DNA of 64,000 nt from Spiribacter salinus M19-40. GTDB lineage: Bacteria > Pseudomonadota > Gammaproteobacteria > Nitrococcales > Nitrococcaceae. The translations under genes were made by a program, and so were the position numbers. Within the stretch, counting starts at the first letter, position 1; each line of letters starts with the position of its first letter. Below the pieces are notes generated by a model. That model searched no databases and had not been told where the DNA came from. It was given only the letters and a program-made list of their open reading frames with translations. Positions 1 through 64,000 of the stretch are shown here, one piece after another. The DNA lies in the NCBI RefSeq assembly GCF_000319575.2, contig NC_021291.1:248001-312000 (forward strand), in the 5' to 3' direction.

Positions 1-176
1 CGCAGATCATCGGGATCGTCTCGATCTTTGCCTGGACCTTTGTGGTCAGCTTGATCCTCTGGACCATCCTGAAGGCGGTCATGGGCATCCGTGTGACCGA
101 GGAAGAGGAAGAAACGGGTCTGGACATCACGGAGTGCGGTGTCGAGGCGTATCCGGAGTTTACCCGGACGCAGTAA
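1..176 (+). CDS. Ammonium transporter, C-terminal end (partial)
   Basis: Reading frame open from base 3 to the TAA at 174-176, giving the last 57 residues of a protein that begins before the window. It has one hydrophobic helix (about residues 5-27 of the fragment) and then a short cytoplasmic tail with Glu-rich residues and GLDITECGVEAYPEF. Ammonium transporters of the Amt/MEP family end with a last membrane helix and a GLD-(3)-HGE-AYPEF-like tail that interacts with the regulator GlnK, so the assignment is good. The tail is not a full GlnK-binding match: the usual His is Cys here. A strong intrinsic terminator follows, so this is the last gene of its transcript. No glnK is visible because the upstream side is cut off. 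Confidence 0.85.
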   Translation, partial: QIIGIVSIFAWTFVVSLILWTILKAVMGIRVTEEEEETGLDITECGVEAYPEFTRTQ

Positions 177-200
177 GGGGAATCGCCATCCCCGCACGCA

Positions 201-227
201 ACGGGCGCCCTCGGGCGCCCGTTTTTT
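201..227 (+). terminator. Intrinsic terminator after the ammonium transporter
   Basis: An 8-bp perfect GC stem (202-209 with 214-221) closed by a 4-base loop and followed by six Ts (222-227). It lies 25 bases past the transporter stop codon. This is the only classical terminator I find in the window. Confidence 0.9.
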
Positions 228-283
228 ATGGGGCCGCCCGCCTGGGTTAGACTCCCGCGCCACAGGATCAAGAGGAACAGGTC

Positions 284-1168
284 ATGAACGTTGGTATGGT
301 TGGGTTGGGAGTGATGGGCGCAGCGATGGCCCGGCACCTGTCGAGAGCGGGTCTTCTGACCAGCGTCTGGAATCGCACGCCGGCCCGGGCGGCCTCCCTC
401 GCGGAAGATCTCGGGGTCATGCAAGCCAATGATCTCCCGGACCTTGCGCATCAGTGTGAGGTCATTCTGATTTGTGTCAGTGCGGATGAGGATGTGCGTG
501 AAGTGACTGAGGCGCTGCGCCCGGCGCTGGGCCCTGGGCATGTTCTCGTGGATACCTCCACCATCGGTGTGGATACCGCCGAGGCGCTTGCTGAACAGGT
601 GGCCGCAGTGGGGGCTGCCTTTGTGGACGCGCCGGTGACCGGCGGTGCCGAGGGGGCTGAGGCCGGCACCCTGCAGATCATGACCGGTGGTGATGAAGCG
701 GCGGTCGAGCGGGTTCGCCCGGCGCTTCTGGCCTTCGGCAGCCATGTCACGCACCTGGGGCCTGTGGGGTATGGTCAGCGCGCCAAGGCGGTGAACCAAG
801 TGCTCGCGGCGGGTATGGTCCAGGCCATCAGCGAGGCCCTCGCCTTTGCTGATGCAAGCGGCCTCGATGCTGAACAGCTCCTGCCGGTGTTGTCGGGTGG
901 CGCCGCTGGCAGCCGGCTACTGGAGCGCCGCGGTGCCCGCATACTGGCCCGCGATTTTGAGCCAGGCTTTCGCATGGCACTGCACCACAAGGACCTGCAT
1001 TTATGCCGTCGGCTGTTGCAGTCGCTGGATGTCAACTTGCCGCTCGTGGAGATGACGCTTAAGCACTACGACCGCCTGATGGCGCAGGGGCATGGCGACG
1101 AGGACATGTCGGCGCTTTACCGCCTCAAGCGCGAGCTGTTCGAGACGGGCAATCGCAAGAGTCTTTAA
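284..1168 (+). CDS. NAD(P)-dependent beta-hydroxyacid dehydrogenase (HIBADH/GarR-like)
   Basis: 294 residues, the usual family length. The N-terminus is a Rossmann dinucleotide fold with GLGVMGAAMARHL (about residues 7-19), the hallmark of the 3-hydroxyisobutyrate / tartronate semialdehyde reductase family. DAPVTGGAEGA (about 117-127) is the conserved substrate-binding loop, and the catalytic lysine lies in the helix AKAVNQ (about 168). The C-terminal half is the all-helical domain. Members reduce or oxidise small beta-hydroxyacids or aldehydes (hydroxyisobutyrate, tartronate semialdehyde, succinic semialdehyde); the sequence does not tell which. The ATG has a GAGGAACA ribosome site about 8 bases upstream. 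The stop codon overlaps the convergent SPOR gene by 4 bases. No pathway neighbours help with the substrate. Confidence 0.85.
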   Translation: MNVGMVGLGVMGAAMARHLSRAGLLTSVWNRTPARAASLAEDLGVMQANDLPDLAHQCEVILICVSADEDVREVTEALRPALGPGHVLVDTSTIGVDTAEALAEQVAAVGAAFVDAPVTGGAEGAEAGTLQIMTGGDEAAVERVRPALLAFGSHVTHLGPVGYGQRAKAVNQVLAAGMVQAISEALAFADASGLDAEQLLPVLSGGAAGSRLLERRGARILARDFEPGFRMALHHKDLHLCRRLLQSLDVNLPLVEMTLKHYDRLMAQGHGDEDMSALYRLKRELFETGNRKSL

Positions 1169-1800
1169 CCGCCGCCTCCGCGCAGCAGGATGGCATCAAT
1201 GGCCTGGCCCGCCATGCGCTGGCGGACGGTGTTGACGTTTTCAAGGCTACTGAATGGCCCGATGCGCACGCGATGCCAGGTTTCGCCGCCGGGCAATTCA
1301 ACCGTCTGTATACGGGCCTCGATACCGAGCAGGGCCAGGTTGGCGCGCAATGCATCGGCATCATCCGCCTGGCGGAATGAGCCCGCCTGTAACAGGTAGC
1401 GCTCGGTGTCACCCGCCGGTGCGGAGTCGCTCGCGTCTTGATCAGCCGCTGGTCCATCCTGTTCACGCAGGGATGGGAGCGCACCCGCGTTGTCCACGGC
1501 GCCGGATTCTTGTGTCGCCACTTCCACCTCCTGCTCACTCAGCAGGCGGTAGAACTCAAAACGCGGGCCATCGTCTTCGGCTGATGCGCTCGCCGGTTCG
1601 TTGCTGGGGTTTTTGGCATCCGTGTCAGGTGTCTCTGGCCGGGTGTGCTCCAGATGCACCATCAGGGCAACGAAAAGCCCCATGACCAGACCACTGGCCC
1701 AGCCGATCATGAGCAGACGCCGGGCGTTGACCGGCTTTTTCGGCCGCCGCGCCTGGCCGCCGCTGGATGCCCGCTTTCGAGGCGGCGTTTTGTCTGCCAT
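1165..1800 (-). CDS. SPOR-domain inner-membrane protein (FtsN-like)
   Basis: 211 residues. A Lys/Arg-rich cytoplasmic start (residues 1-27) precedes one transmembrane helix (about 29-47), then an acidic, Ala/Ser/Asp-rich periplasmic linker, and a C-terminal SPOR domain (about 132-206) with the YLLQAGSF start and the RVRIGPF strand typical of the fold. SPOR domains bind glycan strands stripped of stem peptides at the septum, so a role in cell division is likely. Architecture and position right after argS match the FtsN-like proteins found beside argS in many gammaproteobacteria, but true FtsN also carries an essential short helical segment that I cannot identify here. Starts 3 bases after the argS stop, so it is translationally linked to argS. 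Confidence 0.8.
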   Translation of the reverse strand: MADKTPPRKRASSGGQARRPKKPVNARRLLMIGWASGLVMGLFVALMVHLEHTRPETPDTDAKNPSNEPASASAEDDGPRFEFYRLLSEQEVEVATQESGAVDNAGALPSLREQDGPAADQDASDSAPAGDTERYLLQAGSFRQADDADALRANLALLGIEARIQTVELPGGETWHRVRIGPFSSLENVNTVRQRMAGQAIDAILLRGGGG

Positions 1801-1803
1801 GGC

Positions 1804-3564
1804 CTACATTGCCTCCGGGGCCGAGACGCCGAGGATCGCCAGTCCGTTGCGGATCACTTGTCGCGTGGCCGTGATCAGGGCGAGCCTGGCGTCCCGCAGT
1901 TGATCGTCTTCGACCAGAAAGGTGTGGGCGTTGTAGTAGGTATGGAACGCGCCCGCCAGTTCGCGCAGATACTGAGCGAGTTGATGAGGCTCATGGGTGT
2001 CCGCCGCCGAGTCGATCAACTCCGGATAGCGACCCAGCTCGTTAATCAGCGCCTGTTCGTGATCGGCGTCAAGCGTGTTGACGTGCGCTAATCCACGCTC
2101 GAGGTCATGCACCTGCCCGCGCTCCTGCATCTGACCGAGCACGCTGCAGATACGGGCATGCGCGTACTGGACGTAGTAGACCGGGTTGTCGTTGGACTGG
2201 GACTTGGCCAGATCAAGATCGAAATCCAGGTGCTGCTCAGGCCGGCGCATGACATAGAAAAACCGCGCGGCGTCATTTCCGACCTCTTCCCGCAGCGCCC
2301 GTAAGGTCACGAATTCACCCGAGCGCGTCGACATCTGCAGGCGTTCCTGGCCGCGGTAGAGGATAGCGAATTGCACCAGCCGAAAGATAAGCCGACTGGT
2401 GTCGTGATCGAAGGCCGCCAGGCTGGCGCGCACTCGGGCCATGTACCCGTGGTGATCTGCCCCGAAAACATCAATGGCGCGCTGAAAACCGCGTTCGAAT
2501 TTATCAAGGTGGTAGGCAATGTCCGAGGCAAAGTAAGTGGCCTGGCCATCCGCCCGGCGCACCACCCGGTCTTTTTCGTCGCCATACTCGCTTGAGCGGA
2601 ACCACTCGGCGCCCTCCGCCTCATAGAGCGCGCCGGCCTCACGCAGTCGTGCCAGTGCCCGGTCGACGGCGCCAGTCTCGACCAGCTGCGCTTCGCTGAA
2701 CCAGCGATCGTAGTGCACGCCAAACGCCGCCAGGTCTTCTGCGATGTCGGCTGTAATGGCCTGAACAGCGGCCAGGCGAACCTCGTTATAGCGCGTCTCA
2801 CCTAATTGCTCGCGGGCGCGATGGATCAGGGCATCGATGTAGCGCTCTTTGTCACCACCGGCATTGGCGTCGGCCGGCAGATCCGCCAGCAGCTCGCTGG
2901 CGCTGATCCGGTAGCGCTCTCCCTGTTTTGCCTCGAGGTCTCGGGCAATCGTGTGAATGTAGTCGCCGCGGTAGCCGTTGACCGGAAAGGGGATCGTTTC
3001 GCCCCGATGCTCGAGATAACGAACCAGGACGCTGGCGGTGAGGATGTGCATCTGCCGACCCGCGTCGTTGACGTAGTACTCCCGATGGACGCTTTGCCCC
3101 GCGGCTTCCAGTAGATTGCCTAGCGCGGCACCGAATGCGGCACCCCGGCCGTGCCCCACATGCAGCGGTCCCGTGGGATTGGCAGAGACAAACTCCAGCA
3201 GAATGCGCTCGGCATCGTTGCGTTGGCGGCGTCCGAAGTTCTGGCCCTCGTGATGGATGCGTGCGATGACCGCCGCCGCTGCATCCTGGGTCAGGAAAAA
3301 GTTGATGAACCCCGGACCTGCCACTTCCACCTTGGCGACATGGGGATGGGTGGGCATGCCTTCGACGAATGCCTGCGCCAGATCACGGGGCCGCTCACCG
3401 AATGGCTTGGCGAGCCGCATGGCGAGGTTGCTGGCGTAGTCGCCGTGGTCACTGCCCCGGCCTCGCTCGATCTGGACCTCGAGGTCAGCCGGACGGTCGG
3501 CGCCGTTGGCGGAACAGTATGACTGAAGGCCCTGACGCAGCAGTTCGGCGAGTTCTTCTTTCAT
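1804..3564 (-). CDS. argS: Arginyl-tRNA synthetase
   Basis: 586 residues, normal for the class I enzyme that charges tRNA-Arg. The N-terminal domain is followed by ANPTGPLHVGHGRGAA (about residues 129-144), the HIGH signature in its HVGH form. Later comes LQMSTRSGEFVTL, the KMSKS loop in the relaxed QMSTR form that is normal for ArgS. The C-terminal DALR anticodon-binding domain includes the tract around VYYVQYAHAR. The gene is separated from priA by 68 bases containing a plausible promoter and is followed directly by the SPOR gene. Confidence 0.97.
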   Translation of the reverse strand: MKEELAELLRQGLQSYCSANGADRPADLEVQIERGRGSDHGDYASNLAMRLAKPFGERPRDLAQAFVEGMPTHPHVAKVEVAGPGFINFFLTQDAAAAVIARIHHEGQNFGRRQRNDAERILLEFVSANPTGPLHVGHGRGAAFGAALGNLLEAAGQSVHREYYVNDAGRQMHILTASVLVRYLEHRGETIPFPVNGYRGDYIHTIARDLEAKQGERYRISASELLADLPADANAGGDKERYIDALIHRAREQLGETRYNEVRLAAVQAITADIAEDLAAFGVHYDRWFSEAQLVETGAVDRALARLREAGALYEAEGAEWFRSSEYGDEKDRVVRRADGQATYFASDIAYHLDKFERGFQRAIDVFGADHHGYMARVRASLAAFDHDTSRLIFRLVQFAILYRGQERLQMSTRSGEFVTLRALREEVGNDAARFFYVMRRPEQHLDFDLDLAKSQSNDNPVYYVQYAHARICSVLGQMQERGQVHDLERGLAHVNTLDADHEQALINELGRYPELIDSAADTHEPHQLAQYLRELAGAFHTYYNAHTFLVEDDQLRDARLALITATRQVIRNGLAILGVSAPEAM

Positions 3565-3600
3565 GGATGGAAGGCGTGTCCGGATAGCGAAAGACGCTCC

Positions 3601-3628
3601 ATTATCCGGTCTGACTCACGCTGTTCAA
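3601..3628 (-). promoter_or_regulatory. Candidate argS promoter overlapping a dyad
   Basis: On the minus strand, TTGAAC (3628-3623, 4 of 6 to the -35 consensus), a 16-bp spacer, then GATAAT (3606-3601, 5 of 6 to the -10). Transcription would start near 3594, about 30 bases before the argS ATG. The -10 lies in one arm of an inverted repeat, CCGGATA at 3580-3586 and TATCCGG at 3603-3609, which could be an operator or the 3' hairpin of priA. Confidence 0.45.
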
Positions 3629-3632
3629 GCAC

Positions 3633-5822
3633 CTACAGCATCTCGGCGGGATCGACATCAACCGACCACCGCACCCGTCGCGCCATGGGGAGTGCCGAGA
3701 CGCCAGGCAGCCAGTCTGTTAACAGCGCCTGAAGCGTCCCGCGCTGATTGGCCTGGAGCATGAGTTGCGCTCGGTAGCGGCCGGCCCGGCGCTCCATCGG
3801 CGATGGGTAAGGCCCGAGCACTTCCACTGATGAGTCGGTCGGCAGCGTGGCTGCTGCGGCCTTCAGAAAGTTGAGGGGGGCTGTCTGGCCGGGTGCCTCG
3901 GCACGGATGAGCGCCATGGCCCGAGCGGGCGGCAGGCCGGCTGCCTCTCGCTCAGTGAGCGCAGCCTCGGCGAATGCGGGGTAACCCCCGTGAATCAGGG
4001 TCTGGAGTAACGGGTGCTCTGGCTGGTGGGTCTGGATGACCACCTCACCCGCCCGCTCGGCACGCCCGGCGCGACCGGCTACCTGGATAACCAGCTGCGC
4101 GAGCCGCTCCGGTGATCGGAAGTCCGCCCCGAACAGGCCCTGGTCTGCATTGATGATCGCGACCAGCGTGACCGCGGGTAGGTGATGGCCCTTGGCCAGC
4201 ATTTGCGTGCCGAGCAGCAATTGGGCTTCACCGCGCTGGGCGGCGGCCATGTGCTGCTCAAACCGGCCGCGCTGCCGGGTGCTGTCGCGGTCGATGCGCA
4301 CCATCGGCGTATCGGGTAGGGCTGTCTGTAACGCGCCTTCGATGCGCTCTGTGCCCAGTCCGAGAGGGCGTAGGTCCACGCTGTTGCAGCTGGGGCAGAC
4401 CGCTGGCACTGGGGTTTCGCGGTCACAGTGGTGGCAGTGCAGCCGTGAGCGGCCACGGTGGTAGGTGTAACGGGCATCACACCGATCACATTCAGCCAGC
4501 CACCCGCATTCATGGCAGATCAGCGTGGGGGAAAAGCCGCGGCGATTCAGAAACAAAAGCACCTGTCCGTCGTTATCCAGATGCTGTCGCACCGTGCTGA
4601 GCAATGGCGCCGATAGCCCCTCGGTTGTGGGCTGGCCGCGCATGTCGAGCAGCCGCAGTTGCGGTGGCCGGGCATTGCCCGCCCGCTCAGTCAGGCGGTA
4701 ATGGGTGTAGCGCCCCGCTCGGGCGTTCGCCAGGCTCTCGAGTGAGGGTGTTGCGGTCCCCATGGCGATGGGGCATTCCAAGCGGTGCGCACGCATCACC
4801 GCGAGATCCCGAGCGGAATAACGAAAGCCCTCCTGCTGTTTGAGCGAGGCGTCGTGTTCTTCATCAACAATGATTAGTCCGGGCCGGCGAAGCGGAGCGA
4901 ACACGGCGGAGCGCGTTCCGATGATGACATCGGCGGCGCCGCTGCCGGCTGCCAGCCAGGCGTTCAGGCGTTCGCCATCCGCCAGACCGGAGTGAAGGAC
5001 GGCGATCTTTGCACTGAGCCGGGCCTGAAACCGTGAGACCAGCTGAGGGGTCAACCCGATTTCCGGCACAATGACCAGCGATTGCAGGCCCATCGCCGTC
5101 GCCCGGGCAATGGCATCGAGATACACCTCGGTCTTGCCGCTACCGGTCACGCCGTCCACGAGGGTCACCTGATGGCCAGCACCGGGCTGGAGGGCGGAGG
5201 TGGCCTGGGCTTGCTCGGGGTTTAACGCGGGTGCCCCCTCCGTCCCACGACCGGTGATCAGCCCGTAGTCCGCCCGTTCCACGGCTGTTGCATACCCACG
5301 CTCCACCAAGCGCTGCAGCGCACCTCGGGCATCCCCGCCCAACCCGGCGAGCTGGCCGGCCGGTAAGTCATCCGTGCTGCGCAGGGCGTCCAGCAGCGCA
5401 GCCTGACGCGGTGCACGGCGTCGCAGGGCCTCGATGTCCGCCTCGTCGCCGGCCGGGGTCAGCTGCCAGCGCGTCTCGCTGGCTGGCTCGGCGGGATAAC
5501 CCTGGCGTAGCCGGGCGGGCAGTGCGGTGGCGATGCAATCGCCAATGGGGTGGTGATAGTAGCGCGCGCTCCAGCTAATCAGCCCGAGCAGTTCGGAATC
5601 GAGCAGGGGCTGGAGATCAAGGACCTGGGTGATTTGCCGCAGGCGATGTCCAGCGAGCCCGGGATCGCGCGGTGGTCCGGTCACCATACCGACCATCTGC
5701 CGGCGCCCCAGGGGGACGCGCACCCGCGCACCGACGACCGGTGGGGTGTCTGTCTCCGGGGGCAGGTAGTCCAGCGATCGGGGAAAGGGGCCAGAAACGG
5801 CAACGGGTATCGTCTGCGCCAT
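3633..5822 (-). CDS. priA: Primosomal protein N' (replication restart helicase)
   Basis: 729 residues from the ATG at 5822; a TTG 36 bases upstream would add 12 residues, but the ATG gives the usual MAQTIPVAV-type family start. PriA is a 3'-5' helicase that recognises stalled forks and reloads DnaB. It has the N-terminal DNA-binding domain, Walker A GVTGSGKTEVYL, a DEEHD box, and eight cysteines in four pairs (CHEC, CDRC, CHHC, CPSC) that bind two structural zincs between helicase lobes. The C-terminal helicase motif with QVAGRAGRAERAG is intact. It faces the next gene divergently across 67 bases. Confidence 0.96.
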   Translation of the reverse strand: MAQTIPVAVSGPFPRSLDYLPPETDTPPVVGARVRVPLGRRQMVGMVTGPPRDPGLAGHRLRQITQVLDLQPLLDSELLGLISWSARYYHHPIGDCIATALPARLRQGYPAEPASETRWQLTPAGDEADIEALRRRAPRQAALLDALRSTDDLPAGQLAGLGGDARGALQRLVERGYATAVERADYGLITGRGTEGAPALNPEQAQATSALQPGAGHQVTLVDGVTGSGKTEVYLDAIARATAMGLQSLVIVPEIGLTPQLVSRFQARLSAKIAVLHSGLADGERLNAWLAAGSGAADVIIGTRSAVFAPLRRPGLIIVDEEHDASLKQQEGFRYSARDLAVMRAHRLECPIAMGTATPSLESLANARAGRYTHYRLTERAGNARPPQLRLLDMRGQPTTEGLSAPLLSTVRQHLDNDGQVLLFLNRRGFSPTLICHECGWLAECDRCDARYTYHRGRSRLHCHHCDRETPVPAVCPSCNSVDLRPLGLGTERIEGALQTALPDTPMVRIDRDSTRQRGRFEQHMAAAQRGEAQLLLGTQMLAKGHHLPAVTLVAIINADQGLFGADFRSPERLAQLVIQVAGRAGRAERAGEVVIQTHQPEHPLLQTLIHGGYPAFAEAALTEREAAGLPPARAMALIRAEAPGQTAPLNFLKAAAATLPTDSSVEVLGPYPSPMERRAGRYRAQLMLQANQRGTLQALLTDWLPGVSALPMARRVRWSVDVDPAEML

Positions 5823-5889
5823 GGGGGGGATTGTTGGCTTCGGTTGAGGTACGCGCAAGTCTGAAGGGACAGACTGCTAGACTAGCGCA

Positions 5890-6453
5890 ATGCAGCGTGA
5901 GTCAGATCCAGAGGCGACTGGGGCAATGGCGGAGGCGGTGTGGCAGTTCACCTTGTCGCTCTATGACCAGCCGGGTGTTGCGTCGGCCTGCCTCTCGCTC
6001 CAGGCCCGCCGAGGCGTTGGTGTGAGCGCGTTGCTGGCGCTCATCGGGCTCGCGGCGGCGGGTCGCCCGGCGTTGGAGAAAAACGCCATGGAGGCGACGC
6101 TGGCGCGGGCCGAACACTTTCAGCAGGCGGTGATTGAGCCGCTGCGCGCGGCGCGTCGGGGCGTTCGCGGCGCCATGGCACCGGCCATTGAGGCTGACGC
6201 GCATGCGCTGCGTCATGATTTGCAGGCCAGGGAGATTGAGGCTGAGCGGTTACAGCAACAATTGCTGGTGGCGGACTACGCCGCCAGCGGTCTGTCTGAG
6301 CTGCCCTGGACAGAGGCCGTCCGCCTCAACGCCTTGGTTTATCTGGCCGGCAAAAATGCATCGGCCTCATCCGAGGATGAGGCCGATCTTGAGCAGATTC
6401 TGGCGCCATTACTGAATGGCGCCGTTGGCCGACCTGAACCTCAGCGCAACTGA
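5890..6453 (+). CDS. Conserved TIGR02444/DUF2390-family protein
   Basis: 187 residues, mostly helical and rich in Ala, Leu and Arg, with no signal peptide or membrane segment. The start FTLSLYDQPGVASACLSLQ (about residues 19-37) matches the conserved block of the TIGR02444 (DUF2390) family: an aromatic, LY, PGV and CL-LQ pattern seen in small uncharacterised gammaproteobacterial proteins. Function unknown; I do not see catalytic motifs. The gene diverges from priA and its last 13 bases overlap the convergent Gly-rich protein gene. An upstream hairpin (GTCTG/CAGAC, 5859-5874) lies just before the start, and the leader is very short. Confidence 0.7.
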   Translation: MQRESDPEATGAMAEAVWQFTLSLYDQPGVASACLSLQARRGVGVSALLALIGLAAAGRPALEKNAMEATLARAEHFQQAVIEPLRAARRGVRGAMAPAIEADAHALRHDLQAREIEAERLQQQLLVADYAASGLSELPWTEAVRLNALVYLAGKNASASSEDEADLEQILAPLLNGAVGRPEPQRN

Positions 6454-6869
6454 ATCCCGCCGCCTGGCACGCCGCCACCCGGTGCGCCGCCACCACCGCC
6501 AGGCATGCCGCCACCGCCCATCTGATCGGGCGTCATGATGCGCGAGGCCTGTTCACGCTGCATTTCCTTGAGCTGCTCCATGGTCTGCTCAAGCGCCGTG
6601 TGAGCAGCCTCCGGGAAGGCCGCCAGCGCCTCCTCCAGTGTGGCGACCTCTAGCTCGAAGTTGAGCGGCAGGGCGCCAGCTGGTGTCATGACCTGGGTGG
6701 AGCCAACGAACAGCACCGAACGGCTGCTATCCGGCTGGCCATCCTGCGTGACGGGGGTCAGGCGCTGGATGCTGCCGACTCGACGGTCGGTGAAGTTCTC
6801 TTCCTGATACAGCCCATCGCTATCCAGGTTGAGCTGCTCGAGGATCTGCTGTTTCTCGGGATCGCTCAT
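6441..6869 (-). CDS. Uncharacterised small protein with Gly/Pro-rich tail, in the pnt operon
   Basis: 142 residues. Residues 1-110 form a soluble mixed alpha/beta region; residues 111-142 are almost only Gly, Pro, Met and Ala (GGGGMPGGGGGAPGGG). No signal peptide, membrane helix or known motif. A good GGAG ribosome site precedes the ATG. It starts 17 bases after the pntB stop on the same strand, so it is probably cotranscribed with the transhydrogenase genes. I do not recognise the family; the predicted small domain followed by a sticky tail suggests a protein-protein interaction role rather than an enzyme, but that is inference. Its 3' end overlaps the opposite gene by 13 bases. Confidence 0.6.
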   Translation of the reverse strand: MSDPEKQQILEQLNLDSDGLYQEENFTDRRVGSIQRLTPVTQDGQPDSSRSVLFVGSTQVMTPAGALPLNFELEVATLEEALAAFPEAAHTALEQTMEQLKEMQREQASRIMTPDQMGGGGMPGGGGGAPGGGVPGGGIQLR

Positions 6870-6886
6870 GTTGACTCCTGTCGGAC

Positions 6887-8380
6887 TTACAGCCCTTTAA
6901 CTGCCTGTACCATGCCGCTGGCCACCTTCTGACCATCGCCGAACACCATGCGGGTGTTGTCGCCGACGAACAGCGCGTTCTCGACACCGGAGAAGCCGGC
7001 GCCACGCCCGCGTTTGATGACCAGCACGTTCTCCGCCTCATCAACATTGAGAATCGGCATCCCGTAGATCGGGCTGGCGGCATCATCACGGGCAGCCGGA
7101 TTGACCACGTCGTTGGCACCAATCACCACGGCAACGTCCGTCATCGCGAACTCTTCGTTGATGTCTTCCATGTCGTAGATCATGTCGTATGGCACGCCGG
7201 CCTCGGCCAGCAGCACGTTCATGTGCCCGGGCATACGCCCTGCCACCGGGTGGATGGCGAACTTCACTTCAACGCCGCGATCCTGCAGCAGCTCAACGAG
7301 CTCCCACATCTTGTGCTGAGCCTGGGCAACCGCCATGCCGTAGCCCGGCACGATGATGACGCGCTCGGCATAGGCCATCATGATGCCCGCATCCTCGGCG
7401 CTGACGTCTTTCATCTCGCCCTCGAGGGCCTCACTCGCGCTCTGCGTGTCGGCACCGAAGCCGGCGAACAGGACGTTGGTGATGGAGCGGTTCATGGCCT
7501 TGGCCATGAGCTGGGTGAGCAGTGTGCCTGCGGCACCCACCACGGTACCGGCGATGATCATGGCCGGGTTGCCGATGGCATAGCCCTCAAAGCCGACCGC
7601 AAGTCCGGTCAATGCGTTGAAAAGGGAAATGATGACCGGCATGTCCGCGCCGCCAATGGGGACTGCGACAAAGACGCCGAACAGCAAGCCCAGGGCAAAG
7701 AAGAGGGTCACCACCAAGATGCTGTCGGTAAAGAACGTCATGATGCCAAAGACGATGGCCAGCACGAACACCAGGAGGTTCACGTACTTCTGACCCGGCA
7801 CCAGGCTGTTACGCTTCATGCGCCCGTCAAGCTTCGCCCAGGCGATGAGTGAGCCCGAGAATGCGACGGTGCCGATCAGCGCGCCAAGAATAGCGAGTAT
7901 GGCCACGTCTGCCCCGAGCGCGCTGGCGATGTTGGCACTGCCCGCACCCTCGGCTCGCAGCGCCGCCTCGGCAGCCGCCATGCTGATCCCCGCATCGGAG
8001 GCGAGGGCCTGTGCCTGTGATTGCAGGCCTTCAGGCAGCATGCGCAGTGCCCGCAGCATCTCGACACCGGCGATCGCCGCGGCCGCGCCGCCGCCCATGC
8101 CATTGTAGAGCGCGACCATCTGTGGCATTTCGGTCATCGCCACACGACGACCTGACCACCACGCCAGACCGCCGGCCACGGCAATGCCAATGACGATGAG
8201 AATGGTGTTTGTGAGCCCCTGCACCGCGGGGTGCAGGAAGGTGACGAGTGTGGCGAGCACCATGCCGACACCGGCCCAGACGATGCCTCGACGGGCGGTT
8301 TTCGGCGAGCTCATCGCCTTCAGCCCGAGGATGAACAGGACCGCGGCAATGAGATAACTCAGTTGGACGATGAAATTCAT
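6887..8380 (-). CDS. pntB: NAD(P) transhydrogenase subunit beta
   Basis: 497 residues. Nine or so membrane helices fill residues 1-290, followed by the soluble NADP(H)-binding domain III with IVPGYGMAVAQAQ (the GYG-A-AQ NADP-binding motif), HPVAGRMPGHMNVLLAEA, and IGANDVVNPAA (all conserved domain III loops). Together with the two alpha subunits it couples proton entry to hydride transfer from NADH to NADP+, making NADPH. The ATG overlaps the pntAb stop as ATGA, which implies translational coupling. Confidence 0.96.
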   Translation of the reverse strand: MNFIVQLSYLIAAVLFILGLKAMSSPKTARRGIVWAGVGMVLATLVTFLHPAVQGLTNTILIVIGIAVAGGLAWWSGRRVAMTEMPQMVALYNGMGGGAAAAIAGVEMLRALRMLPEGLQSQAQALASDAGISMAAAEAALRAEGAGSANIASALGADVAILAILGALIGTVAFSGSLIAWAKLDGRMKRNSLVPGQKYVNLLVFVLAIVFGIMTFFTDSILVVTLFFALGLLFGVFVAVPIGGADMPVIISLFNALTGLAVGFEGYAIGNPAMIIAGTVVGAAGTLLTQLMAKAMNRSITNVLFAGFGADTQSASEALEGEMKDVSAEDAGIMMAYAERVIIVPGYGMAVAQAQHKMWELVELLQDRGVEVKFAIHPVAGRMPGHMNVLLAEAGVPYDMIYDMEDINEEFAMTDVAVVIGANDVVNPAARDDAASPIYGMPILNVDEAENVLVIKRGRGAGFSGVENALFVGDNTRMVFGDGQKVASGMVQAVKGL

Positions 8381-8685
8381 TCCTGCGCCCCCTTCTTCTG
8401 CTCATCCTTGCTCTTGAACATCTCGAGCATCCGTTCGGTGACGACATAACCGCCGACGGCATTACCAGCCGCGAGGATGACGGCAATAAAGCCGACGATC
8501 TGCTCCGCCGTGCTCTCGGCGTGCCCGAGGACCACCATGGCGCCGACCACGACGATGCCGTGAACGAAGTTCGAGCCAGACATGAGCGGCGTATGCAGGA
8601 TCACGGGCACCCGGCTGATCACCTCGAAGCCGGCGAAGCCCGCCAGCATGAAAATATAGATTGCGACAAAGCCTTCAATCGCCAT
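8377..8685 (-). CDS. pntAb: NAD(P) transhydrogenase alpha subunit, membrane part
   Basis: 102 residues with three hydrophobic helices (about 8-25, 36-60, 62-82). HTPLMSGSNFVHGIV is the conserved membrane block of the PntA C-terminus. In E. coli this region is fused to the nucleotide-binding part; here it is a separate gene, as in Rhodospirillum rubrum. Its ATG shares one base with the pntAa stop (TAATG). A GGAGACAAG ribosome site lies just upstream. Confidence 0.93.
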   Translation of the reverse strand: MAIEGFVAIYIFMLAGFAGFEVISRVPVILHTPLMSGSNFVHGIVVVGAMVVLGHAESTAEQIVGFIAVILAAGNAVGGYVVTERMLEMFKSKDEQKKGAQE

Positions 8686-9815
8686 TACTTGTCTCCTTCC
8701 ATGCGCTCACGGGTAGGCGCATGACGAACGTCGCCCTCATGGGTCAGGCAGCTCTCGGCGATCACCTGATCGTCCCAGTCGAGGTGCAGTTCCCCATCCT
8801 TGATCAACAGATCCAGCAGATTACGGAGGTTACGCGCGTACATCTCGCTGGCATGCGTGGCGGCCATGCTGGGAATGTTCTTCGGCCCGGCGATGATGAC
8901 ACCGCCGTGCTCGACGTCCTTGCCGGCCTCGGTGAGTTCGCAGTTGCCGCCTGTCTCGGCGGCCATATCCACAATGACCGCGCCGGGTTTCATGCGCTCG
9001 ACTGTGGCCTTGTCAATAAGCTTCGGCGCCGGGCGGCCGGGGATCGCTGCGGTGGTGACCACGGCATCAGCCTGAGCAATGTGCTGTGCCAGGACTTCGG
9101 CTTGCTTGGCCTTTTCCTCGTCGGTGAGCTCACGGGCATAACCGCCTTCGCCTTCCGCGCTGACGCCCGTATCGATGAACTTACCCCCAAGGGATTCGAC
9201 CTGCTCCTTGGTGGCCGAACGGACATCGTAGGCCTCAACAATGGCGCCAAGCCGCTTGGCCGTGGCAATCGCCTGGAGCCCGGCAACACCCGCGCCGATG
9301 ACCACGACACGCGCGGGGCGCACCGTGCCGGCGGCCGTGGTGAGCATCGGGAAGAGCTTCGGGCTTAGATGGGCGGCGAGCAGCGCGCATTTATAGCCGC
9401 CCAGGTTGGCCTGCGAGGACAGGGCGTCGATGCCCTGGGCCCGGGTAATGCGGGGGACCAGTTCAAGCGCAAAGCTGGTCACCTTGCGTTTGCACAGGTT
9501 GCGAATGCGGCTATCGCCCTCGTGCGGTGTCATAAAGCCCATGACGATACTGCCCTCGGGCAGCTTGCCGGCCTCTTCGACTGAGGGTGGCTGGACGCGC
9601 AGGATGACATCCGCGCCGTCATACAGATCATTGGCCTTGTCAGCCCAAGTGACCCCTTCGTATTGATCGTCGGTGAACCCAGCGGCTTCTCCGGCACCGC
9701 GCTGGATGCGCACGTCCACTCCGAGCTTGTCGAGTGACTTGAGCACGCTGGGCACGAGCGCAACGCGGCGCTCGCCGCTGGCCGTTTCCTTGGGGACAGC
9801 AATGGTGATGCTCAT
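8685..9815 (-). CDS. pntAa: NAD(P) transhydrogenase alpha subunit, NAD(H)-binding part
   Basis: 376 residues from the ATG at 9815, which has GGAGACA 6 bases upstream; an upstream in-frame start would add 31 unconserved residues and is rejected. It starts with MSITIAVPKETASGERRVAL, the alanine dehydrogenase/PNT N-terminal domain, and contains the NAD-binding Rossmann loop VIGAGVAGLQAIATAKRLGA (about 170-189) followed by the acidic EAYDVR. It has no membrane helices, because these are carried by pntAb. This is domain I of the transhydrogenase and the first gene of the operon. Confidence 0.95.
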   Translation of the reverse strand: MSITIAVPKETASGERRVALVPSVLKSLDKLGVDVRIQRGAGEAAGFTDDQYEGVTWADKANDLYDGADVILRVQPPSVEEAGKLPEGSIVMGFMTPHEGDSRIRNLCKRKVTSFALELVPRITRAQGIDALSSQANLGGYKCALLAAHLSPKLFPMLTTAAGTVRPARVVVIGAGVAGLQAIATAKRLGAIVEAYDVRSATKEQVESLGGKFIDTGVSAEGEGGYARELTDEEKAKQAEVLAQHIAQADAVVTTAAIPGRPAPKLIDKATVERMKPGAVIVDMAAETGGNCELTEAGKDVEHGGVIIAGPKNIPSMAATHASEMYARNLRNLLDLLIKDGELHLDWDDQVIAESCLTHEGDVRHAPTRERMEGDK

Positions 9816-9850
9816 CAGGTTGTCTCCTGTCCGTAGACTGGTCTGTTTCG

Positions 9851-9864
9851 ACCGGCGAGCCGGT
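9851..9864. repeat. Short inverted repeat upstream of pntAa
   Basis: ACCGGC-GA-GCCGGT, a perfect 6+6 dyad, 36 bases upstream of the pntAa start. A TAGAAT (-10-like, 5 of 6) lies at 9871-9866 on the minus strand just upstream, with no good -35. If that promoter is real the dyad is at the extreme 5' end of the message and would act as an operator or 5' stabiliser. Confidence 0.35.
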
Positions 9865-10017
9865 AATTCTACAGAATCTGTGCAGCGAAACATCCCCGGG
9901 ACCGTCAAGTCAGCCCATCGTCATCAGGGCGTAACGCTTGCACATTAGCGTCAGGCATTAGATGATCATGACAGAACGTTGTCGCGGTGACACCGGCACG
10001 GGAAAAGGGGCAGCAGC

Positions 10018-10659
10018 GTGATGACGCTTCAGCACCACATCCTGCGGACCGACGTCTCGGGCATGCCACTTGAGTGGATTACCTACCAGGACGCGGTTCG
10101 TCTCTACACCCTCGATCAGGTGGTCTACACCTGCGGCCGAGGGCTCTATCGCATTCACGGGGGCTACAACGCCCGGTCTGGCCAACGCAGCGTCATCGAG
10201 GTCAATTCGATTGTCGCCACGGTGGGGGCCATGCAAGCCACGCTCAAGGGTAATCCTGCGTATGTCCCGCCGCTCAACAATGCCACATTGTTTCGGCGTG
10301 ATGACCATTTGTGTCTGTACTGCGGCGAGTCTCGCCGTGAGCGGGAGCTGTCTCGCGATCACGTCAAGCCGATCAGCCGGGGTGGTGCAGATGTCTGGAC
10401 CAACGTGGTGACAGCCTGCAAGCGCTGCAACAATCTCAAGGGCAACCGGACACCCGAGCAAGCGGGTATGCAGCTGCTCGCCGTGCCGTTCACACCCACG
10501 CATGCCGAGTATGTCTATCTGCAGGGTCGACGAATCCTGGCTGACCAGATGGCTTTTCTGCGGGCGCATTTCCCGCGCCGGAGCCCACTGCGGGAACGCC
10601 TTCAGCCGCTGGTCGATGAGACGGCGCTCGAGCTGGCGCCGATCGGCTACTCCGCCTGA
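10018..10659 (+). CDS. HNH endonuclease-family protein
   Basis: 213 residues. The start is GTG at 10018 or ATG at 10021, both behind an AAGGGG ribosome site. The C-terminal half (about residues 98-150) has the zinc-stabilised HNH core: CLYCGE, then SRDHVKPISRGG (the catalytic His in DHV), then TNVVTACKRCNNLKG with the N/H-equivalent positions and the second Cys pair. The N-terminal 90 residues are a separate alpha/beta region with no known motif. HNH proteins of this kind are found singly in many gammaproteobacterial chromosomes and act in DNA nicking or repair; no methylase, phage or restriction genes lie nearby. The last 13 bases overlap mlaA convergently. Confidence 0.85.
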   Translation: MMTLQHHILRTDVSGMPLEWITYQDAVRLYTLDQVVYTCGRGLYRIHGGYNARSGQRSVIEVNSIVATVGAMQATLKGNPAYVPPLNNATLFRRDDHLCLYCGESRRERELSRDHVKPISRGGADVWTNVVTACKRCNNLKGNRTPEQAGMQLLAVPFTPTHAEYVYLQGRRILADQMAFLRAHFPRRSPLRERLQPLVDETALELAPIGYSA

Positions 10660-11405
10660 TTGCTGTCCGAGTCCATTTCGTCAAAGAACTCGGCGTAAGG
10701 ATCGTCTTCAAGCGGCGGGTTCCCGTCGTAGATCTGATCCTGTCGATACTGCCGATAAGCTGAGCGTGTAAACACGTAGGGGTCGACGGCAGAGTCGTCT
10801 CGCAGTTGCGCGGCTCCATCGGCCCTGGCGCGTGTGTTGACGACGTTGATGGCAGTCAGACTGCCCATGGTGAGCGTGTCCAGCGCGATGTAGGTCATGA
10901 GGTTCGTGTAGTGAGCGACTGGGTACTGCGTGACATCGCGGCCGTTGGAAGGCCCGAAGAGCGGCAGTACGAGGTAGGGCCCCGAGTTGGCACCCCAAAC
11001 CCCGAGTGTCTGGCCGAAGTCCTCCGGGCGCGGCTCCAAGCCGAGCCAGGCGTCGGCCGGGTCAAAAATCCCGAGCACGCCGACGGTGCTGTTCATCACA
11101 AAGCGAACGGATTGACGGCCTGCACCCGCCGCCTTGCCCTGTAGGGCATCGTTGAGAATGTACCCCGGCGCCTGAAGGTTGCTGAAGAAATTATCGACGC
11201 CGCGTCGCACGCCTGAGGTGGTGACCCGAGTCCAGCCTTCGCTGGCGGGTTTGAGGACATAGGTGTCCAATTCCTCATTAAAGGCATAGACCCCACGATT
11301 GAACTCCTCGGCCGGGTCATTCGTCGCATCGGGATCTGTGGTGGTACTGCAACCGGTCAGAACAACGACCAGGAGCAGGGCCGTCAGGCCGTGGAATCGT
11401 CTCAT
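10647..11405 (-). CDS. mlaA: Outer-membrane lipid asymmetry lipoprotein MlaA (VacJ)
   Basis: 252 residues from the ATG at 11405, which has GGAGAG upstream and directly gives a lipoprotein signal with lipobox LTGC (Cys at residue 19). A longer frame start is rejected because it would bury this signal. After the lipid anchor come DPAEEFNRGVYAFNE and VDNFFSNLQAPGYILNDALQ, both conserved in MlaA, and GLEPRPEDFGQTLGVWG with the GPYLVLPLFGPS block. MlaA forms a ring in the outer membrane that removes mislocalised phospholipids from the outer leaflet and passes them to MlaC. The other mla genes are not in this window. Starts 22 bases after the reductase gene, so it is probably in the xth-ubiD operon. 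Confidence 0.93.
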   Translation of the reverse strand: MRRFHGLTALLLVVVLTGCSTTTDPDATNDPAEEFNRGVYAFNEELDTYVLKPASEGWTRVTTSGVRRGVDNFFSNLQAPGYILNDALQGKAAGAGRQSVRFVMNSTVGVLGIFDPADAWLGLEPRPEDFGQTLGVWGANSGPYLVLPLFGPSNGRDVTQYPVAHYTNLMTYIALDTLTMGSLTAINVVNTRARADGAAQLRDDSAVDPYVFTRSAYRQYRQDQIYDGNPPLEDDPYAEFFDEMDSDSNQAE

Positions 11406-11427
11406 GGGCTCTCTCCGTGAGCGCGGC

Positions 11428-12441
11428 TTAATCGCCACCGGCTTCGAATGAATCGTAGAACAGCCGGTCAGCTGGCAGTCCTGCAGCGGTGAATTCATCG
11501 CGGGCGGCATGAATCATGGGCGGTGGCCCGCTCATGTAGACATCAAAGCCACTCAGGTCCGGATGGTCAGCCAGGACCTGGTGGTGAACAAAACCCGTGG
11601 CACCCGCCCAATCACCGTCGCTGGCGGGCTCGGAGAGCACGGGCGTGTAATCGATGGCGCCATGCTGCTCGGCCCACTGGCGTGGCAGTTGGTTCAGGTA
11701 GAGGTCGGGCTCAGCGCGTGCACCCCAGTAAATGTGCATCGGACGGGTCGTGCCGACCTGCAGGGCGCGCTCCACAATGCCTTTGACAGGGCTGAAACCG
11801 GTGCCCCCACCCATCAGAATCATTGGCCGGTCGCTGTCTTCGCGCAAAAAGAAGTTGCCAAGTGGCCCTTCAAAGCGCAGCAAAGCACCGGGCTGCATGG
11901 TGGTGAAGGCGTATTCCGAGAACACGCCGCCGGGCAGATGGCGCACGTGCAGCTCCAGCAGGCCGTCCTCCCGGGGTGCGTTGCCGAGCGAGTAGCTGCG
12001 GCGTTGGCCGCCGCGGAGCAGGATGTCCAGATATTGCCCGGCGAGGAAGGACAAATGCTTATCGCGGGGCAGTTTCAGGAAAATTCGGCGGACATCCGGT
12101 GCGAGGTCGTCGATCTGCTCCACACGGGCGGGTAGCCGCTGCGGAATAATATCGCCGGCTTCCCGGACTTCCTGGACCCGGATGACGAGGTCGCTGCTGG
12201 CTCTGGCCTGACAGAACAGGGCCTTGCCCGCGGCATCCTCGCTGGCGTCGATGGCGGGTGGCAGGCCATCGGGATAGGCGATGGCGCCTTCAACGAGCTC
12301 GCCTTTGCAGGTGCCACACGTGCCATTGCGACAGCTGTAGGGCAGCATCAAACCGCTCCGAAGGGCGGCGTCGATGACGCTTTCGCCCTCGTCGACGTTA
12401 AAGGCGTGGTCGGTATCTTCGATGCGGACCTGATAACTCAT
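11428..12441 (-). CDS. 2Fe-2S ferredoxin / FAD-NAD(P)H oxidoreductase
   Basis: 337 residues in three modules. Residues 1-90 are a plant-type [2Fe-2S] ferredoxin with ligands in CRNGTCGTC and a later FCQA. Residues 100-200 are an FAD-binding barrel ([10 protein letters not shown] is the RxYS-N/S motif). Residues 205-337 are the NAD(P)H domain ([14 protein letters not shown], and [12 protein letters not shown] at the end). Similar proteins are often labelled CDP-6-deoxy-glucoseen reductase or phenol hydroxylase reductase, but that sugar pathway is absent here. The stop-start overlap with ubiD (ATGA) and the same pairing in other gammaproteobacteria suggest a redox role linked to ubiquinone synthesis. 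The electron acceptor is unknown. Confidence 0.85.
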
Positions 12442-13916
12442 CGGGTCTCCTTGTCGAGGCCCAGCTCGGGCCAGAGTTCATCGACGCGGGCCTTGATGGC
12501 CGCATCCATGGTGATCGCGCGGCCCCACTCTCGATCCGTTTCTCCGGGCCATTTGCTGGTGGCGTCAAACCCCATCTTCGAGCCGAGCCCGGAGACAGGC
12601 GAGGCGAAATCGAGGTAGTCGATGGGGGTGTTCTCGACCGTCACCGTGTCTCGTGCGGGGTCCATGCGTGTGGTCATGGCCCAAATGACATCTTCCCAGG
12701 CCCGGGCGTTCACATCCTCGTCCACCACAATAATGAATTTGGTGTACATAAACTGCCGCAGGAACGACCAGACCCCCATCATGACGCGCTTGGCATGCCC
12801 CGGATACTGCTTTTTCATGCTAATGACGGCCATGCGATAACTGCAGCCTTCGGGGGGCAGGTAAAAGTCCAGGATCTCGGGAAACTGCCGCTGCAGGATG
12901 GGCACGAACACCTCGTTGAGGGCCACGCCCAGCACCGCCGGCTCGTCAGGCGGACGGCCGGTGTAGGTGCTGTGATAGATCGGGTCATCGCGATGGGTGA
13001 TGCGATCAATGGTGAATACCGGAAAGTCATCCACCTCGTTGTAATACCCGGTGTGATCGCCAAATGGGCCTTCCGGGGCCATGTCACCGGGGTGGATATG
13101 GCCCTCGAGCACGATTTCCGCTGACGCGGGTACCTGCAGATCGGAGCCAATACAATTCACCAGCTCCGTGCGACTGCCGCGCAGTAGCCCGGCGAAGGCG
13201 TATTCGGACAGACTGTCGGGGACCGGTGTAACCGCACCGAGCAGGGTCGCGGGGTCGGCGCCCAGGGCAACGGCAATCGGAAAGGGCTCGCCGGGGTGAG
13301 CCTGCTGCCAGTCACGAAAATCCAGGGCGCCGCCGCGATGGGAGAGCCAGCGCATGATCACGCGATTGCGCCCGATGACCTGTTGGCGATAGATCCCGAG
13401 ATTCTGGCGTTTTTGCCCCGGGCCGCGGGTGATGACGAGCGCCCAGGTAATCAGTGGACCGGCATCCTCTGGCCAGCAGGTTTGAATGGGGAGCTGACCA
13501 AGATCGACGGCCTCGCCTTCAAGCACGTTTTTCTGGCAGGGCGCACTGCGCCGAACTTTGGGCGCCATATCGAGCACTTTTCGAAAGACCGGCAGGTTTT
13601 GCCAGGCCTCGCGCATGCCCTTCGGCGGTTCAGGTGATTTCAAAAAGGCCAGCAGCTCGCCGATCTCACGCAGGGCTTCGACGTTCTCGGCGCCCATCCC
13701 CAGGGCGACGCGCTCCGGCGTGCCGAAGAGATTGCCCAGTACGGGTGTGTCATGCCCTACCGGGTTTTCGAAAAGAATGGCTGGCCCACCCTGGCGCAGG
13801 GTGCGGTCGCAAATCTCCGTCATCTCCAGGGCTGGATCGACGGGCGCTGTGACCCGCTTGAGTTCACCGCGTGCCTCAAGCTGGCTGATGAAGTCTCGGA
13901 GGTCTTTGTACTGCAT
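12438..13916 (-). CDS. ubiD: 4-hydroxy-3-polyprenylbenzoate decarboxylase
   Basis: 492 residues from the ATG at 13916 ([10 protein letters not shown], the family start; an upstream in-frame start would overlap xth). UbiD uses prenylated FMN to decarboxylate the ubiquinone precursor. It shows the family blocks [48 protein letters not shown] (prFMN and metal pocket) and [12 protein letters not shown]. Starts 4 bases after the xth stop. The prFMN synthase gene ubiX is not in the window. ubiC and ubiA lie 45 kb away at 58374-59802. Confidence 0.95.
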
Positions 13917-13920
13917 CGGC

Positions 13921-14700
13921 TTATCCGCTCCCGTCAGGCGCGAATTCGGCGACAACCGGTGTGTGATCGGAAGGCCGGTCCCAGGTGCGGGGATCGCGCT
14001 CGATGGTGCTGGTGCGCAGTTCGGCGGTAACGGCCGGGCTGGTCAGAATCAAATCGATTCGCAGCCCCCGGTTGCGCTTGAAATTATTCATTCGGTAATC
14101 CCACCATGAGAACGCGCGCTCCGGCTGCTCGAAGGCCCGGAAACTGTCGGTGAAGCCGAGATCGAGAATCTGGCCCAATGCCTTGCGCTCGGGTGTCGAA
14201 CACAGAATCTGCTCATGCCACTCCTCTGGGTCGTGCACGTCGGCGTCCGCCGGGGCGATGTTGAAGTCGCCAACCACCACCACCCGCTCATGCCGTTCAA
14301 GCTCGGCGGCTAGCCAGGCCTGAAGCTTGTCCAACCAGCCCAGTTTGTATTCGTACTTGTCGCTGCCCACCGCCTTGCCGTTGGGGACGTAGAGGTTGAT
14401 AAACCGCAGGCCATCCACCGTCGCGCCCAGGACGCGGCGCTGCGGGTCTTCCAGCCCCGGAAGGTCGGTCATGACGTCGTTAAGTGGCGAGCGGGCGAGC
14501 ACGGCAACGCCGTTATAGGTTTTCTGCCCAGCATAAGCGACCTCATAGCCTGCTTCACGGATCGCCTCGCTCGGAAACTTCTCGTCGGTGAGCTTGGTTT
14601 CCTGCAGTCCGAGAATGTCCGGCTGAGCGGCTTCGAGCCAATCGAGAACGTGGGGCAGGCGGACGTTCAGGGAGTTGACGTTCCAGGAGGCAACTTTCAC
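13921..14700 (-). CDS. xth: Exodeoxyribonuclease III
   Basis: 259 residues, starting at a GTG with TAGGAG upstream. ExoIII-type AP endonucleases repair abasic sites in base-excision repair. Motifs in order: [21 protein letters not shown] (metal-binding Glu), [18 protein letters not shown] (catalytic Asp and Asn), [14 protein letters not shown], and the terminal SDHTPV with the catalytic Asp-His. First gene of an apparent xth-ubiD-reductase-mlaA operon; the 78 bases between it and egtD hold no convincing promoter or terminator. Confidence 0.95.
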
Positions 14701-14778
14701 AGCGCAGGGCTCCTATGGGGGTTTGACACCAACTGGGGATTGTAACCGCTGCCAATGATGAGCGCAGTGCTGATGGGT

Positions 14779-15711
14779 TCAGTCAGGGGTGGATTGCATC
14801 ATCAAGACCGCGAAGCGGGACTCGGCGTCATGCCACTGGTGACTCACCACCCAATCGGCTTCGGCGGCCAGGGCCGTGAATCCCGCGATGCTGTACTTGT
14901 GAGAGGTCTCGGTGTGCAGGCTCTCGCCGGCCTCAAGCTCGAATGACTCGCCGGCCATCTGGACGGACACAGGCCGCTCGCAGACCAGATGCATCTCAAT
15001 GCGTGGAGGGTCTTCGAAATACCGCGCTTCGTGGCGGAAGGCCGCGAGATCGAAATTGGCGTCGAGCTCGCGGTTGATCCGCACGAGCAGGTTGCGATTG
15101 AACTCGGCGGTCACCCCCTCGGGGTCGTCATAGGCGGGAATCAGGACTTCCGGGGATTTGTCGAGATCGATCCCGAGCAGAAAACGTGCCCCATCCCCCA
15201 GCAGGGTGTGGCAGTGACGGAGCAGGGCATGCGCGTTTTCGGCGGTGAGGTTGCCAATGGTTGAGCCCGGGAAGAACCCCAGTCGGCCCGTGTGTGCCGG
15301 CAGATCAGGGGGCAGGTCGAAGGCGGTGGTAAAGTCGGCCACCCACGGGTGAACGGGCAGGTTCGGTACCTGCGCGCGCAGCGTCTCGGCCGCCTCGGCG
15401 AGGTACGCCGCGGAGATGTCGAGCGGCACGTAGCCGGCCGGCTGCTCAAGCGCACGCAGTAGCGGTGCGGTTTTGCGGCTTGAGCCGCTGCCAAGCTCCA
15501 CGACAAGGCTGTCGGTTGGCACGACCGCCGCGATATCGGCCAGGTGCGCGTCGAGAATACTGATCTCCGTGCGGGTTGGGTAATAGCTCGGTAGGCGGGT
15601 GATGGCCTCAAAGAGCTCCGAGCCGCGCTGGTCGTACAACCAGGTCGATGGAATGCGATGACCCGGCTCACGCAGGGCCGCGAGGACGTCATCCTTCAGG
15701 GTTTGAGTCAT
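14779..15711 (-). CDS. egtD: L-histidine N-alpha-methyltransferase (hercynine synthase)
   Basis: 310 residues. EgtD trimethylates histidine with three S-adenosylmethionines to give hercynine, the shared precursor of ergothioneine and selenoneine. Visible blocks: STWLYDQRGSELFEAIT near the N-terminus, the SAM-binding VELGSGSSRKTAPLLRAL (about residues 70-87), LGFFPGSTIGNL (about 141-152), the ALLGIDLDKS-like loop (FLLGIDLDKS) and the histidine-pocket segment ESLHTETSHKYS near the end. It begins 23 bases after the permease gene on the same strand and is the last gene of the senA-ABC-egtD run. No egtA, egtC or egtE is present in the window. AGGATA serves as the ribosome site. Confidence 0.94.
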   Translation of the reverse strand: MTQTLKDDVLAALREPGHRIPSTWLYDQRGSELFEAITRLPSYYPTRTEISILDAHLADIAAVVPTDSLVVELGSGSSRKTAPLLRALEQPAGYVPLDISAAYLAEAAETLRAQVPNLPVHPWVADFTTAFDLPPDLPAHTGRLGFFPGSTIGNLTAENAHALLRHCHTLLGDGARFLLGIDLDKSPEVLIPAYDDPEGVTAEFNRNLLVRINRELDANFDLAAFRHEARYFEDPPRIEMHLVCERPVSVQMAGESFELEAGESLHTETSHKYSIAGFTALAAEADWVVSHQWHDAESRFAVLMMQSTPD

Positions 15712-15734
15712 AGTCGTATCCTGTGTGCTAAGCG

Positions 15735-17249
15735 TCAGGGCGGCGTGGACGCCGTGGGTGTTGTGCGCAGTTGCAGGTGTTGGCGCATGCGCCGGGCGAC
15801 GGCGTCCACGGCGATGTTCAGCAAGGCGGTGATGAGGATCAGGACCATGGCGCGGTCAAAGCGCAGCTCCTGGATTGCGCTATCCACATAGAAGCCGAGG
15901 GTGGTGATCCCGAGAATCCCGAGGATGGCGGTCTCGCGCATGATGATTTCCCAGCGATAGAACAAGAACGCGAGGAAGGGCCGGTAGAGCCGCGGGACCA
16001 CCTCGTGGGTATAACGGTTAAAGCCGCCCACGGCATCAGGCCGCAGCGAGAGCTGGTTGCTCTGGCGGCCGATGAGATGACCGATGATCGCGCCATTGTG
16101 GATGGCCAGCGCCGCAACGGCGGGCAGCATGGAGGGCCCCCAGAGCTGCAGCAGGATATAGGCGAGCAGATACTCGGGCGTTGAGCGGCCGATGATAAGC
16201 AGCGCGTTGCCGCCGCCCCGGGTGATGGGCCCCGAGAAAAGCCGCGAGATCAGCGGGAAGCTGATCAGCGCCAGCACGCCAGTCGCCACCAGCGCAATCT
16301 GGGTCAGTACGAGCGTCGCGCCGATGCCGGGCAGCGCCTGGTTGACCAGCAGATCCCACAGCCAGGGGCCAAGCCCCGCTAAGCCCTCACCGCTGCGCAG
16401 CGGTGCCGGGATGATGTCCTCGGTGAAAAACCGGGTGGCATTACCCCAAACAATGGGCAGCCCCGTGCCAAGGAAAAACGGCGCGGCCAGCAGGTAGAAA
16501 GGCACCAGACGCGGACGCACCCACAGGCGGAGGCTGGCAATCAGCGCGAGGAAGAGCAGGAGCAGCATGCCGACCTCGCCGTACAACCCTTCGCCATAGG
16601 CGCTTTCCAGATAAAAGCCGAGCGTGGGCATGCCCACAAAGCCAAGGATGGCACTGGAGCGCATGCCGCATTCCAGCCGGTAGCTGGTGTAGCTCATGAG
16701 ATGGGGCCACACATCGGGGACCCGGGCATACCAGAAGGTGGAAATCAGCCCACTGCCCGCCGGTAGCGCGCGTGCCGGGCGCGCATCGCCTTCCTCAAGG
16801 ATCTCGCTGTACACCCGGGCAAAGACCGCGGCATAAGGCAGCGCGATGGCGAGCACCCCGGTGAGTGGGTGTAGCCCGAAAAACTGCAAGAAGATCAGGG
16901 CCCAGAAGAGCTCATGAATCCCCCGAATAAACGCGCAGGCACCACGGACCCAGCGGTGGTGAAACACCAGGGCGAGCCCCATCCCCGCGATCGCGGCGAG
17001 GCCCACGCCGGTAAAGGCAAACGTGATGGTGCGCAGCAGCGCGGTGCCCGCCGTATCCAGGGTGCGGAAATCTGGCTGGATCAGGCCGTGGGCGAAACGG
17101 CCCAACTCCGCCCAGGGGGAAATGGAGCGGATCTCGAAGTCCGCGAGCGCCACGCAAACCAGCGCGATCGCGACCAGCCACAAGCTGGTGCGGACCGTTG
17201 GAGACGATAGCGCGGTCCAGGCCAGGGGGCTGCGCTCAGTAAAGCGCAT
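15735..17249 (-). CDS. PhnE-like ABC permease, two domains fused; probable selenium oxyanion importer
   Basis: 504 residues from the ATG at 17249 (overlapping the ATPase stop by 14 bases); an ATG at 17285 would add 12 residues. The protein is an internal duplication: two PhnE-type permease domains, each with about six membrane helices. Each ends in a matching coupling-helix block, YRLECGMRSSAILGFVG in the first half and YRWEIIMRETAILGILG in the second. Single-domain PhnE permeases are about 260-280 residues and pair as dimers; here one chain supplies both halves. The gene lies between the ATPase and egtD. The phosphonate-like fold is clear; the substrate is not. Its position among selenoneine genes points to selenite or selenate, or a related small anion. 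Confidence 0.8.
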   Translation of the reverse strand: MRFTERSPLAWTALSSPTVRTSLWLVAIALVCVALADFEIRSISPWAELGRFAHGLIQPDFRTLDTAGTALLRTITFAFTGVGLAAIAGMGLALVFHHRWVRGACAFIRGIHELFWALIFLQFFGLHPLTGVLAIALPYAAVFARVYSEILEEGDARPARALPAGSGLISTFWYARVPDVWPHLMSYTSYRLECGMRSSAILGFVGMPTLGFYLESAYGEGLYGEVGMLLLLFLALIASLRLWVRPRLVPFYLLAAPFFLGTGLPIVWGNATRFFTEDIIPAPLRSGEGLAGLGPWLWDLLVNQALPGIGATLVLTQIALVATGVLALISFPLISRLFSGPITRGGGNALLIIGRSTPEYLLAYILLQLWGPSMLPAVAALAIHNGAIIGHLIGRQSNQLSLRPDAVGGFNRYTHEVVPRLYRPFLAFLFYRWEIIMRETAILGILGITTLGFYVDSAIQELRFDRAMVLILITALLNIAVDAVARRMRQHLQLRTTPTASTPP

Positions 17250-17886
17250 CAAGTGCCTCGGTCTCGACGGCGTCGGCAGCGACATCCATCGCGATCAGGC
17301 CATGGCGAATGCCGACAAGTCGGTCGGCATAGCGCCGAGCCAGTTGCAGATCATGCATGGCGATCACTGCGGTTTCATACTGCTCTGTGAGGGCTTCCAT
17401 TACCCGCTCAGCCCGGGGGCCATCCAGGGCTGAAACGGGCTCATCGGCGAGTAGCACATGGCCGCCTTGAAAAAGGGTGCGGGCGACGGCCACGCGCTGG
17501 CGTTGTCCACCCGAGAGTTCACCGGTGCGGGCCCAGAGCGTTTCAGTCATGTCGAGGCGCTCAAGCACAGCCGTGACGCCCTTCACCTCCCGCCGGAAAG
17601 GCCGGATGAGATTGGCGAGGTTGTACGCCGCTGAATGGTGACTGAGTTGGCCCATAAACACGTTATGAAACACGCTGAGGGTTTCGACCAGGCCAAGGTC
17701 TTGCGGCATCAGCGCAATATCTCGGCGCGTGCGGTCGTGCAGTAACGCGAGCAGCGTGGACTTGCCAGCGCCACTGCGCCCCACGAGGGCCACGCGTTCG
17801 CCCGCGTTAATGTCGAGGTCGAGTGGACCAAGCACCGGCTGCCCGCCGTAGTCCGCGCGGGCGCCGGTGAGGGCAAGTGCGCTCAT
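17236..17886 (-). CDS. ABC transporter ATPase, PhnC-like
   Basis: 216 residues, compact compared with about 250-280 for typical PhnC. Walker A GRSGAGKST (about residues 36-44), Q-loop LMPQDLGLV, signature LSGGQRQRVAVAR, Walker B VLLADEPVSALD and the H-loop AMHDL are all intact, so it should hydrolyse ATP. The segment LSVFHNVFMGQL resembles phosphonate importer ATPases. It overlaps the binding-protein gene by one base and the permease gene by 14 (or 50) bases, so the three transporter genes are tightly coupled. Confidence 0.9.
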   Translation of the reverse strand: MSALALTGARADYGGQPVLGPLDLDINAGERVALVGRSGAGKSTLLALLHDRTRRDIALMPQDLGLVETLSVFHNVFMGQLSHHSAAYNLANLIRPFRREVKGVTAVLERLDMTETLWARTGELSGGQRQRVAVARTLFQGGHVLLADEPVSALDGPRAERVMEALTEQYETAVIAMHDLQLARRYADRLVGIRHGLIAMDVAADAVETEALDALY

Positions 17887-18749
17887 CAGTCAATCAGACC
17901 AATGGTCTGTGCGGTTTCTTTGAGCCCCGCATAATCGTCGTTGGAGACGGGGACAAAGCCGCTGCGCGGGAAGCGCTCCAGCAGTTCGGGGTCGTCCATG
18001 GCCAGCAGCGCGTCCTGAACCCGGTCGGTAAAGCCTTCGCCAAACCGCTCATCGACATCGCCGCGGATGCTCCACTGGTAGTTCAGATAGCCGGGTGTCT
18101 CCCAGATCACCTGGACTGAGTCGGTATCAATGTTGCCGTCGGCGAGTTCCCGCTCCCAGACAGCGAAATTGATGGCGCCGACCTCGTAGCTGCCACTCTC
18201 CACCAGACGCAGTGTCCGGCTGTGGTTGCCACTATAGCCGACCCGCTCAAACGTTTCTTCAGGGGCTTCCCCTAACTGATCACGCAGATGGTACTCCGGC
18301 ATGAGTCGACCGGATGTGGAGCTCTTGGAGCCAAAGGTAAAGGTCCTGTCACGGAGCGCGGGCCCGAGCGTGTCACTGGGGCTCAGCCCTGTGCTTTCGT
18401 GGGCGATGAAATAGGAGCGGAATCCCTCATCTTCAACCCCGCGGGCCAGCGCCTGCGAATCTGGCACCCGGGCACGGGCCTGCACCCCCGAGAGACCACC
18501 AAACCAGGCGAGTTGGACCTGATTGTTGCGAAAGGCGGTCACGGCGGCGGCGTAGGATTTAACCGGGACGTAGCGGACCTCAACGTCGAGAGCCTCTTCA
18601 AGGTAGGCCCCAATGGCGTTGAAGCGCTCTTCGAGCTCGCTTTCATCCTGATCAGGGATCGCGGTGAAAACGAACACCTCGGCTTGAGCGGGCAGGGTCA
18701 TCAGCAGCGTGAGGACGATGGCTGTCGCAAGGGAGCGTAGGGTTTGCAT
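17886..18749 (-). CDS. PhnD-like periplasmic binding protein, probable selenium oxyanion receptor
   Basis: 287 residues with a Sec signal peptide (residues 1-23, ending AQA). The mature part is a two-lobed PhnD-family receptor: FTAIPDQDESELEERFNAIG at the start of the first lobe, AWFGGLSGVQARA, and FGSKSSTSGRLMPEYHL, whose STSG loop binds the anion in phosphite/phosphonate receptors. Then come GYSGNHSRTLRLVESGSYEVGA and the closing helices. No phosphonate catabolism gene (phnGHIJKLM, phnX, ptxD) is nearby, while selenoneine genes flank it. I recall an NCBI family for PhnD-like proteins predicted to bind selenate in the same gene context, but I could not check membership. First transporter gene, 24 bases after senA. 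Confidence 0.8.
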   Translation of the reverse strand: MQTLRSLATAIVLTLLMTLPAQAEVFVFTAIPDQDESELEERFNAIGAYLEEALDVEVRYVPVKSYAAAVTAFRNNQVQLAWFGGLSGVQARARVPDSQALARGVEDEGFRSYFIAHESTGLSPSDTLGPALRDRTFTFGSKSSTSGRLMPEYHLRDQLGEAPEETFERVGYSGNHSRTLRLVESGSYEVGAINFAVWERELADGNIDTDSVQVIWETPGYLNYQWSIRGDVDERFGEGFTDRVQDALLAMDDPELLERFPRSGFVPVSNDDYAGLKETAQTIGLID

Positions 18750-18773
18750 GATGTGGTCCTTGTCTTTGATAGA

Positions 18774-20093
18774 TTAGCGCGCGCAGGTTCGGAACCCGGC
18801 GATGAGGTCGTTGCGCCCGGGGGCGAAGAAATTGCGGGTGTTGATGTTGAGATGCCGACGGCGGGTTGCCCAGCTGCCACCGCGCAGGACGCTGCGACCG
18901 TCCTCAAACCAGGGCGCGGAGTATTCGGCATACAAGTCCGCCTGGAAGCCGGGATACGGCGCAAACGGCGAGGCCGTCCATTCCCAGACGTTACCCAGCA
19001 TCTGACGGCAGCCAAGGGCACTGTCGCCCTCGGCTAGTCCGGCCACGTCGACCGTACCGACCCGGTAGCCGTCGGTATTGGCATGGCGGCTGTCACCCGG
19101 GGCGTTGCCCCAGGGGTAGTGACGTTTGCCCGGTTCGAGACCGTTGTCACTGGGTACGCGACTCGCGGCCATTTCCCATTCCGCCTCGGTGGGCAGTCGC
19201 CGGCCGGCCCAGCGACAGAATGCCTCGGCCTCGTACCGACTGACATGAGAGACCGGCGCATTGGGTTGCATCGGATACCAGGCGTCAAAATGGCGGACTT
19301 CCCAGCCGCCCGGGCCGCTTCGCCAATAGACCGGTGCCGCCAGTTCACTGGATTCCCGCCAGGCCCAACCTTCGGCTGACCAGTAGGCCGGATCGCGATA
19401 GCCGCCCGCCTCGACAAAGGCCGCGAACTCGGCCTGCGTCACCGGGGCGCGGGCAATTCGGAACGGCGCAACCTGAATGGTGTGCGCGGTCTTTTCGTTG
19501 TCGAAGCGAAAAGGGACATCATCGTCGGCGCCGAGCGTGTGCTCGCCGCCGGGTATGGCGACATCGCCCTCAATCGCGCCGGAGTCGACATCCGCCAGGC
19601 GCGCTGGGGCGTCGATCACCGGCGCCGGATCAGCGAGTGTCTGACGGGTGTAGGTAAAGGCCTCACCGTGCATGTCCTCGTGAAAAACCGCGAGCTGCCA
19701 GACATAACTCGTGGCGGCATCGGCCATGCCCTCGGGCAGGCGTGCCGCCATTTCGTCACGGATCTGGCACAGATAGCCCAAGGTGTCGTCTAGTGTGGGC
19801 AGGGCGAGGTCCCAGCGGTCATCGTGAGCGACGCCCATGGAGTCATACAGGCGCTCCGCATGGGGGATCTGGTAGTCGCTCAGGCCCTGATGAAGGTGCA
19901 GGAAGAAGTGATCGTAGAAAAACCCGACATGGCCGATCTCCCACTGGGGCGGATTGACGATGCTAAGCTTCGGGCCCATGCGGCGTTCTGCCGGCAGATC
20001 GCCGGTCAATGCCAGTGTGCGTTGACGGGCGTCATCCAGCATGGCAATCAGATTTTCGGAGGCGACAGGATGAGTCGGTGGGGTCTGAATCAT
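18774..20093 (-). CDS. senA: Selenoneine synthase SenA-like (EgtB-family non-haem iron enzyme)
   Basis: 439 residues: an N-terminal DinB-like helical bundle (about 1-165) and a C-terminal FGE/sulfatase-modifying-factor-type domain (about 175-437). The iron triad is visible as H55 (WEIGHV) and H138/H142 (FHEDMHGEAF). SenA couples a selenosugar to hercynine with O2 to make selenoneine; EgtB couples cysteine derivatives to hercynine for ergothioneine. The HEDMHGEAFTYTRQTL helix and NPPQWEIGHVGFFYDHF differ from the HEQQH-type helix of classical EgtB and resemble, from memory, the EgtB-related SenA group. The divergent senB partner and nearby selD support SenA. The FGE end has GNVWEWTAS and VLRGGSWATRRRHLNINTRN. 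Ribosome site CAGGAG at 20106-20101. Whether it also makes ergothioneine is open. Confidence 0.82.
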   Translation of the reverse strand: MIQTPPTHPVASENLIAMLDDARQRTLALTGDLPAERRMGPKLSIVNPPQWEIGHVGFFYDHFFLHLHQGLSDYQIPHAERLYDSMGVAHDDRWDLALPTLDDTLGYLCQIRDEMAARLPEGMADAATSYVWQLAVFHEDMHGEAFTYTRQTLADPAPVIDAPARLADVDSGAIEGDVAIPGGEHTLGADDDVPFRFDNEKTAHTIQVAPFRIARAPVTQAEFAAFVEAGGYRDPAYWSAEGWAWRESSELAAPVYWRSGPGGWEVRHFDAWYPMQPNAPVSHVSRYEAEAFCRWAGRRLPTEAEWEMAASRVPSDNGLEPGKRHYPWGNAPGDSRHANTDGYRVGTVDVAGLAEGDSALGCRQMLGNVWEWTASPFAPYPGFQADLYAEYSAPWFEDGRSVLRGGSWATRRRHLNINTRNFFAPGRNDLIAGFRTCAR

Positions 20094-20119
20094 CGTGGGC
20101 TCCTGTTCGGGGGTAATTC
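20094..20119. promoter_or_regulatory. 26-bp divergent senA/senB junction with back-to-back ribosome sites
   Basis: Only 26 bases separate the two start codons. They hold the senA ribosome site (CAGGAG read on the minus strand, 20106-20101) and, directly next to it, the senB ribosome site (TCGGGGG, 20107-20113). There is no room for promoters, so each transcript must start inside the other gene's 5' coding region or further away. Confidence 0.75.
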
Positions 20120-21103
20120 ATGAAGATCGGACTGGTGACGCCAGCTGCACCGGGCTCGTTGGCCGGCAATCGCGCCACGGCGACCCGCTGGGCGAGCCGG
20201 CTGCGCGCGGCTGGGCATCGGGTGCGCGTGCGCGAGCGCTGGGACGTCGGTGATCCGGTTTTTGATGTCCTGTTGGCGCTCCATGCCTGGCGCAGTGCGC
20301 CGAGCATTGCCGCGTTTGCCGAGCGCTATCCGGATCGGCCACGGGTGGTGGTTTTGACCGGAACGGACATTTATCGCTTTCAGCATAGCGACCCGGCGGT
20401 CACCAAGGCCAGTCTCGGACGTGCTCATGCGCTCATTGGACTGCATGATCATGTCCATCGTGATATCCCCGCCCGGTTTCACCCGATCTTGCACACCGTC
20501 CATCAGTCGGCTTCGCCGTTGCCGCCCAGTTACCGCGGCCCGTTGACTGATCGCTTCGAGCTCTGCGTTGTGGGTCACCTGCGTGAGGAAAAGGACAGCC
20601 TCCGCGCAGCGCTCGCCGCGCGCGATCTGCCCTCGGACTCGCGCATTCGCATCACCCAGGCGGGCCGTGCGCACACCGCGGAATGGGCGCAGGCCGCTGA
20701 GGCTGAGGCTGATGCCAACCCGCGTTATCGATGGGTGGGCGAGATCGGTCAAGGCGCGATTCGGCGGCTTTATGCCTGCAGTCGCGCGATGGTGATGAGC
20801 TCGGTGATGGAAGGCGGTGCCAACGTGGTCTCGGAGGCTTGTGTGGCCGGGCTGCCGGTGCTGGCGAGTGACATCCCGGGCAACACCGGGTTGCTTGGGG
20901 ATCATTACCCTGGGCTCTATCCAGCCCAGGACACCGCCGCGCTGTGTGCGTTGATGTCTCGCACGGAAACGGACCCCGACTTCCTTGCCGATTTGGCGAT
21001 GCGCTGTCGAGCGCTTGCGCCCCGCTTTACGCCGGCAGCGGAGCAGGCCGCCCTGTGTCGCGCCATTGATGCCGCCGTTGAGCATGCTCACGGCTTGAGC
21101 TGA
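20120..21103 (+). CDS. senB: Selenosugar synthase SenB-like glycosyltransferase (TIGR04348-type)
   Basis: 327 residues, a GT-B fold family 4 glycosyltransferase. It starts with MKIGLVTPAAPGSLAGNRAT, has TGTDIYRFQ in the first lobe and VVGHLREEKDSLRA at the domain hinge. S227-A240 reads SSVMEGGANVVSEA and contains the E-x7-E motif (E231, E239) that holds the UDP-sugar phosphates. The VMEGGANVVSEA form is characteristic, from memory, of the TIGR04348 family, whose characterised member SenB uses selenophosphate and a UDP-sugar to make a selenosugar. Transcribed away from senA; its last 16 bases overlap the selD stop. Calling it SenB rests on this motif and on the senA and selD neighbours. Confidence 0.85.
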   Translation: MKIGLVTPAAPGSLAGNRATATRWASRLRAAGHRVRVRERWDVGDPVFDVLLALHAWRSAPSIAAFAERYPDRPRVVVLTGTDIYRFQHSDPAVTKASLGRAHALIGLHDHVHRDIPARFHPILHTVHQSASPLPPSYRGPLTDRFELCVVGHLREEKDSLRAALAARDLPSDSRIRITQAGRAHTAEWAQAAEAEADANPRYRWVGEIGQGAIRRLYACSRAMVMSSVMEGGANVVSEACVAGLPVLASDIPGNTGLLGDHYPGLYPAQDTAALCALMSRTETDPDFLADLAMRCRALAPRFTPAAEQAALCRAIDAAVEHAHGLS

Positions 21104-23367
21104 ACCGGTTCGAGGGCATCGCCCTGCGGTTCTACCTGGCCGATGATGGCCGTGTGCGGATAGCCGAGATCCTTGAGTTCACGCACGCAGGCATCCGCCT
21201 GCTCAGCCGGCACACTGGCCAGGAGCCCGCCGGCTGTCTGCGGGTCGAAGACCAGCGGATAGCGGGGATGGTCCAAGACGGTCTCGGCGTGACGGATGGC
21301 GCGGCGCAGCCGCACGTTGGCGGGTTGTAGTGAGCTCAGAATACCAGCGGCCACTGTCTCCTCCGCCCCCTCAAGCACGGGCAGTGCAGACAGCGTCAGC
21401 GTGGCGTCGACTTCCGAGGGGCGGGTCATTTCTACCAGGTGCCCCAACAAACCAAACCCGGTGAGATCCGTGCAGGCCGTGGCGCCCTGGCGATGCAGGC
21501 ACTGGGCTGCGAGACGATTGGAATGGCGCATCGAGCGAAGCGCCTCGTCGATCCAGCGCCCCCGGGTCGCAAGACGGGCATGCGCCGCAAACAAGGTGCC
21601 CGTGCCGATGGGTTTGGTGAGTATCAACACATTGCCGGGCTGCATGCCGCCTTTGCGCATGATGTGATCAGCCTGGTCGTCAATCAGGCCGTTGATGGCG
21701 AACCCGAGTGCAAGCTCCTGGCCCTCGCCGGTGTGGCCACCGACCAGTGCACAGTCCGCGTCGTTCAGGATCTCGAGCGCCCCAGCCATCATCTGGTAAA
21801 CCGTATCCTCGACTTTCGACTCCAGGCCCTGCGGCACCGTGGCGACGGCGGTGGCGGTCTGTGCCTCGGCGCCCATGGCAAAGATATCGCCAAGGGCATG
21901 GTTGGCGGCAATCTGGCCAAAGATATACGGATCATCGATAAAGGCCCGAAAGAAATCGACGGTGTGCACCATGGCCTTGCCGGGCGGGACGCGCACAACC
22001 GCGGCATCATCGGGCGCGTGGAGCCCAATGAGGACGTCCTCCCGGTCCACGGGCTGCAGGGCGCCGAGTGCCCGCGACAGGGTAGAGGCTCCCACCTTGG
22101 CGCCACAGCCGCCGCAGCGCATGGCGACCGCGGAGATGGCCTGTTTGGCTTCTTCCCCCTCCAGTGCCACGCGTGAGCGCGGTCCGCGCCGCGCCGGTTC
22201 TTCCATAGCCGGCAGCTCATTGAACCGCGCCATGAAGCGGCGGTCGATCCAGTCCTTCCATCGCCACAGTGCCGCGCCCTCGGCGCCGAAAGGCCCGCGA
22301 GAGGCCACTGCGTATTGATCGCCTGTGCTGATCAGCGCAAGCCAATGGCGCTGGGGTCGATACTGCTGCGGTTCTCGATCCTCCAGCGACAGGCGCAGGT
22401 TGCGCGCCAGCGGCCGGCCCTGGCGAACGGCGAAGACGCCCGCTTTCTCTCGGGGGTGGTTGACCATGCTCGCGATGTCGCCGGCCGCAAAGACGTTCGG
22501 GTCCGTCACCGTCTGTAGCGTATCGGTGACCTGAATGAAGCCACTGTCATCCAGTGCGAGTCCGGTGTCCCGTAGCCACGGCGCACCGCCAGCCCGAGTC
22601 ACCCAGACCACCTCATCGGCGTGATGGTGTTGGCCATCGACCGTGGTCAGCCCCGTCGCATCGACACCCGTCACTTCGGCGTTGCAGTGAACGGCCACGC
22701 CGCGTTCACCCAGCACGCGGGCGAAACGCCGCTGCACATGGGGCGCATGGGTGGGGAGTACGGTGCGGCCGCGCGTGAACAGCGCGAAGGCCAGTAGGTC
22801 CGGGTTCTGCTTCAAGGCCTTTAGCTCGCTGCGCAGTCGATGCTGCATTGCCAGCAGCAGCTCAACGCCCCCGGCGCCGCCGCCCACAACCGCGATCCGC
22901 ATCGGCCCGGGCGTTGAGCGCACCCGCTCGAGCAACGCCAGCCAGCGGTCGTTGAAGCGGTGGATGGGTTTGACGGCGACCGCATGGTCGGCGGCGCCAC
23001 CGGTGTTACTGAGCTTCGGCGTTGAGCCAATATTGATCGACAGCCGGTCATAGGGGATGGCGGGGCGATCGCTGCAAATCACCTGCTGGCCTGCACGATC
23101 AATCCCGGTGGCTTCGGTGCGAAGGAAACGCGCACCAGCGAACTCCGCGAGGCGGCGCAGATCGATGTGCACATCGTCATAGGCGTAATGCCCTGCCACG
23201 TACCCGGGCAGCATCCCGGAATAGGGGGTATGGGTGTCGCGGCAGATCAGCGTCAGGCGGATGCCAGGCGCCGGCTTCATGCCAAACCGCCGCAACACAC
23301 CGACATGACTGTGGCCGCCGCCGACCAGAACGATGTCCCGGAGGACCGGCTGCTGGGTATTCTGCAT
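21088..23367 (-). CDS. selD: Fused FAD pyridine-nucleotide oxidoreductase - selenophosphate synthetase
   Basis: 759 residues. Residues 1-390 are an NDH-2/sulfide:quinone reductase-like flavoprotein: IVLVGGGHSHVGVLRRFG (FAD site), VGGGAGGVELLLAMQ (NAD(P)H site) and FAAGDIAS near its end. Residues about 410-755 are SelD, which makes selenophosphate from selenide and ATP. The catalytic loop is C418-G-G-C421-G-A-K424. C421 aligns with E. coli Cys17 and K424 with Lys20, and the codon is TGT, so it is a cysteine form and not a selenoprotein. The ATP and metal loops GLHAPDDAAVV, TDLTGFGLLGHL and FDPQTAGGLLASV are intact. The flavin domain could reduce a selenium species for the fused synthetase. It is 37 bases downstream of prlC and in this context could supply SenB (SenC role). 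Confidence 0.92.
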   Translation of the reverse strand: MQNTQQPVLRDIVLVGGGHSHVGVLRRFGMKPAPGIRLTLICRDTHTPYSGMLPGYVAGHYAYDDVHIDLRRLAEFAGARFLRTEATGIDRAGQQVICSDRPAIPYDRLSINIGSTPKLSNTGGAADHAVAVKPIHRFNDRWLALLERVRSTPGPMRIAVVGGGAGGVELLLAMQHRLRSELKALKQNPDLLAFALFTRGRTVLPTHAPHVQRRFARVLGERGVAVHCNAEVTGVDATGLTTVDGQHHHADEVVWVTRAGGAPWLRDTGLALDDSGFIQVTDTLQTVTDPNVFAAGDIASMVNHPREKAGVFAVRQGRPLARNLRLSLEDREPQQYRPQRHWLALISTGDQYAVASRGPFGAEGAALWRWKDWIDRRFMARFNELPAMEEPARRGPRSRVALEGEEAKQAISAVAMRCGGCGAKVGASTLSRALGALQPVDREDVLIGLHAPDDAAVVRVPPGKAMVHTVDFFRAFIDDPYIFGQIAANHALGDIFAMGAEAQTATAVATVPQGLESKVEDTVYQMMAGALEILNDADCALVGGHTGEGQELALGFAINGLIDDQADHIMRKGGMQPGNVLILTKPIGTGTLFAAHARLATRGRWIDEALRSMRHSNRLAAQCLHRQGATACTDLTGFGLLGHLVEMTRPSEVDATLTLSALPVLEGAEETVAAGILSSLQPANVRLRRAIRHAETVLDHPRYPLVFDPQTAGGLLASVPAEQADACVRELKDLGYPHTAIIGQVEPQGDALEPVQLKP

Positions 23368-23404
23368 GTTGGTCTCGTTCAGGAAAGAGGAGCGGAGGCG
23401 GCGC

Positions 23405-25444
23405 TCAGGCCGCCAGTCCGCTCGCCTTCAAAAGGGGTTCGATGCTTGGCTCGCGACCGCGGAAGTCTCGGAAGAGTTTGGCGGCATCCTCGGATCCGCC
23501 CTTCTCCAGGACATGCTCCAGGAAGGCGCGACCCGTTACCGGGTTGAAGATGCCTTCTTCGCTAAAGCGGGCAAAGGCATCCGCTGAGAGGACTTCGGCC
23601 CACTTGTAACTGTAGTACCCGGCAGCGTAACCGCCCGCGAAGATATGCGCGAAGCTGTTTGGGAAGCGGTTAAAGGCCGGTGGTCGCACGACGGCCACCT
23701 GATCGCGCACGGCCTCGAGTAGCGAGAAAATTCGCTCGCCGGTTGCGCGGTCATGCTCGACGTGCAGGCGCAGATCGAACAGGGAGAACTCCAGCTGACG
23801 GACCATCTGCATGGCGGCCTGGAAGTTGCGAGCGGCCGTCATGCGCTCGAACAGCGTCTCAGGAATCGGCTCGCCGGTCTCGTGGTGGGCCGCGAACAGA
23901 TCCAGCGCCTCGCGCTCCCAGCACCAGTTTTCGAGGAACTGACTGGGCAGCTCCACAGCATCCCAGGCCACGCCATTGATGCCGGCTACACTCGCGGCAT
24001 CGACGCGGGTGAGCATGTGGTGCAGGCCATGGCCGAACTCGTGGAAGAGGGTTTCCACCTCGCCATGGGTGATCAATGCCGGCTTGTCCCCCACCGGTGG
24101 CGTGAAGTTGCAGGTGAGGAAGGCCACCGGTGTCTGGAGTGCGCCCCCGTGCCCCATCCGGCCCCGAGCAGTCGCCATCCAGGCCCCGCCGCGTTTGTGC
24201 GAGCGGGCATAGAGATCGGTATAGAACTGGCCGCGCAGATCGCCGTCGGCGTCGTGGATTTCGTAGAAGTGGACATCGTCATGCCAGGTGTCGACATCCG
24301 TGCGCTCAGTGATGGTGACGGCAAAGAGCCGCTGCACAACGGCGAAGAGGCCCGCCATGACCTGATCAGCCTGGAAGTAAGGGCGCAGGTCCTCAGGCGA
24401 GAGCTGGTAGCGTGCCTCGCGCAGCCGCTCGCTGTAATACCCGACGTCCCACGCCTCGAGCTGGGTGCGGCCATCGAATGTCTTGGCGAAGGCCTCGAGT
24501 TCGGCGTACTCCGCACGCGCAGCGGGCACGGCGCGCTCGGCGAGGTCTTCAAGGAACGCGATGACCTGATCGGCGGACTCCGCCATTTTGGGCGCAAGTG
24601 ACAGCTCGGCGTAGTTCGGATACCCAAGCAGCTCCGCCTGCTCCTGACGCAAATCGAGGATTTCTGCCATCAGCGGGTGGTTGTCCCACTGCCCGGCGTT
24701 TGGCCCGGTATCTGAGGCCCGAGTCGTGAAGGCCTCGTAAACACGCTGGCGCAGGTGACGGTTGTGGGCGTGGGCGAGCACCGCCTGTACCACCGGCATG
24801 TCGAGGGTGACTCGCCAGCCGTCGACACCCGCCTGCTCGGCCTTTTGCTTCATCACGCCCAGCGCTGAGTCCGGAATCCCCGCGAGATCACCGGCCTGGG
24901 GGGTGTCCCAGTGCCAGGCATCGGTGGCGTCGAGCAGATTCTCCTGGAATTTGGAGGCGAGTTCGGCGAGCCGGGTTGCGATGGCGGCATACCGCGTCTT
25001 GGCCTCGTCCTCGAGGGCCACGCCGGCCAGCTCGAAGTCGCGCAGGGCGTTGTCGACGCTTTGGCGCTGATCCTGCTCGAGGCGCTCGTAGTCCTCACTC
25101 TCGCTCAGCTCCCGAAAGGCACCGTACAAGGCCGCGTTCTGCCCCATTTCCGTGTGATAGGCGGACAGAGCGGGTAAGCAGGCGTTGTAAGCCGCACGCA
25201 GCGCCTCGGTGTTCATCACGGCATTGAGATGCGAGACCGGCGACCAGACCTTTTCGAGGCGGTCTTCGAGCTGCTCGAGCGGGGCGACGAGGGTGTACCA
25301 CGTGTGAGGGCCGGGTTGCGCGGTGATGGCCTCGATGGCGGCGCGGTTGTCCGCAAGGACTTGCTCTACGGCTGGCTGGATATGCTCAGGCCGAATGTCG
25401 GAAAAGCGAGGCAGCGCGTCGGTCTCGAGTAGGGGGTTGGTCAT
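23405..25444 (-). CDS. prlC: Oligopeptidase A
   Basis: 679 residues, matching the M3 family zinc oligopeptidase A. The zinc site is H468-E-F-G-H472 (FHEFGHGLHHML), with the third ligand Glu about 25 residues later in the VELPSQFLENW segment. This cytosolic enzyme degrades short peptides, including cleaved signal peptides. The start gives MTNPLLETDALPRFSDI, a normal family N-terminus. Same strand and 37 bases upstream of the oxidoreductase-selD gene, so the two may be cotranscribed, although their roles are unrelated as far as is known. Confidence 0.95.
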   Translation of the reverse strand: MTNPLLETDALPRFSDIRPEHIQPAVEQVLADNRAAIEAITAQPGPHTWYTLVAPLEQLEDRLEKVWSPVSHLNAVMNTEALRAAYNACLPALSAYHTEMGQNAALYGAFRELSESEDYERLEQDQRQSVDNALRDFELAGVALEDEAKTRYAAIATRLAELASKFQENLLDATDAWHWDTPQAGDLAGIPDSALGVMKQKAEQAGVDGWRVTLDMPVVQAVLAHAHNRHLRQRVYEAFTTRASDTGPNAGQWDNHPLMAEILDLRQEQAELLGYPNYAELSLAPKMAESADQVIAFLEDLAERAVPAARAEYAELEAFAKTFDGRTQLEAWDVGYYSERLREARYQLSPEDLRPYFQADQVMAGLFAVVQRLFAVTITERTDVDTWHDDVHFYEIHDADGDLRGQFYTDLYARSHKRGGAWMATARGRMGHGGALQTPVAFLTCNFTPPVGDKPALITHGEVETLFHEFGHGLHHMLTRVDAASVAGINGVAWDAVELPSQFLENWCWEREALDLFAAHHETGEPIPETLFERMTAARNFQAAMQMVRQLEFSLFDLRLHVEHDRATGERIFSLLEAVRDQVAVVRPPAFNRFPNSFAHIFAGGYAAGYYSYKWAEVLSADAFARFSEEGIFNPVTGRAFLEHVLEKGGSEDAAKLFRDFRGREPSIEPLLKASGLAA

Positions 25445-25608
25445 GGTTTTGCCGTGAGCTCCGTTGATGGGCGGGAAACCTTATAATCTCTAGGGTAGAG
25501 GCTGACGATACCGATTTCGAGCGCAGGCCACGCCATAAGTTCGCCTGACGGTCGCAGGCTGGGTCTGAGAGAATATAAAGCGATATTCACGATAACCAGG
25601 AGCGGGCT

Positions 25609-26973
25609 ATGGCCGACGAGGCGCAGACGTTTGATCTGATATGCATCGGGGGCGGCAGTGGCGGCATCGCAACCGCGCGACGGGCGGCGGCGCATGGGGC
25701 ACGATGCGCGGTCATCGAATCAGACCGGTTGGGTGGGACCTGCGTAAACGTGGGCTGTGTGCCCAAGAAGATTATGTGGCAGGCGGCCCATGCCGCCGAC
25801 GTCATGGAGCGGGCCGCCGACTACGGTTTCTCGGGTGTCGCGCCACGCCATGATTGGCAGGCCCTGGTCAGTGCCCGTGCAGCCTACATCGAGCGGCTGA
25901 ACGGCATTTATGCCCGCAACCTCGACAAGGCTGAGGTGGAAAACATCACCGGCCATGCCCGGTTCGTGGATCCCCACACCGTGGAAGTGGACGGTACCCG
26001 CTATAAGGCGGAGCGGTTCGTCATTGCCACCGGCGGCGTGCCTGGCCGGCCCGCGATCCCCGGCGGTGATCTTGGGATCGATTCAGACGGATTTTTCGAC
26101 CTGCGTGATCGACCGGAGCGCGTAGCCGTGGTTGGCGCTGGGTACATTGCCGTCGAGCTGGCGGGCGTACTCCACGAACTGGGCAGTGAAGTCCAGCTTG
26201 TCGTGCGTCGCGAACAGCCGCTGCGGGAGTTTGATGCCGCCATCCAGCAGGCCTACCTGGATAGCATCGAGCAGGGCGGCCCCACGCTGATCAATCACTT
26301 CACGCCGGCCGGCCTTGAGGCGGCGTGGGGAGGATACGCGCTGCACGCCGAAGATGGTCGCAGTCTGGAGGGCCTTGACCAGGTGGTCTGGGCCGTCGGT
26401 CGTGTTCCGAACACCGACACCCTGGGCCTGGACGCCGCAGGGGTGAGCACCACCGAGCGCGGCACCGTGCCGGTGGATGACTGGCAGGTCACCAACCAGC
26501 CACACATCTTCGCGTTGGGTGATGTCACGGATAACCCCTATCCGCTGACCCCAGTGGCCATTGCGGCCGGTCGACGGCTGGCCGATCGGGTCTGGGGTGG
26601 CCAGCCCGAGCGGCGCCTGGATTACCGGGATGTGCCCACCGTGGTGTTTACCCATCCGCCGATTGGCACGGTCGGGCTGACCGAGGCGCAGGCCCGCGCC
26701 GAATACGGGGATGAGGTGCGGATCTACCAGACGGGCTTTGTGCCCATGGACTTCGCCCTGGCGCCGGCTGAGGCCAAGCAGCGCAGCACCATGAAGCTGG
26801 TGTGCGTGGGGGAGGACGAGCGCGTGGTCGGCATCCATCTCTTCGGCGTGGGCAGTGATGAGATGCTGCAGGGATTTGCGGTTGCGGTGCGCATGGGCGC
26901 GACCAAGCGCGATCTGGATGACACCGTCGCGATCCACCCAACCAGTGCGGAAGAAGTGGTCACCATGACCTAA
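25609..26973 (+). CDS. gor: Glutathione-disulfide reductase
   Basis: 454 residues. The FAD site [15 protein letters not shown] and the redox disulfide [13 protein letters not shown] with C45 and C50 are intact. [13 protein letters not shown] is the NADP-domain loop with following [10 protein letters not shown], whose arginine favours NADPH. The C-terminal dimer domain ends in [13 protein letters not shown] with the catalytic His-Glu pair. It keeps glutathione reduced; glutathione also reduces selenite to selenide through selenodiglutathione, which this enzyme class can reduce. The 164 bases before it, shared with prlC, include TATAAA at 25574-25579 (a possible -10) and CAGGAG near the ATG; no convincing -35. 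Confidence 0.95.
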
Positions 26974-26992
26974 TCATAGGGGAACCCAGGTC

Positions 26993-27526
26993 ATGATCGA
27001 GTCCTATCAGCAGATCAGCCCACAGATCGCCGAGACCGCGTGGATCCATGATGCCGCTGTCGTCATCGGCGACGTCACGCTGGGCGAGGCCGTCTCCGTG
27101 TGGCCAACCGCCGTCCTGCGCGGTGATGTTCATCGCATCGAGATTGGTGCGCGCTCCAACATCCAGGATGGGGCCATTGTGCATGTCGCCCATGAGGGGC
27201 CGTTTCAGTCAGGGTATCCCGCGGTGGTCGGCGAGGCCGTTACGGTGGGTCACCGGGCCGTTATTCATGCCTGTGAGGTGGGTAACCGGGTGTTGGTTGG
27301 CATGGGGGCCATTATTCTGGATGGCGCCGTGATTGAAGACGACGTCATCATTGGCGCCAATACGCTGGTCCCGCCCGGCAAGCGCCTGGAGAGCGGTTAT
27401 TTGTATCTGGGGAGCCCGGCCAAGGTGGTTCGGCCTCTCACGGCCAAAGAGCGCGAGCAGCTGCCCTATTCAGCCGATCATTATGTCCGGCTTATGGGCC
27501 GTCATCGGGGTGACGCCGAGGACTGA
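26993..27526 (+). CDS. yrdA: Gamma-carbonic anhydrase-family hexapeptide-repeat protein
   Basis: 177 residues. A left-handed beta-helix is built from hexapeptide turns (IGDVTLGEAVSVWPTAVLRG and onward). Zinc-type histidines sit in HVAHEGP and VGHRAVIHACEVG, as in the gamma carbonic anhydrase/YrdA group. YrdA-like proteins are soluble trimers; activity as a carbonic anhydrase has not been shown for most bacterial members, so the catalytic role is uncertain. Starts 19 bases after gor on the same strand, so it is likely cotranscribed. The last 25 bases overlap the antiporter gene convergently. Confidence 0.9.
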   Translation: MIESYQQISPQIAETAWIHDAAVVIGDVTLGEAVSVWPTAVLRGDVHRIEIGARSNIQDGAIVHVAHEGPFQSGYPAVVGEAVTVGHRAVIHACEVGNRVLVGMGAIILDGAVIEDDVIIGANTLVPPGKRLESGYLYLGSPAKVVRPLTAKEREQLPYSADHYVRLMGRHRGDAED

Positions 27527-28743
27527 GCCAGTTGGGGGCGCCTCGCGAGCAGGACCTGAACCACACTGGGCGTTGCCGCACAGGTCACGAGGGTGACCAG
27601 GGTCATGGCACCGTAGAGGGTGGGTGGGACCACCTCCGGGCCGAATCGCCGGGCCTGATCCATGATGACCATGGCGATCTCGGCCCGCGGGACCATGCTG
27701 ACGCCGAGGGGCAATGCACTGCCTCGCGGGGCTGCCCAGCGGGCGGGCAGGGCCGTGCCAACCAATTTGCCCGCCACAGCGGCTACCAGCAGGCCGGCGC
27801 CGGCACTCAGGGCGCCGATCAGGGCCGTGGGGTCGAGCTTTAGGCCAATCCCGATAAAAAAGAACGGCGCCAGAAAGTCGTGGAATACGCGGTAGGCCTC
27901 GTCTTCGCGAACCCGGCTCGGGGCCTTGCTGAAGATCAGGCCCGCGAACAGTGCCCCCACGGCCAGAGAAAAGCCGAGCAGGCCGGCCATCGCGGCGATG
28001 AGGCTGCCCAGCGCGACCACCACCAGCATCGGGGCCGGCGGCCTCTCACAGCTGGCGAGGAAACGGGCAAGCGGCGGCTCTCCCCAGCGGGCAAAGAGCC
28101 AGCAGGCGGCCGCGAAAGCCACAAGGCTTGTTAGCAGGGTGGCCGTTGTGCCGGCAACCGTGCTCCAGGCGATGGCCTCCCCGGTTTGCAACACCGGGAT
28201 CAGGCTCAACAGCACGGCCATCAACACGACCCCTGAGATGTCGTCCAGCTCGGCCACGTCGAGGGCGACTGATCCACTCTCGCTTCCCAGCGCGCCGGCC
28301 TGCTGCCAGGGCGGGATCGAAACGCCGATGCTGGTGGCCGTCAGCGCGACACCGGCGACGCCAGCCGGCAGGGGATCAAAGCCAACCCAGCGCGCGCCCG
28401 CATAGCCGGCGAGCCCAGCGGTGATGACACTCACCACCCAGATCAGGCTGGCGCCCGGAAGCTTTGCGAGCAGACGACGGGGGGCACTCTCGAGGCCAAT
28501 CCGAAAGAGCAAGGCAACCAGCCCCAGCGCCGCCAACAATTCAAAGGCGGTTATCACCGGGGTGTTCAGCCACTCAAGCGGCGCGCCCACGAGCCGCAGC
28601 CCAAGGCCAATCAGGATATAGCCCACCAGGGGCGGGATGCGGAGCCACCCACAGACATGCCGCGCCATAACGGCAAGCAGCGTGGCCCCGCCCACCAGCA
28701 TGACGAGGAGGGCATCCGGCGTGGCGCTGGCCTCAACGGGCAT
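27502..28743 (-). CDS. Monovalent cation:proton antiporter, CPA2/Kef type
   Basis: 413 residues, almost all membrane helices (about 12). IPPLVGYILIGLGLRL is the conserved first repeat, and DVAELDDISGVVLMAVLL holds the paired acidic residues of the ion-binding helix (DD within AELDDISG). FFFIGIGLKLDP is the conserved late helix. Kef/CPA2 proteins exchange K+ or Na+ for protons. It lacks the cytosolic RCK/TrkA-N domain that full-length KefB/KefC use for glutathione gating, so it resembles the shorter antiporters. Such carriers are useful to halophiles. Overlaps yrdA by 25 bases and ends 5 bases after the aroE stop region. Confidence 0.85.
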   Translation of the reverse strand: MPVEASATPDALLVMLVGGATLLAVMARHVCGWLRIPPLVGYILIGLGLRLVGAPLEWLNTPVITAFELLAALGLVALLFRIGLESAPRRLLAKLPGASLIWVVSVITAGLAGYAGARWVGFDPLPAGVAGVALTATSIGVSIPPWQQAGALGSESGSVALDVAELDDISGVVLMAVLLSLIPVLQTGEAIAWSTVAGTTATLLTSLVAFAAACWLFARWGEPPLARFLASCERPPAPMLVVVALGSLIAAMAGLLGFSLAVGALFAGLIFSKAPSRVREDEAYRVFHDFLAPFFFIGIGLKLDPTALIGALSAGAGLLVAAVAGKLVGTALPARWAAPRGSALPLGVSMVPRAEIAMVIMDQARRFGPEVVPPTLYGAMTLVTLVTCAATPSVVQVLLARRPQLAQSSASPR

Positions 28744-28748
28744 GCCGC

Positions 28749-29567
28749 TTAGGGGCGGGTGTCGTGCCGAAGGGTCTCGATTACGGGCTCGGTGCTGGGA
28801 CGGATATGTCGCCAGAGTTCAAACGCGCCAGCGGCTTGCTCGACGAGCATCCCCAGGCCATCCCGGGTGCGGAATGCCCCGTTTGCCGACGCCCAGCGCA
28901 GGAAAGGCGTGGGTTCGGCCCCATAGACCATGTCATAGGCCGTGGCGCCGTCCGCGACGATGCTCTCGGGCAGTGTGGGGACCTCGCCATCCAGCCCGCT
29001 GGATGTGGCGTTGATGACCACTTCAAAGCGCTCGCCGTCCAGTTCGTCCAGTCCAATGCCCTCGACACCGCCGATATCGTCAAAGGCGGCGGCCAGAACC
29101 TGGGCGCGCTCAGCTGTCCGGTTGGCGATCACGAGGTTGGCGGGCTGCTCAGCGAGTAACGGTGCGAGGACGCCGCGGGCCGCACCGCCCGCACCGATGA
29201 TCAGTAGCCGTTTGCCGGCGAGCCCCACGCCGAGGTTGTTGCGCAGGTCATTGATCAGTCCTTCGCCATCGGTGTTGTCTCCATACAGGCTTTCGCCGCA
29301 AATGAGGGTGTTGACCGCACCAGCGCGTTCGGCCCGCTCACTGCGCTGCTCGGCCAGGTCCCAGGCCGTCTCTTTAAACGGCACGGTGACATTGGCGCCG
29401 GCACCGCCCTCCTCCTGGAATGCCGCCAGCGCCTCTGCAAAGCCGTCCATGGGCGGCTCGCGACGCTCGTATTCCATCTGCTGGGCTGTTTCCTCGGCGA
29501 ATAGCCGATGAATGCGGGGAGAGAGTGAATGGCCGACTGGATGGCCAAAAACGGCGTAGAGATCCAT
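28749..29567 (-). CDS. aroE: Shikimate dehydrogenase
   Basis: 272 residues from the ATG at 29567, which has GGAGG 5 bases upstream; the GTG at 29573 lies inside that ribosome site and is rejected. It reduces 3-dehydroshikimate with NADPH. GHPVGHSLSPRIH (about 9-21) is the shikimate site, NVTVPFKETA holds the catalytic Lys, and the NADP fold has GAGGAARGVLAPL and NRTAERAQ. DGLGMLVEQAAGAFELW is the conserved end. It is at the downstream side of hemB in the long minus-strand run. Confidence 0.95.
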   Translation of the reverse strand: MDLYAVFGHPVGHSLSPRIHRLFAEETAQQMEYERREPPMDGFAEALAAFQEEGGAGANVTVPFKETAWDLAEQRSERAERAGAVNTLICGESLYGDNTDGEGLINDLRNNLGVGLAGKRLLIIGAGGAARGVLAPLLAEQPANLVIANRTAERAQVLAAAFDDIGGVEGIGLDELDGERFEVVINATSSGLDGEVPTLPESIVADGATAYDMVYGAEPTPFLRWASANGAFRTRDGLGMLVEQAAGAFELWRHIRPSTEPVIETLRHDTRP

Positions 29568-29592
29568 GGTCACCTCCGGTGAATCAGTTGTC

Positions 29593-30621
<1,029 letters not shown>

Positions 30622-31059
30622 TCAGGCCGCGGGGCAGCGCGGCAGACGATGGGTAGCCCAGTCCAGGACCTGGCGCACCCGTGGCGCAGTTAAATGGTAG
30701 GCCGTGGTCTCATCCACCCAGCGCCACTCATGGTGCTCGGGCGTGCCCAGTTCCGGGGCAATACCCAGCACCACCTTGCGCGTCTCGGTCCGGGCCAGAT
30801 AATACCGTGCGACCTTGCCGCGGGCGTAGGGGCCTGTCTCGATATAGTCCTCGCCCCAGGCGAGATCCAGTTCGGTTATGCCGGTCTCTTCAGCCACCTC
30901 TCGCCAAGCGGCCTGCAGCGGTGTCTCGCCTGCCTCGGTACGGCCCTTGGGGAAGTCCCAGTACTGATAGGCCCGCAGTAGGAGGAATCGCCATTCCGCC
31001 GCCTCCGGGCGCACGATCACCATGCCGGCGGACAGCGTGCGGGGTCGGCGCTTATTCAT
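30622..31059 (-). CDS. Nudix hydrolase, diadenosine tetraphosphatase-like
   Basis: 145 residues. The Nudix box runs from residue 39: G-R-T-E-A-G-E then REVAEETGI, a full G-x5-E-x7-REVxEExGx match. [30 protein letters not shown] places it with asymmetric Ap4A hydrolases and RppH-like enzymes, whose substrates I cannot separate by sight. [13 protein letters not shown] is the typical Nudix C-terminal strand. The start overlaps the hemE stop by 8 bases and hemB follows 16 bases later, so it is cotranscribed with heme genes. Confidence 0.85.
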
Positions 31060-32119
31060 GGTAGGCAGGGCTTTGAGCCTGCACGGCTTCGATCATCGCC
31101 GCCACGTGGTCGGGTGGGATTTGAGGGTGAACCCCGTGGCCGAGGTTGAAGACATGGCCACTGCCGTGACCAAACTCGGCCAGCACGCGGGCGACCTCTG
31201 CCTGGATAACGTGCGGACTGGCATACAGTACACTGGGATCCAGATTCCCCTGCAGAGCGACCTGATCGCCGACACGGCGCCGGGCTTCGCTGAGAGACAG
31301 GGTCCAGTCAACGCCCAAGGCATCGGCGCCGCAACCGGCGATCTGTTCGAGCCATAGCCCCCCGCCCTTGGTAAAGAAAACCACGGGTATGCGGCGGCCA
31401 TCCCGCTCACGAATCAGCCCTTCGATGATCTGCCGGGCGAAGCGTAGCGAGAAGCGCTCGTAGGCATCATGCGCCAGGGCGCCGCCCCAGGTATCGAAGA
31501 TCATCAGGGCCTGAGCGCCGGCCTCAACCTGCGCATTGAGATAGGCGGTTACCGCTTGAGCGGTCTTGTTGAGCAGCCGCTCGAGGACCTCAGGCTGATC
31601 GTAAGCGAGGGCCTTGATATGCCGGAAATCCTTGCTGCTGGCGCCCTCAACCATGTATGTGGCGAGAGTCCACGGGCTGCCGGAAAAGCCAATGAGTGGC
31701 ACTTGGCCGGCCAGCTCGCGGCGGATCAGGCTGACGGCGTCGGTCACGTACCGCAGCTCCGAGCCGATGTCCGGGACAGGCAGGGCATCGATCGCTGCGG
31801 CATCGCGGACGGGCCGTTCGAAGCGCGGGCCTTCTCCCGGCTCGAAGTAGAGGCCAAGCCCCATGGCATCCGGTACCGTGAGGATGTCCGAAAACAGAAT
31901 GGCGGCATCCAGCGGGAAGCGTCGCAGGGGTTGAAGGGTGACCTCGCAGGCGAGCGCCGGATTGCTGCAGAGGCTCATGAAGCTGCCGGCTTGCGCCCGC
32001 AGTTCGCGGTACTCCGGAAGGTACCGGCCTGCCTGGCGCATGATCCAGACCGGTGTCCGATCGACCGGCTCGCGCAACAGGGCGCGAAGCAGGCGGTCAT
32101 TGTGGAGCTCGCTGCTCAC
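31052..32119 (-). CDS. hemE: Uroporphyrinogen decarboxylase
   Basis: 355 residues, starting at GTG two bases after the gltD stop. It removes four acetate carboxyls from uroporphyrinogen III to give coproporphyrinogen [20 protein letters not shown] (about 22-38) contains the substrate-binding Arg residues, and [13 protein letters not shown] holds the essential Asp. [16 protein letters not shown] and [16 protein letters not shown] complete the family blocks. gltB-gltD-hemE is a widely conserved order in gammaproteobacteria. Confidence 0.96.
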
Positions 32120-32121
32120 CG

Positions 32122-37999
<5,878 letters not shown>

Positions 38000-38151
38000 G
38001 CGAACGGCCTCTCTGGTTGGGTTCGGGGAGCGGGTCACGCCAGCCAGGCGCCGTCGAATCGACAGTGCCTTCTCTCCTGAACTGGTGCGGGAATCCCGGG
38101 GGTCAGGCCCTCGGTTGGCCCGCTCCCGTTTCATAGGGCAAATGGCCGACT

Positions 38152-38180
38152 AATATAGCGGCCATGGGTTTTTTCGGCAA
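38152..38180 (-). promoter_or_regulatory. Candidate gltB promoter with a long leader
   Basis: On the minus strand, TTGCCG (38180-38175, 4 of 6), a 17-bp spacer and TATATT (38157-38152, 5 of 6). Transcription would start near 38145 and run about 145 bases before the GTG at 37999. The region 38000-38182 contains no other gene. Confidence 0.5.
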
Positions 38181-38182
38181 CT

Positions 38183-39355
38183 TCAGGTGAGGCGTTTCGG
38201 GCTGAGAAGGCGCTCGTGTTCATCCAGTGCGAAGCGATCCGTCATGCCGGCAATGTAATCGGCCACAACGCGGGCACGCCCCCGCAGCCCGCGCGCGGAC
38301 TCGCGGGCCTCGGCGGCCTCCCGAAACTGCGGGGGAAGCAACTGGGTATCACTCATCAATGTTTCGAACAGGGCCTCGATGACGCGGGCGGCCTTGGTGG
38401 TCATGCGATGGACCCGGTAGTGCCGATACAGGCGCTCGTGGAGGTGTTGCTTCAGCGTCCAGTGCTGGGCATGCATTGCCTCGCTGAAACCGATCAGGGG
38501 GTGGCTCAATGCTCGAGCGGCGTCCGGATCTTCGGGGCTGGCCGCGTCAATGTTTGCCTGGCTGGTTTCGATCAGGTCATGGACCTGGTCAGCGATGAGG
38601 TCGCGCACGATGCGATAGACCAGGCGACGACCCCTCAGTCCAGGGTGGCTCGTGCTGGCGCGGTGATGCAGGCCGGCAATCCAGTCCAGCGCCAGCAGTT
38701 CGTCGAGGTCAAGCAACCCCGCGCGCAGTCCGTCGTCCACGTCGTGGCTGTTATAGGCAATTTCATCGGCGATATTGGTGAGCTGGGCCTCCAGTGAAGG
38801 CTGTGTACCGTCCAGGAAACGCCGCCCAACATCACCCAGGCGTTTGGCCTGCTCGGTCGGGCAGCGTTTCACCAGACCCTCGCGTGCTTCGAACGTCAGA
38901 TTGAGCCCGTCAAAGTTCGGATAGCGTCCTTCCAACAGGTCAACGACACGCAGCGACTGGAGGTTGTGCTCAAAGCCACCATACGGGGTCATGCAGGCAT
39001 CGAGGGCCTCCTGACCAGCGTGGCCAAATGGGGTATGGCCGAGATCGTGGGCAAGGGCAATCGCTTCGGTTAGATCTTCGTTCAGGCCCATTGCGCGGGC
39101 GAGGGTGCGGGCAACTTGTGCCACCTCCAGGCTGTGCGTCAGCCGGGTTCGAAACAAATCCCCCTCGTGGTTAACGAAAACTTGCGTTTTGTATTCGAGG
39201 CGCCGAAACGCGGCACTGTGGATGATCCGGTCGCGATCGCGCTGGAAATCGTTACGCAAATCGGACGCGTCTTCCGGCACGCGTCGGCCGCGCCCTTGTG
39301 AGGGGCGGGAAGCGAAGGGCGCCAGGCCCAATGGGTCGCCGCCGGCGCTAACCAT
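38183..39355 (-). CDS. dgt: Deoxyguanosinetriphosphate triphosphohydrolase-like protein
   Basis: 390 residues with an HD-type metal site: RLTHSLEVAQVARTLA and IALAHDLGHTPFGHAGQEAL (H...HD...), then a later Asp in IADEIAYNSHDVDDGL. Family members remove triphosphate from dGTP or other dNTPs; HD-domain dGTPase-like proteins also include enzymes with poorly known substrate choice. The start overlaps the aroB stop by 8 bases. In Pseudomonas the aroB-gltB interval holds damX instead; here it holds this gene. Confidence 0.88.
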   Translation of the reverse strand: MVSAGGDPLGLAPFASRPSQGRGRRVPEDASDLRNDFQRDRDRIIHSAAFRRLEYKTQVFVNHEGDLFRTRLTHSLEVAQVARTLARAMGLNEDLTEAIALAHDLGHTPFGHAGQEALDACMTPYGGFEHNLQSLRVVDLLEGRYPNFDGLNLTFEAREGLVKRCPTEQAKRLGDVGRRFLDGTQPSLEAQLTNIADEIAYNSHDVDDGLRAGLLDLDELLALDWIAGLHHRASTSHPGLRGRRLVYRIVRDLIADQVHDLIETSQANIDAASPEDPDAARALSHPLIGFSEAMHAQHWTLKQHLHERLYRHYRVHRMTTKAARVIEALFETLMSDTQLLPPQFREAAEARESARGLRGRARVVADYIAGMTDRFALDEHERLLSPKRLT

Positions 39356-40442
39356 GATCCGTGCTCGCCAGTGTGGCCTCTAGGGCAGCGGCAGGGTAAT
39401 CCGCCGTGACAATGGCATCACCCAGGCCACGCAGAAGGACCAGACGCAGGGCGCCGCCGCGGTTTTTCTTGTCGCGTGCCATGAACTCGCGAAAGCGCGC
39501 TGACCCAATCCCGCCCGGGGCGCGCGTGGGCAGCCCCGTGCGCTCAACTAAGGTCTCGGCGCGCTGGCGCTCGTCTGGGCTGAGCCATCCGGCGCGCTCG
39601 GAGAGCGCAGCGGCCATGCACAGGCCAGCGCCAATCGCTTCGCCATGCAGCCACTCGCCATAGCCCAGCGCCGCCTCGATGGCATGGCCGAAGGTATGCC
39701 CCAGGTTGAGCAGGGCACGCTGGCCAGATTCCCGCTCATCGGCGGCGACAATGGCGGCCTTGTTCTGACACGCGCGCTCCACGACGAAACTCAGCGCTTC
39801 CGGGTCCCGGGCCATGACGGCCTCGAGATTGGCCTCCAGCCAGTCAAGGAATTCGCGATCGCCCAACAGGGCGTATTTGATGACCTCGGCCATGCCCGCT
39901 AGGAATTCACGATCCGGCAGCGTTTCAAGCACATCGAGGTCAGCGAGGACAGCCCGTGGTTGATGGAAGGCACCGATCATGTTCTTGCCGCGGGGGTGAT
40001 TGACCCCGGTCTTGCCGCCGACGGATGAGTCCACCATGGCCAGCAACGTGGTCGGGATCTGGATGAAATCAACGCCGCGTTGGTAGGTTGCCGCGACAAA
40101 TCCTGCCAGATCGCCAATCACACCCCCACCGAGGGCGACGACCTGGCAGTCCCGGTCAAAGCCATTGACCAGCATTTCATCGAACACCGGCAGCATCGAC
40201 TCGAGGCGCTTTTCCTGTTCGCCATCGCGGAGCGTGACCGCTGCGAACTGGCGATCCTTCAGAGCCGCCTGGAGGTGTGCCAGATACAGTGGTGCGACGA
40301 CTTCATTGCTGATCACAACGACCTGCCGCGCCTTAATGGCCGCCTGTAACCGAGCGGGTTGTGCGAGCAGGCCTCGACCGATGTCGATGGTGTACTGCCG
40401 CTCACCCAGCGCGACGGTGACCTGTCGGGTTGCCTCAGCCAT
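39348..40442 (-). CDS. aroB: 3-Dehydroquinate synthase
   Basis: 364 residues. Zinc- and NAD-dependent cyclisation of DAHP to dehydroquinate, step two of the shikimate pathway. LGGGVIGDLAGFVAATY (about 102-118) is the NAD-binding block, QIPTTLLAMVDSSVGGKTGVNH the active-site strand, and LNLGHTFGHAIEAALGYGEWLHGEAI holds zinc-ligand histidines. Overlaps the aroK stop by 8 bases. C-terminal end near the dGTPase start. Confidence 0.96.
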   Translation of the reverse strand: MAEATRQVTVALGERQYTIDIGRGLLAQPARLQAAIKARQVVVISNEVVAPLYLAHLQAALKDRQFAAVTLRDGEQEKRLESMLPVFDEMLVNGFDRDCQVVALGGGVIGDLAGFVAATYQRGVDFIQIPTTLLAMVDSSVGGKTGVNHPRGKNMIGAFHQPRAVLADLDVLETLPDREFLAGMAEVIKYALLGDREFLDWLEANLEAVMARDPEALSFVVERACQNKAAIVAADERESGQRALLNLGHTFGHAIEAALGYGEWLHGEAIGAGLCMAAALSERAGWLSPDERQRAETLVERTGLPTRAPGGIGSARFREFMARDKKNRGGALRLVLLRGLGDAIVTADYPAAALEATLASTDHG

Positions 40443-40968
40443 TGTCTGTCAGTCCTGTGTCTTGCACGCGCTCGGCCAGAAGGCGCGCGAGTCGATCCGG
40501 GTTGCCATCTTCCGTGTCGATGGTGATGTCGGCAAGCGCTTCATAGATGGGCCCACGTTCGGTCAGAAGCGCCTCCAGGCGGCCCCGTGGGTCGTTACCC
40601 TGCAAGAGAGGGCGGTCACTCTGGCGTGTCCGGGCAAGCTGGGTATCCACCCGAGCGCGCAGATAGATCACCACACCGCGCGCGGACAGGTTGAGCTGAC
40701 TGGTCTCATTGAGTACCGCGCCGCCGCCGGTGGCGAGACAAATGCGTGGCTGTTCGGTCAGCTCGGCCAGCAGATCGGCCTCACGGCGACGAAATCCCGC
40801 TTCGCCTTCGATGTCGAAAATACGCGGGATATCGACACCGGTCCGAGCTTCAAGCGCGGCATCCAAATCCACAAAGCTCAGGCCCAGTTGTTCTGCCAGG
40901 CGTCGGCCGATGGTGCTTTTCCCCGCGCCCATCGGCCCGATCAGGAAGATTCGATCCACATGACTCAT
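40435..40968 (-). CDS. aroK: Shikimate kinase
   Basis: 177 residues. Walker A is GPMGAGKSTIGRRLAEQLG (about 12-30); DLDAALEARTGVDIPRIF holds the Mg and shikimate residues, and EAGFRRREADLL and LATGGGAVL the substrate arginines and glycine loop. LLQGNDPRGRLEALLTERGPIYEALAD is the lid and adenine site. Phosphorylates shikimate at O3. The start overlaps the pilQ stop (4 bases), a conserved pil-aroKB junction. Confidence 0.96.
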   Translation of the reverse strand: MSHVDRIFLIGPMGAGKSTIGRRLAEQLGLSFVDLDAALEARTGVDIPRIFDIEGEAGFRRREADLLAELTEQPRICLATGGGAVLNETSQLNLSARGVVIYLRARVDTQLARTRQSDRPLLQGNDPRGRLEALLTERGPIYEALADITIDTEDGNPDRLARLLAERVQDTGLTDNG

Positions 40969-42089
40969 GGGGATGATTCTACCGCGTTTGCCATCGCTGC
41001 CGGGTTCTCGAGAATGCGGGGTGTCACAAAGACCAGCAGCTCGCTGCGGTCGTCCACGCGCACGCGGCGCTGGAATAGCCCACCCACACCGGGCAGATCA
41101 GCGAGGATGGGTACCCGCCGCAGGCCCGTACGCCGGGTTTGTTCAAAAACGCCGCCGAGGACAACGGTCTCACCATCGGCGACCAAAACGTTGGTGCGCA
41201 CCGACTGGGTATTGATCGCCGGGCCGTCGGGCGTCTCCTCACCGCGGCTATCCTGATTAACGGCGAGGGCGAGCTGGATGTGGTTATCCGGCGTGATCTG
41301 TGGTGTAACGACCAGGCCCAGCACCGCCTCGCGAAACGCGATGCTGGTCGCTCCGCTGGAGGTCGCCTGTTCAAACGGGATCTGGACACCCTGCTTGATT
41401 TCGGCGCGTTGATGGCTCGCGGTTACCACCCGCGGACTGGAGACAATTTCTCCCCGGTTCTCGCTCTCCATGGCGGAGAGCTCGAGTTGCAAGAGATAGC
41501 TGCCAACCTTGCCAATGGCGATACCGGCTGAGCCGGCGGCGTTGCCGGCAGGTAGATCCACCAGTAGGCCGTCGGCATCGCGCGTGCCACCCAGCTGGAA
41601 GGTGATGTCACCGAAACTTTTCTCGCGGCGGGCGCCGAAGCGCACGCCCAGTTCATCGCTGAAATCGTCGCTGGCAATCACGATTCGGGCCTCGATCAAC
41701 ACCTGACGGACTGGAATATCCAGGCGCTTGATCAGGGCCTGCGCCGCGGCAAGCTGTGCTGGACTGCCGGTGACCACCAGGGTGTTGGTTCGGGTGTCGA
41801 CGCGGGCGCTCTCGGCGTCGATCAACGGGAGCAGGCTGTCGCCCTGCGCGTATTTCAGCGGAATAAAGCGGGTGAGGGCGTCGTTGCCCACAGGGGCTGG
41901 GGTGTCGGCCGCGCCGGTGTCTGGCGTGTTCTCCAGGGCCTCGATTTGCTCTAGGAGCTCCTCGAGTGCCATGTCACGGACATCAATGCGCATGGGCTCA
42001 TCCGCCAGGGCAGTCGATACCCCGACAAGGCTCATCAGCACGAGCAGGTAGCCGGCCATCCGTTGGGTCAGCGATCTGGGCAGGGCCAT
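40965..42089 (-). CDS. pilQ: Type IV pilus secretin PilQ, short form
   Basis: 374 residues from the ATG at 42089, 7 bases after GGAG. A signal peptide (1-28, ending ALA) is followed by only a remnant of the N0 region, one N1/secretin-TonB-type repeat (about 75-130, IPLKYAQGDSLLPLIDAESARVD onward), and the secretin barrel ending in RSELLVFVTPRIL. Usual PilQ is about 650-750 residues with two AMIN peptidoglycan-binding domains and N0 that are missing here. The barrel blocks QVLIEARIVIA, VLGLVVTPQITP and VLGGVFEQTRR are intact, so a gate could still form. It forms the outer-membrane pore of the pilus or DNA-uptake machine. Confidence 0.88.
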   Translation of the reverse strand: MALPRSLTQRMAGYLLVLMSLVGVSTALADEPMRIDVRDMALEELLEQIEALENTPDTGAADTPAPVGNDALTRFIPLKYAQGDSLLPLIDAESARVDTRTNTLVVTGSPAQLAAAQALIKRLDIPVRQVLIEARIVIASDDFSDELGVRFGARREKSFGDITFQLGGTRDADGLLVDLPAGNAAGSAGIAIGKVGSYLLQLELSAMESENRGEIVSSPRVVTASHQRAEIKQGVQIPFEQATSSGATSIAFREAVLGLVVTPQITPDNHIQLALAVNQDSRGEETPDGPAINTQSVRTNVLVADGETVVLGGVFEQTRRTGLRRVPILADLPGVGGLFQRRVRVDDRSELLVFVTPRILENPAAMANAVESSP

Positions 42090-43030
42090 GGGCATGCTCC
42101 TGAGGACTGGCGCTTCCTAAGCGGAAGGTTGATGGGTGAAGTGCCCGGTTCGGCGCCGGCTGAGCGAACCGCTGTGAGTCTCAGCGACGTCGCCCCGATC
42201 TGATCGACCTGCAGGCGTGGGGCATTCGGCGTTGTTGGCGTGATCCGGTCACCGGTCTGTAGCCGGTGGATCTGGCCATTGAGGTCGCGGATCAGTGCCC
42301 AGATGCGGCTGCCGTGAGTGATCCGGCCCAGATAATGCGGCCATGACGCCGCCTGGGGCGTGTTTTGGTCCTCAGCGCTCGCAAAGGGGTTTTGCGCAAG
42401 GGCGTCCGAGCGAGTGACTTTCTGCTGATCCGGCACCGGTGGTTGGATTAGTGAGGGCACTGTCGTGTCGATTGGTCGCCAGTGCGCGGCGAGGTCAGCG
42501 CGCAAGCGCACCCCTTCATGCACGTCCTGTTGATTGACGGGCTCTAGATCGAATCGCCTGAGAGTGATAAGGCGCGGTTGATGGGAGAGTTGCAGCAAAA
42601 AATCCACGATGCCGGCCCAGCTCCCCTGGAGCGTGGCGCTGATCGGTACGTACGGATCTTCAGCGTTTGTGACGGCGATGTTGGGCGCGAAGCGTTCGAT
42701 GACGAGCTCCGCCTCACGGGCCTCTGTGGCGAGGGCGGCCAATGTTGCCGACGGGTCTGGCTCGCCGGGCAAAAAGACCGGGCTGTCGGCCAGACGTGCC
42801 TGCAGCTGCGCATAGGTCTCGTTCAGGGTTGGGCCGCTGGCGAGGCGGTCACGCTGAGCCTCCAGCGTTTCGGTGAGATCACGGGTCTGGAGGCGGGCAT
42901 CGGCCAGAGTCGTGCGTGCGGGTTCGAATAGCCACCAGGATCCAGCCAGCAGCCCGGCGGCCAGTGCGCCCAGTCCACACAGCGCCATCGTGAGACGGCT
43001 TCGCGGGGGTTGCGGCTGTGTTATCGCCAT
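42068..43030 (-). CDS. PilO-PilP fusion, type IV pilus alignment protein
   Basis: 320 residues. Residues 1-190 are PilO: one transmembrane helix (about 13-33), a coiled coil (about 40-75), and a ferredoxin-like periplasmic domain with YVPISATLQGSWAGIVDFLLQLSHQPRLI. Residues about 205-310 are PilP: the NPFAS linker start, then YLGRITHGSRIWALIRDLNG, QIHRLQTGDRI and closing strands of the HR/GspC-like domain. PilP is normally a separate lipoprotein; here the lipobox is gone because PilO's membrane helix anchors it. The gene ends 22 bases into the pilQ start codon region. No frameshift is needed, so this is a real single protein. Confidence 0.85.
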   Translation of the reverse strand: MAITQPQPPRSRLTMALCGLGALAAGLLAGSWWLFEPARTTLADARLQTRDLTETLEAQRDRLASGPTLNETYAQLQARLADSPVFLPGEPDPSATLAALATEAREAELVIERFAPNIAVTNAEDPYVPISATLQGSWAGIVDFLLQLSHQPRLITLRRFDLEPVNQQDVHEGVRLRADLAAHWRPIDTTVPSLIQPPVPDQQKVTRSDALAQNPFASAEDQNTPQAASWPHYLGRITHGSRIWALIRDLNGQIHRLQTGDRITPTTPNAPRLQVDQIGATSLRLTAVRSAGAEPGTSPINLPLRKRQSSGACPWPCPDR

Positions 43031-43566
43031 TGTGCCTCAGCGACCAGTTCGAAATGCCGGCGTGTGGTGGAGCGGGCCGGTCCGCTATGGAGCGTTGTGA
43101 TGCGGGCTGAGGTGAAGGTTTTCGATGCCGCGAGGGCCCTGGTGTAGGCGGTCAAGGCGTCCGATGATCCTGTCTTGCCGGCGATGGTGAGGCCCTTGTC
43201 GGTGCTGGAGAGACGATCCAGGCTAACGGGACCGGGTCGTGCTGAGAGCGCCGTTTCGATGGCGGAGAAGCGCGCGTGACGGGTGGCTTCCAGCGTTTCG
43301 ATGGCAGCGAGATGGTCCTCAAGGGCGCTCACGGCGATCTCCAGCCGATCCAGCTCGACCAGCGCAGTGGCACCCGCGTCAATTTCCCTCGCCAGCGGGT
43401 TGTGTCGCGCACGCTCGGCATTGATCTGCCCCTCAAGGGCTCGGGTCGCCATGAACATCACGGCCAGGCCGATCCCAGCCAGTGTCCCCATCTGCATCAG
43501 AAAACGCCGCTTCAGTCGACGGTCCTGGCGCGCCCGCCAATCGAGCAGGTTAACGCCAGTGGGCAT
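43021..43566 (-). CDS. pilN: Type IV pilus assembly protein PilN
   Basis: 181 residues from the ATG at 43566 (GGAG 6 bases upstream). MPTGVNLLDWRARQDRRLKRRF is the conserved cytoplasmic tail whose NLLDWR element binds PilM. One transmembrane helix follows (about 31-46), then a coiled coil and a ferredoxin-like periplasmic domain. Overlaps pilM by 17 bases and the PilO-PilP gene by 10 bases. Confidence 0.92.
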   Translation of the reverse strand: MPTGVNLLDWRARQDRRLKRRFLMQMGTLAGIGLAVMFMATRALEGQINAERARHNPLAREIDAGATALVELDRLEIAVSALEDHLAAIETLEATRHARFSAIETALSARPGPVSLDRLSSTDKGLTIAGKTGSSDALTAYTRALAASKTFTSARITTLHSGPARSTTRRHFELVAEAQWR

Positions 43567-44509
43567 CGGGATCTCCGGCGTGGAGGGCAAGACCTGTCGC
43601 GGTGCTCAGCCGATTGCTGGCGCGATTCAATGCGGCGTGATCCACGTGTTGCGACGGCGTCACCCGAGTGAGTGGGTCGAGCATGGTAACGGCGAGCTTC
43701 AGGGAGTCGGTGAGGGTCTCGCACAGTGACGAGTGAGCCCGGCCCCCTGTGATGTGCAGGCCATCCAGCGGCCGCGCATCGTGGCTGCCTTGATAGACAG
43801 CAACGGCGCGTCTACAGGCGACGATCCACTGCTCGGCGTCGGTGATATCGTCGAATGCCTGCGATTGTCGATGAACGGGCTCCTCATCGGCGATTACACT
43901 AAAGCGTAAGGACTGCTGACCGGCATCGAGCAGGCCAATGGTTTGCGATGCCGGTGCCTGCGGTAGACGACGGTGAAGGCGTGCCAGTGCATGGTCTTCG
44001 ATATCCACGAGCGTGCCGTGCAGGCCTGCCGCGCGCAGCAGGGCCAGGCGCTGATCGATGAGCTTCCGGCGTGTGGCCACCAGCAGTACATCGACCTCGC
44101 TGTTGACCGTGGCTGGGTCGGACGCGACTCGAAAATCGGTGTAGAGGGTGTGGCGAGGTTGATGGAGCAGCTCATCCAGCGCCAAAGCAACATGCCCAGC
44201 CATGGCCCGGTCAGTGAGACCGGCTGGGACACGCAGATACCGTGAGATCGCTGCGGCGGCAGGAATGGCCAGCGCGATTTGGCGAGTGTGCGGGCTCGCC
44301 TGGCGCACGGCTTTGCGCAGGCTGGGCGCCAGCGCTTTCGGGTCCGTGAGCTCGCCCTCCCGGATCGCCGCGGCTGGCAGAGGCACCAGACTGAATCCAG
44401 TCAGCCGCGGAGGCTGATGGGAGGGGTCAAGCGCGACGGCCTTGATGGCCGTCGCACCCAGGTCGACACCGACAACGCGGCGCTGGCCCCAGTGAGGTAA
44501 TTTCGGCAT
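43550..44509 (-). CDS. pilM: Type IV pilus assembly ATPase-like protein PilM
   Basis: 319 residues from the ATG at 44509, which gives MPKLPHWGQRRVVGVDLGAT; upstream in-frame starts would overlap the ponA leader. Actin/FtsA-like fold: the phosphate-1 loop is GVDLGATAIKAVAL, the phosphate-2 loop is in IGLLDAGQQSLRFSV, and the adenosine loop is LHITGGRAHSS. It binds the PilN tail on the inner face of the membrane. Somewhat shorter than the usual 350. First gene of the operon, divergent from ponA; no strong ribosome site. Confidence 0.9.
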   Translation of the reverse strand: MPKLPHWGQRRVVGVDLGATAIKAVALDPSHQPPRLTGFSLVPLPAAAIREGELTDPKALAPSLRKAVRQASPHTRQIALAIPAAAAISRYLRVPAGLTDRAMAGHVALALDELLHQPRHTLYTDFRVASDPATVNSEVDVLLVATRRKLIDQRLALLRAAGLHGTLVDIEDHALARLHRRLPQAPASQTIGLLDAGQQSLRFSVIADEEPVHRQSQAFDDITDAEQWIVACRRAVAVYQGSHDARPLDGLHITGGRAHSSLCETLTDSLKLAVTMLDPLTRVTPSQHVDHAALNRASNRLSTATGLALHAGDPDAHWR

Positions 44510-44526
44510 CCAACGAAGCGGGCCGG

Positions 44527-44535
44527 TGGTATACT
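44527..44535 (+). promoter_or_regulatory. Candidate extended -10 promoter for ponA
   Basis: TG-G-TATACT, an extended -10 element 36 bases before the ponA ATG; transcription would start near 44542. No -35 is evident. The element sits in the 61-base pilM/ponA divergent gap. Confidence 0.5.
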
Positions 44536-44570
44536 GCCGGGGTATCGGTTTCCCATGAGCAAGGGCTTTA

Positions 44571-46979
44571 ATGTCACGTATCATCAGGCGCTTCCTGCAG
44601 TTTCTGACCGGCCTCGCGGCGCTTGCCCTTCTCGGATTCGGCGGACTTATCGTGGCTTACATTGCCCTCGCGCCGACGCTGCCGAGCGTCGAAGAGGTCC
44701 GTAACGTTGAGCTTCAGGTGCCGTTGCGCGTTTACACCGCCGATGGCCAGCTCATCGATGAGTTCGGTGAGATGTGGCGGACCCCGGTTGAGCTCGAAGC
44801 GGTCCCGGAGACCCTTAAGCAGGCCTTTATTGCGGCCGAAGATCGGCGCTATCGGGAACACCCAGGGGTAGATTATCAAGGGCTGACGCGGGCGGTTTGG
44901 TACCTGGTTCGCACTGGTGAAAAAGGCCCTGGCGGCAGCACAATCACGATGCAGCTCGCCCGCAATCTCTTTCTCACTTCGGAGCGGACCTATCTGCGCA
45001 AGCTGCGCGAGATCTTTCTCGCCCTGCGCATCGAGCGGCAGCTCGACAAGGATACGATCCTCGAGCTCTACCTGAATAAGATCTATCTGGGCCAGCGCGC
45101 CTATGGTGTGGCGGCGGCAGCCGATGTCTATTACGGACGACCGCTCGCCGAGCTGACCCTGGCGCAGCAGGCGATGATTGCGGGACTGCCCAAGGCACCG
45201 TCGGCCTGGAATCCGATTGCCGATGCGGAACGCGCCAGGGAGCGTCGTGCCTATGTGCTCGAGCGCATGCTGGATACCGGCTATATCGATCAGGCCCGCT
45301 ATGACCTGGCCATGGCCGCGCCGCTGACGGCTGAGCGCCATCGTCGTGAGCGTGAGGCCTCTGCACCCTATGTCGCCGAGATGGCTCGGGACTGGGCAAC
45401 CGACCGATACGGACGGGAGGAGGCGTACACCGGTGGCTATCAGGTGTTTACCACGATGACCGCGGAGCGGCAGGCGGATGCCCGCAAGGCGGTACGGCGG
45501 GGCCTGCATGAATATGACGAGCGACACGGCTATCGCGGGCCGTTGGATCGCCTCGACGTCCCAGCGCTAGATGAGGAAGCGGAGCCGCTATTTGAACGGC
45601 TGAGTGAATACCCGAGCCCGGGCGCGCTTGAAGTGGGCTATGTCAGCGGCGTTGGCGAGCAGAGCGCGACGATCCTGACCGCCACCGGTCAGACGATCGA
45701 GCTCAGCTGGTCGGGTATGCGCTGGGCTCGGGAGCAGCTGGGCCGCAACGCGATGGGCCCCAATCCTGAGACGGCGGATGACATTCTGAGCGAGGGCGAC
45801 GTGGTCTATCTACGTCAGGCGGGTGGTGACTGGCGCCTTGCCCAAGTGCCAGAGCCGCAGGCCGGCCTGGTCTCTCTGTCGCCACAGGATGGCCGTATCG
45901 AGGCGATCGTGGGCGGCTATGATTTTTCGTTGAGTAAATTCAATCGGGCGCTGCAGGCGGAGCGCCAGCCTGGGTCTGCCTTCAAGCCGTTGGTCTACTC
46001 CGCGGCGCTTGAGAACGGACTAACGCCGGCGACCTTAATCAACGACTCGCCGGTGGTGTTTGCTGATGTCTCGCTGGAGGATGTCTGGCGTCCGGAAAAT
46101 TACAGTGGCCGTGTCTTTGGCCCGACCCGGCTGCGCGAGGCGCTGATTAACTCTCGTAACCTTGTCTCGATTCGAGTGCTTCGACAGATCGGGGTGCAGG
46201 ACGCGATCCGTCATATCGAAAAGCTCGGAATACCGGGCGATCAGCTGCCACGCAATCTCTCGCTTGCCCTTGGTTCGGGGGAGGTAACCCCCGTAGAGCT
46301 GGCCGGGGCCTACACCGCCTTTGCGAACGGCGGGTATGGCGTGACCCCGTATTTCATCGATCGGGTGGTTGAGAACGGCGAGGGGGTCATCTATCGGGCG
46401 TATCCGGATCGCGCAATCTCTGCCTCCGAGATGGCACCGGCGCGGCCTTCTGAGGTTGGTCCACAGCGCCCGGATGCGCGGCCCGCAGAGCGTGTCATCG
46501 ATGAGCGCACAGCCTGGCAGATGCGCTCGATGCTTCAGGACGTGGTGCGTGAGGGGACGGGGCGCTCGGCCCTTCAATTGGGACGCGCGGATCTGGCGGG
46601 CAAGACGGGGACGACGAATGACCAGCAAGATGCCTGGTTCTCCGGGTTCGGCGGTGACCTGGTCACGACGGCCTGGGTCGGTTTTGACGAGCTGCAGACG
46701 CTTGGTCGGTATGAAACGGGTGGGCGGGCCGCACTGCCGGTCTGGATCCATTTCATGGGCGCCGCGCTGAAAGGCCGGCCAGAGACCGAATGGTCCCGGC
46801 CAGCAGGCCTCGTTACCGTGCGGATTGATCCTGAGACCGGCCAGCGCACCGATAGCGACGATGAGCAGGCCATCTTTGAGACCTTCCGAGAGGAGAATCT
46901 GCCCAAGCGTGGCACCGAGGCCGATGAAGAGGATGTCTCGGATGGCCGCAGCGGTGGTGATGGCACACCGATCTTCTAA
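44571..46979 (+). CDS. mrcA: Penicillin-binding protein 1A
   Basis: 802 residues, a bifunctional class A PBP. One membrane helix (about 8-31) anchors it. The glycosyltransferase (GT51) domain has E90 in AAEDRRYREHPGVD and RNLFLTSERTYLRKLREI. A linker/OB-like region follows (about 260-400). The transpeptidase has the nucleophile S469 in GSAFKPLVY, SRN in the second motif and K678 in GKTGTTND. It polymerises and cross-links peptidoglycan. ponA divergent from pilM is a conserved gammaproteobacterial arrangement. The C-terminal 60 residues are acidic and poorly conserved. Confidence 0.95.
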   Translation: MSRIIRRFLQFLTGLAALALLGFGGLIVAYIALAPTLPSVEEVRNVELQVPLRVYTADGQLIDEFGEMWRTPVELEAVPETLKQAFIAAEDRRYREHPGVDYQGLTRAVWYLVRTGEKGPGGSTITMQLARNLFLTSERTYLRKLREIFLALRIERQLDKDTILELYLNKIYLGQRAYGVAAAADVYYGRPLAELTLAQQAMIAGLPKAPSAWNPIADAERARERRAYVLERMLDTGYIDQARYDLAMAAPLTAERHRREREASAPYVAEMARDWATDRYGREEAYTGGYQVFTTMTAERQADARKAVRRGLHEYDERHGYRGPLDRLDVPALDEEAEPLFERLSEYPSPGALEVGYVSGVGEQSATILTATGQTIELSWSGMRWAREQLGRNAMGPNPETADDILSEGDVVYLRQAGGDWRLAQVPEPQAGLVSLSPQDGRIEAIVGGYDFSLSKFNRALQAERQPGSAFKPLVYSAALENGLTPATLINDSPVVFADVSLEDVWRPENYSGRVFGPTRLREALINSRNLVSIRVLRQIGVQDAIRHIEKLGIPGDQLPRNLSLALGSGEVTPVELAGAYTAFANGGYGVTPYFIDRVVENGEGVIYRAYPDRAISASEMAPARPSEVGPQRPDARPAERVIDERTAWQMRSMLQDVVREGTGRSALQLGRADLAGKTGTTNDQQDAWFSGFGGDLVTTAWVGFDELQTLGRYETGGRAALPVWIHFMGAALKGRPETEWSRPAGLVTVRIDPETGQRTDSDDEQAIFETFREENLPKRGTEADEEDVSDGRSGGDGTPIF

Positions 46980-46989
46980 CAGGAGTGCA

Positions 46990-47607
46990 ATGACCATGGC
47001 ACGGGGTAAGGCGAGTCGTGACTCGCGCATGCGCGAGCGGCTCATTCAGGAAGCAGCCAAAATCATGGCGACCGAGGGCGTTGAGGATTTTTCGCTCGCC
47101 AAGCGCAAGGCGGCCTTCCACCTTGGGGCGCCGGGGACGACGAATTTGCCCCAGAATCGTGAGATTCAGGCGGCGCTGCAGGACTACCAGCGCCTGTTTG
47201 GCGGGGTGCGCCAGCAATCGGCGCTGCAGACCCTACGGGAGGCTGCGCTGGAGGCGATGACTTTCTTTGCGCCATTCAGACCGCGCCTGGCTGGATCCGT
47301 GCTGGATGGCACAGCTGGCCCGGAAAGTGCGGTCGACCTGCACTGTTTTGCCGATATCCCCGAGGACGTCGTGCTCTTTTTGCTTGATCAGGAGATCCCG
47401 TTCGAGACTGAAGAGCGCCGGATGCGTTTCGACGATGAGTACGCCTTCGTGCCCATGCACCGGTTCATGGCCGGCGACATTGAGATCAAATTAACCGTGT
47501 TTGATGAGCTGGCATTGCGCCATCCACCGCGCAGCCCGGTCGACGGCCGGCCGATGCGCCGGGCCAGTCGTGGCGCGGTGGAGGCGTTGATGGACGGCGA
47601 CGCCTAG
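46990..47607 (+). CDS. Uncharacterised 205-residue protein with TetR-like N-terminal helix
   Basis: The ATG at 46990 follows AGGAG by 4 bases. Residues 12-40 ([21 protein letters not shown]) look like the first helices of a TetR-type helix-turn-helix but without the rest of that fold. The middle contains [23 protein letters not shown] and the end has [20 protein letters not shown], a pattern I remember from conserved gammaproteobacterial proteins sometimes listed as nucleotidyltransferase-like. I see no nucleotidyltransferase GS-D-D signature. Function unknown. Cotranscribed with ponA, 10 bases downstream; its end overlaps gltA by 4 bases. Confidence 0.7.
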
Positions 47608-48902
47608 CGGCGACGGTGAAGCGGAACGTAATCGCGTCGGGCCGGGCCGGTATAAAGCTGGCGCGGCCGGCCGATACGCTGTTCCGGGTCGGAAAGCATC
47701 TCCATCCACTGCGCGATCCAGCCCGGTGTGCGGCCAATGGCGAAGAGGACCGTGAAGAATTCTTTCGGGATCCCGAGTGCCCGGTAAATAATCCCGGAGT
47801 AGAAGTCCACATTCGGGTAGAGCTTGCGCTCGACGAAGTAGTCATCAGCCAGGGCAATTTCCTCGAGCCGCATGGCGAGCTCGAGCTGTGGGTCGTTACC
47901 GACGCCGAGTTCGTCCAGAACTTCGTGGCAGGTCTTGCGAATGATCGTAGCGCGAGGGTCGTAGTTTTTATAAACCCGATGCCCGAAGCCCATCAGACGG
48001 AACGGGTCGTTCTTGTCTTTGGCTTTCTCAATGTATTTCGGTACCTGATCCACGGTGCCGATTTCGCTGAGCATGTTCAGCACCGCCTCATTGGCGCCGC
48101 CGTGAGCCGGCCCCCACAGTGCAGCACACCCTGAGCTGATGGCGGCAAACGGGTTGGCGCCCGTGCTGCCCGCCAATCGCACAGTCGAGGTGCTGGCGTT
48201 CTGTTCATGGTCGGCATGCAGGATCAGCAGCTGATCAAGCGCCCGTTCAGCGACTGGATTGATTTCAAAGTCTTCGCTCGGCCGTGCGAAGAGCATGTTC
48301 AGGAGGTTGCCCGTGTACGACAGTCGGTTGAGCGGATGCACAAAGGGCTCGCCGACCATGTGCTTGAACGCGGCCGCAGCAATCGTGGGCATCTTGGCGA
48401 TAATCCGATAGGCGCACAGCAGCCGGTTATCCGGATCATTGATATCGATCGTGTCGTGATAGAACGCCGACAGGGAGCCGACAACGCCGGTGAGCATAGC
48501 CATCGGATGGGCGTTGTAGTGAAAGCCATTGAAAAAGATCCGCAGGCTTTCATTCACCATGGTGTGGTGGGTGATGGACGTTTCGAAATGCGCCAGCTCG
48601 GTTTTGGTCGGCAAATCACCGTGAATGAGCAGGCGGGCGACCTCGAGAAACGAGCTCTGCTCAGCGAGCTGTTCGATGGGGTAGCCACGGTAGAGCAGAA
48701 TACCCTGATCACCATCGATGAAGGTGATGTCACTCTGGCAGCTGCCGGACGTGCTGTAGCCCGGGTCATAGGTGAAGTAGCCAAGCTCCGAGTGCAGCGT
48801 GCGAATGTCGATCAGATCGGGGCCATGTGTGCCGCTGCGGACGGGCATCTCGGCCTGCTTGCCAGTTGCGTTATCGTTAATGGTGACAGTTTTGTCGGCC
48901 AT
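47604..48902 (-). CDS. gltA: Citrate synthase, type II
   Basis: 432 residues, the hexameric NADH-sensitive type seen in gram-negative bacteria. [20 protein letters not shown] is the family N-terminal beta region, [15 protein letters not shown] and [15 protein letters not shown] hold active-site histidines (in HADHEQ), and [16 protein letters not shown] includes the catalytic His, with the Asp in [14 protein letters not shown]. It starts 107 bases after rpmE2 and opens the citrate cycle. Confidence 0.97.
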
Positions 48903-49009
48903 GGCTCGACTCCCTGGTGGCGCCAGAGACTGGCGGACTGTGGGGCATCGCTTAACACGGTGACGGGCGGAGTTACCGCTCCAGGGCCCGTCTCAGGCTG
49001 GGCAGGGCT

Positions 49010-49273
49010 TCAGCCCTTGCCGCCCTTCGCCATTGCGCCGTAACGACGCCGGAACTGATCCACCCGGCCGCCACTCGAGAGGACGCGCTGTTTGCCGGTG
49101 TAGAACGGGTGACTGGCGCTCGAGATCTCAACTTTTACAAGCGGATACTCTTTGCCGTCTTCCCATTTAATGGTCTCTCCCGTCTGCACGGTCGACCGCG
49201 TCAGAAAGGAGAAGTCCGAGGAGATGTCCTGAAACACAACCGGACGATATTCGGGGTGGATGTCTTTTTTCAT
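49010..49273 (-). CDS. rpmE2: Ribosomal protein L31, type B (zinc-independent)
   Basis: 87 residues. [16 protein letters not shown] is the type B signature start and [29 protein letters not shown] the conserved end. The protein has no cysteines, so it cannot bind zinc as the type A form (CxxC) does. In many bacteria the type B form replaces the zinc form under zinc limitation and is controlled by Zur; here it may be the only copy, which I cannot judge. Promoter and palindrome lie upstream. Confidence 0.95.
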
Positions 49274-49308
49274 GATGCTTCCCGACAGACTGGAAATCAG
49301 AGCGCGGT

Positions 49309-49346
49309 ATCATAGGGCGTCGCCGCGATCTGTACAAGTGACTTGT
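49309..49346 (-). promoter_or_regulatory. Candidate rpmE2 promoter with palindromic operator
   Basis: Minus-strand -35 TTGTAC (49337-49332), 17-bp spacer, -10 TATGAT (49314-49309, 5 of 6). The perfect dyad ACAAGT-G-ACTTGT at 49334-49346 overlaps the -35, a position suited to a repressor. It does not match the classical gammaproteobacterial Zur box; the regulator is unknown. Confidence 0.45.
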
Positions 49347-49447
49347 TGCAATGCGTGCCGGCGCGGACGGTTGCTGTGAGGCTGGTGCACGTTGCTCGCG
49401 AGCGGTAGGATCACGACTTTCGCGGGCTTACCGAACGGGATCGATCG

Positions 49448-49825
49448 ATGTACACCGGCCTCAAACATCTCCACACCACCGTAGCGACACTCACCATCCT
49501 GCTGTTCCTGCTCAAAGGGTTCTGGCTGGTGACCGGGTCGGCCATGCTTGAAAAGCGCTGGGCGAAGATCGCGCCCCATGTTGTCAATGGCCTGCTGCTG
49601 ATTACGGCACTGGGGACGGCGTGGATTGGTTGGAACTGGCCGCTTGTGCCACACGGCTGGATTACCGCCAAGGCGATTGCATTGGTGGCCTACATTGCGC
49701 TTGGCATTATTGCCGTCAAACCGGGGCGCCCGGTCGCGGTGCGGGTTCTGGCCTTTGCGGGTGCCGTGGCCGTCTACGGCTACATCGTTATGGTGGCACT
49801 CTGGAAGCAGCCCCTCCCGGTCTGA
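49448..49825 (+). CDS. SirB2-family inner-membrane protein
   Basis: 125 residues with four hydrophobic helices (about 8-28, 44-64, 72-90 and 96-116). The start MYTGLKHLHTTVATLTILLFLLKGFW with a histidine pair in the first helix and WITAKAIALVAYIALGIIA in the third match the SirB2 family, whose members were named for an effect on Salmonella invasion genes. Their biochemical role is not established. The 174 bases upstream are otherwise empty apart from the rpmE2 control region. Confidence 0.82.
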   Translation: MYTGLKHLHTTVATLTILLFLLKGFWLVTGSAMLEKRWAKIAPHVVNGLLLITALGTAWIGWNWPLVPHGWITAKAIALVAYIALGIIAVKPGRPVAVRVLAFAGAVAVYGYIVMVALWKQPLPV

Positions 49826-49855
49826 CTGGTCACCGGATCGCCGTTGGCCGCGGTG

Positions 49856-50035
49856 CTAGTCATCATCCCGCCGGGGGGTCAGAACCGGACCGTCGGTGGT
49901 GACTTCAAGATGGCACTCGATGGGCCGGCAGCAGACGATGCAATCCTCGATGTAGTCCTGATCGCCCGCCGAGGTGTCAACCAGCGTGGTGAATGCCTCG
50001 CCGCAGTACGGGCAGGTGATCGTCAGCTCATCCAT
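49856..50035 (-). CDS. CPXCG-motif cysteine-rich small protein
   Basis: 59 residues, read directly from the sequence. It begins MDELTITCPYCGEAFTTLVD with the CPYCG motif (Cys 8 and 11), then DCIVCCRPIECHLEV (Cys 32, 35, 36 and 41) and an acidic end DGPVLTPRRDDD. Two CxxC pairs suggest a zinc ribbon. Small proteins with this CPXCG motif are known in proteobacteria but have no assigned function. The ATG lies just past the hemW stop (two bases between), so translation is coupled to hemW. Converges with the SirB2 gene over a 30-base gap. Confidence 0.85.
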   Translation of the reverse strand: MDELTITCPYCGEAFTTLVDTSAGDQDYIEDCIVCCRPIECHLEVTTDGPVLTPRRDDD

Positions 50036-51197
50036 CCGTTGACATCGTCATGAAAACGCCCAGTAGATCGTTCAGAAAACGTTGGCCTTGCGGAGTGGGC
50101 TGGAGTCGTTCTGGGTCGTCAGCAAGCCACCCCTCCTTGACAGCCGTGTCGACACCCGGCTGCAATGTCTCTGCTGTCAGGCCCGTGCGCTCTAGCGCCT
50201 CTTTAACCGTCGTGCCCTCGGTCAGGCGCAGGGCATTCATCAGGTATTCCAGCAAGCGCTCATCGACGGGCACTTCGTGCGCTTCGGCGATTGCCGCGGG
50301 TGTGCCGGCCACCGCCTGGTAGTGCCGGGGCATAGCGACGCGCTGGGTGCGCGTGATCCGTCCGTCCTGCTCAGTCATTTTGGCATGGGCGCCAGCGCCG
50401 ATGCCCAGGTAATCCCCGAACTGCCAGTAGTTGAGATTGTGTTGACACGCCTCCCCGGGTGTTGACCACGCAGAGACCTCATAGCGGATGAGCCCGGCCT
50501 CGGCGAGGCGCGTGGCGCAGGCCGCCTCAATGTCAGCGAGCGCGTCGTCGTCCGGCAGCGCCGGGGGGCGATGGTGAAATGCCGTGCCCGGTTCAAGGGT
50601 GAGCTGATAATGAGAAACATGCCGAATGCCCAGCGCAAGCGCCTGGTCAACGTCACGGACTGCCTGAGTGAGCGTTTGGTGGGGCAGTCCGTGCATCAGA
50701 TCAGCATTGATTCGCTGAAAACCCGCGCGCTGCGCCAGTTCGATCGCCTCGATGGCCTCTCGGGCGCCATGGATGCGGCCAAGGCGCCGGAGATGGTCAT
50801 CACCAAAGCTCTGCACACCAATGGACAGCCGGTTGACGCCCGCCTTGAGAAATCCCTCGAATCGGTCGGCATCCAGCGTGCCGGGGTTGGCCTCCAGGGT
50901 GATTTCGGCCTCGGGGTGCAGGTTGAGGGTCTCTTCCAGACCGCGCAGCAGCCGATCAATGGCGGCGGCACTGAATAGACTCGGTGTGCCCCCGCCGATG
51001 AACACGGTGTCTACCGGCCGGCCAGATGCCTCTGGCGCAGCCTGCGCGGCATCCCGGAGCAGGGCCGTGATGTAGTTGCCTTCCGGCAGTTCGCCGCGAA
51101 GTGCATGCGAGTTGAAATCGCAGTAAGGGCATTTCTGAACGCACCACGGCAGGTGGATATACAGGCCGAGTGGCGGTGGGGTCAGGGTGCCATCCAT
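50028..51197 (-). CDS. hemW: Radical SAM heme chaperone HemW
   Basis: 389 residues. IHLPWCVQKCPYCDFNSH gives the CxxxCxxC [4Fe-4S] site for S-adenosylmethionine, and FIGGGTPSLFSAAAIDRLL is the next conserved block. HSY-type features of the true oxygen-independent coproporphyrinogen oxidase HemN are absent; HemW proteins bind heme and pass it on. The C-terminal HTH-like HemN_C domain is present. Overlaps rdgB by 16 bases at its start. Confidence 0.9.
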   Translation of the reverse strand: MDGTLTPPPLGLYIHLPWCVQKCPYCDFNSHALRGELPEGNYITALLRDAAQAAPEASGRPVDTVFIGGGTPSLFSAAAIDRLLRGLEETLNLHPEAEITLEANPGTLDADRFEGFLKAGVNRLSIGVQSFGDDHLRRLGRIHGAREAIEAIELAQRAGFQRINADLMHGLPHQTLTQAVRDVDQALALGIRHVSHYQLTLEPGTAFHHRPPALPDDDALADIEAACATRLAEAGLIRYEVSAWSTPGEACQHNLNYWQFGDYLGIGAGAHAKMTEQDGRITRTQRVAMPRHYQAVAGTPAAIAEAHEVPVDERLLEYLMNALRLTEGTTVKEALERTGLTAETLQPGVDTAVKEGWLADDPERLQPTPQGQRFLNDLLGVFMTMSTDG

Positions 51198-51796
51198 CGC
51201 GCCTCCAGCTGCTCGCGCAGCCGGACAAGCGCCTGGCCGCGATGGCTGAGCCGGTTTTTGGTGGTGGCATCGAGCTCTGCGGCCGTGCAGTCCAGCGCCG
51301 GCAGGTAGAAATGCGGGTCATAGCCAAAACCGCCCGTCCCGCGCGGGGCTTCTGTCAGGACACCAGTCCAGATGCCCTGTGCGATCACCGGTGCGGGATC
51401 CGCCGCGTGCGCCATGTAGGCAACAACACATCGGTAGTGGGCAGCGCGCTCATTCGGGCCGAGATCGAGCAGTTCGTCGCGCAAGCGCGCGCAGTTGGCT
51501 GCATCGTCAGCCCCCTCTCCCGCCCAGCGCGCGGAAACGACCCCTGGGGCGCCATCCAGCGCGGGGATCTCGAGCCCGGAGTCGTCAGCGATCGCAGGCA
51601 GACCCGTGTGCGCGGCGGCATGCCGTGCCTTGATGATGGCGTTTTCAATGAACGTGGTTCCCGTTTCCTCCGCCTCAGGCACGTAATAAAAGGATTGCGG
51701 GCGGATCGTTTCAACCAGTCCGGCCAGCAGCTGCTGGAGTTCGCTGACCTTGCCGGGGTTGCCCGTGGCCAGTACGAGTCGATCGACCGCAGGCAT
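51182..51796 (-). CDS. rdgB: Non-canonical purine NTP pyrophosphatase (RdgB/HAM1)
   Basis: 204 residues. It starts with LVLATGNPGKVSELQQLL, the substrate-binding block. TTFIENAIIKARHAA, AIADDSGLEIPALDGAPGV with the catalytic Asp, and TGGFGYDPHF with SHRGQAL near the end complete the pattern. It hydrolyses dITP, dXTP and related nucleotides to keep them out of DNA. Two bases after the rph stop and part of rph-rdgB-hemW. Confidence 0.95.
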   Translation of the reverse strand: MPAVDRLVLATGNPGKVSELQQLLAGLVETIRPQSFYYVPEAEETGTTFIENAIIKARHAAAHTGLPAIADDSGLEIPALDGAPGVVSARWAGEGADDAANCARLRDELLDLGPNERAAHYRCVVAYMAHAADPAPVIAQGIWTGVLTEAPRGTGGFGYDPHFYLPALDCTAAELDATTKNRLSHRGQALVRLREQLEARWMAP

Positions 51797-51798
51797 GC

Positions 51799-52527
51799 TC
51801 AGGTGTCGAGCGCCAGCGCAAGGGCGGTGCGCTGTTCATTGACCAGGGTATCGATGCCACTGCTTGCGAGGTCCAGCATGGCGTCGAGTTCAGCGCGACG
51901 AAAGGCGTGACCCTCGGCGGTGCCCTGCACTTCGATGAAGTGTCCGGCATCGTTCATGACCACGTTCATGTCGGTTTCCGCCTCGGAGTCTTCGGCGTAG
52001 TCGAGATCGAGCACGGGCGTGCCCTGATAGATTCCGACGGAGATCGCCGCGACATGGCCATGCAAGGGGTTGCGGCGGATTTTACCGGTCTCCAGGAGGC
52101 GGCTCACGGCATCGGCCAGCGCCACGTAACCCCCGGTGATCGAGGCCGTTCGCGTCCCGCCATCGGCCTGCAGGACATCGCAGTCGACGACGATGCGGCG
52201 CTCTCCCAGCGCCTCAAGGTCAACAACGGCGCGCAGGGATCGGCCGATCAACCGCTGAATCTCCACCGTGCGCCCCTGCTGGCGCCCGCGGGCAGCTTCA
52301 CGGTCCGTGCGGCTGCCGGTTGCCCGAGGCAGCATGCCGTACTCAGCGGTTACCCAGCCGCGGTTGCTGTTCCGCAGCCAGGGCGGGACGCGATTTTCCA
52401 CGGAGGCGGTGCACAACACGCGGGTCTCACCGAACTCGACGAGCACAGATCCCTCGGCATGCCGAGTGAAGCCACGGGTAAATCGGATGGGTCGTAACGA
52501 GTCGGGGCTTCGGCCGCTTGGGCGCAT
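51799..52527 (-). CDS. rph: Ribonuclease PH
   Basis: 242 residues. A phosphorolytic 3' exoribonuclease that trims tRNA ends. [39 protein letters not shown] (substrate-binding arginines) and [19 protein letters not shown] with the metal Asp are intact. GGAG lies 6 bases before the ATG. First gene of the run, divergent from gmk. Confidence 0.96.
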
Positions 52528-52601
52528 GGCGGTCTCCTGCGTAAGTTGGATCGGTGCGCAAAAAGGGCGAAGAGGGTAGCATTATCCGGATGAAGTCGGG
52601 C

Positions 52602-53213
52602 ATGACCGGTACACTCTATATCGTTTCCGCCGCCTCGGGTGCGGGGAAAACCTCGCTGCTGCGCGGCCTGATGGCGCGCGATGATCAGGTGGTGATCTCG
52701 GTGTCTCATACGACCCGGACGCCGCGTCCCAGCGAAGTGGATGGCCGTGATTACCACTTCGTTGACGAGACCGCTTTCCTGCATTTGATCACCTCAGGGG
52801 CGTTTCTTGAGCACGCCCATGTCTTCGACCGACGCTACGGCACGACCTACGCCGCCGTGGAGGCGGATCTTGCTGCTGGCCGTGATGTGCTGGTCGAGAT
52901 TGACTGGCAGGGCGCACGTCAGATTCGTGCCCAGCTCGAAGACACGGTGTCGGTCTTCATCCTGCCGCCCTCTCGAGCCGCGCTTGAGCAGCGCCTGAGA
53001 GCCCGCGCCCAGGATAGCGACGCCGTGATTCACGATCGCATGCAGGCGGCAGTCAGCGAAATGAGCCACTGTGGTGAGTACGACTACCTCGTCTGGAATG
53101 ACGATTTCGAGACCGCCCTGGCGGATCTCGAGGCCATCGTCCGTGCGCGTCGACTGCGGCGTGCGCGTCAGATGCAGCAACATGCCCCGGTCCTCAGTGA
53201 TCTGACGGGGTAG
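52602..53213 (+). CDS. gmk: Guanylate kinase
   Basis: 203 residues from the ATG at 52602, giving [20 protein letters not shown], the family start; an ATG at 52590 adds four residues. Walker [11 protein letters not shown], then [20 protein letters not shown] for GMP binding, and [11 protein letters not shown] in the middle. Phosphorylates GMP to GDP. Precedes rpoZ and spoT. Confidence 0.95.
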
Positions 53214-53326
53214 CGCCTTCAAGGCCCGATGCCCAGAAAAGGTGCGTAAAGCTTTCTCTGTGCGGGAATTTCACGCTAGACTGCAAAGTCAATATCGTTA
53301 GTGAAAGAATTCCGGAGGATGCCTGC

Positions 53327-53671
53327 ATGGCACGCGTGACCGTTGAGGATTGCCTCGAGACCATCGATAACCGCTTCGAGCTTGTGCTTGCGGCCACACG
53401 GCGCTCGCGTCAGGTTGCCCGGGGCAGTCAGCCGTACGTTGATCTTGAGAATGACAAGCCGACGGTGGTTGCCCTGCGGGAAATCGCGGAAGGGCATGTC
53501 ACCTCCGAGATCCTGAATGTTGAGGCCGAGGCGGCCGAGGCACTGGGTGCGCTGGATCGGGCATCCGAGGAAGCCGAGGAGGCCGAGGCCCCCACGGACG
53601 AGCTGGCGCCTGCTGACAACGCCCCAGCGGCCGACGACACAGCATCCGACGAGGAGAAGCCGGCGGAGTGA
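53327..53671 (+). CDS. rpoZ: RNA polymerase omega subunit
   Basis: 114 residues; GGAGG lies 8 bases before the [34 protein letters not shown] is the conserved start; [18 protein letters not shown] is the conserved centre. After about residue 66 comes an acidic, Ala/Glu/Asp-rich tail of about 48 residues, longer than the E. coli end and typical of salt-adapted proteins. Omega helps assemble RNA polymerase and forms part of a ppGpp site. Next to spoT. Confidence 0.95.
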
Positions 53672-53681
53672 ACCGGCATTC

Positions 53682-55850
53682 ATGGCAAGCAGTGACGCCG
53701 TAGCCCTACCGGACACCACCGGTGCCGATTCGGCGGCCCGCGCCGCCGAACTGTGCTCACTGCTCGAAAATTATCTGGAGCCACGCCAGGTCCAGCAGGT
53801 CTACAAGGCCTACCAATTCGGCGCTGAGGCCCATTCGGGACAGCGCCGCCTCTCCGGCGAGCCCTATATTACGCACCCCCTTGCCGTCGCCCGAACCCTG
53901 GGTGAGATGGGGCTGGATGCGGAAAGTCTCTGCGCTGCCATTCTCCATGACGTGATTGAAGACACCCCGACCGCAAAGGCAGAGATTGCCGAGGCCTTTG
54001 GGCCTGAGGTTGCGCAGCTGGTGGATGGGGTGTCCAAGCTCACGCAGATTAACTTCCGCAGCAAAGCGGAAGCGCAGGCGGAAAACTTCCGCAAGATGGT
54101 CCTGGCGATGTCCCAGGACATTCGCGTCATCCTGATCAAACTCGCCGATCGCCTTCATAACATGCGCACCATCTGGGTGATGCCGCGGAGCAAGCGGGGT
54201 CGCATCGCCCGGGAGACGCTGGAGATCTATGCACCGATCGCCCAGCGCCTGGGTATCAATGCCATTCGCATTGAGCTCGAGGATCTTGGCTTTGCCGCAC
54301 TCTTTCCGATGCGCTATCGCGTGCTCAAAGAGCGGGTGCAACGTCAGCGCGGTTCTCGGCGCGAGCTTCTCGACACGGTGCGGGAGTCGCTGCTCGAGAG
54401 CCTGGACGAGGCCGGGCTGGATGCCCGCATTATCAGCCGTGAGAAACATCTCTGGAGCATCTACCAGAAGATGCGCGCCAAACAGGCTGGCTTCGATGAC
54501 ATTTTCGATGTCTATGGCTTTCGGATTGTCGTGTCTGACGTGGATACCTGCTATCGCGTGCTCGGGCACTGCCACGGGCTGTTCAAGCCGTTGCCGGGGC
54601 GCATCAAGGACTACATTGCCATTCCCAAGGTGAATGGCTATCAAAGCCTGCATACCACGCTCATTGGTCCACGGCGCATTCAGGTCGAAGTACAGATTCG
54701 CACGGCCGAGATGGATCGGGTGGCTGAGGCCGGCATTGCTGCTCACTGGTTGTACAAGGACGCGAGTGCAGCGACCAATGTGGCGCAGAGCCGTGCGCGG
54801 GAGTGGGTGCATGGGCTCATGGAGATGCAGGAGAACGCCGGTAACTCCCTCGAGTTCATCGAGAATGTGAAAATCGATCTGCTGCCCGACGAGGTCTACG
54901 TCTTCACGCCGGGGGGCGACATCATGGAGCTGCCGAAGGGCGCCACCGTCGTGGACTTTGCCTATGCCGTGCACTCGGACATCGGCGATGCCTGTATCGC
55001 GGCGAACATCGACCACCGGCTGGCACCACTGCGAAGCCCCCTCGAGACGGGGCAGACCGTCGAGATTATTACCGCGCCGGTGGCCCGGCCGAATCCTGCC
55101 TGGCTGGATTTTGCCGTGACCGCGAAGGCGCGCACCGCGATCCGTCACAGCCTTAAGCGCTTGCGTGGCCGGGAAGCCACCGAGCTGGGCCAGCGCATGG
55201 TCGAAGAGGCGCTGGGCGCGATTGATCTCACCCTCGACGGCATTCCCACGTCGCAGGCGAATGCCGGGCTCGAGGCGCTGGGCATGAATGATATGGACGC
55301 GGTCTTCACCGAGGTCGGGCTGGGTCAGCGCATGCCCTGGCTGGTGGCTCGGCGGCTTGCCGGGATCAGCCCGGAGCGCTCGGCGCCGGGACAGGATGGT
55401 CGGCCAGGTGCACTGGCCATCCGCGGCAATGAAGGCGCCGTCGTCACCTTTGCCCGATGTTGCCGGCCCATTCCCGGTGACCCCATCGTGGGCTTTGCCA
55501 GCGCTGGCCGTGGCGTCGTGATCCATCATCAGACCTGTAACAACATTCGCGAATACCGTAATCACCCAGAGAAATGGCTGGATGTTCAGTGGGATGCCAT
55601 TGCCGAGGGTGAGTATCCGGTAGCGGTGGATATGGAGGTCATGAACCGCCGGGGTGTGCTGGCCAACGTCGCGGCCGTGATCTCGGATCTGGACTCGAAT
55701 ATCGACGCCGTTGAAATCGAGGAAAAGGAAGGCATGATTGCGATCATGCGGTTGGTGCTGAGTGTGCGTGGGCGTGTTCATCTCGCCCGGCTCATGCGCC
55801 GGCTGCGGGGGCTGTCAGCCGTGTTGCGCATCAATCGCCGCCGCGGCTAA
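53682..55850 (+). CDS. spoT: Bifunctional (p)ppGpp synthetase/hydrolase SpoT
   Basis: 722 residues from the ATG at 53682, 11 bases after rpoZ. The N-terminal HD hydrolase has H89-D90 in HDVIEDTPTA. The synthetase has GRIKDYIAIPKVNGYQSLHT with the R-x-K-D loop of bifunctional enzymes, not the acidic loop of RelA. TGS (VYVFTPGGDIMELPKGATVVDFAYAVHS) and C-terminal ACT domains follow. It makes and degrades the stringent-response alarmone. Confidence 0.95.
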   Translation: MASSDAVALPDTTGADSAARAAELCSLLENYLEPRQVQQVYKAYQFGAEAHSGQRRLSGEPYITHPLAVARTLGEMGLDAESLCAAILHDVIEDTPTAKAEIAEAFGPEVAQLVDGVSKLTQINFRSKAEAQAENFRKMVLAMSQDIRVILIKLADRLHNMRTIWVMPRSKRGRIARETLEIYAPIAQRLGINAIRIELEDLGFAALFPMRYRVLKERVQRQRGSRRELLDTVRESLLESLDEAGLDARIISREKHLWSIYQKMRAKQAGFDDIFDVYGFRIVVSDVDTCYRVLGHCHGLFKPLPGRIKDYIAIPKVNGYQSLHTTLIGPRRIQVEVQIRTAEMDRVAEAGIAAHWLYKDASAATNVAQSRAREWVHGLMEMQENAGNSLEFIENVKIDLLPDEVYVFTPGGDIMELPKGATVVDFAYAVHSDIGDACIAANIDHRLAPLRSPLETGQTVEIITAPVARPNPAWLDFAVTAKARTAIRHSLKRLRGREATELGQRMVEEALGAIDLTLDGIPTSQANAGLEALGMNDMDAVFTEVGLGQRMPWLVARRLAGISPERSAPGQDGRPGALAIRGNEGAVVTFARCCRPIPGDPIVGFASAGRGVVIHHQTCNNIREYRNHPEKWLDVQWDAIAEGEYPVAVDMEVMNRRGVLANVAAVISDLDSNIDAVEIEEKEGMIAIMRLVLSVRGRVHLARLMRRLRGLSAVLRINRRRG

Positions 55851-55889
55851 CGCCGCCCCGCACCCGCAAGTCAGTCACAAGGAGTTGTC

Positions 55890-56282
55890 ATGCCCCGCCG
55901 TATCATCCAGACCGATCAGGCACCGGCCGCCATTGGACCGTATGCTCAGGCCGTTCACGCTGGCGATCTGGTCTTCATCTCCGGTCAGATCCCTCTCGAC
56001 CCGATCACCATGGAGCTGGTGCCCGCGGATATCGACACCCAGACGCGACGGGTCTTCGATAACTTGCGCCAGGTCTGCCTGGCCGCTGGCGGTGATCTCG
56101 AAGATATCTGCAAGTTGACGATCTTTCTGACCGATCTGGGGCACTTCGCCACGGTCAACGCGATCATGACGGAGTACTTCCAGGGCGCCACGCCGGCGCG
56201 CGCCGCGGTCGGTGTCCGCGAGTTGCCCAAAGCCGCCATGGTGGAAATCGAGGCGATCATGAGCTTCGCTGACCGCGGCTAG
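55890..56282 (+). CDS. ridA: RidA-family enamine/imine deaminase
   Basis: 130 residues. Starts MPRRIIQTDQAPAAIGPYAQ, with the RidA block GDLVFISGQIPLDP and the end ARAAVGVRELPKAAMVEIEAI, including the conserved arginine. RidA hydrolyses reactive enamines produced by PLP enzymes such as threonine dehydratase. Between spoT and recG, a common gammaproteobacterial site. Ends directly before recG. Confidence 0.93.
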   Translation: MPRRIIQTDQAPAAIGPYAQAVHAGDLVFISGQIPLDPITMELVPADIDTQTRRVFDNLRQVCLAAGGDLEDICKLTIFLTDLGHFATVNAIMTEYFQGATPARAAVGVRELPKAAMVEIEAIMSFADRG

Positions 56283-56285
56283 TTG

Positions 56286-58361
56286 ATGGCGAGCACCGCG
56301 GTTGCCGGCACGCCGCTGACCCGGCTGCAGGGAATTGGCCCGCGTCTCGCGGAGCGTCTCGAGCGACTGGGCATCAGTCGGGTCGAAGACCTGCCGTTTC
56401 ACTTGCCGTTGCGTTACGAGGATCGCACGCGGGTTCTGCGACTGGGCGAGCTGACCCCGGGTGCCCGCGCGCTGGTGGAGGGCACCATCACGGCGAGCGA
56501 AGTCACCGGCGGGCGGCGACGACGTCTGGTCTGCCGTATCAGTGATGGCAGTGGCAGTCTCGAGCTGGTGTTCTTTCACTTCTACGGCAATCAGCAGCGC
56601 CAACTCGCCCGTGGCACGAGATTGCGGGTGTTCGGTGAGGCCCGTCCCGGCCCCGTGACGCTGCAGATTGTCCATCCTGACTGGGAAATCGTTGCCGAGG
56701 ACGCGCCACCTCCCGATGGCGGGTTCGTTCCGGTGTACCCCACGACCGAAGGGCTTAATCAGCAACCACTGCGCCGGGCGATCCTGGGCTCGCTGGAGCG
56801 CAGTGAGCTGATTGCCGAGTGGCTGCCGGCATCCGTGCGTGATCCGCTGGGGTTACCTACCCTGGAGACCGCCTTGCGGCTGGTCCATGCCCCACCGGCC
56901 GATACGGACACCCAGGCCCTGCTGGACGGTGACCATCCAGCCGTTTGCCGACTGGCCTTTGAGGAGCTGCTCGCGCATCGGCTGAGTTTGTTGCGTCTCC
57001 GCGCCGAGCAGCGTGATCACGCGCCAGCCCCCAGACTGACGGCGGATGGCGGCCTGCCCGCCAGGCTTCTGAATAATCTGGGGTTTGCCCTTACACAGGC
57101 CCAGCAGCGGGTGTACAGCGAGGTCTGTCGGGATATGGCAGCACCCCGGCCGATGTTGCGACTGGTACAGGGTGACGTGGGCTCCGGCAAGACGGTGATC
57201 GCCGCGCTGGCCGCCCTTCTGGCCGTGGAAGGAGGCCACCAGGCGGCCATCATGGCGCCAACCGAGTTATTGGCAGAGCAGCACCTGCGAAGTTTTCGGG
57301 CCTGGCTCGAGCCACTGGGCATGACCGTGGGCTGGGTGGCCGGGCGAGCCGGCGCGGCGCATCGTCGGGAGACCCTTAGCGCCCTCGCGGCCGGAGAGAT
57401 TCAGGTGGTGATCGGGACGCATGCCCTATTTCAGGACAATGTGGCCTTTCATGCGCTTGGCCTGGTGGTGATTGATGAACAGCATCGCTTTGGCGTCCAT
57501 CAGCGTCTTGCCTTGCGTGATAAGGGGGGCGGCGAGACGCAGCCGCATCAGCTGGTCATGACCGCGACACCCATCCCGCGGACGCTGGCGATGACGGCTT
57601 ATGCTGACCTGGACACCTCTGTCATCGACGAGTTACCGCCGGGGCGGACGCCAGTGACCACGGTTGCCCTGCCCGATGCCCGGCGCGAGGACGTCATCGA
57701 GCGCATTCGGCTCGCCTGTCGCGAGGGCCGGCAGGCCTACTGGGTCTGCACGCTGGTGGAGGAGTCAGAAGTGCTCGAGGCGGAGGCTGCCGAAGCAACG
57801 GCTGAGCGCCTGGGTGAATGGCTGCCGGAACTGAGGGTCGGGCTGGTCCATGGCCGGGTTGGCGCAGCCCAGAAAGAGGCCGTGATGGCTCGGTTTGAGG
57901 CCGGAGACGTTGACCTGCTGGTTGCCACCACGGTCATCGAAGTGGGCGTCAACGTTCCCAATGCCTCACTCATGATCATCGAGAATGCAGAACGCCTGGG
58001 GCTTGCCCAGTTGCATCAGCTACGCGGCCGCGTCGGACGGGGTGAGACCCAGAGCAGTTGCGTGCTTCTGTATCATGGCCCGCTGGGTGAAACGGCGCGA
58101 TCGCGGCTCGCTATCCTGCGTGAGAGCAATGATGGTTTTCGCATCGCCCGCCGCGATCTTGAGATCCGCGGGCCGGGTGAGCTACTTGGCACCCGGCAGA
58201 CTGGGGCGCTGGCCTATCGAATTGCGGACCTGATTCGCGACGGGGATCTGCTGGACGACGTGCAGGCCGCTGCGCCGGTATTGCTTGCCGAGTACCCCGA
58301 GGCGACCACGGAACTGATCCAGCGCTGGGTGGGTGGCGGCGAGCGTTACGCACAGGTATGA
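56286..58361 (+). CDS. recG: ATP-dependent DNA helicase RecG
   Basis: 691 residues from the ATG at 56286, three bases past the ridA stop; a TTG at 56283 is the alternative. The N-terminal wedge/OB domain is followed by helicase motifs: Walker A QGDVGSGKTVIAAL, DEQHRFGVHQR (motif II) and VATTVIEVGVNVPNA, HQLRGRVGRGETQSSC in the second lobe. It remodels stalled forks and Holliday junctions. Ribosome site weak. Confidence 0.96.
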   Translation: MASTAVAGTPLTRLQGIGPRLAERLERLGISRVEDLPFHLPLRYEDRTRVLRLGELTPGARALVEGTITASEVTGGRRRRLVCRISDGSGSLELVFFHFYGNQQRQLARGTRLRVFGEARPGPVTLQIVHPDWEIVAEDAPPPDGGFVPVYPTTEGLNQQPLRRAILGSLERSELIAEWLPASVRDPLGLPTLETALRLVHAPPADTDTQALLDGDHPAVCRLAFEELLAHRLSLLRLRAEQRDHAPAPRLTADGGLPARLLNNLGFALTQAQQRVYSEVCRDMAAPRPMLRLVQGDVGSGKTVIAALAALLAVEGGHQAAIMAPTELLAEQHLRSFRAWLEPLGMTVGWVAGRAGAAHRRETLSALAAGEIQVVIGTHALFQDNVAFHALGLVVIDEQHRFGVHQRLALRDKGGGETQPHQLVMTATPIPRTLAMTAYADLDTSVIDELPPGRTPVTTVALPDARREDVIERIRLACREGRQAYWVCTLVEESEVLEAEAAEATAERLGEWLPELRVGLVHGRVGAAQKEAVMARFEAGDVDLLVATTVIEVGVNVPNASLMIIENAERLGLAQLHQLRGRVGRGETQSSCVLLYHGPLGETARSRLAILRESNDGFRIARRDLEIRGPGELLGTRQTGALAYRIADLIRDGDLLDDVQAAAPVLLAEYPEATTELIQRWVGGGERYAQV

Positions 58362-58373
58362 AGGAACAACTGG

Positions 58374-58940
58374 ATGAGTGAGCCGGGTGCGCGGCATTGG
58401 CGCCCACGGGGCGTTCCGACGGCGACACCGGTGCCGCGACGACTCAAGCCATGGATTGATGAGCCAGGGTCTTTGACCCGACGGCTGCGCGATCTGGCGG
58501 GTGAGGGCTTTGCCGTGCGCGTGATACGCGAGGACTGGAGCCGGGGCTGGCCAGATGAGCGTCTGCGGCTGCAGTCGGGTTCGCGCGGCGCGCTCTGGCT
58601 TCGAGAGGTCCTGCTCTGCGGGGCGAATCAGCCGCTGATTTATGCGCGCAGTGTCATTCCGGCGACCAGCCTGAGGGGGCCGTTGCGGCGCTTGCGCAGC
58701 CTCGGTCGGCAGCCGCTCGGCAGCCTGCTTTTCGGGCGCTACCCGGTGCGCCGCGGTGCGATTGAGATTGCGCCGGTGGGCTTGCACAGCCGATTGGGGC
58801 GCCGTGCCGCTAATTGTGGTGGAACACCGGTCTGGGCTCGTCGCTCGGTCTTTCGTATCGCTGGGCGCCCGCTGCTGGTCACGGAGGTGTTTCTGTCTGA
58901 ACTGCTGGAGGAGCTGGGTGATGGCAACAGCCACCGCTGA
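58374..58940 (+). CDS. ubiC: Chorismate pyruvate-lyase UbiC
   Basis: 188 residues. [15 protein letters not shown] and [27 protein letters not shown] are the conserved blocks; the end [17 protein letters not shown] is also family-like. It converts chorismate to 4-hydroxybenzoate, the first step of ubiquinone ring formation. The last 20 bases overlap ubiA. Confidence 0.9.
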
Positions 58941-59802
58941 CTGGAGGAACCGACTCGCCTTGTATGCGCGGCTGGCTCGCCTGGATCGGCCCATCGGCAA
59001 CTTCCTGCTGCTCTGGCCAACGCTCTGGGCGTTATGGATTGCCGCTGAGGGTGTGCCACGGTTGGGCGTACTGGCGATTTTTGTTGCCGGTGTACTGGTC
59101 ATGCGGGCGGCTGGCTGCGTCATTAATGACTATGCGGATCGGGATTTTGACCGCCACGTGAAGCGCACCCGACACCGGCCGCTGACGACAGGCCAGGTCA
59201 CCGAGCGCGAGGCGCTGGGGCTGTTTGTATTGCTTTGTCTGGTGGCCTTTGCGCTTGTGCTGATGCTCAATCAGCTCACCATCTGGCTGTCGTTGGTGGC
59301 CGTGGCGCTGGCGGCGACGTATCCGTTCATGAAGCGGCACACGCATCTGCCCCAGGTGCATCTGGGCGCGGCCTTTGGTTGGGCGGCCCCAATGGCCTTC
59401 GCCGCGCAAACCCAGACGGTGCCGCCGATCGCCTGGTTCATCTTTGCCGCCGCGGTCGTCTGGGCCACGATCTATGACACGCAATACGCCATGGTGGATC
59501 GGGATGACGATCTCAAAATCGGGATCAAATCGACGGCGGTGCTGTTCGGCGTTTATGACCGGGTCGTGATTGCCCTGTTGCAGGTGTTGCTCACTGTGTT
59601 GCTCGCCTTGATTGGCTGGCTTGCCGGGGTTGGCGTGATTTATTACTTGGCGCTGGGATTGGCCTCGCTGCTGTTTGTCCAGCAACAGTGGCTCATTCGA
59701 GACCGCAGCCGGGATGGCTGCTTTCGGGCGTTTCTGAATAACAATGTCTACGGCGGCGTTGTTTTCGCCGGGCTTGCGGCCCATTACGCCCTGACCGCTT
59801 AA
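58921..59802 (+). CDS. ubiA: 4-Hydroxybenzoate polyprenyltransferase UbiA
   Basis: 293 residues from the ATG at 58921 (GGAGG upstream within ubiC). About nine membrane helices. The first Asp-rich motif, [19 protein letters not shown], and the second, [19 protein letters not shown], bind the diphosphate and Mg. It prenylates 4-hydroxybenzoate, directly after the ubiC step. Its last 4 bases overlap comF convergently. Confidence 0.95.
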
Positions 59803-60521
59803 ATCGCCCGGGCCAGTACCAGGACTTCGACCCGGCTGACGCCAGCGTCTTTCAGACAGCGCGCCAGGGCGCCAGCACTTGCGCCGGTGGTCAGCACATC
59901 ATCGATGATCGTGACACAGGTGGGTGGTTCTCCCTGCACCGCGAATGCATCGCGGAGATTGCGCTGGCGTGCCGCAGCCATGAGGCCGCGCTGGGGCGGG
60001 CTGTTGCGCTGACGTCGGGCGAGTGTGTCGGCAACGGTGGGCCCCAGTCGCTCGGCAATGAACGCCGACTGATTGAATCCGCGGGTCCGACGGCGTTTCG
60101 GGTGAAGTGGCATCGGCACCAAGGGCTCGGCGCATCGCACATTGCGGCGCGCCAGTGACATCGCGGCGAGCCCCGTCAGCATCCGTCCGGCTGACAAATC
60201 ACCGTTGAGCTTGAATTGCCGGATCAGCGTGTCGATACCCTGTTTGTAGCGCCAGAGGGCAAGCGCTCGATCAAACGGCGGCGGTTGTGTGAGACAACCA
60301 GCACACCGTGGGGCGCCAGAAGCCAGCGGCATTGCGCAGGTTTCACAAGCGGCGGTAATCCAGGGTAAATCCTCGCGGCAGCCCGGGCACAGATCAGGAT
60401 TGGCTGCCGGGGCCGAGCAGAAACGGCAGCGGCCGCTGTAGAGCTGGTCAAGCCAGGTTGCCCAGCGTGGCGTCGCTTTCCAGAACAGCGCGTTGTCTTG
60501 GCTTGGTCGTTGGTTTGACAC
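59799..60521 (-). CDS. comF: ComF-family phosphoribosyltransferase
   Basis: 240 residues from the GTG at 60521; the frame is open further upstream, but that stretch overlaps the divergent methyltransferase start and is not conserved. Four N-terminal cysteines (CRFC, CPGC) and a second set (CETCAMP, CAGC) form a zinc ribbon, then [19 protein letters not shown]. The PRPP loop is [17 protein letters not shown]. ComF is needed for natural transformation in several bacteria and may act on DNA entering the cytoplasm. Confidence 0.88.
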
Positions 60522-60595
60522 CCGCGCATTATCGTTGGCGCAAGTTTGCGAAACGCCAGTCGGCTGACAGGCGGGCAATATGGCAGCATGCAGGG

Positions 60596-61495
60596 ATGAA
60601 CGCAGTAACTGATGACCCTCTGGCCCTTGATGGGCACGTGCTGCGCCGGCGGCTCGAACACGCGGCTGCAAGCTTCGATGAGGCGGCCATATTGCATCGT
60701 GAGGTGAGCCGACGCCTGGTGGAGCGGCTCGATTACGTGCGCGTCCAGCCTACGTCAGTGCTTGATCTGGGCTGCGCAAGCGGGATAAGCGGGCCGGCGT
60801 TGCGAGCCCGTTACCCCAAGGCTCGCCACATCGCGATGGATCTGTCGGCGGCGCTCGTCGCGCAGGCACGGCAGCGCAGCGGTCGCTGGCGTCGGTCGCC
60901 GGGCGTCTGTGGCGGGCTGGATCGCCTGCCCTTTGGCAATGACACCTTTGATCTGGTTTTCTCCAATCTCGCTCTGCACCGCGTGCCGGATCTCAAGGTG
61001 ACGGCTCGGGAGCTGCAACGCGTGTTGCGCCCGGACGGGGTATTGATGTTCTCCACCTTTGGTCCCGATACCCTCGGTGAGCTGCGAGCGGCCTGGGCGC
61101 ACGTGGATGCCACGCCCCATGTGCATGGCTTTGTGGATATGCACGACATCGGAGACGCCCTGGTGGGCGCGCGGTTGGCTGATCCAGTGATGGATATGGA
61201 GCACTTCACGCTGACCTACCCGGATGTCCGGGCGCTGGTGGACGATCTGCAGGCGCTTGGACTGCGGAATGCGCTTGCTGGCCGGCGCGGCGGACTGACA
61301 ACCCCCCGTCAGTGGCAGGCCATGGTGTCTGCTTATGAGCGCCAACGGGATGCGGACGGTCGGCTGCCGGCAACTTGGGAAATTGCCTACGGGCATGCCT
61401 GGGGCACGGATGCCCAGCAGCAGGTGGTGGGTGATCGCGGCGAGGTACGGGTCCCCCTTGATAGTTTGTCAGTGCCTCGCCGCCAACGCGAATAA
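60596..61495 (+). CDS. BioC-like SAM methyltransferase
   Basis: 299 residues from the ATG at 60596. Rossmann methyltransferase with motif I VLDLGCASGISGPALRARYP (about 60-79), an acidic residue ending beta 2 (AMDLSAAL), and DLVFSNLALHRVPDL. SFDEAAILHREVSRRLVERLD at the start and FSTFGPDTLGELRAAW match BioC, which methylates malonyl-ACP to start biotin synthesis. No other bio genes are visible. BioC next to comF is common in gammaproteobacteria. Weak ribosome site. Confidence 0.78.
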   Translation: MNAVTDDPLALDGHVLRRRLEHAAASFDEAAILHREVSRRLVERLDYVRVQPTSVLDLGCASGISGPALRARYPKARHIAMDLSAALVAQARQRSGRWRRSPGVCGGLDRLPFGNDTFDLVFSNLALHRVPDLKVTARELQRVLRPDGVLMFSTFGPDTLGELRAAWAHVDATPHVHGFVDMHDIGDALVGARLADPVMDMEHFTLTYPDVRALVDDLQALGLRNALAGRRGGLTTPRQWQAMVSAYERQRDADGRLPATWEIAYGHAWGTDAQQQVVGDRGEVRVPLDSLSVPRRQRE

Positions 61496-61540
61496 ATCCC
61501 GTCAGCGGGCGCTTTCCTCCGAGCGTGGAGTTATCTAGAA

Positions 61541-61554
61541 TTGAGTCGAATCAA
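61541..61554. promoter_or_regulatory. FNR/ANR-like box before the cytochrome oxidase operon
   Basis: TTGAG-TCGA-ATCAA matches the TTGAT-N4-ATCAA FNR/ANR consensus in 9 of 10 positions. It overlaps a -10-like TAGAAT at 61536-61541, so a bound protein would cover the start point near 61548, suggesting repression when oxygen is low. First downstream gene is the DUF2244 protein, then coxB. Confidence 0.6.
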
Positions 61555-61580
61555 TTTTGCCCAGCCACCGGAGCGCTGAC

Positions 61581-62162
61581 ATGACAACGCAGTCAACGAC
61601 CGAGACTGGCCATGGGCGCCGTTTTGTACTGGCGCCCAACGTCGCCCCCGATTGGTCGCAGACAATGCGGGTATTCGCCGGCATCAGTTTTGTCTGCTTA
61701 GCCATTGCGCTGACCTGCACCTGGTTTGGGTTTTGGCCTGTGCTGCCATTTGCTGGCATTGAGCTGCTGGCACTGTGGGCCGGGTTATACGTGTCCGCGC
61801 GCCGATCACTGGATCGCGAGGTCATTCAGGTGGATGGCGGTGCCATCCGAATTGAAAAAGGCCGAGGTCGGGCCGAGCATCAGTGGGAGCTGGATCGCGC
61901 CTGGACCGAGGTGGTTCTGAAGCGTCTGCCCCGGCGCTGGGAGCACACCCAGCTGGTGCTGCGCTCGCGGGACCAACAGGTTACACTGGGCGAGTTTCTG
62001 GAGCCGGAGGAGCGCCGTAGCCTGGCGCGCGAGCTCAGTCGCTGTATCGGGCCAATGGCCAGTTGGGGACGGGACGACGCGGCGCCGGCGACTCACGAAT
62101 CGGATGCGGTCATAGCGCCCGTTATCAGGGCCTCGCATAGTCTGGGGGACAGAACAGGATGA
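61581..62162 (+). CDS. DUF2244-family membrane protein, cytochrome oxidase operon
   Basis: 193 residues from the ATG at 61581 (GGAG 7 bases upstream). Two adjacent hydrophobic helices (about 28-66) with the FVLAPNVAPDW start, then a soluble C-terminal part with HTQLVLRSRDQQVTLGEFLEPEERRSLARELSR, which matches the DUF2244 pattern. Members occur near cytochrome oxidase genes in proteobacteria, but their task is not established. Overlaps the coxB ATG by 4 bases, which implies coupled translation. Confidence 0.8.
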   Translation: MTTQSTTETGHGRRFVLAPNVAPDWSQTMRVFAGISFVCLAIALTCTWFGFWPVLPFAGIELLALWAGLYVSARRSLDREVIQVDGGAIRIEKGRGRAEHQWELDRAWTEVVLKRLPRRWEHTQLVLRSRDQQVTLGEFLEPEERRSLARELSRCIGPMASWGRDDAAPATHESDAVIAPVIRASHSLGDRTG

Positions 62163-63034
62163 ATAAGATGACCGGATGGAGAGGACTGATAACGCTCGCG
62201 GCCGCATTGATGGCGATGCCACTGCCGGCAGCTGCCGACTACAGTCTGATCAACATGACCCGGGGCGTGACCGAGTCCAGTGAGCAGATCTTCGGTCTGC
62301 ACATGACCATCTTTACTATCACGGTGGTCATTGGCATTGGCGTATTCGGTGCCATGTTCTACTCCATCTTCCGGCATCGGAAATCCCGCGGCGTCAAGCC
62401 GGCCACATTCCACCACAGCACCGCGGTGGAGATTGTCTGGACGGTCATCCCGCTCGGCATCCTCGTCGCGATGGCTGTTCCGGCCACCATGGTGCTGGTC
62501 GACTTTGAGGACACCTCAGATACCGAGATGACGGTCAAGGTGACGGGTTATCAGTGGTTCTGGGGTTACGAGTACATGGATGAGGACGTCCAGTTCCTCA
62601 GTCGGCTCGATCAGGACAGTGACCGGGCCCGGCAGCTGGGCTCCGAGATCCAGCCCGCGTCGGTGCCCGACTACCTCCAGAATGTTGACCAGCGCCTGGT
62701 CCTGCCAGTCGACACCCGCATTAAGTTCCAGATTACCGGCGCGGATGTCATTCACTCGTGGTGGGTGCCGGACCTTGGCTGGAAGCGCGATGCCATTCCC
62801 GGCTTCGTGAATGAAACCTGGACCGAAATTAAAGAGCCGGGCGTGTATCGCGGCCGGTGTGCAGAGCTTTGCGGCCGCGATCATGGCTTTATGCCAATCG
62901 TGATTGAGGCCGTTGAGCCGGATGAATTTGACCGCTGGCTCGCTGAACGCCACGGCGGTGAGGACGCCGCGGCCACGACGGCTGATGCCGAAGACACGGA
63001 CGCCGAGGCGGGCGATCAGCTCGCAGCGCGGTAG
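62159..63034 (+). CDS. coxB: Cytochrome c oxidase subunit II
   Basis: 291 residues: a signal peptide (about 1-22), two membrane helices (about 45-70 and 90-110), then a soluble cupredoxin. The binuclear CuA site is HSWWVPDLGWKRD, then CAELCGRDHGFMPI, with both Cys, the final His and Met. GYQWFWGYEY is the aromatic strand that passes electrons to heme a. No C-terminal cytochrome c domain, so it is the aa3 type; the end is a 30-residue acidic low-complexity tail. Confidence 0.95.
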   Translation: MNKMTGWRGLITLAAALMAMPLPAAADYSLINMTRGVTESSEQIFGLHMTIFTITVVIGIGVFGAMFYSIFRHRKSRGVKPATFHHSTAVEIVWTVIPLGILVAMAVPATMVLVDFEDTSDTEMTVKVTGYQWFWGYEYMDEDVQFLSRLDQDSDRARQLGSEIQPASVPDYLQNVDQRLVLPVDTRIKFQITGADVIHSWWVPDLGWKRDAIPGFVNETWTEIKEPGVYRGRCAELCGRDHGFMPIVIEAVEPDEFDRWLAERHGGEDAAATTADAEDTDAEAGDQLAAR

Positions 63035-63064
63035 ATAGAGCATTCCCAAGGGGAGAAGGGTGCA

Positions 63065-64000
63065 ATGACCACGACAACGCATGAACAGGCACATCATTCG
63101 GAAGAGGCCACTGGCTGGACACGCTGGCTGGTGACAACGAATCACAAGGACATCGGCTCGATGTACCTGCTCTTCTCGCTCGCCATGTTCCTGGTGGGCG
63201 GCGCGATGGCACTGGTTATCCGGGCAGAGCTCTTTCAGCCGGGTCTCCAGCTTGTCGATCCGTACTTCTTCAACCAGATGACCACGATGCATGCCCTGGT
63301 CATGATCTTTGGAGCGGTCATGCCGGCCTTCACTGGCCTGGCCAACTGGATGATCCCCCTGATGGTCGGCGCACCGGACATGGCGCTACCCCGAATGAAC
63401 AACTGGAGCTTCTGGTTGCTGCCTTTTGGCTTCGCGATCCTCCTTTCCACGCTGTTTATGCCGGGGGGTGGCCCGGCCGGCGGCTGGACGATGTATCCGC
63501 CACTGATGCTGCAGACAGGCACCGCGTTCCCGTTCGTGATTTTTGCGATTCACGTGCTGGGCATCAGTTCGATCATGGGCTCGATCAATGTCGTCGCGAC
63601 CATTCTGAATATGCGCGCACCCGGCATGTCTTTGATGAAGATGCCGCTTTTCGTCTGGACCTGGCTGATCACGGCCTATCTCATGATCGCGGTGATGCCG
63701 GTGCTCGCTGGCGCCATCACCATGCTGCTCACCGATCAGTACTTCGGGACAACGTTCTTTAGCGCGGCGGGCGGTGGCGACCCGGTGCTCTACCAGCACA
63801 TCTTCTGGTTCTTCGGGCATCCTGAGGTGTATATCCTCATTTTGCCGGCGTTCGGGATTATCTCCACAATCATCCCGGCCTTCGCGCGCAAGCCCCTCTT
63901 TGGCTACAGCTCGATGGTGTATGCCACCGCCTCGATCGCGTTCCTCTCGTTCATTGTGTGGGCGCATCACATGTTCACGGTGGGCATGCCGTTGGCGGGC
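63065..64000 (+). CDS. coxA: Cytochrome c oxidase subunit I, N-terminal part (partial)
   Basis: ATG at 63065 after AGGGGAGAAGGG; 312 codons are visible before the window ends. [19 protein letters not shown] is the conserved start. The helix with [18 protein letters not shown] holds a heme a histidine, and [17 protein letters not shown] holds His and Tyr of the CuB site. [19 protein letters not shown] supplies the two further CuB histidines. This is the catalytic subunit that reduces O2 and pumps protons. Confidence 0.96.

Follow-up and report, generated by a model that had tools for sequence, protein, structure and literature searches.

A putative selenite importer of the TIGR04553 family within the selenoneine gene cluster of Spiribacter salinus

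We propose that three tandem genes of Spiribacter salinus M19-40 encode an ABC importer dedicated to selenium, taken up as an inorganic oxyanion that is most likely selenite. We regard this reading as likely (probability of about 0.76), on evidence that is strong but indirect, with both the ligand and the direction of transport being inferred. The genes lie in a stretch of 64,000 nucleotides (the window), taken from a genome that consists of a single 1.74-Mb contig. According to a 2026 review, prokaryotes have no identified selenium transport system that is both specific and of high affinity (PMC13188914). The family to which the receptor belongs, TIGR04553, is a concrete candidate for a selenium importer, and its occurrence tracks the use of selenium irrespective of the final product.

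The operon is on the minus strand, with senA on one side and egtD on the other. The receptor gene (positions 17,886 to 18,749; 287 amino acids), which encodes a substrate-binding protein that we propose to be the selenite receptor, has one nucleotide in common with the gene of the ATPase subunit (17,236 to 17,886; 216 amino acids), and the latter overlaps by 50 nucleotides with the gene of a fused two-domain PhnE-type permease (15,735 to 17,285; 516 amino acids). The permease gene is separated by a 23-nucleotide gap from egtD (14,779 to 15,711, minus strand), encoding the histidine N-alpha-methyltransferase that makes hercynine (TIGR03438, 369 bits, above cut-off). Upstream of the receptor gene, across a gap of 24 nucleotides, is senA, the selenoneine synthase gene (18,774 to 20,093, minus strand; NF041186, 495 bits, cut-off 420), followed by senB, the selenosugar synthase gene (20,120 to 21,103, plus strand; TIGR04348, 378 bits, cut-off 300), and by a gene for an FAD/NAD oxidoreductase fused to the selenophosphate synthetase SelD, in the role of senC (21,088 to 23,367, minus strand; TIGR03169, 510 bits, and TIGR00476, 294 bits, both above cut-off). 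The fusion protein retains the active-site Cys and Lys. The window thus carries a selenoneine gene set, senA, senB and the SelD fusion, each above its curated cut-off, and membership in the selenoneine clusters is met on gene content, while selenoneine production is inferred from sequence alone. All three functions of the known sen cluster (SenA, SenB, SenC) are present together with egtD, but here an oxidoreductase-SelD fusion fills the SelD role and the importer is part of the operon. MnmH and SelA were not found in the window's own genome, and therefore selenoneine is the only SelD-dependent use of selenium found there. Scans for promoters and terminators gave no clear signal (one promoter found against 1.5 expected, nine terminators against 5.6). 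An arrangement of this kind, in which SelD follows a pyridine nucleotide-disulfide oxidoreductase domain (TIGR03169), has also been reported for picocyanobacteria; the role of this extra domain is unknown, and it might possibly reduce a selenium species to selenide.

The original prediction had described an operon between senA and egtD, an STSG anion loop in the receptor, an unusually short ATPase of 216 residues, a permease that is a two-domain fusion with duplicated motifs, and no phosphonate or phosphite degradation genes nearby. Each of these claims held, the last only as far as the identified neighbours of the operon are concerned. Its central claim, that the ligand is a selenium oxyanion, is supported by membership in TIGR04553, by the association with SelD and by adjacency to selD, senB, mnmH or selA in relatives. 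It needs correction in two respects: the selenium idea already exists as the name of a hypothetical family, and what the nearest relatives bind speaks for selenite rather than selenate.

The window receptor is a strong member of TIGR04553 (427.5 bits, curated cut-off 250) and does not meet membership in the PhnD model TIGR03431 (132 bits, cut-off 261). A phosphonate receptor identity was rejected on this score and on the phylogeny. The NCBIfam name of TIGR04553 is 'putative selenate ABC transporter', a name borne by 16 of 17 plasmid relatives; selenium transport by this family is therefore a known prediction and not a new one, and the evidence presented here departs from the name in favouring selenite. 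We found no experiment behind the name, and in the literature searched the phrase occurs in one paper, as annotation only. What is new here is the association with SelD, the neighbour contexts, the link to PhnD1 and the finding that the ATPase and permease traits extend across the subclade. By its score and its co-occurrence with SelD, the window receptor qualifies as a TIGR04553 putative selenium oxyanion receptor, with binding and transport of selenate or selenite being inferred.

To assess the association with selenium use, we surveyed 249 Pseudomonadota genomes, with related genomes treated as separate counts. The distribution of TIGR04553 scores is sharply bimodal: 21 genomes have a receptor at 327-427 bits (the carriers), and the next best score is 170. 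SelD is above cut-off in 20 of the 21 carriers and in 45 of the 228 other genomes (Fisher p = 3e-12), and within the class it is found in 19/19 carriers against 18/48 non-carriers. As a control, SelD occurs in 28 of 115 genomes with only below-cut-off PhnD-like receptors, compared with 17 of 113 with none (p = 0.10). The link to SelD is specific to the TIGR04553 subfamily, and ordinary PhnD-like receptors show none. The association extends to gene position, with SelD at most 10 kb from the receptor in 8/21 carriers (rough chance 2e-13), a signal that is still strong when adjacency is collapsed to families (5 of 9 families, rough p = 2e-7). SelA is found in 11 of the carriers and MnmH in 19, against SenB in 6, SenA above cut-off in 5 and EgtD in 12. 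Most carriers lack SenB and have no SenA above cut-off, and many lack EgtD (missing from 9/21), and therefore the transporter tracks selenium use in general rather than selenoneine. The one carrier genome without SelD (G143) also has no MnmH or SelA. Its receptor (L133 / L104) stands alone, with no PhnC or PhnE match nearby, and has lost N174 and exchanged the capping Tyr for Thr; it may possibly serve a new role.

The neighbourhoods of 80 relatives from named genomes, for which only the fetched flanks were surveyed, show the same pattern. One or more of selD, senB, senA and mnmH lie inside the flanks in 64 of the 80, and egtD in only two. No selenium gene was seen in the fetched flanks of the other 16 loci; some of these are short contigs, and selD may be present elsewhere in the genome. 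At seven loci selD and mnmH occur without sen genes (MnmH was confirmed by model for two). A Sphaerotilus plasmid has the order mnmH, ATPase, permease, receptor, selD, and a Paracoccus plasmid carries the transporter close to selA and formate dehydrogenase genes. The transporter is thus found in three contexts of selenium use: with sen genes, with selD-mnmH, and with selA and formate dehydrogenase genes. An importer common to three end uses suggests a substrate that is inorganic selenium and enters the pathway before the SelD step. The presence of the importer on large plasmids with either of the latter two gene sets suggests selenium-use modules that may be mobile as blocks. At Marinobacter loci such as L004, L005 and L114-L116, senB, the SelD fusion and the importer are found together, and senA has a separate place in the genome, as verified for L114-L116.

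The closest solved structures to the window receptor, by both sequence and fold, are those of picocyanobacterial PhnD1. The AlphaFold model (pLDDT 91.7) has 7S6G, 5LQ8 and 5LQ5 as its best PDB matches (42% identity for 7S6G, 38% for 5LQ8 and 5LQ5), and the two PhnD1 sequences, at 334 and 302 bits, score high enough to pass as TIGR04553, in contrast to PtxB of P. stutzeri (166 bits). In the receptor tree, a phylogeny that the original prediction had called for, PhnD1 falls inside TIGR04553 as the sister of the window-receptor clade (support 99/96), and this grouping, to the exclusion of the Pseudomonas-type members, is well supported. PtxB and E. coli PhnD are outside the TIGR04553 clade (98/94); the branch joining all 45 TIGR04553 and PhnD1 rows except the long-branched L109 is weaker (91/50). 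The original prediction was to be refuted by a receptor that nests within phosphonate or phosphite receptors and binds those but no selenium species. This is half met: the window receptor does group with the phosphite-binding PhnD1, but inside a selenium-linked clade, and we found no selenium test of PhnD1.

The anion site is shared as well. Phosphate is contacted in PhnD1 by Y44, S124-T125-S126, H156, D203 and Y204 (PMC10284923), which correspond to Tyr66, Ser144-Thr145-Ser146, His176, Asn223 and Tyr224 of the window receptor. D11, Y44, the S-T-S-G loop, H156, N174 and Y204 are identical in the two proteins, and D203 is replaced by N, a residue also found at this position in some picocyanobacteria (PMC10284923). 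The loop (window residues 144-147) is invariant in 29 aligned relatives, and the phosphate-contact residues are kept throughout TIGR04553, with D203 sometimes N, except in the G143 receptor. PtxB (5O2J, 5JVB, 5LV1) resembles the window receptor in its fold, STS loop, His, Tyr and capping Tyr, but its pocket differs from that of TIGR04553 in having P for G63, S for G127, S/A for N174, Q for D/N203 and P for H/Q/N205, and all three PtxB proteins lie outside the clade. A PtxB identity for the window receptor is not supported, as it does not nest with PtxB and the S/A, Q, P pattern is absent. E. coli PhnDCE has the same subunit types and fold as the window operon, but its PhnD lacks the capping Tyr and its PhnC has 262 amino acids against 216 in the window.

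PhnD1 proteins are the only characterised members that we found of the selenium-linked TIGR04553 clade, and their ligand residues are those of the rest of the clade. We did not find a link between TIGR04553 and PhnD1 in the literature searched. The published constants for PhnD1 are 0.05-4.3 uM with phosphite and 7-182 uM with phosphate (PMC10284923), and their ratios give a preference for phosphite of about 6 to 3500 fold. The protein has been characterised as binding phosphite and probably importing phosphate, and it was reported from every one of the 97 picocyanobacterial genomes studied (PMC10284923). Most of its owners have no phosphite-using genes, the two Synechococcus strains tested did not grow on phosphite, and phosphorus starvation does not induce the transporter (PMC10284923). 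Its reported neighbour is tesA, unlike the sen genes at the window locus, and selenium is not mentioned in the main text of that study (PMC10284923). Prochlorococcus and marine Synechococcus have SelD with an NADH-dehydrogenase-like N-terminal extension, plus ybbB (mnmH) (PMC1273633), which implies that selenium use exists in picocyanobacteria. No PhnD1 relatives were found in the viral contigs and phage records searched. It seems to us as likely as not that the whole clade, PhnD1 included, is the missing high-affinity prokaryotic selenite importer, with the phosphite affinity of PhnD1 a side effect of the resemblance of phosphite to selenite. If PhnD1 does belong to the selenium importers, the published phosphorus assignment of a universal picocyanobacterial transporter would change.

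Selenite, like phosphite, is a pyramidal anion with three oxygens. In the proposed mechanism, the periplasmic receptor would close on such an anion through Tyr66, Ser144-Thr145-Ser146, His176 and Asn223, Tyr224 would cap it sterically, and the fused permease and compact ATPase would pump it inward. Cytoplasmic thiols or reductases would then reduce selenite to selenide, the SelD fusion would convert selenide to selenophosphate, SenB would use this to form a selenosugar, and SenA would couple the selenosugar to the hercynine made by EgtD to give selenoneine. The characterised clade members bind phosphite and phosphate, and the lack of ligand data for any selenium species weighs against the selenite reading. 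In addition, part of the affinity of phosphite receptors comes from a P-H...pi interaction with the capping Tyr (PMC5700983), and selenite, with a lone pair at that position, cannot make this contact, which is a point against it. The 16 loci with no selenium gene in their fetched flanks and the G143 carrier without SelD, MnmH or SelA also count against the reading, although some of those loci are short contigs and the G143 receptor has lost its capping Tyr.

The main rival is selenate, a tetrahedral XO4 anion that would be reduced in the cell. It has in its favour the family name, its being the stable form in oxic water, and a PhnD1 pocket that does accommodate tetrahedral phosphate (PMC10284923). 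PhnD1, however, has the same anion site and prefers the pyramidal XO3 anion phosphite over phosphate, and a fourth oxygen in that site has just one hydrogen bond, with the capping Tyr (PMC10284923). We therefore consider selenite the better guess and selenate unlikely, with neither shown.

A further rival is that the operon imports phosphate, phosphite or methylphosphonate and is near selenium genes by chance. The superfamily is the same, the closest solved structures hold phosphorus anions, and the PhnD1 affinities are measured; but the SelD association is confined to the TIGR04553 subfamily, the selenium genes beside it represent three different uses, neither PtxB nor E. coli PhnD belongs to the clade, and PhnD1 shows neither growth on phosphite in tested owners nor induction by phosphorus starvation, so that we find this explanation very unlikely. 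Uptake of hercynine, ergothioneine, selenoneine or a selenosugar is all but excluded. The position between senA and egtD would fit the first three, and the original prediction had offered them as alternatives. However, the carriers without EgtD indicate that none of these three is the family ligand, and with the rarity of egtD as a neighbour they were rejected; most carriers also lack SenB, and the pocket is predicted to be small by analogy with PhnD1, whose Tyr-capped site cannot hold 2-aminoethylphosphonate (PMC10284923). The selenite reading remains the one we prefer.

The short ATPase and the fused permease are traits of the branch and not peculiar to the window operon. The best model for the ATPase is TIGR02315 (PhnC), at 162 of the 266 bits needed. 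By alignment, its shortness reflects about 30 residues absent between Walker A and the Q-loop, and by inspection Walker A, the Q-loop, the signature, Walker B and the switch His are all present. This deletion is common to the window subclade and is absent from the Pseudomonas-type members and from the PhnC paralogue of the same genome (267 amino acids). The permease matches TIGR01097 in two stretches; its halves are homologous (31% identity over 173 columns, E = 1e-13), and an AILG..G..TLGFY stretch is conserved in both. The fusion is kept in the marine (window) subclade, whereas the Pseudomonas-type subclade mostly has two genes. A second PhnDCE-like system is present in the same genome outside the window (G000:C1, about 421-424 kb), with an ATPase of 267 amino acids and a receptor (295 amino acids) distant from TIGR04553, whose ligand is unidentified. 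The Sphaerotilus plasmid combines a permease gene of fused size (1689 nt) with an ATPase gene of 756 nt, indicating that a fused permease does not always go with a shortened ATPase.
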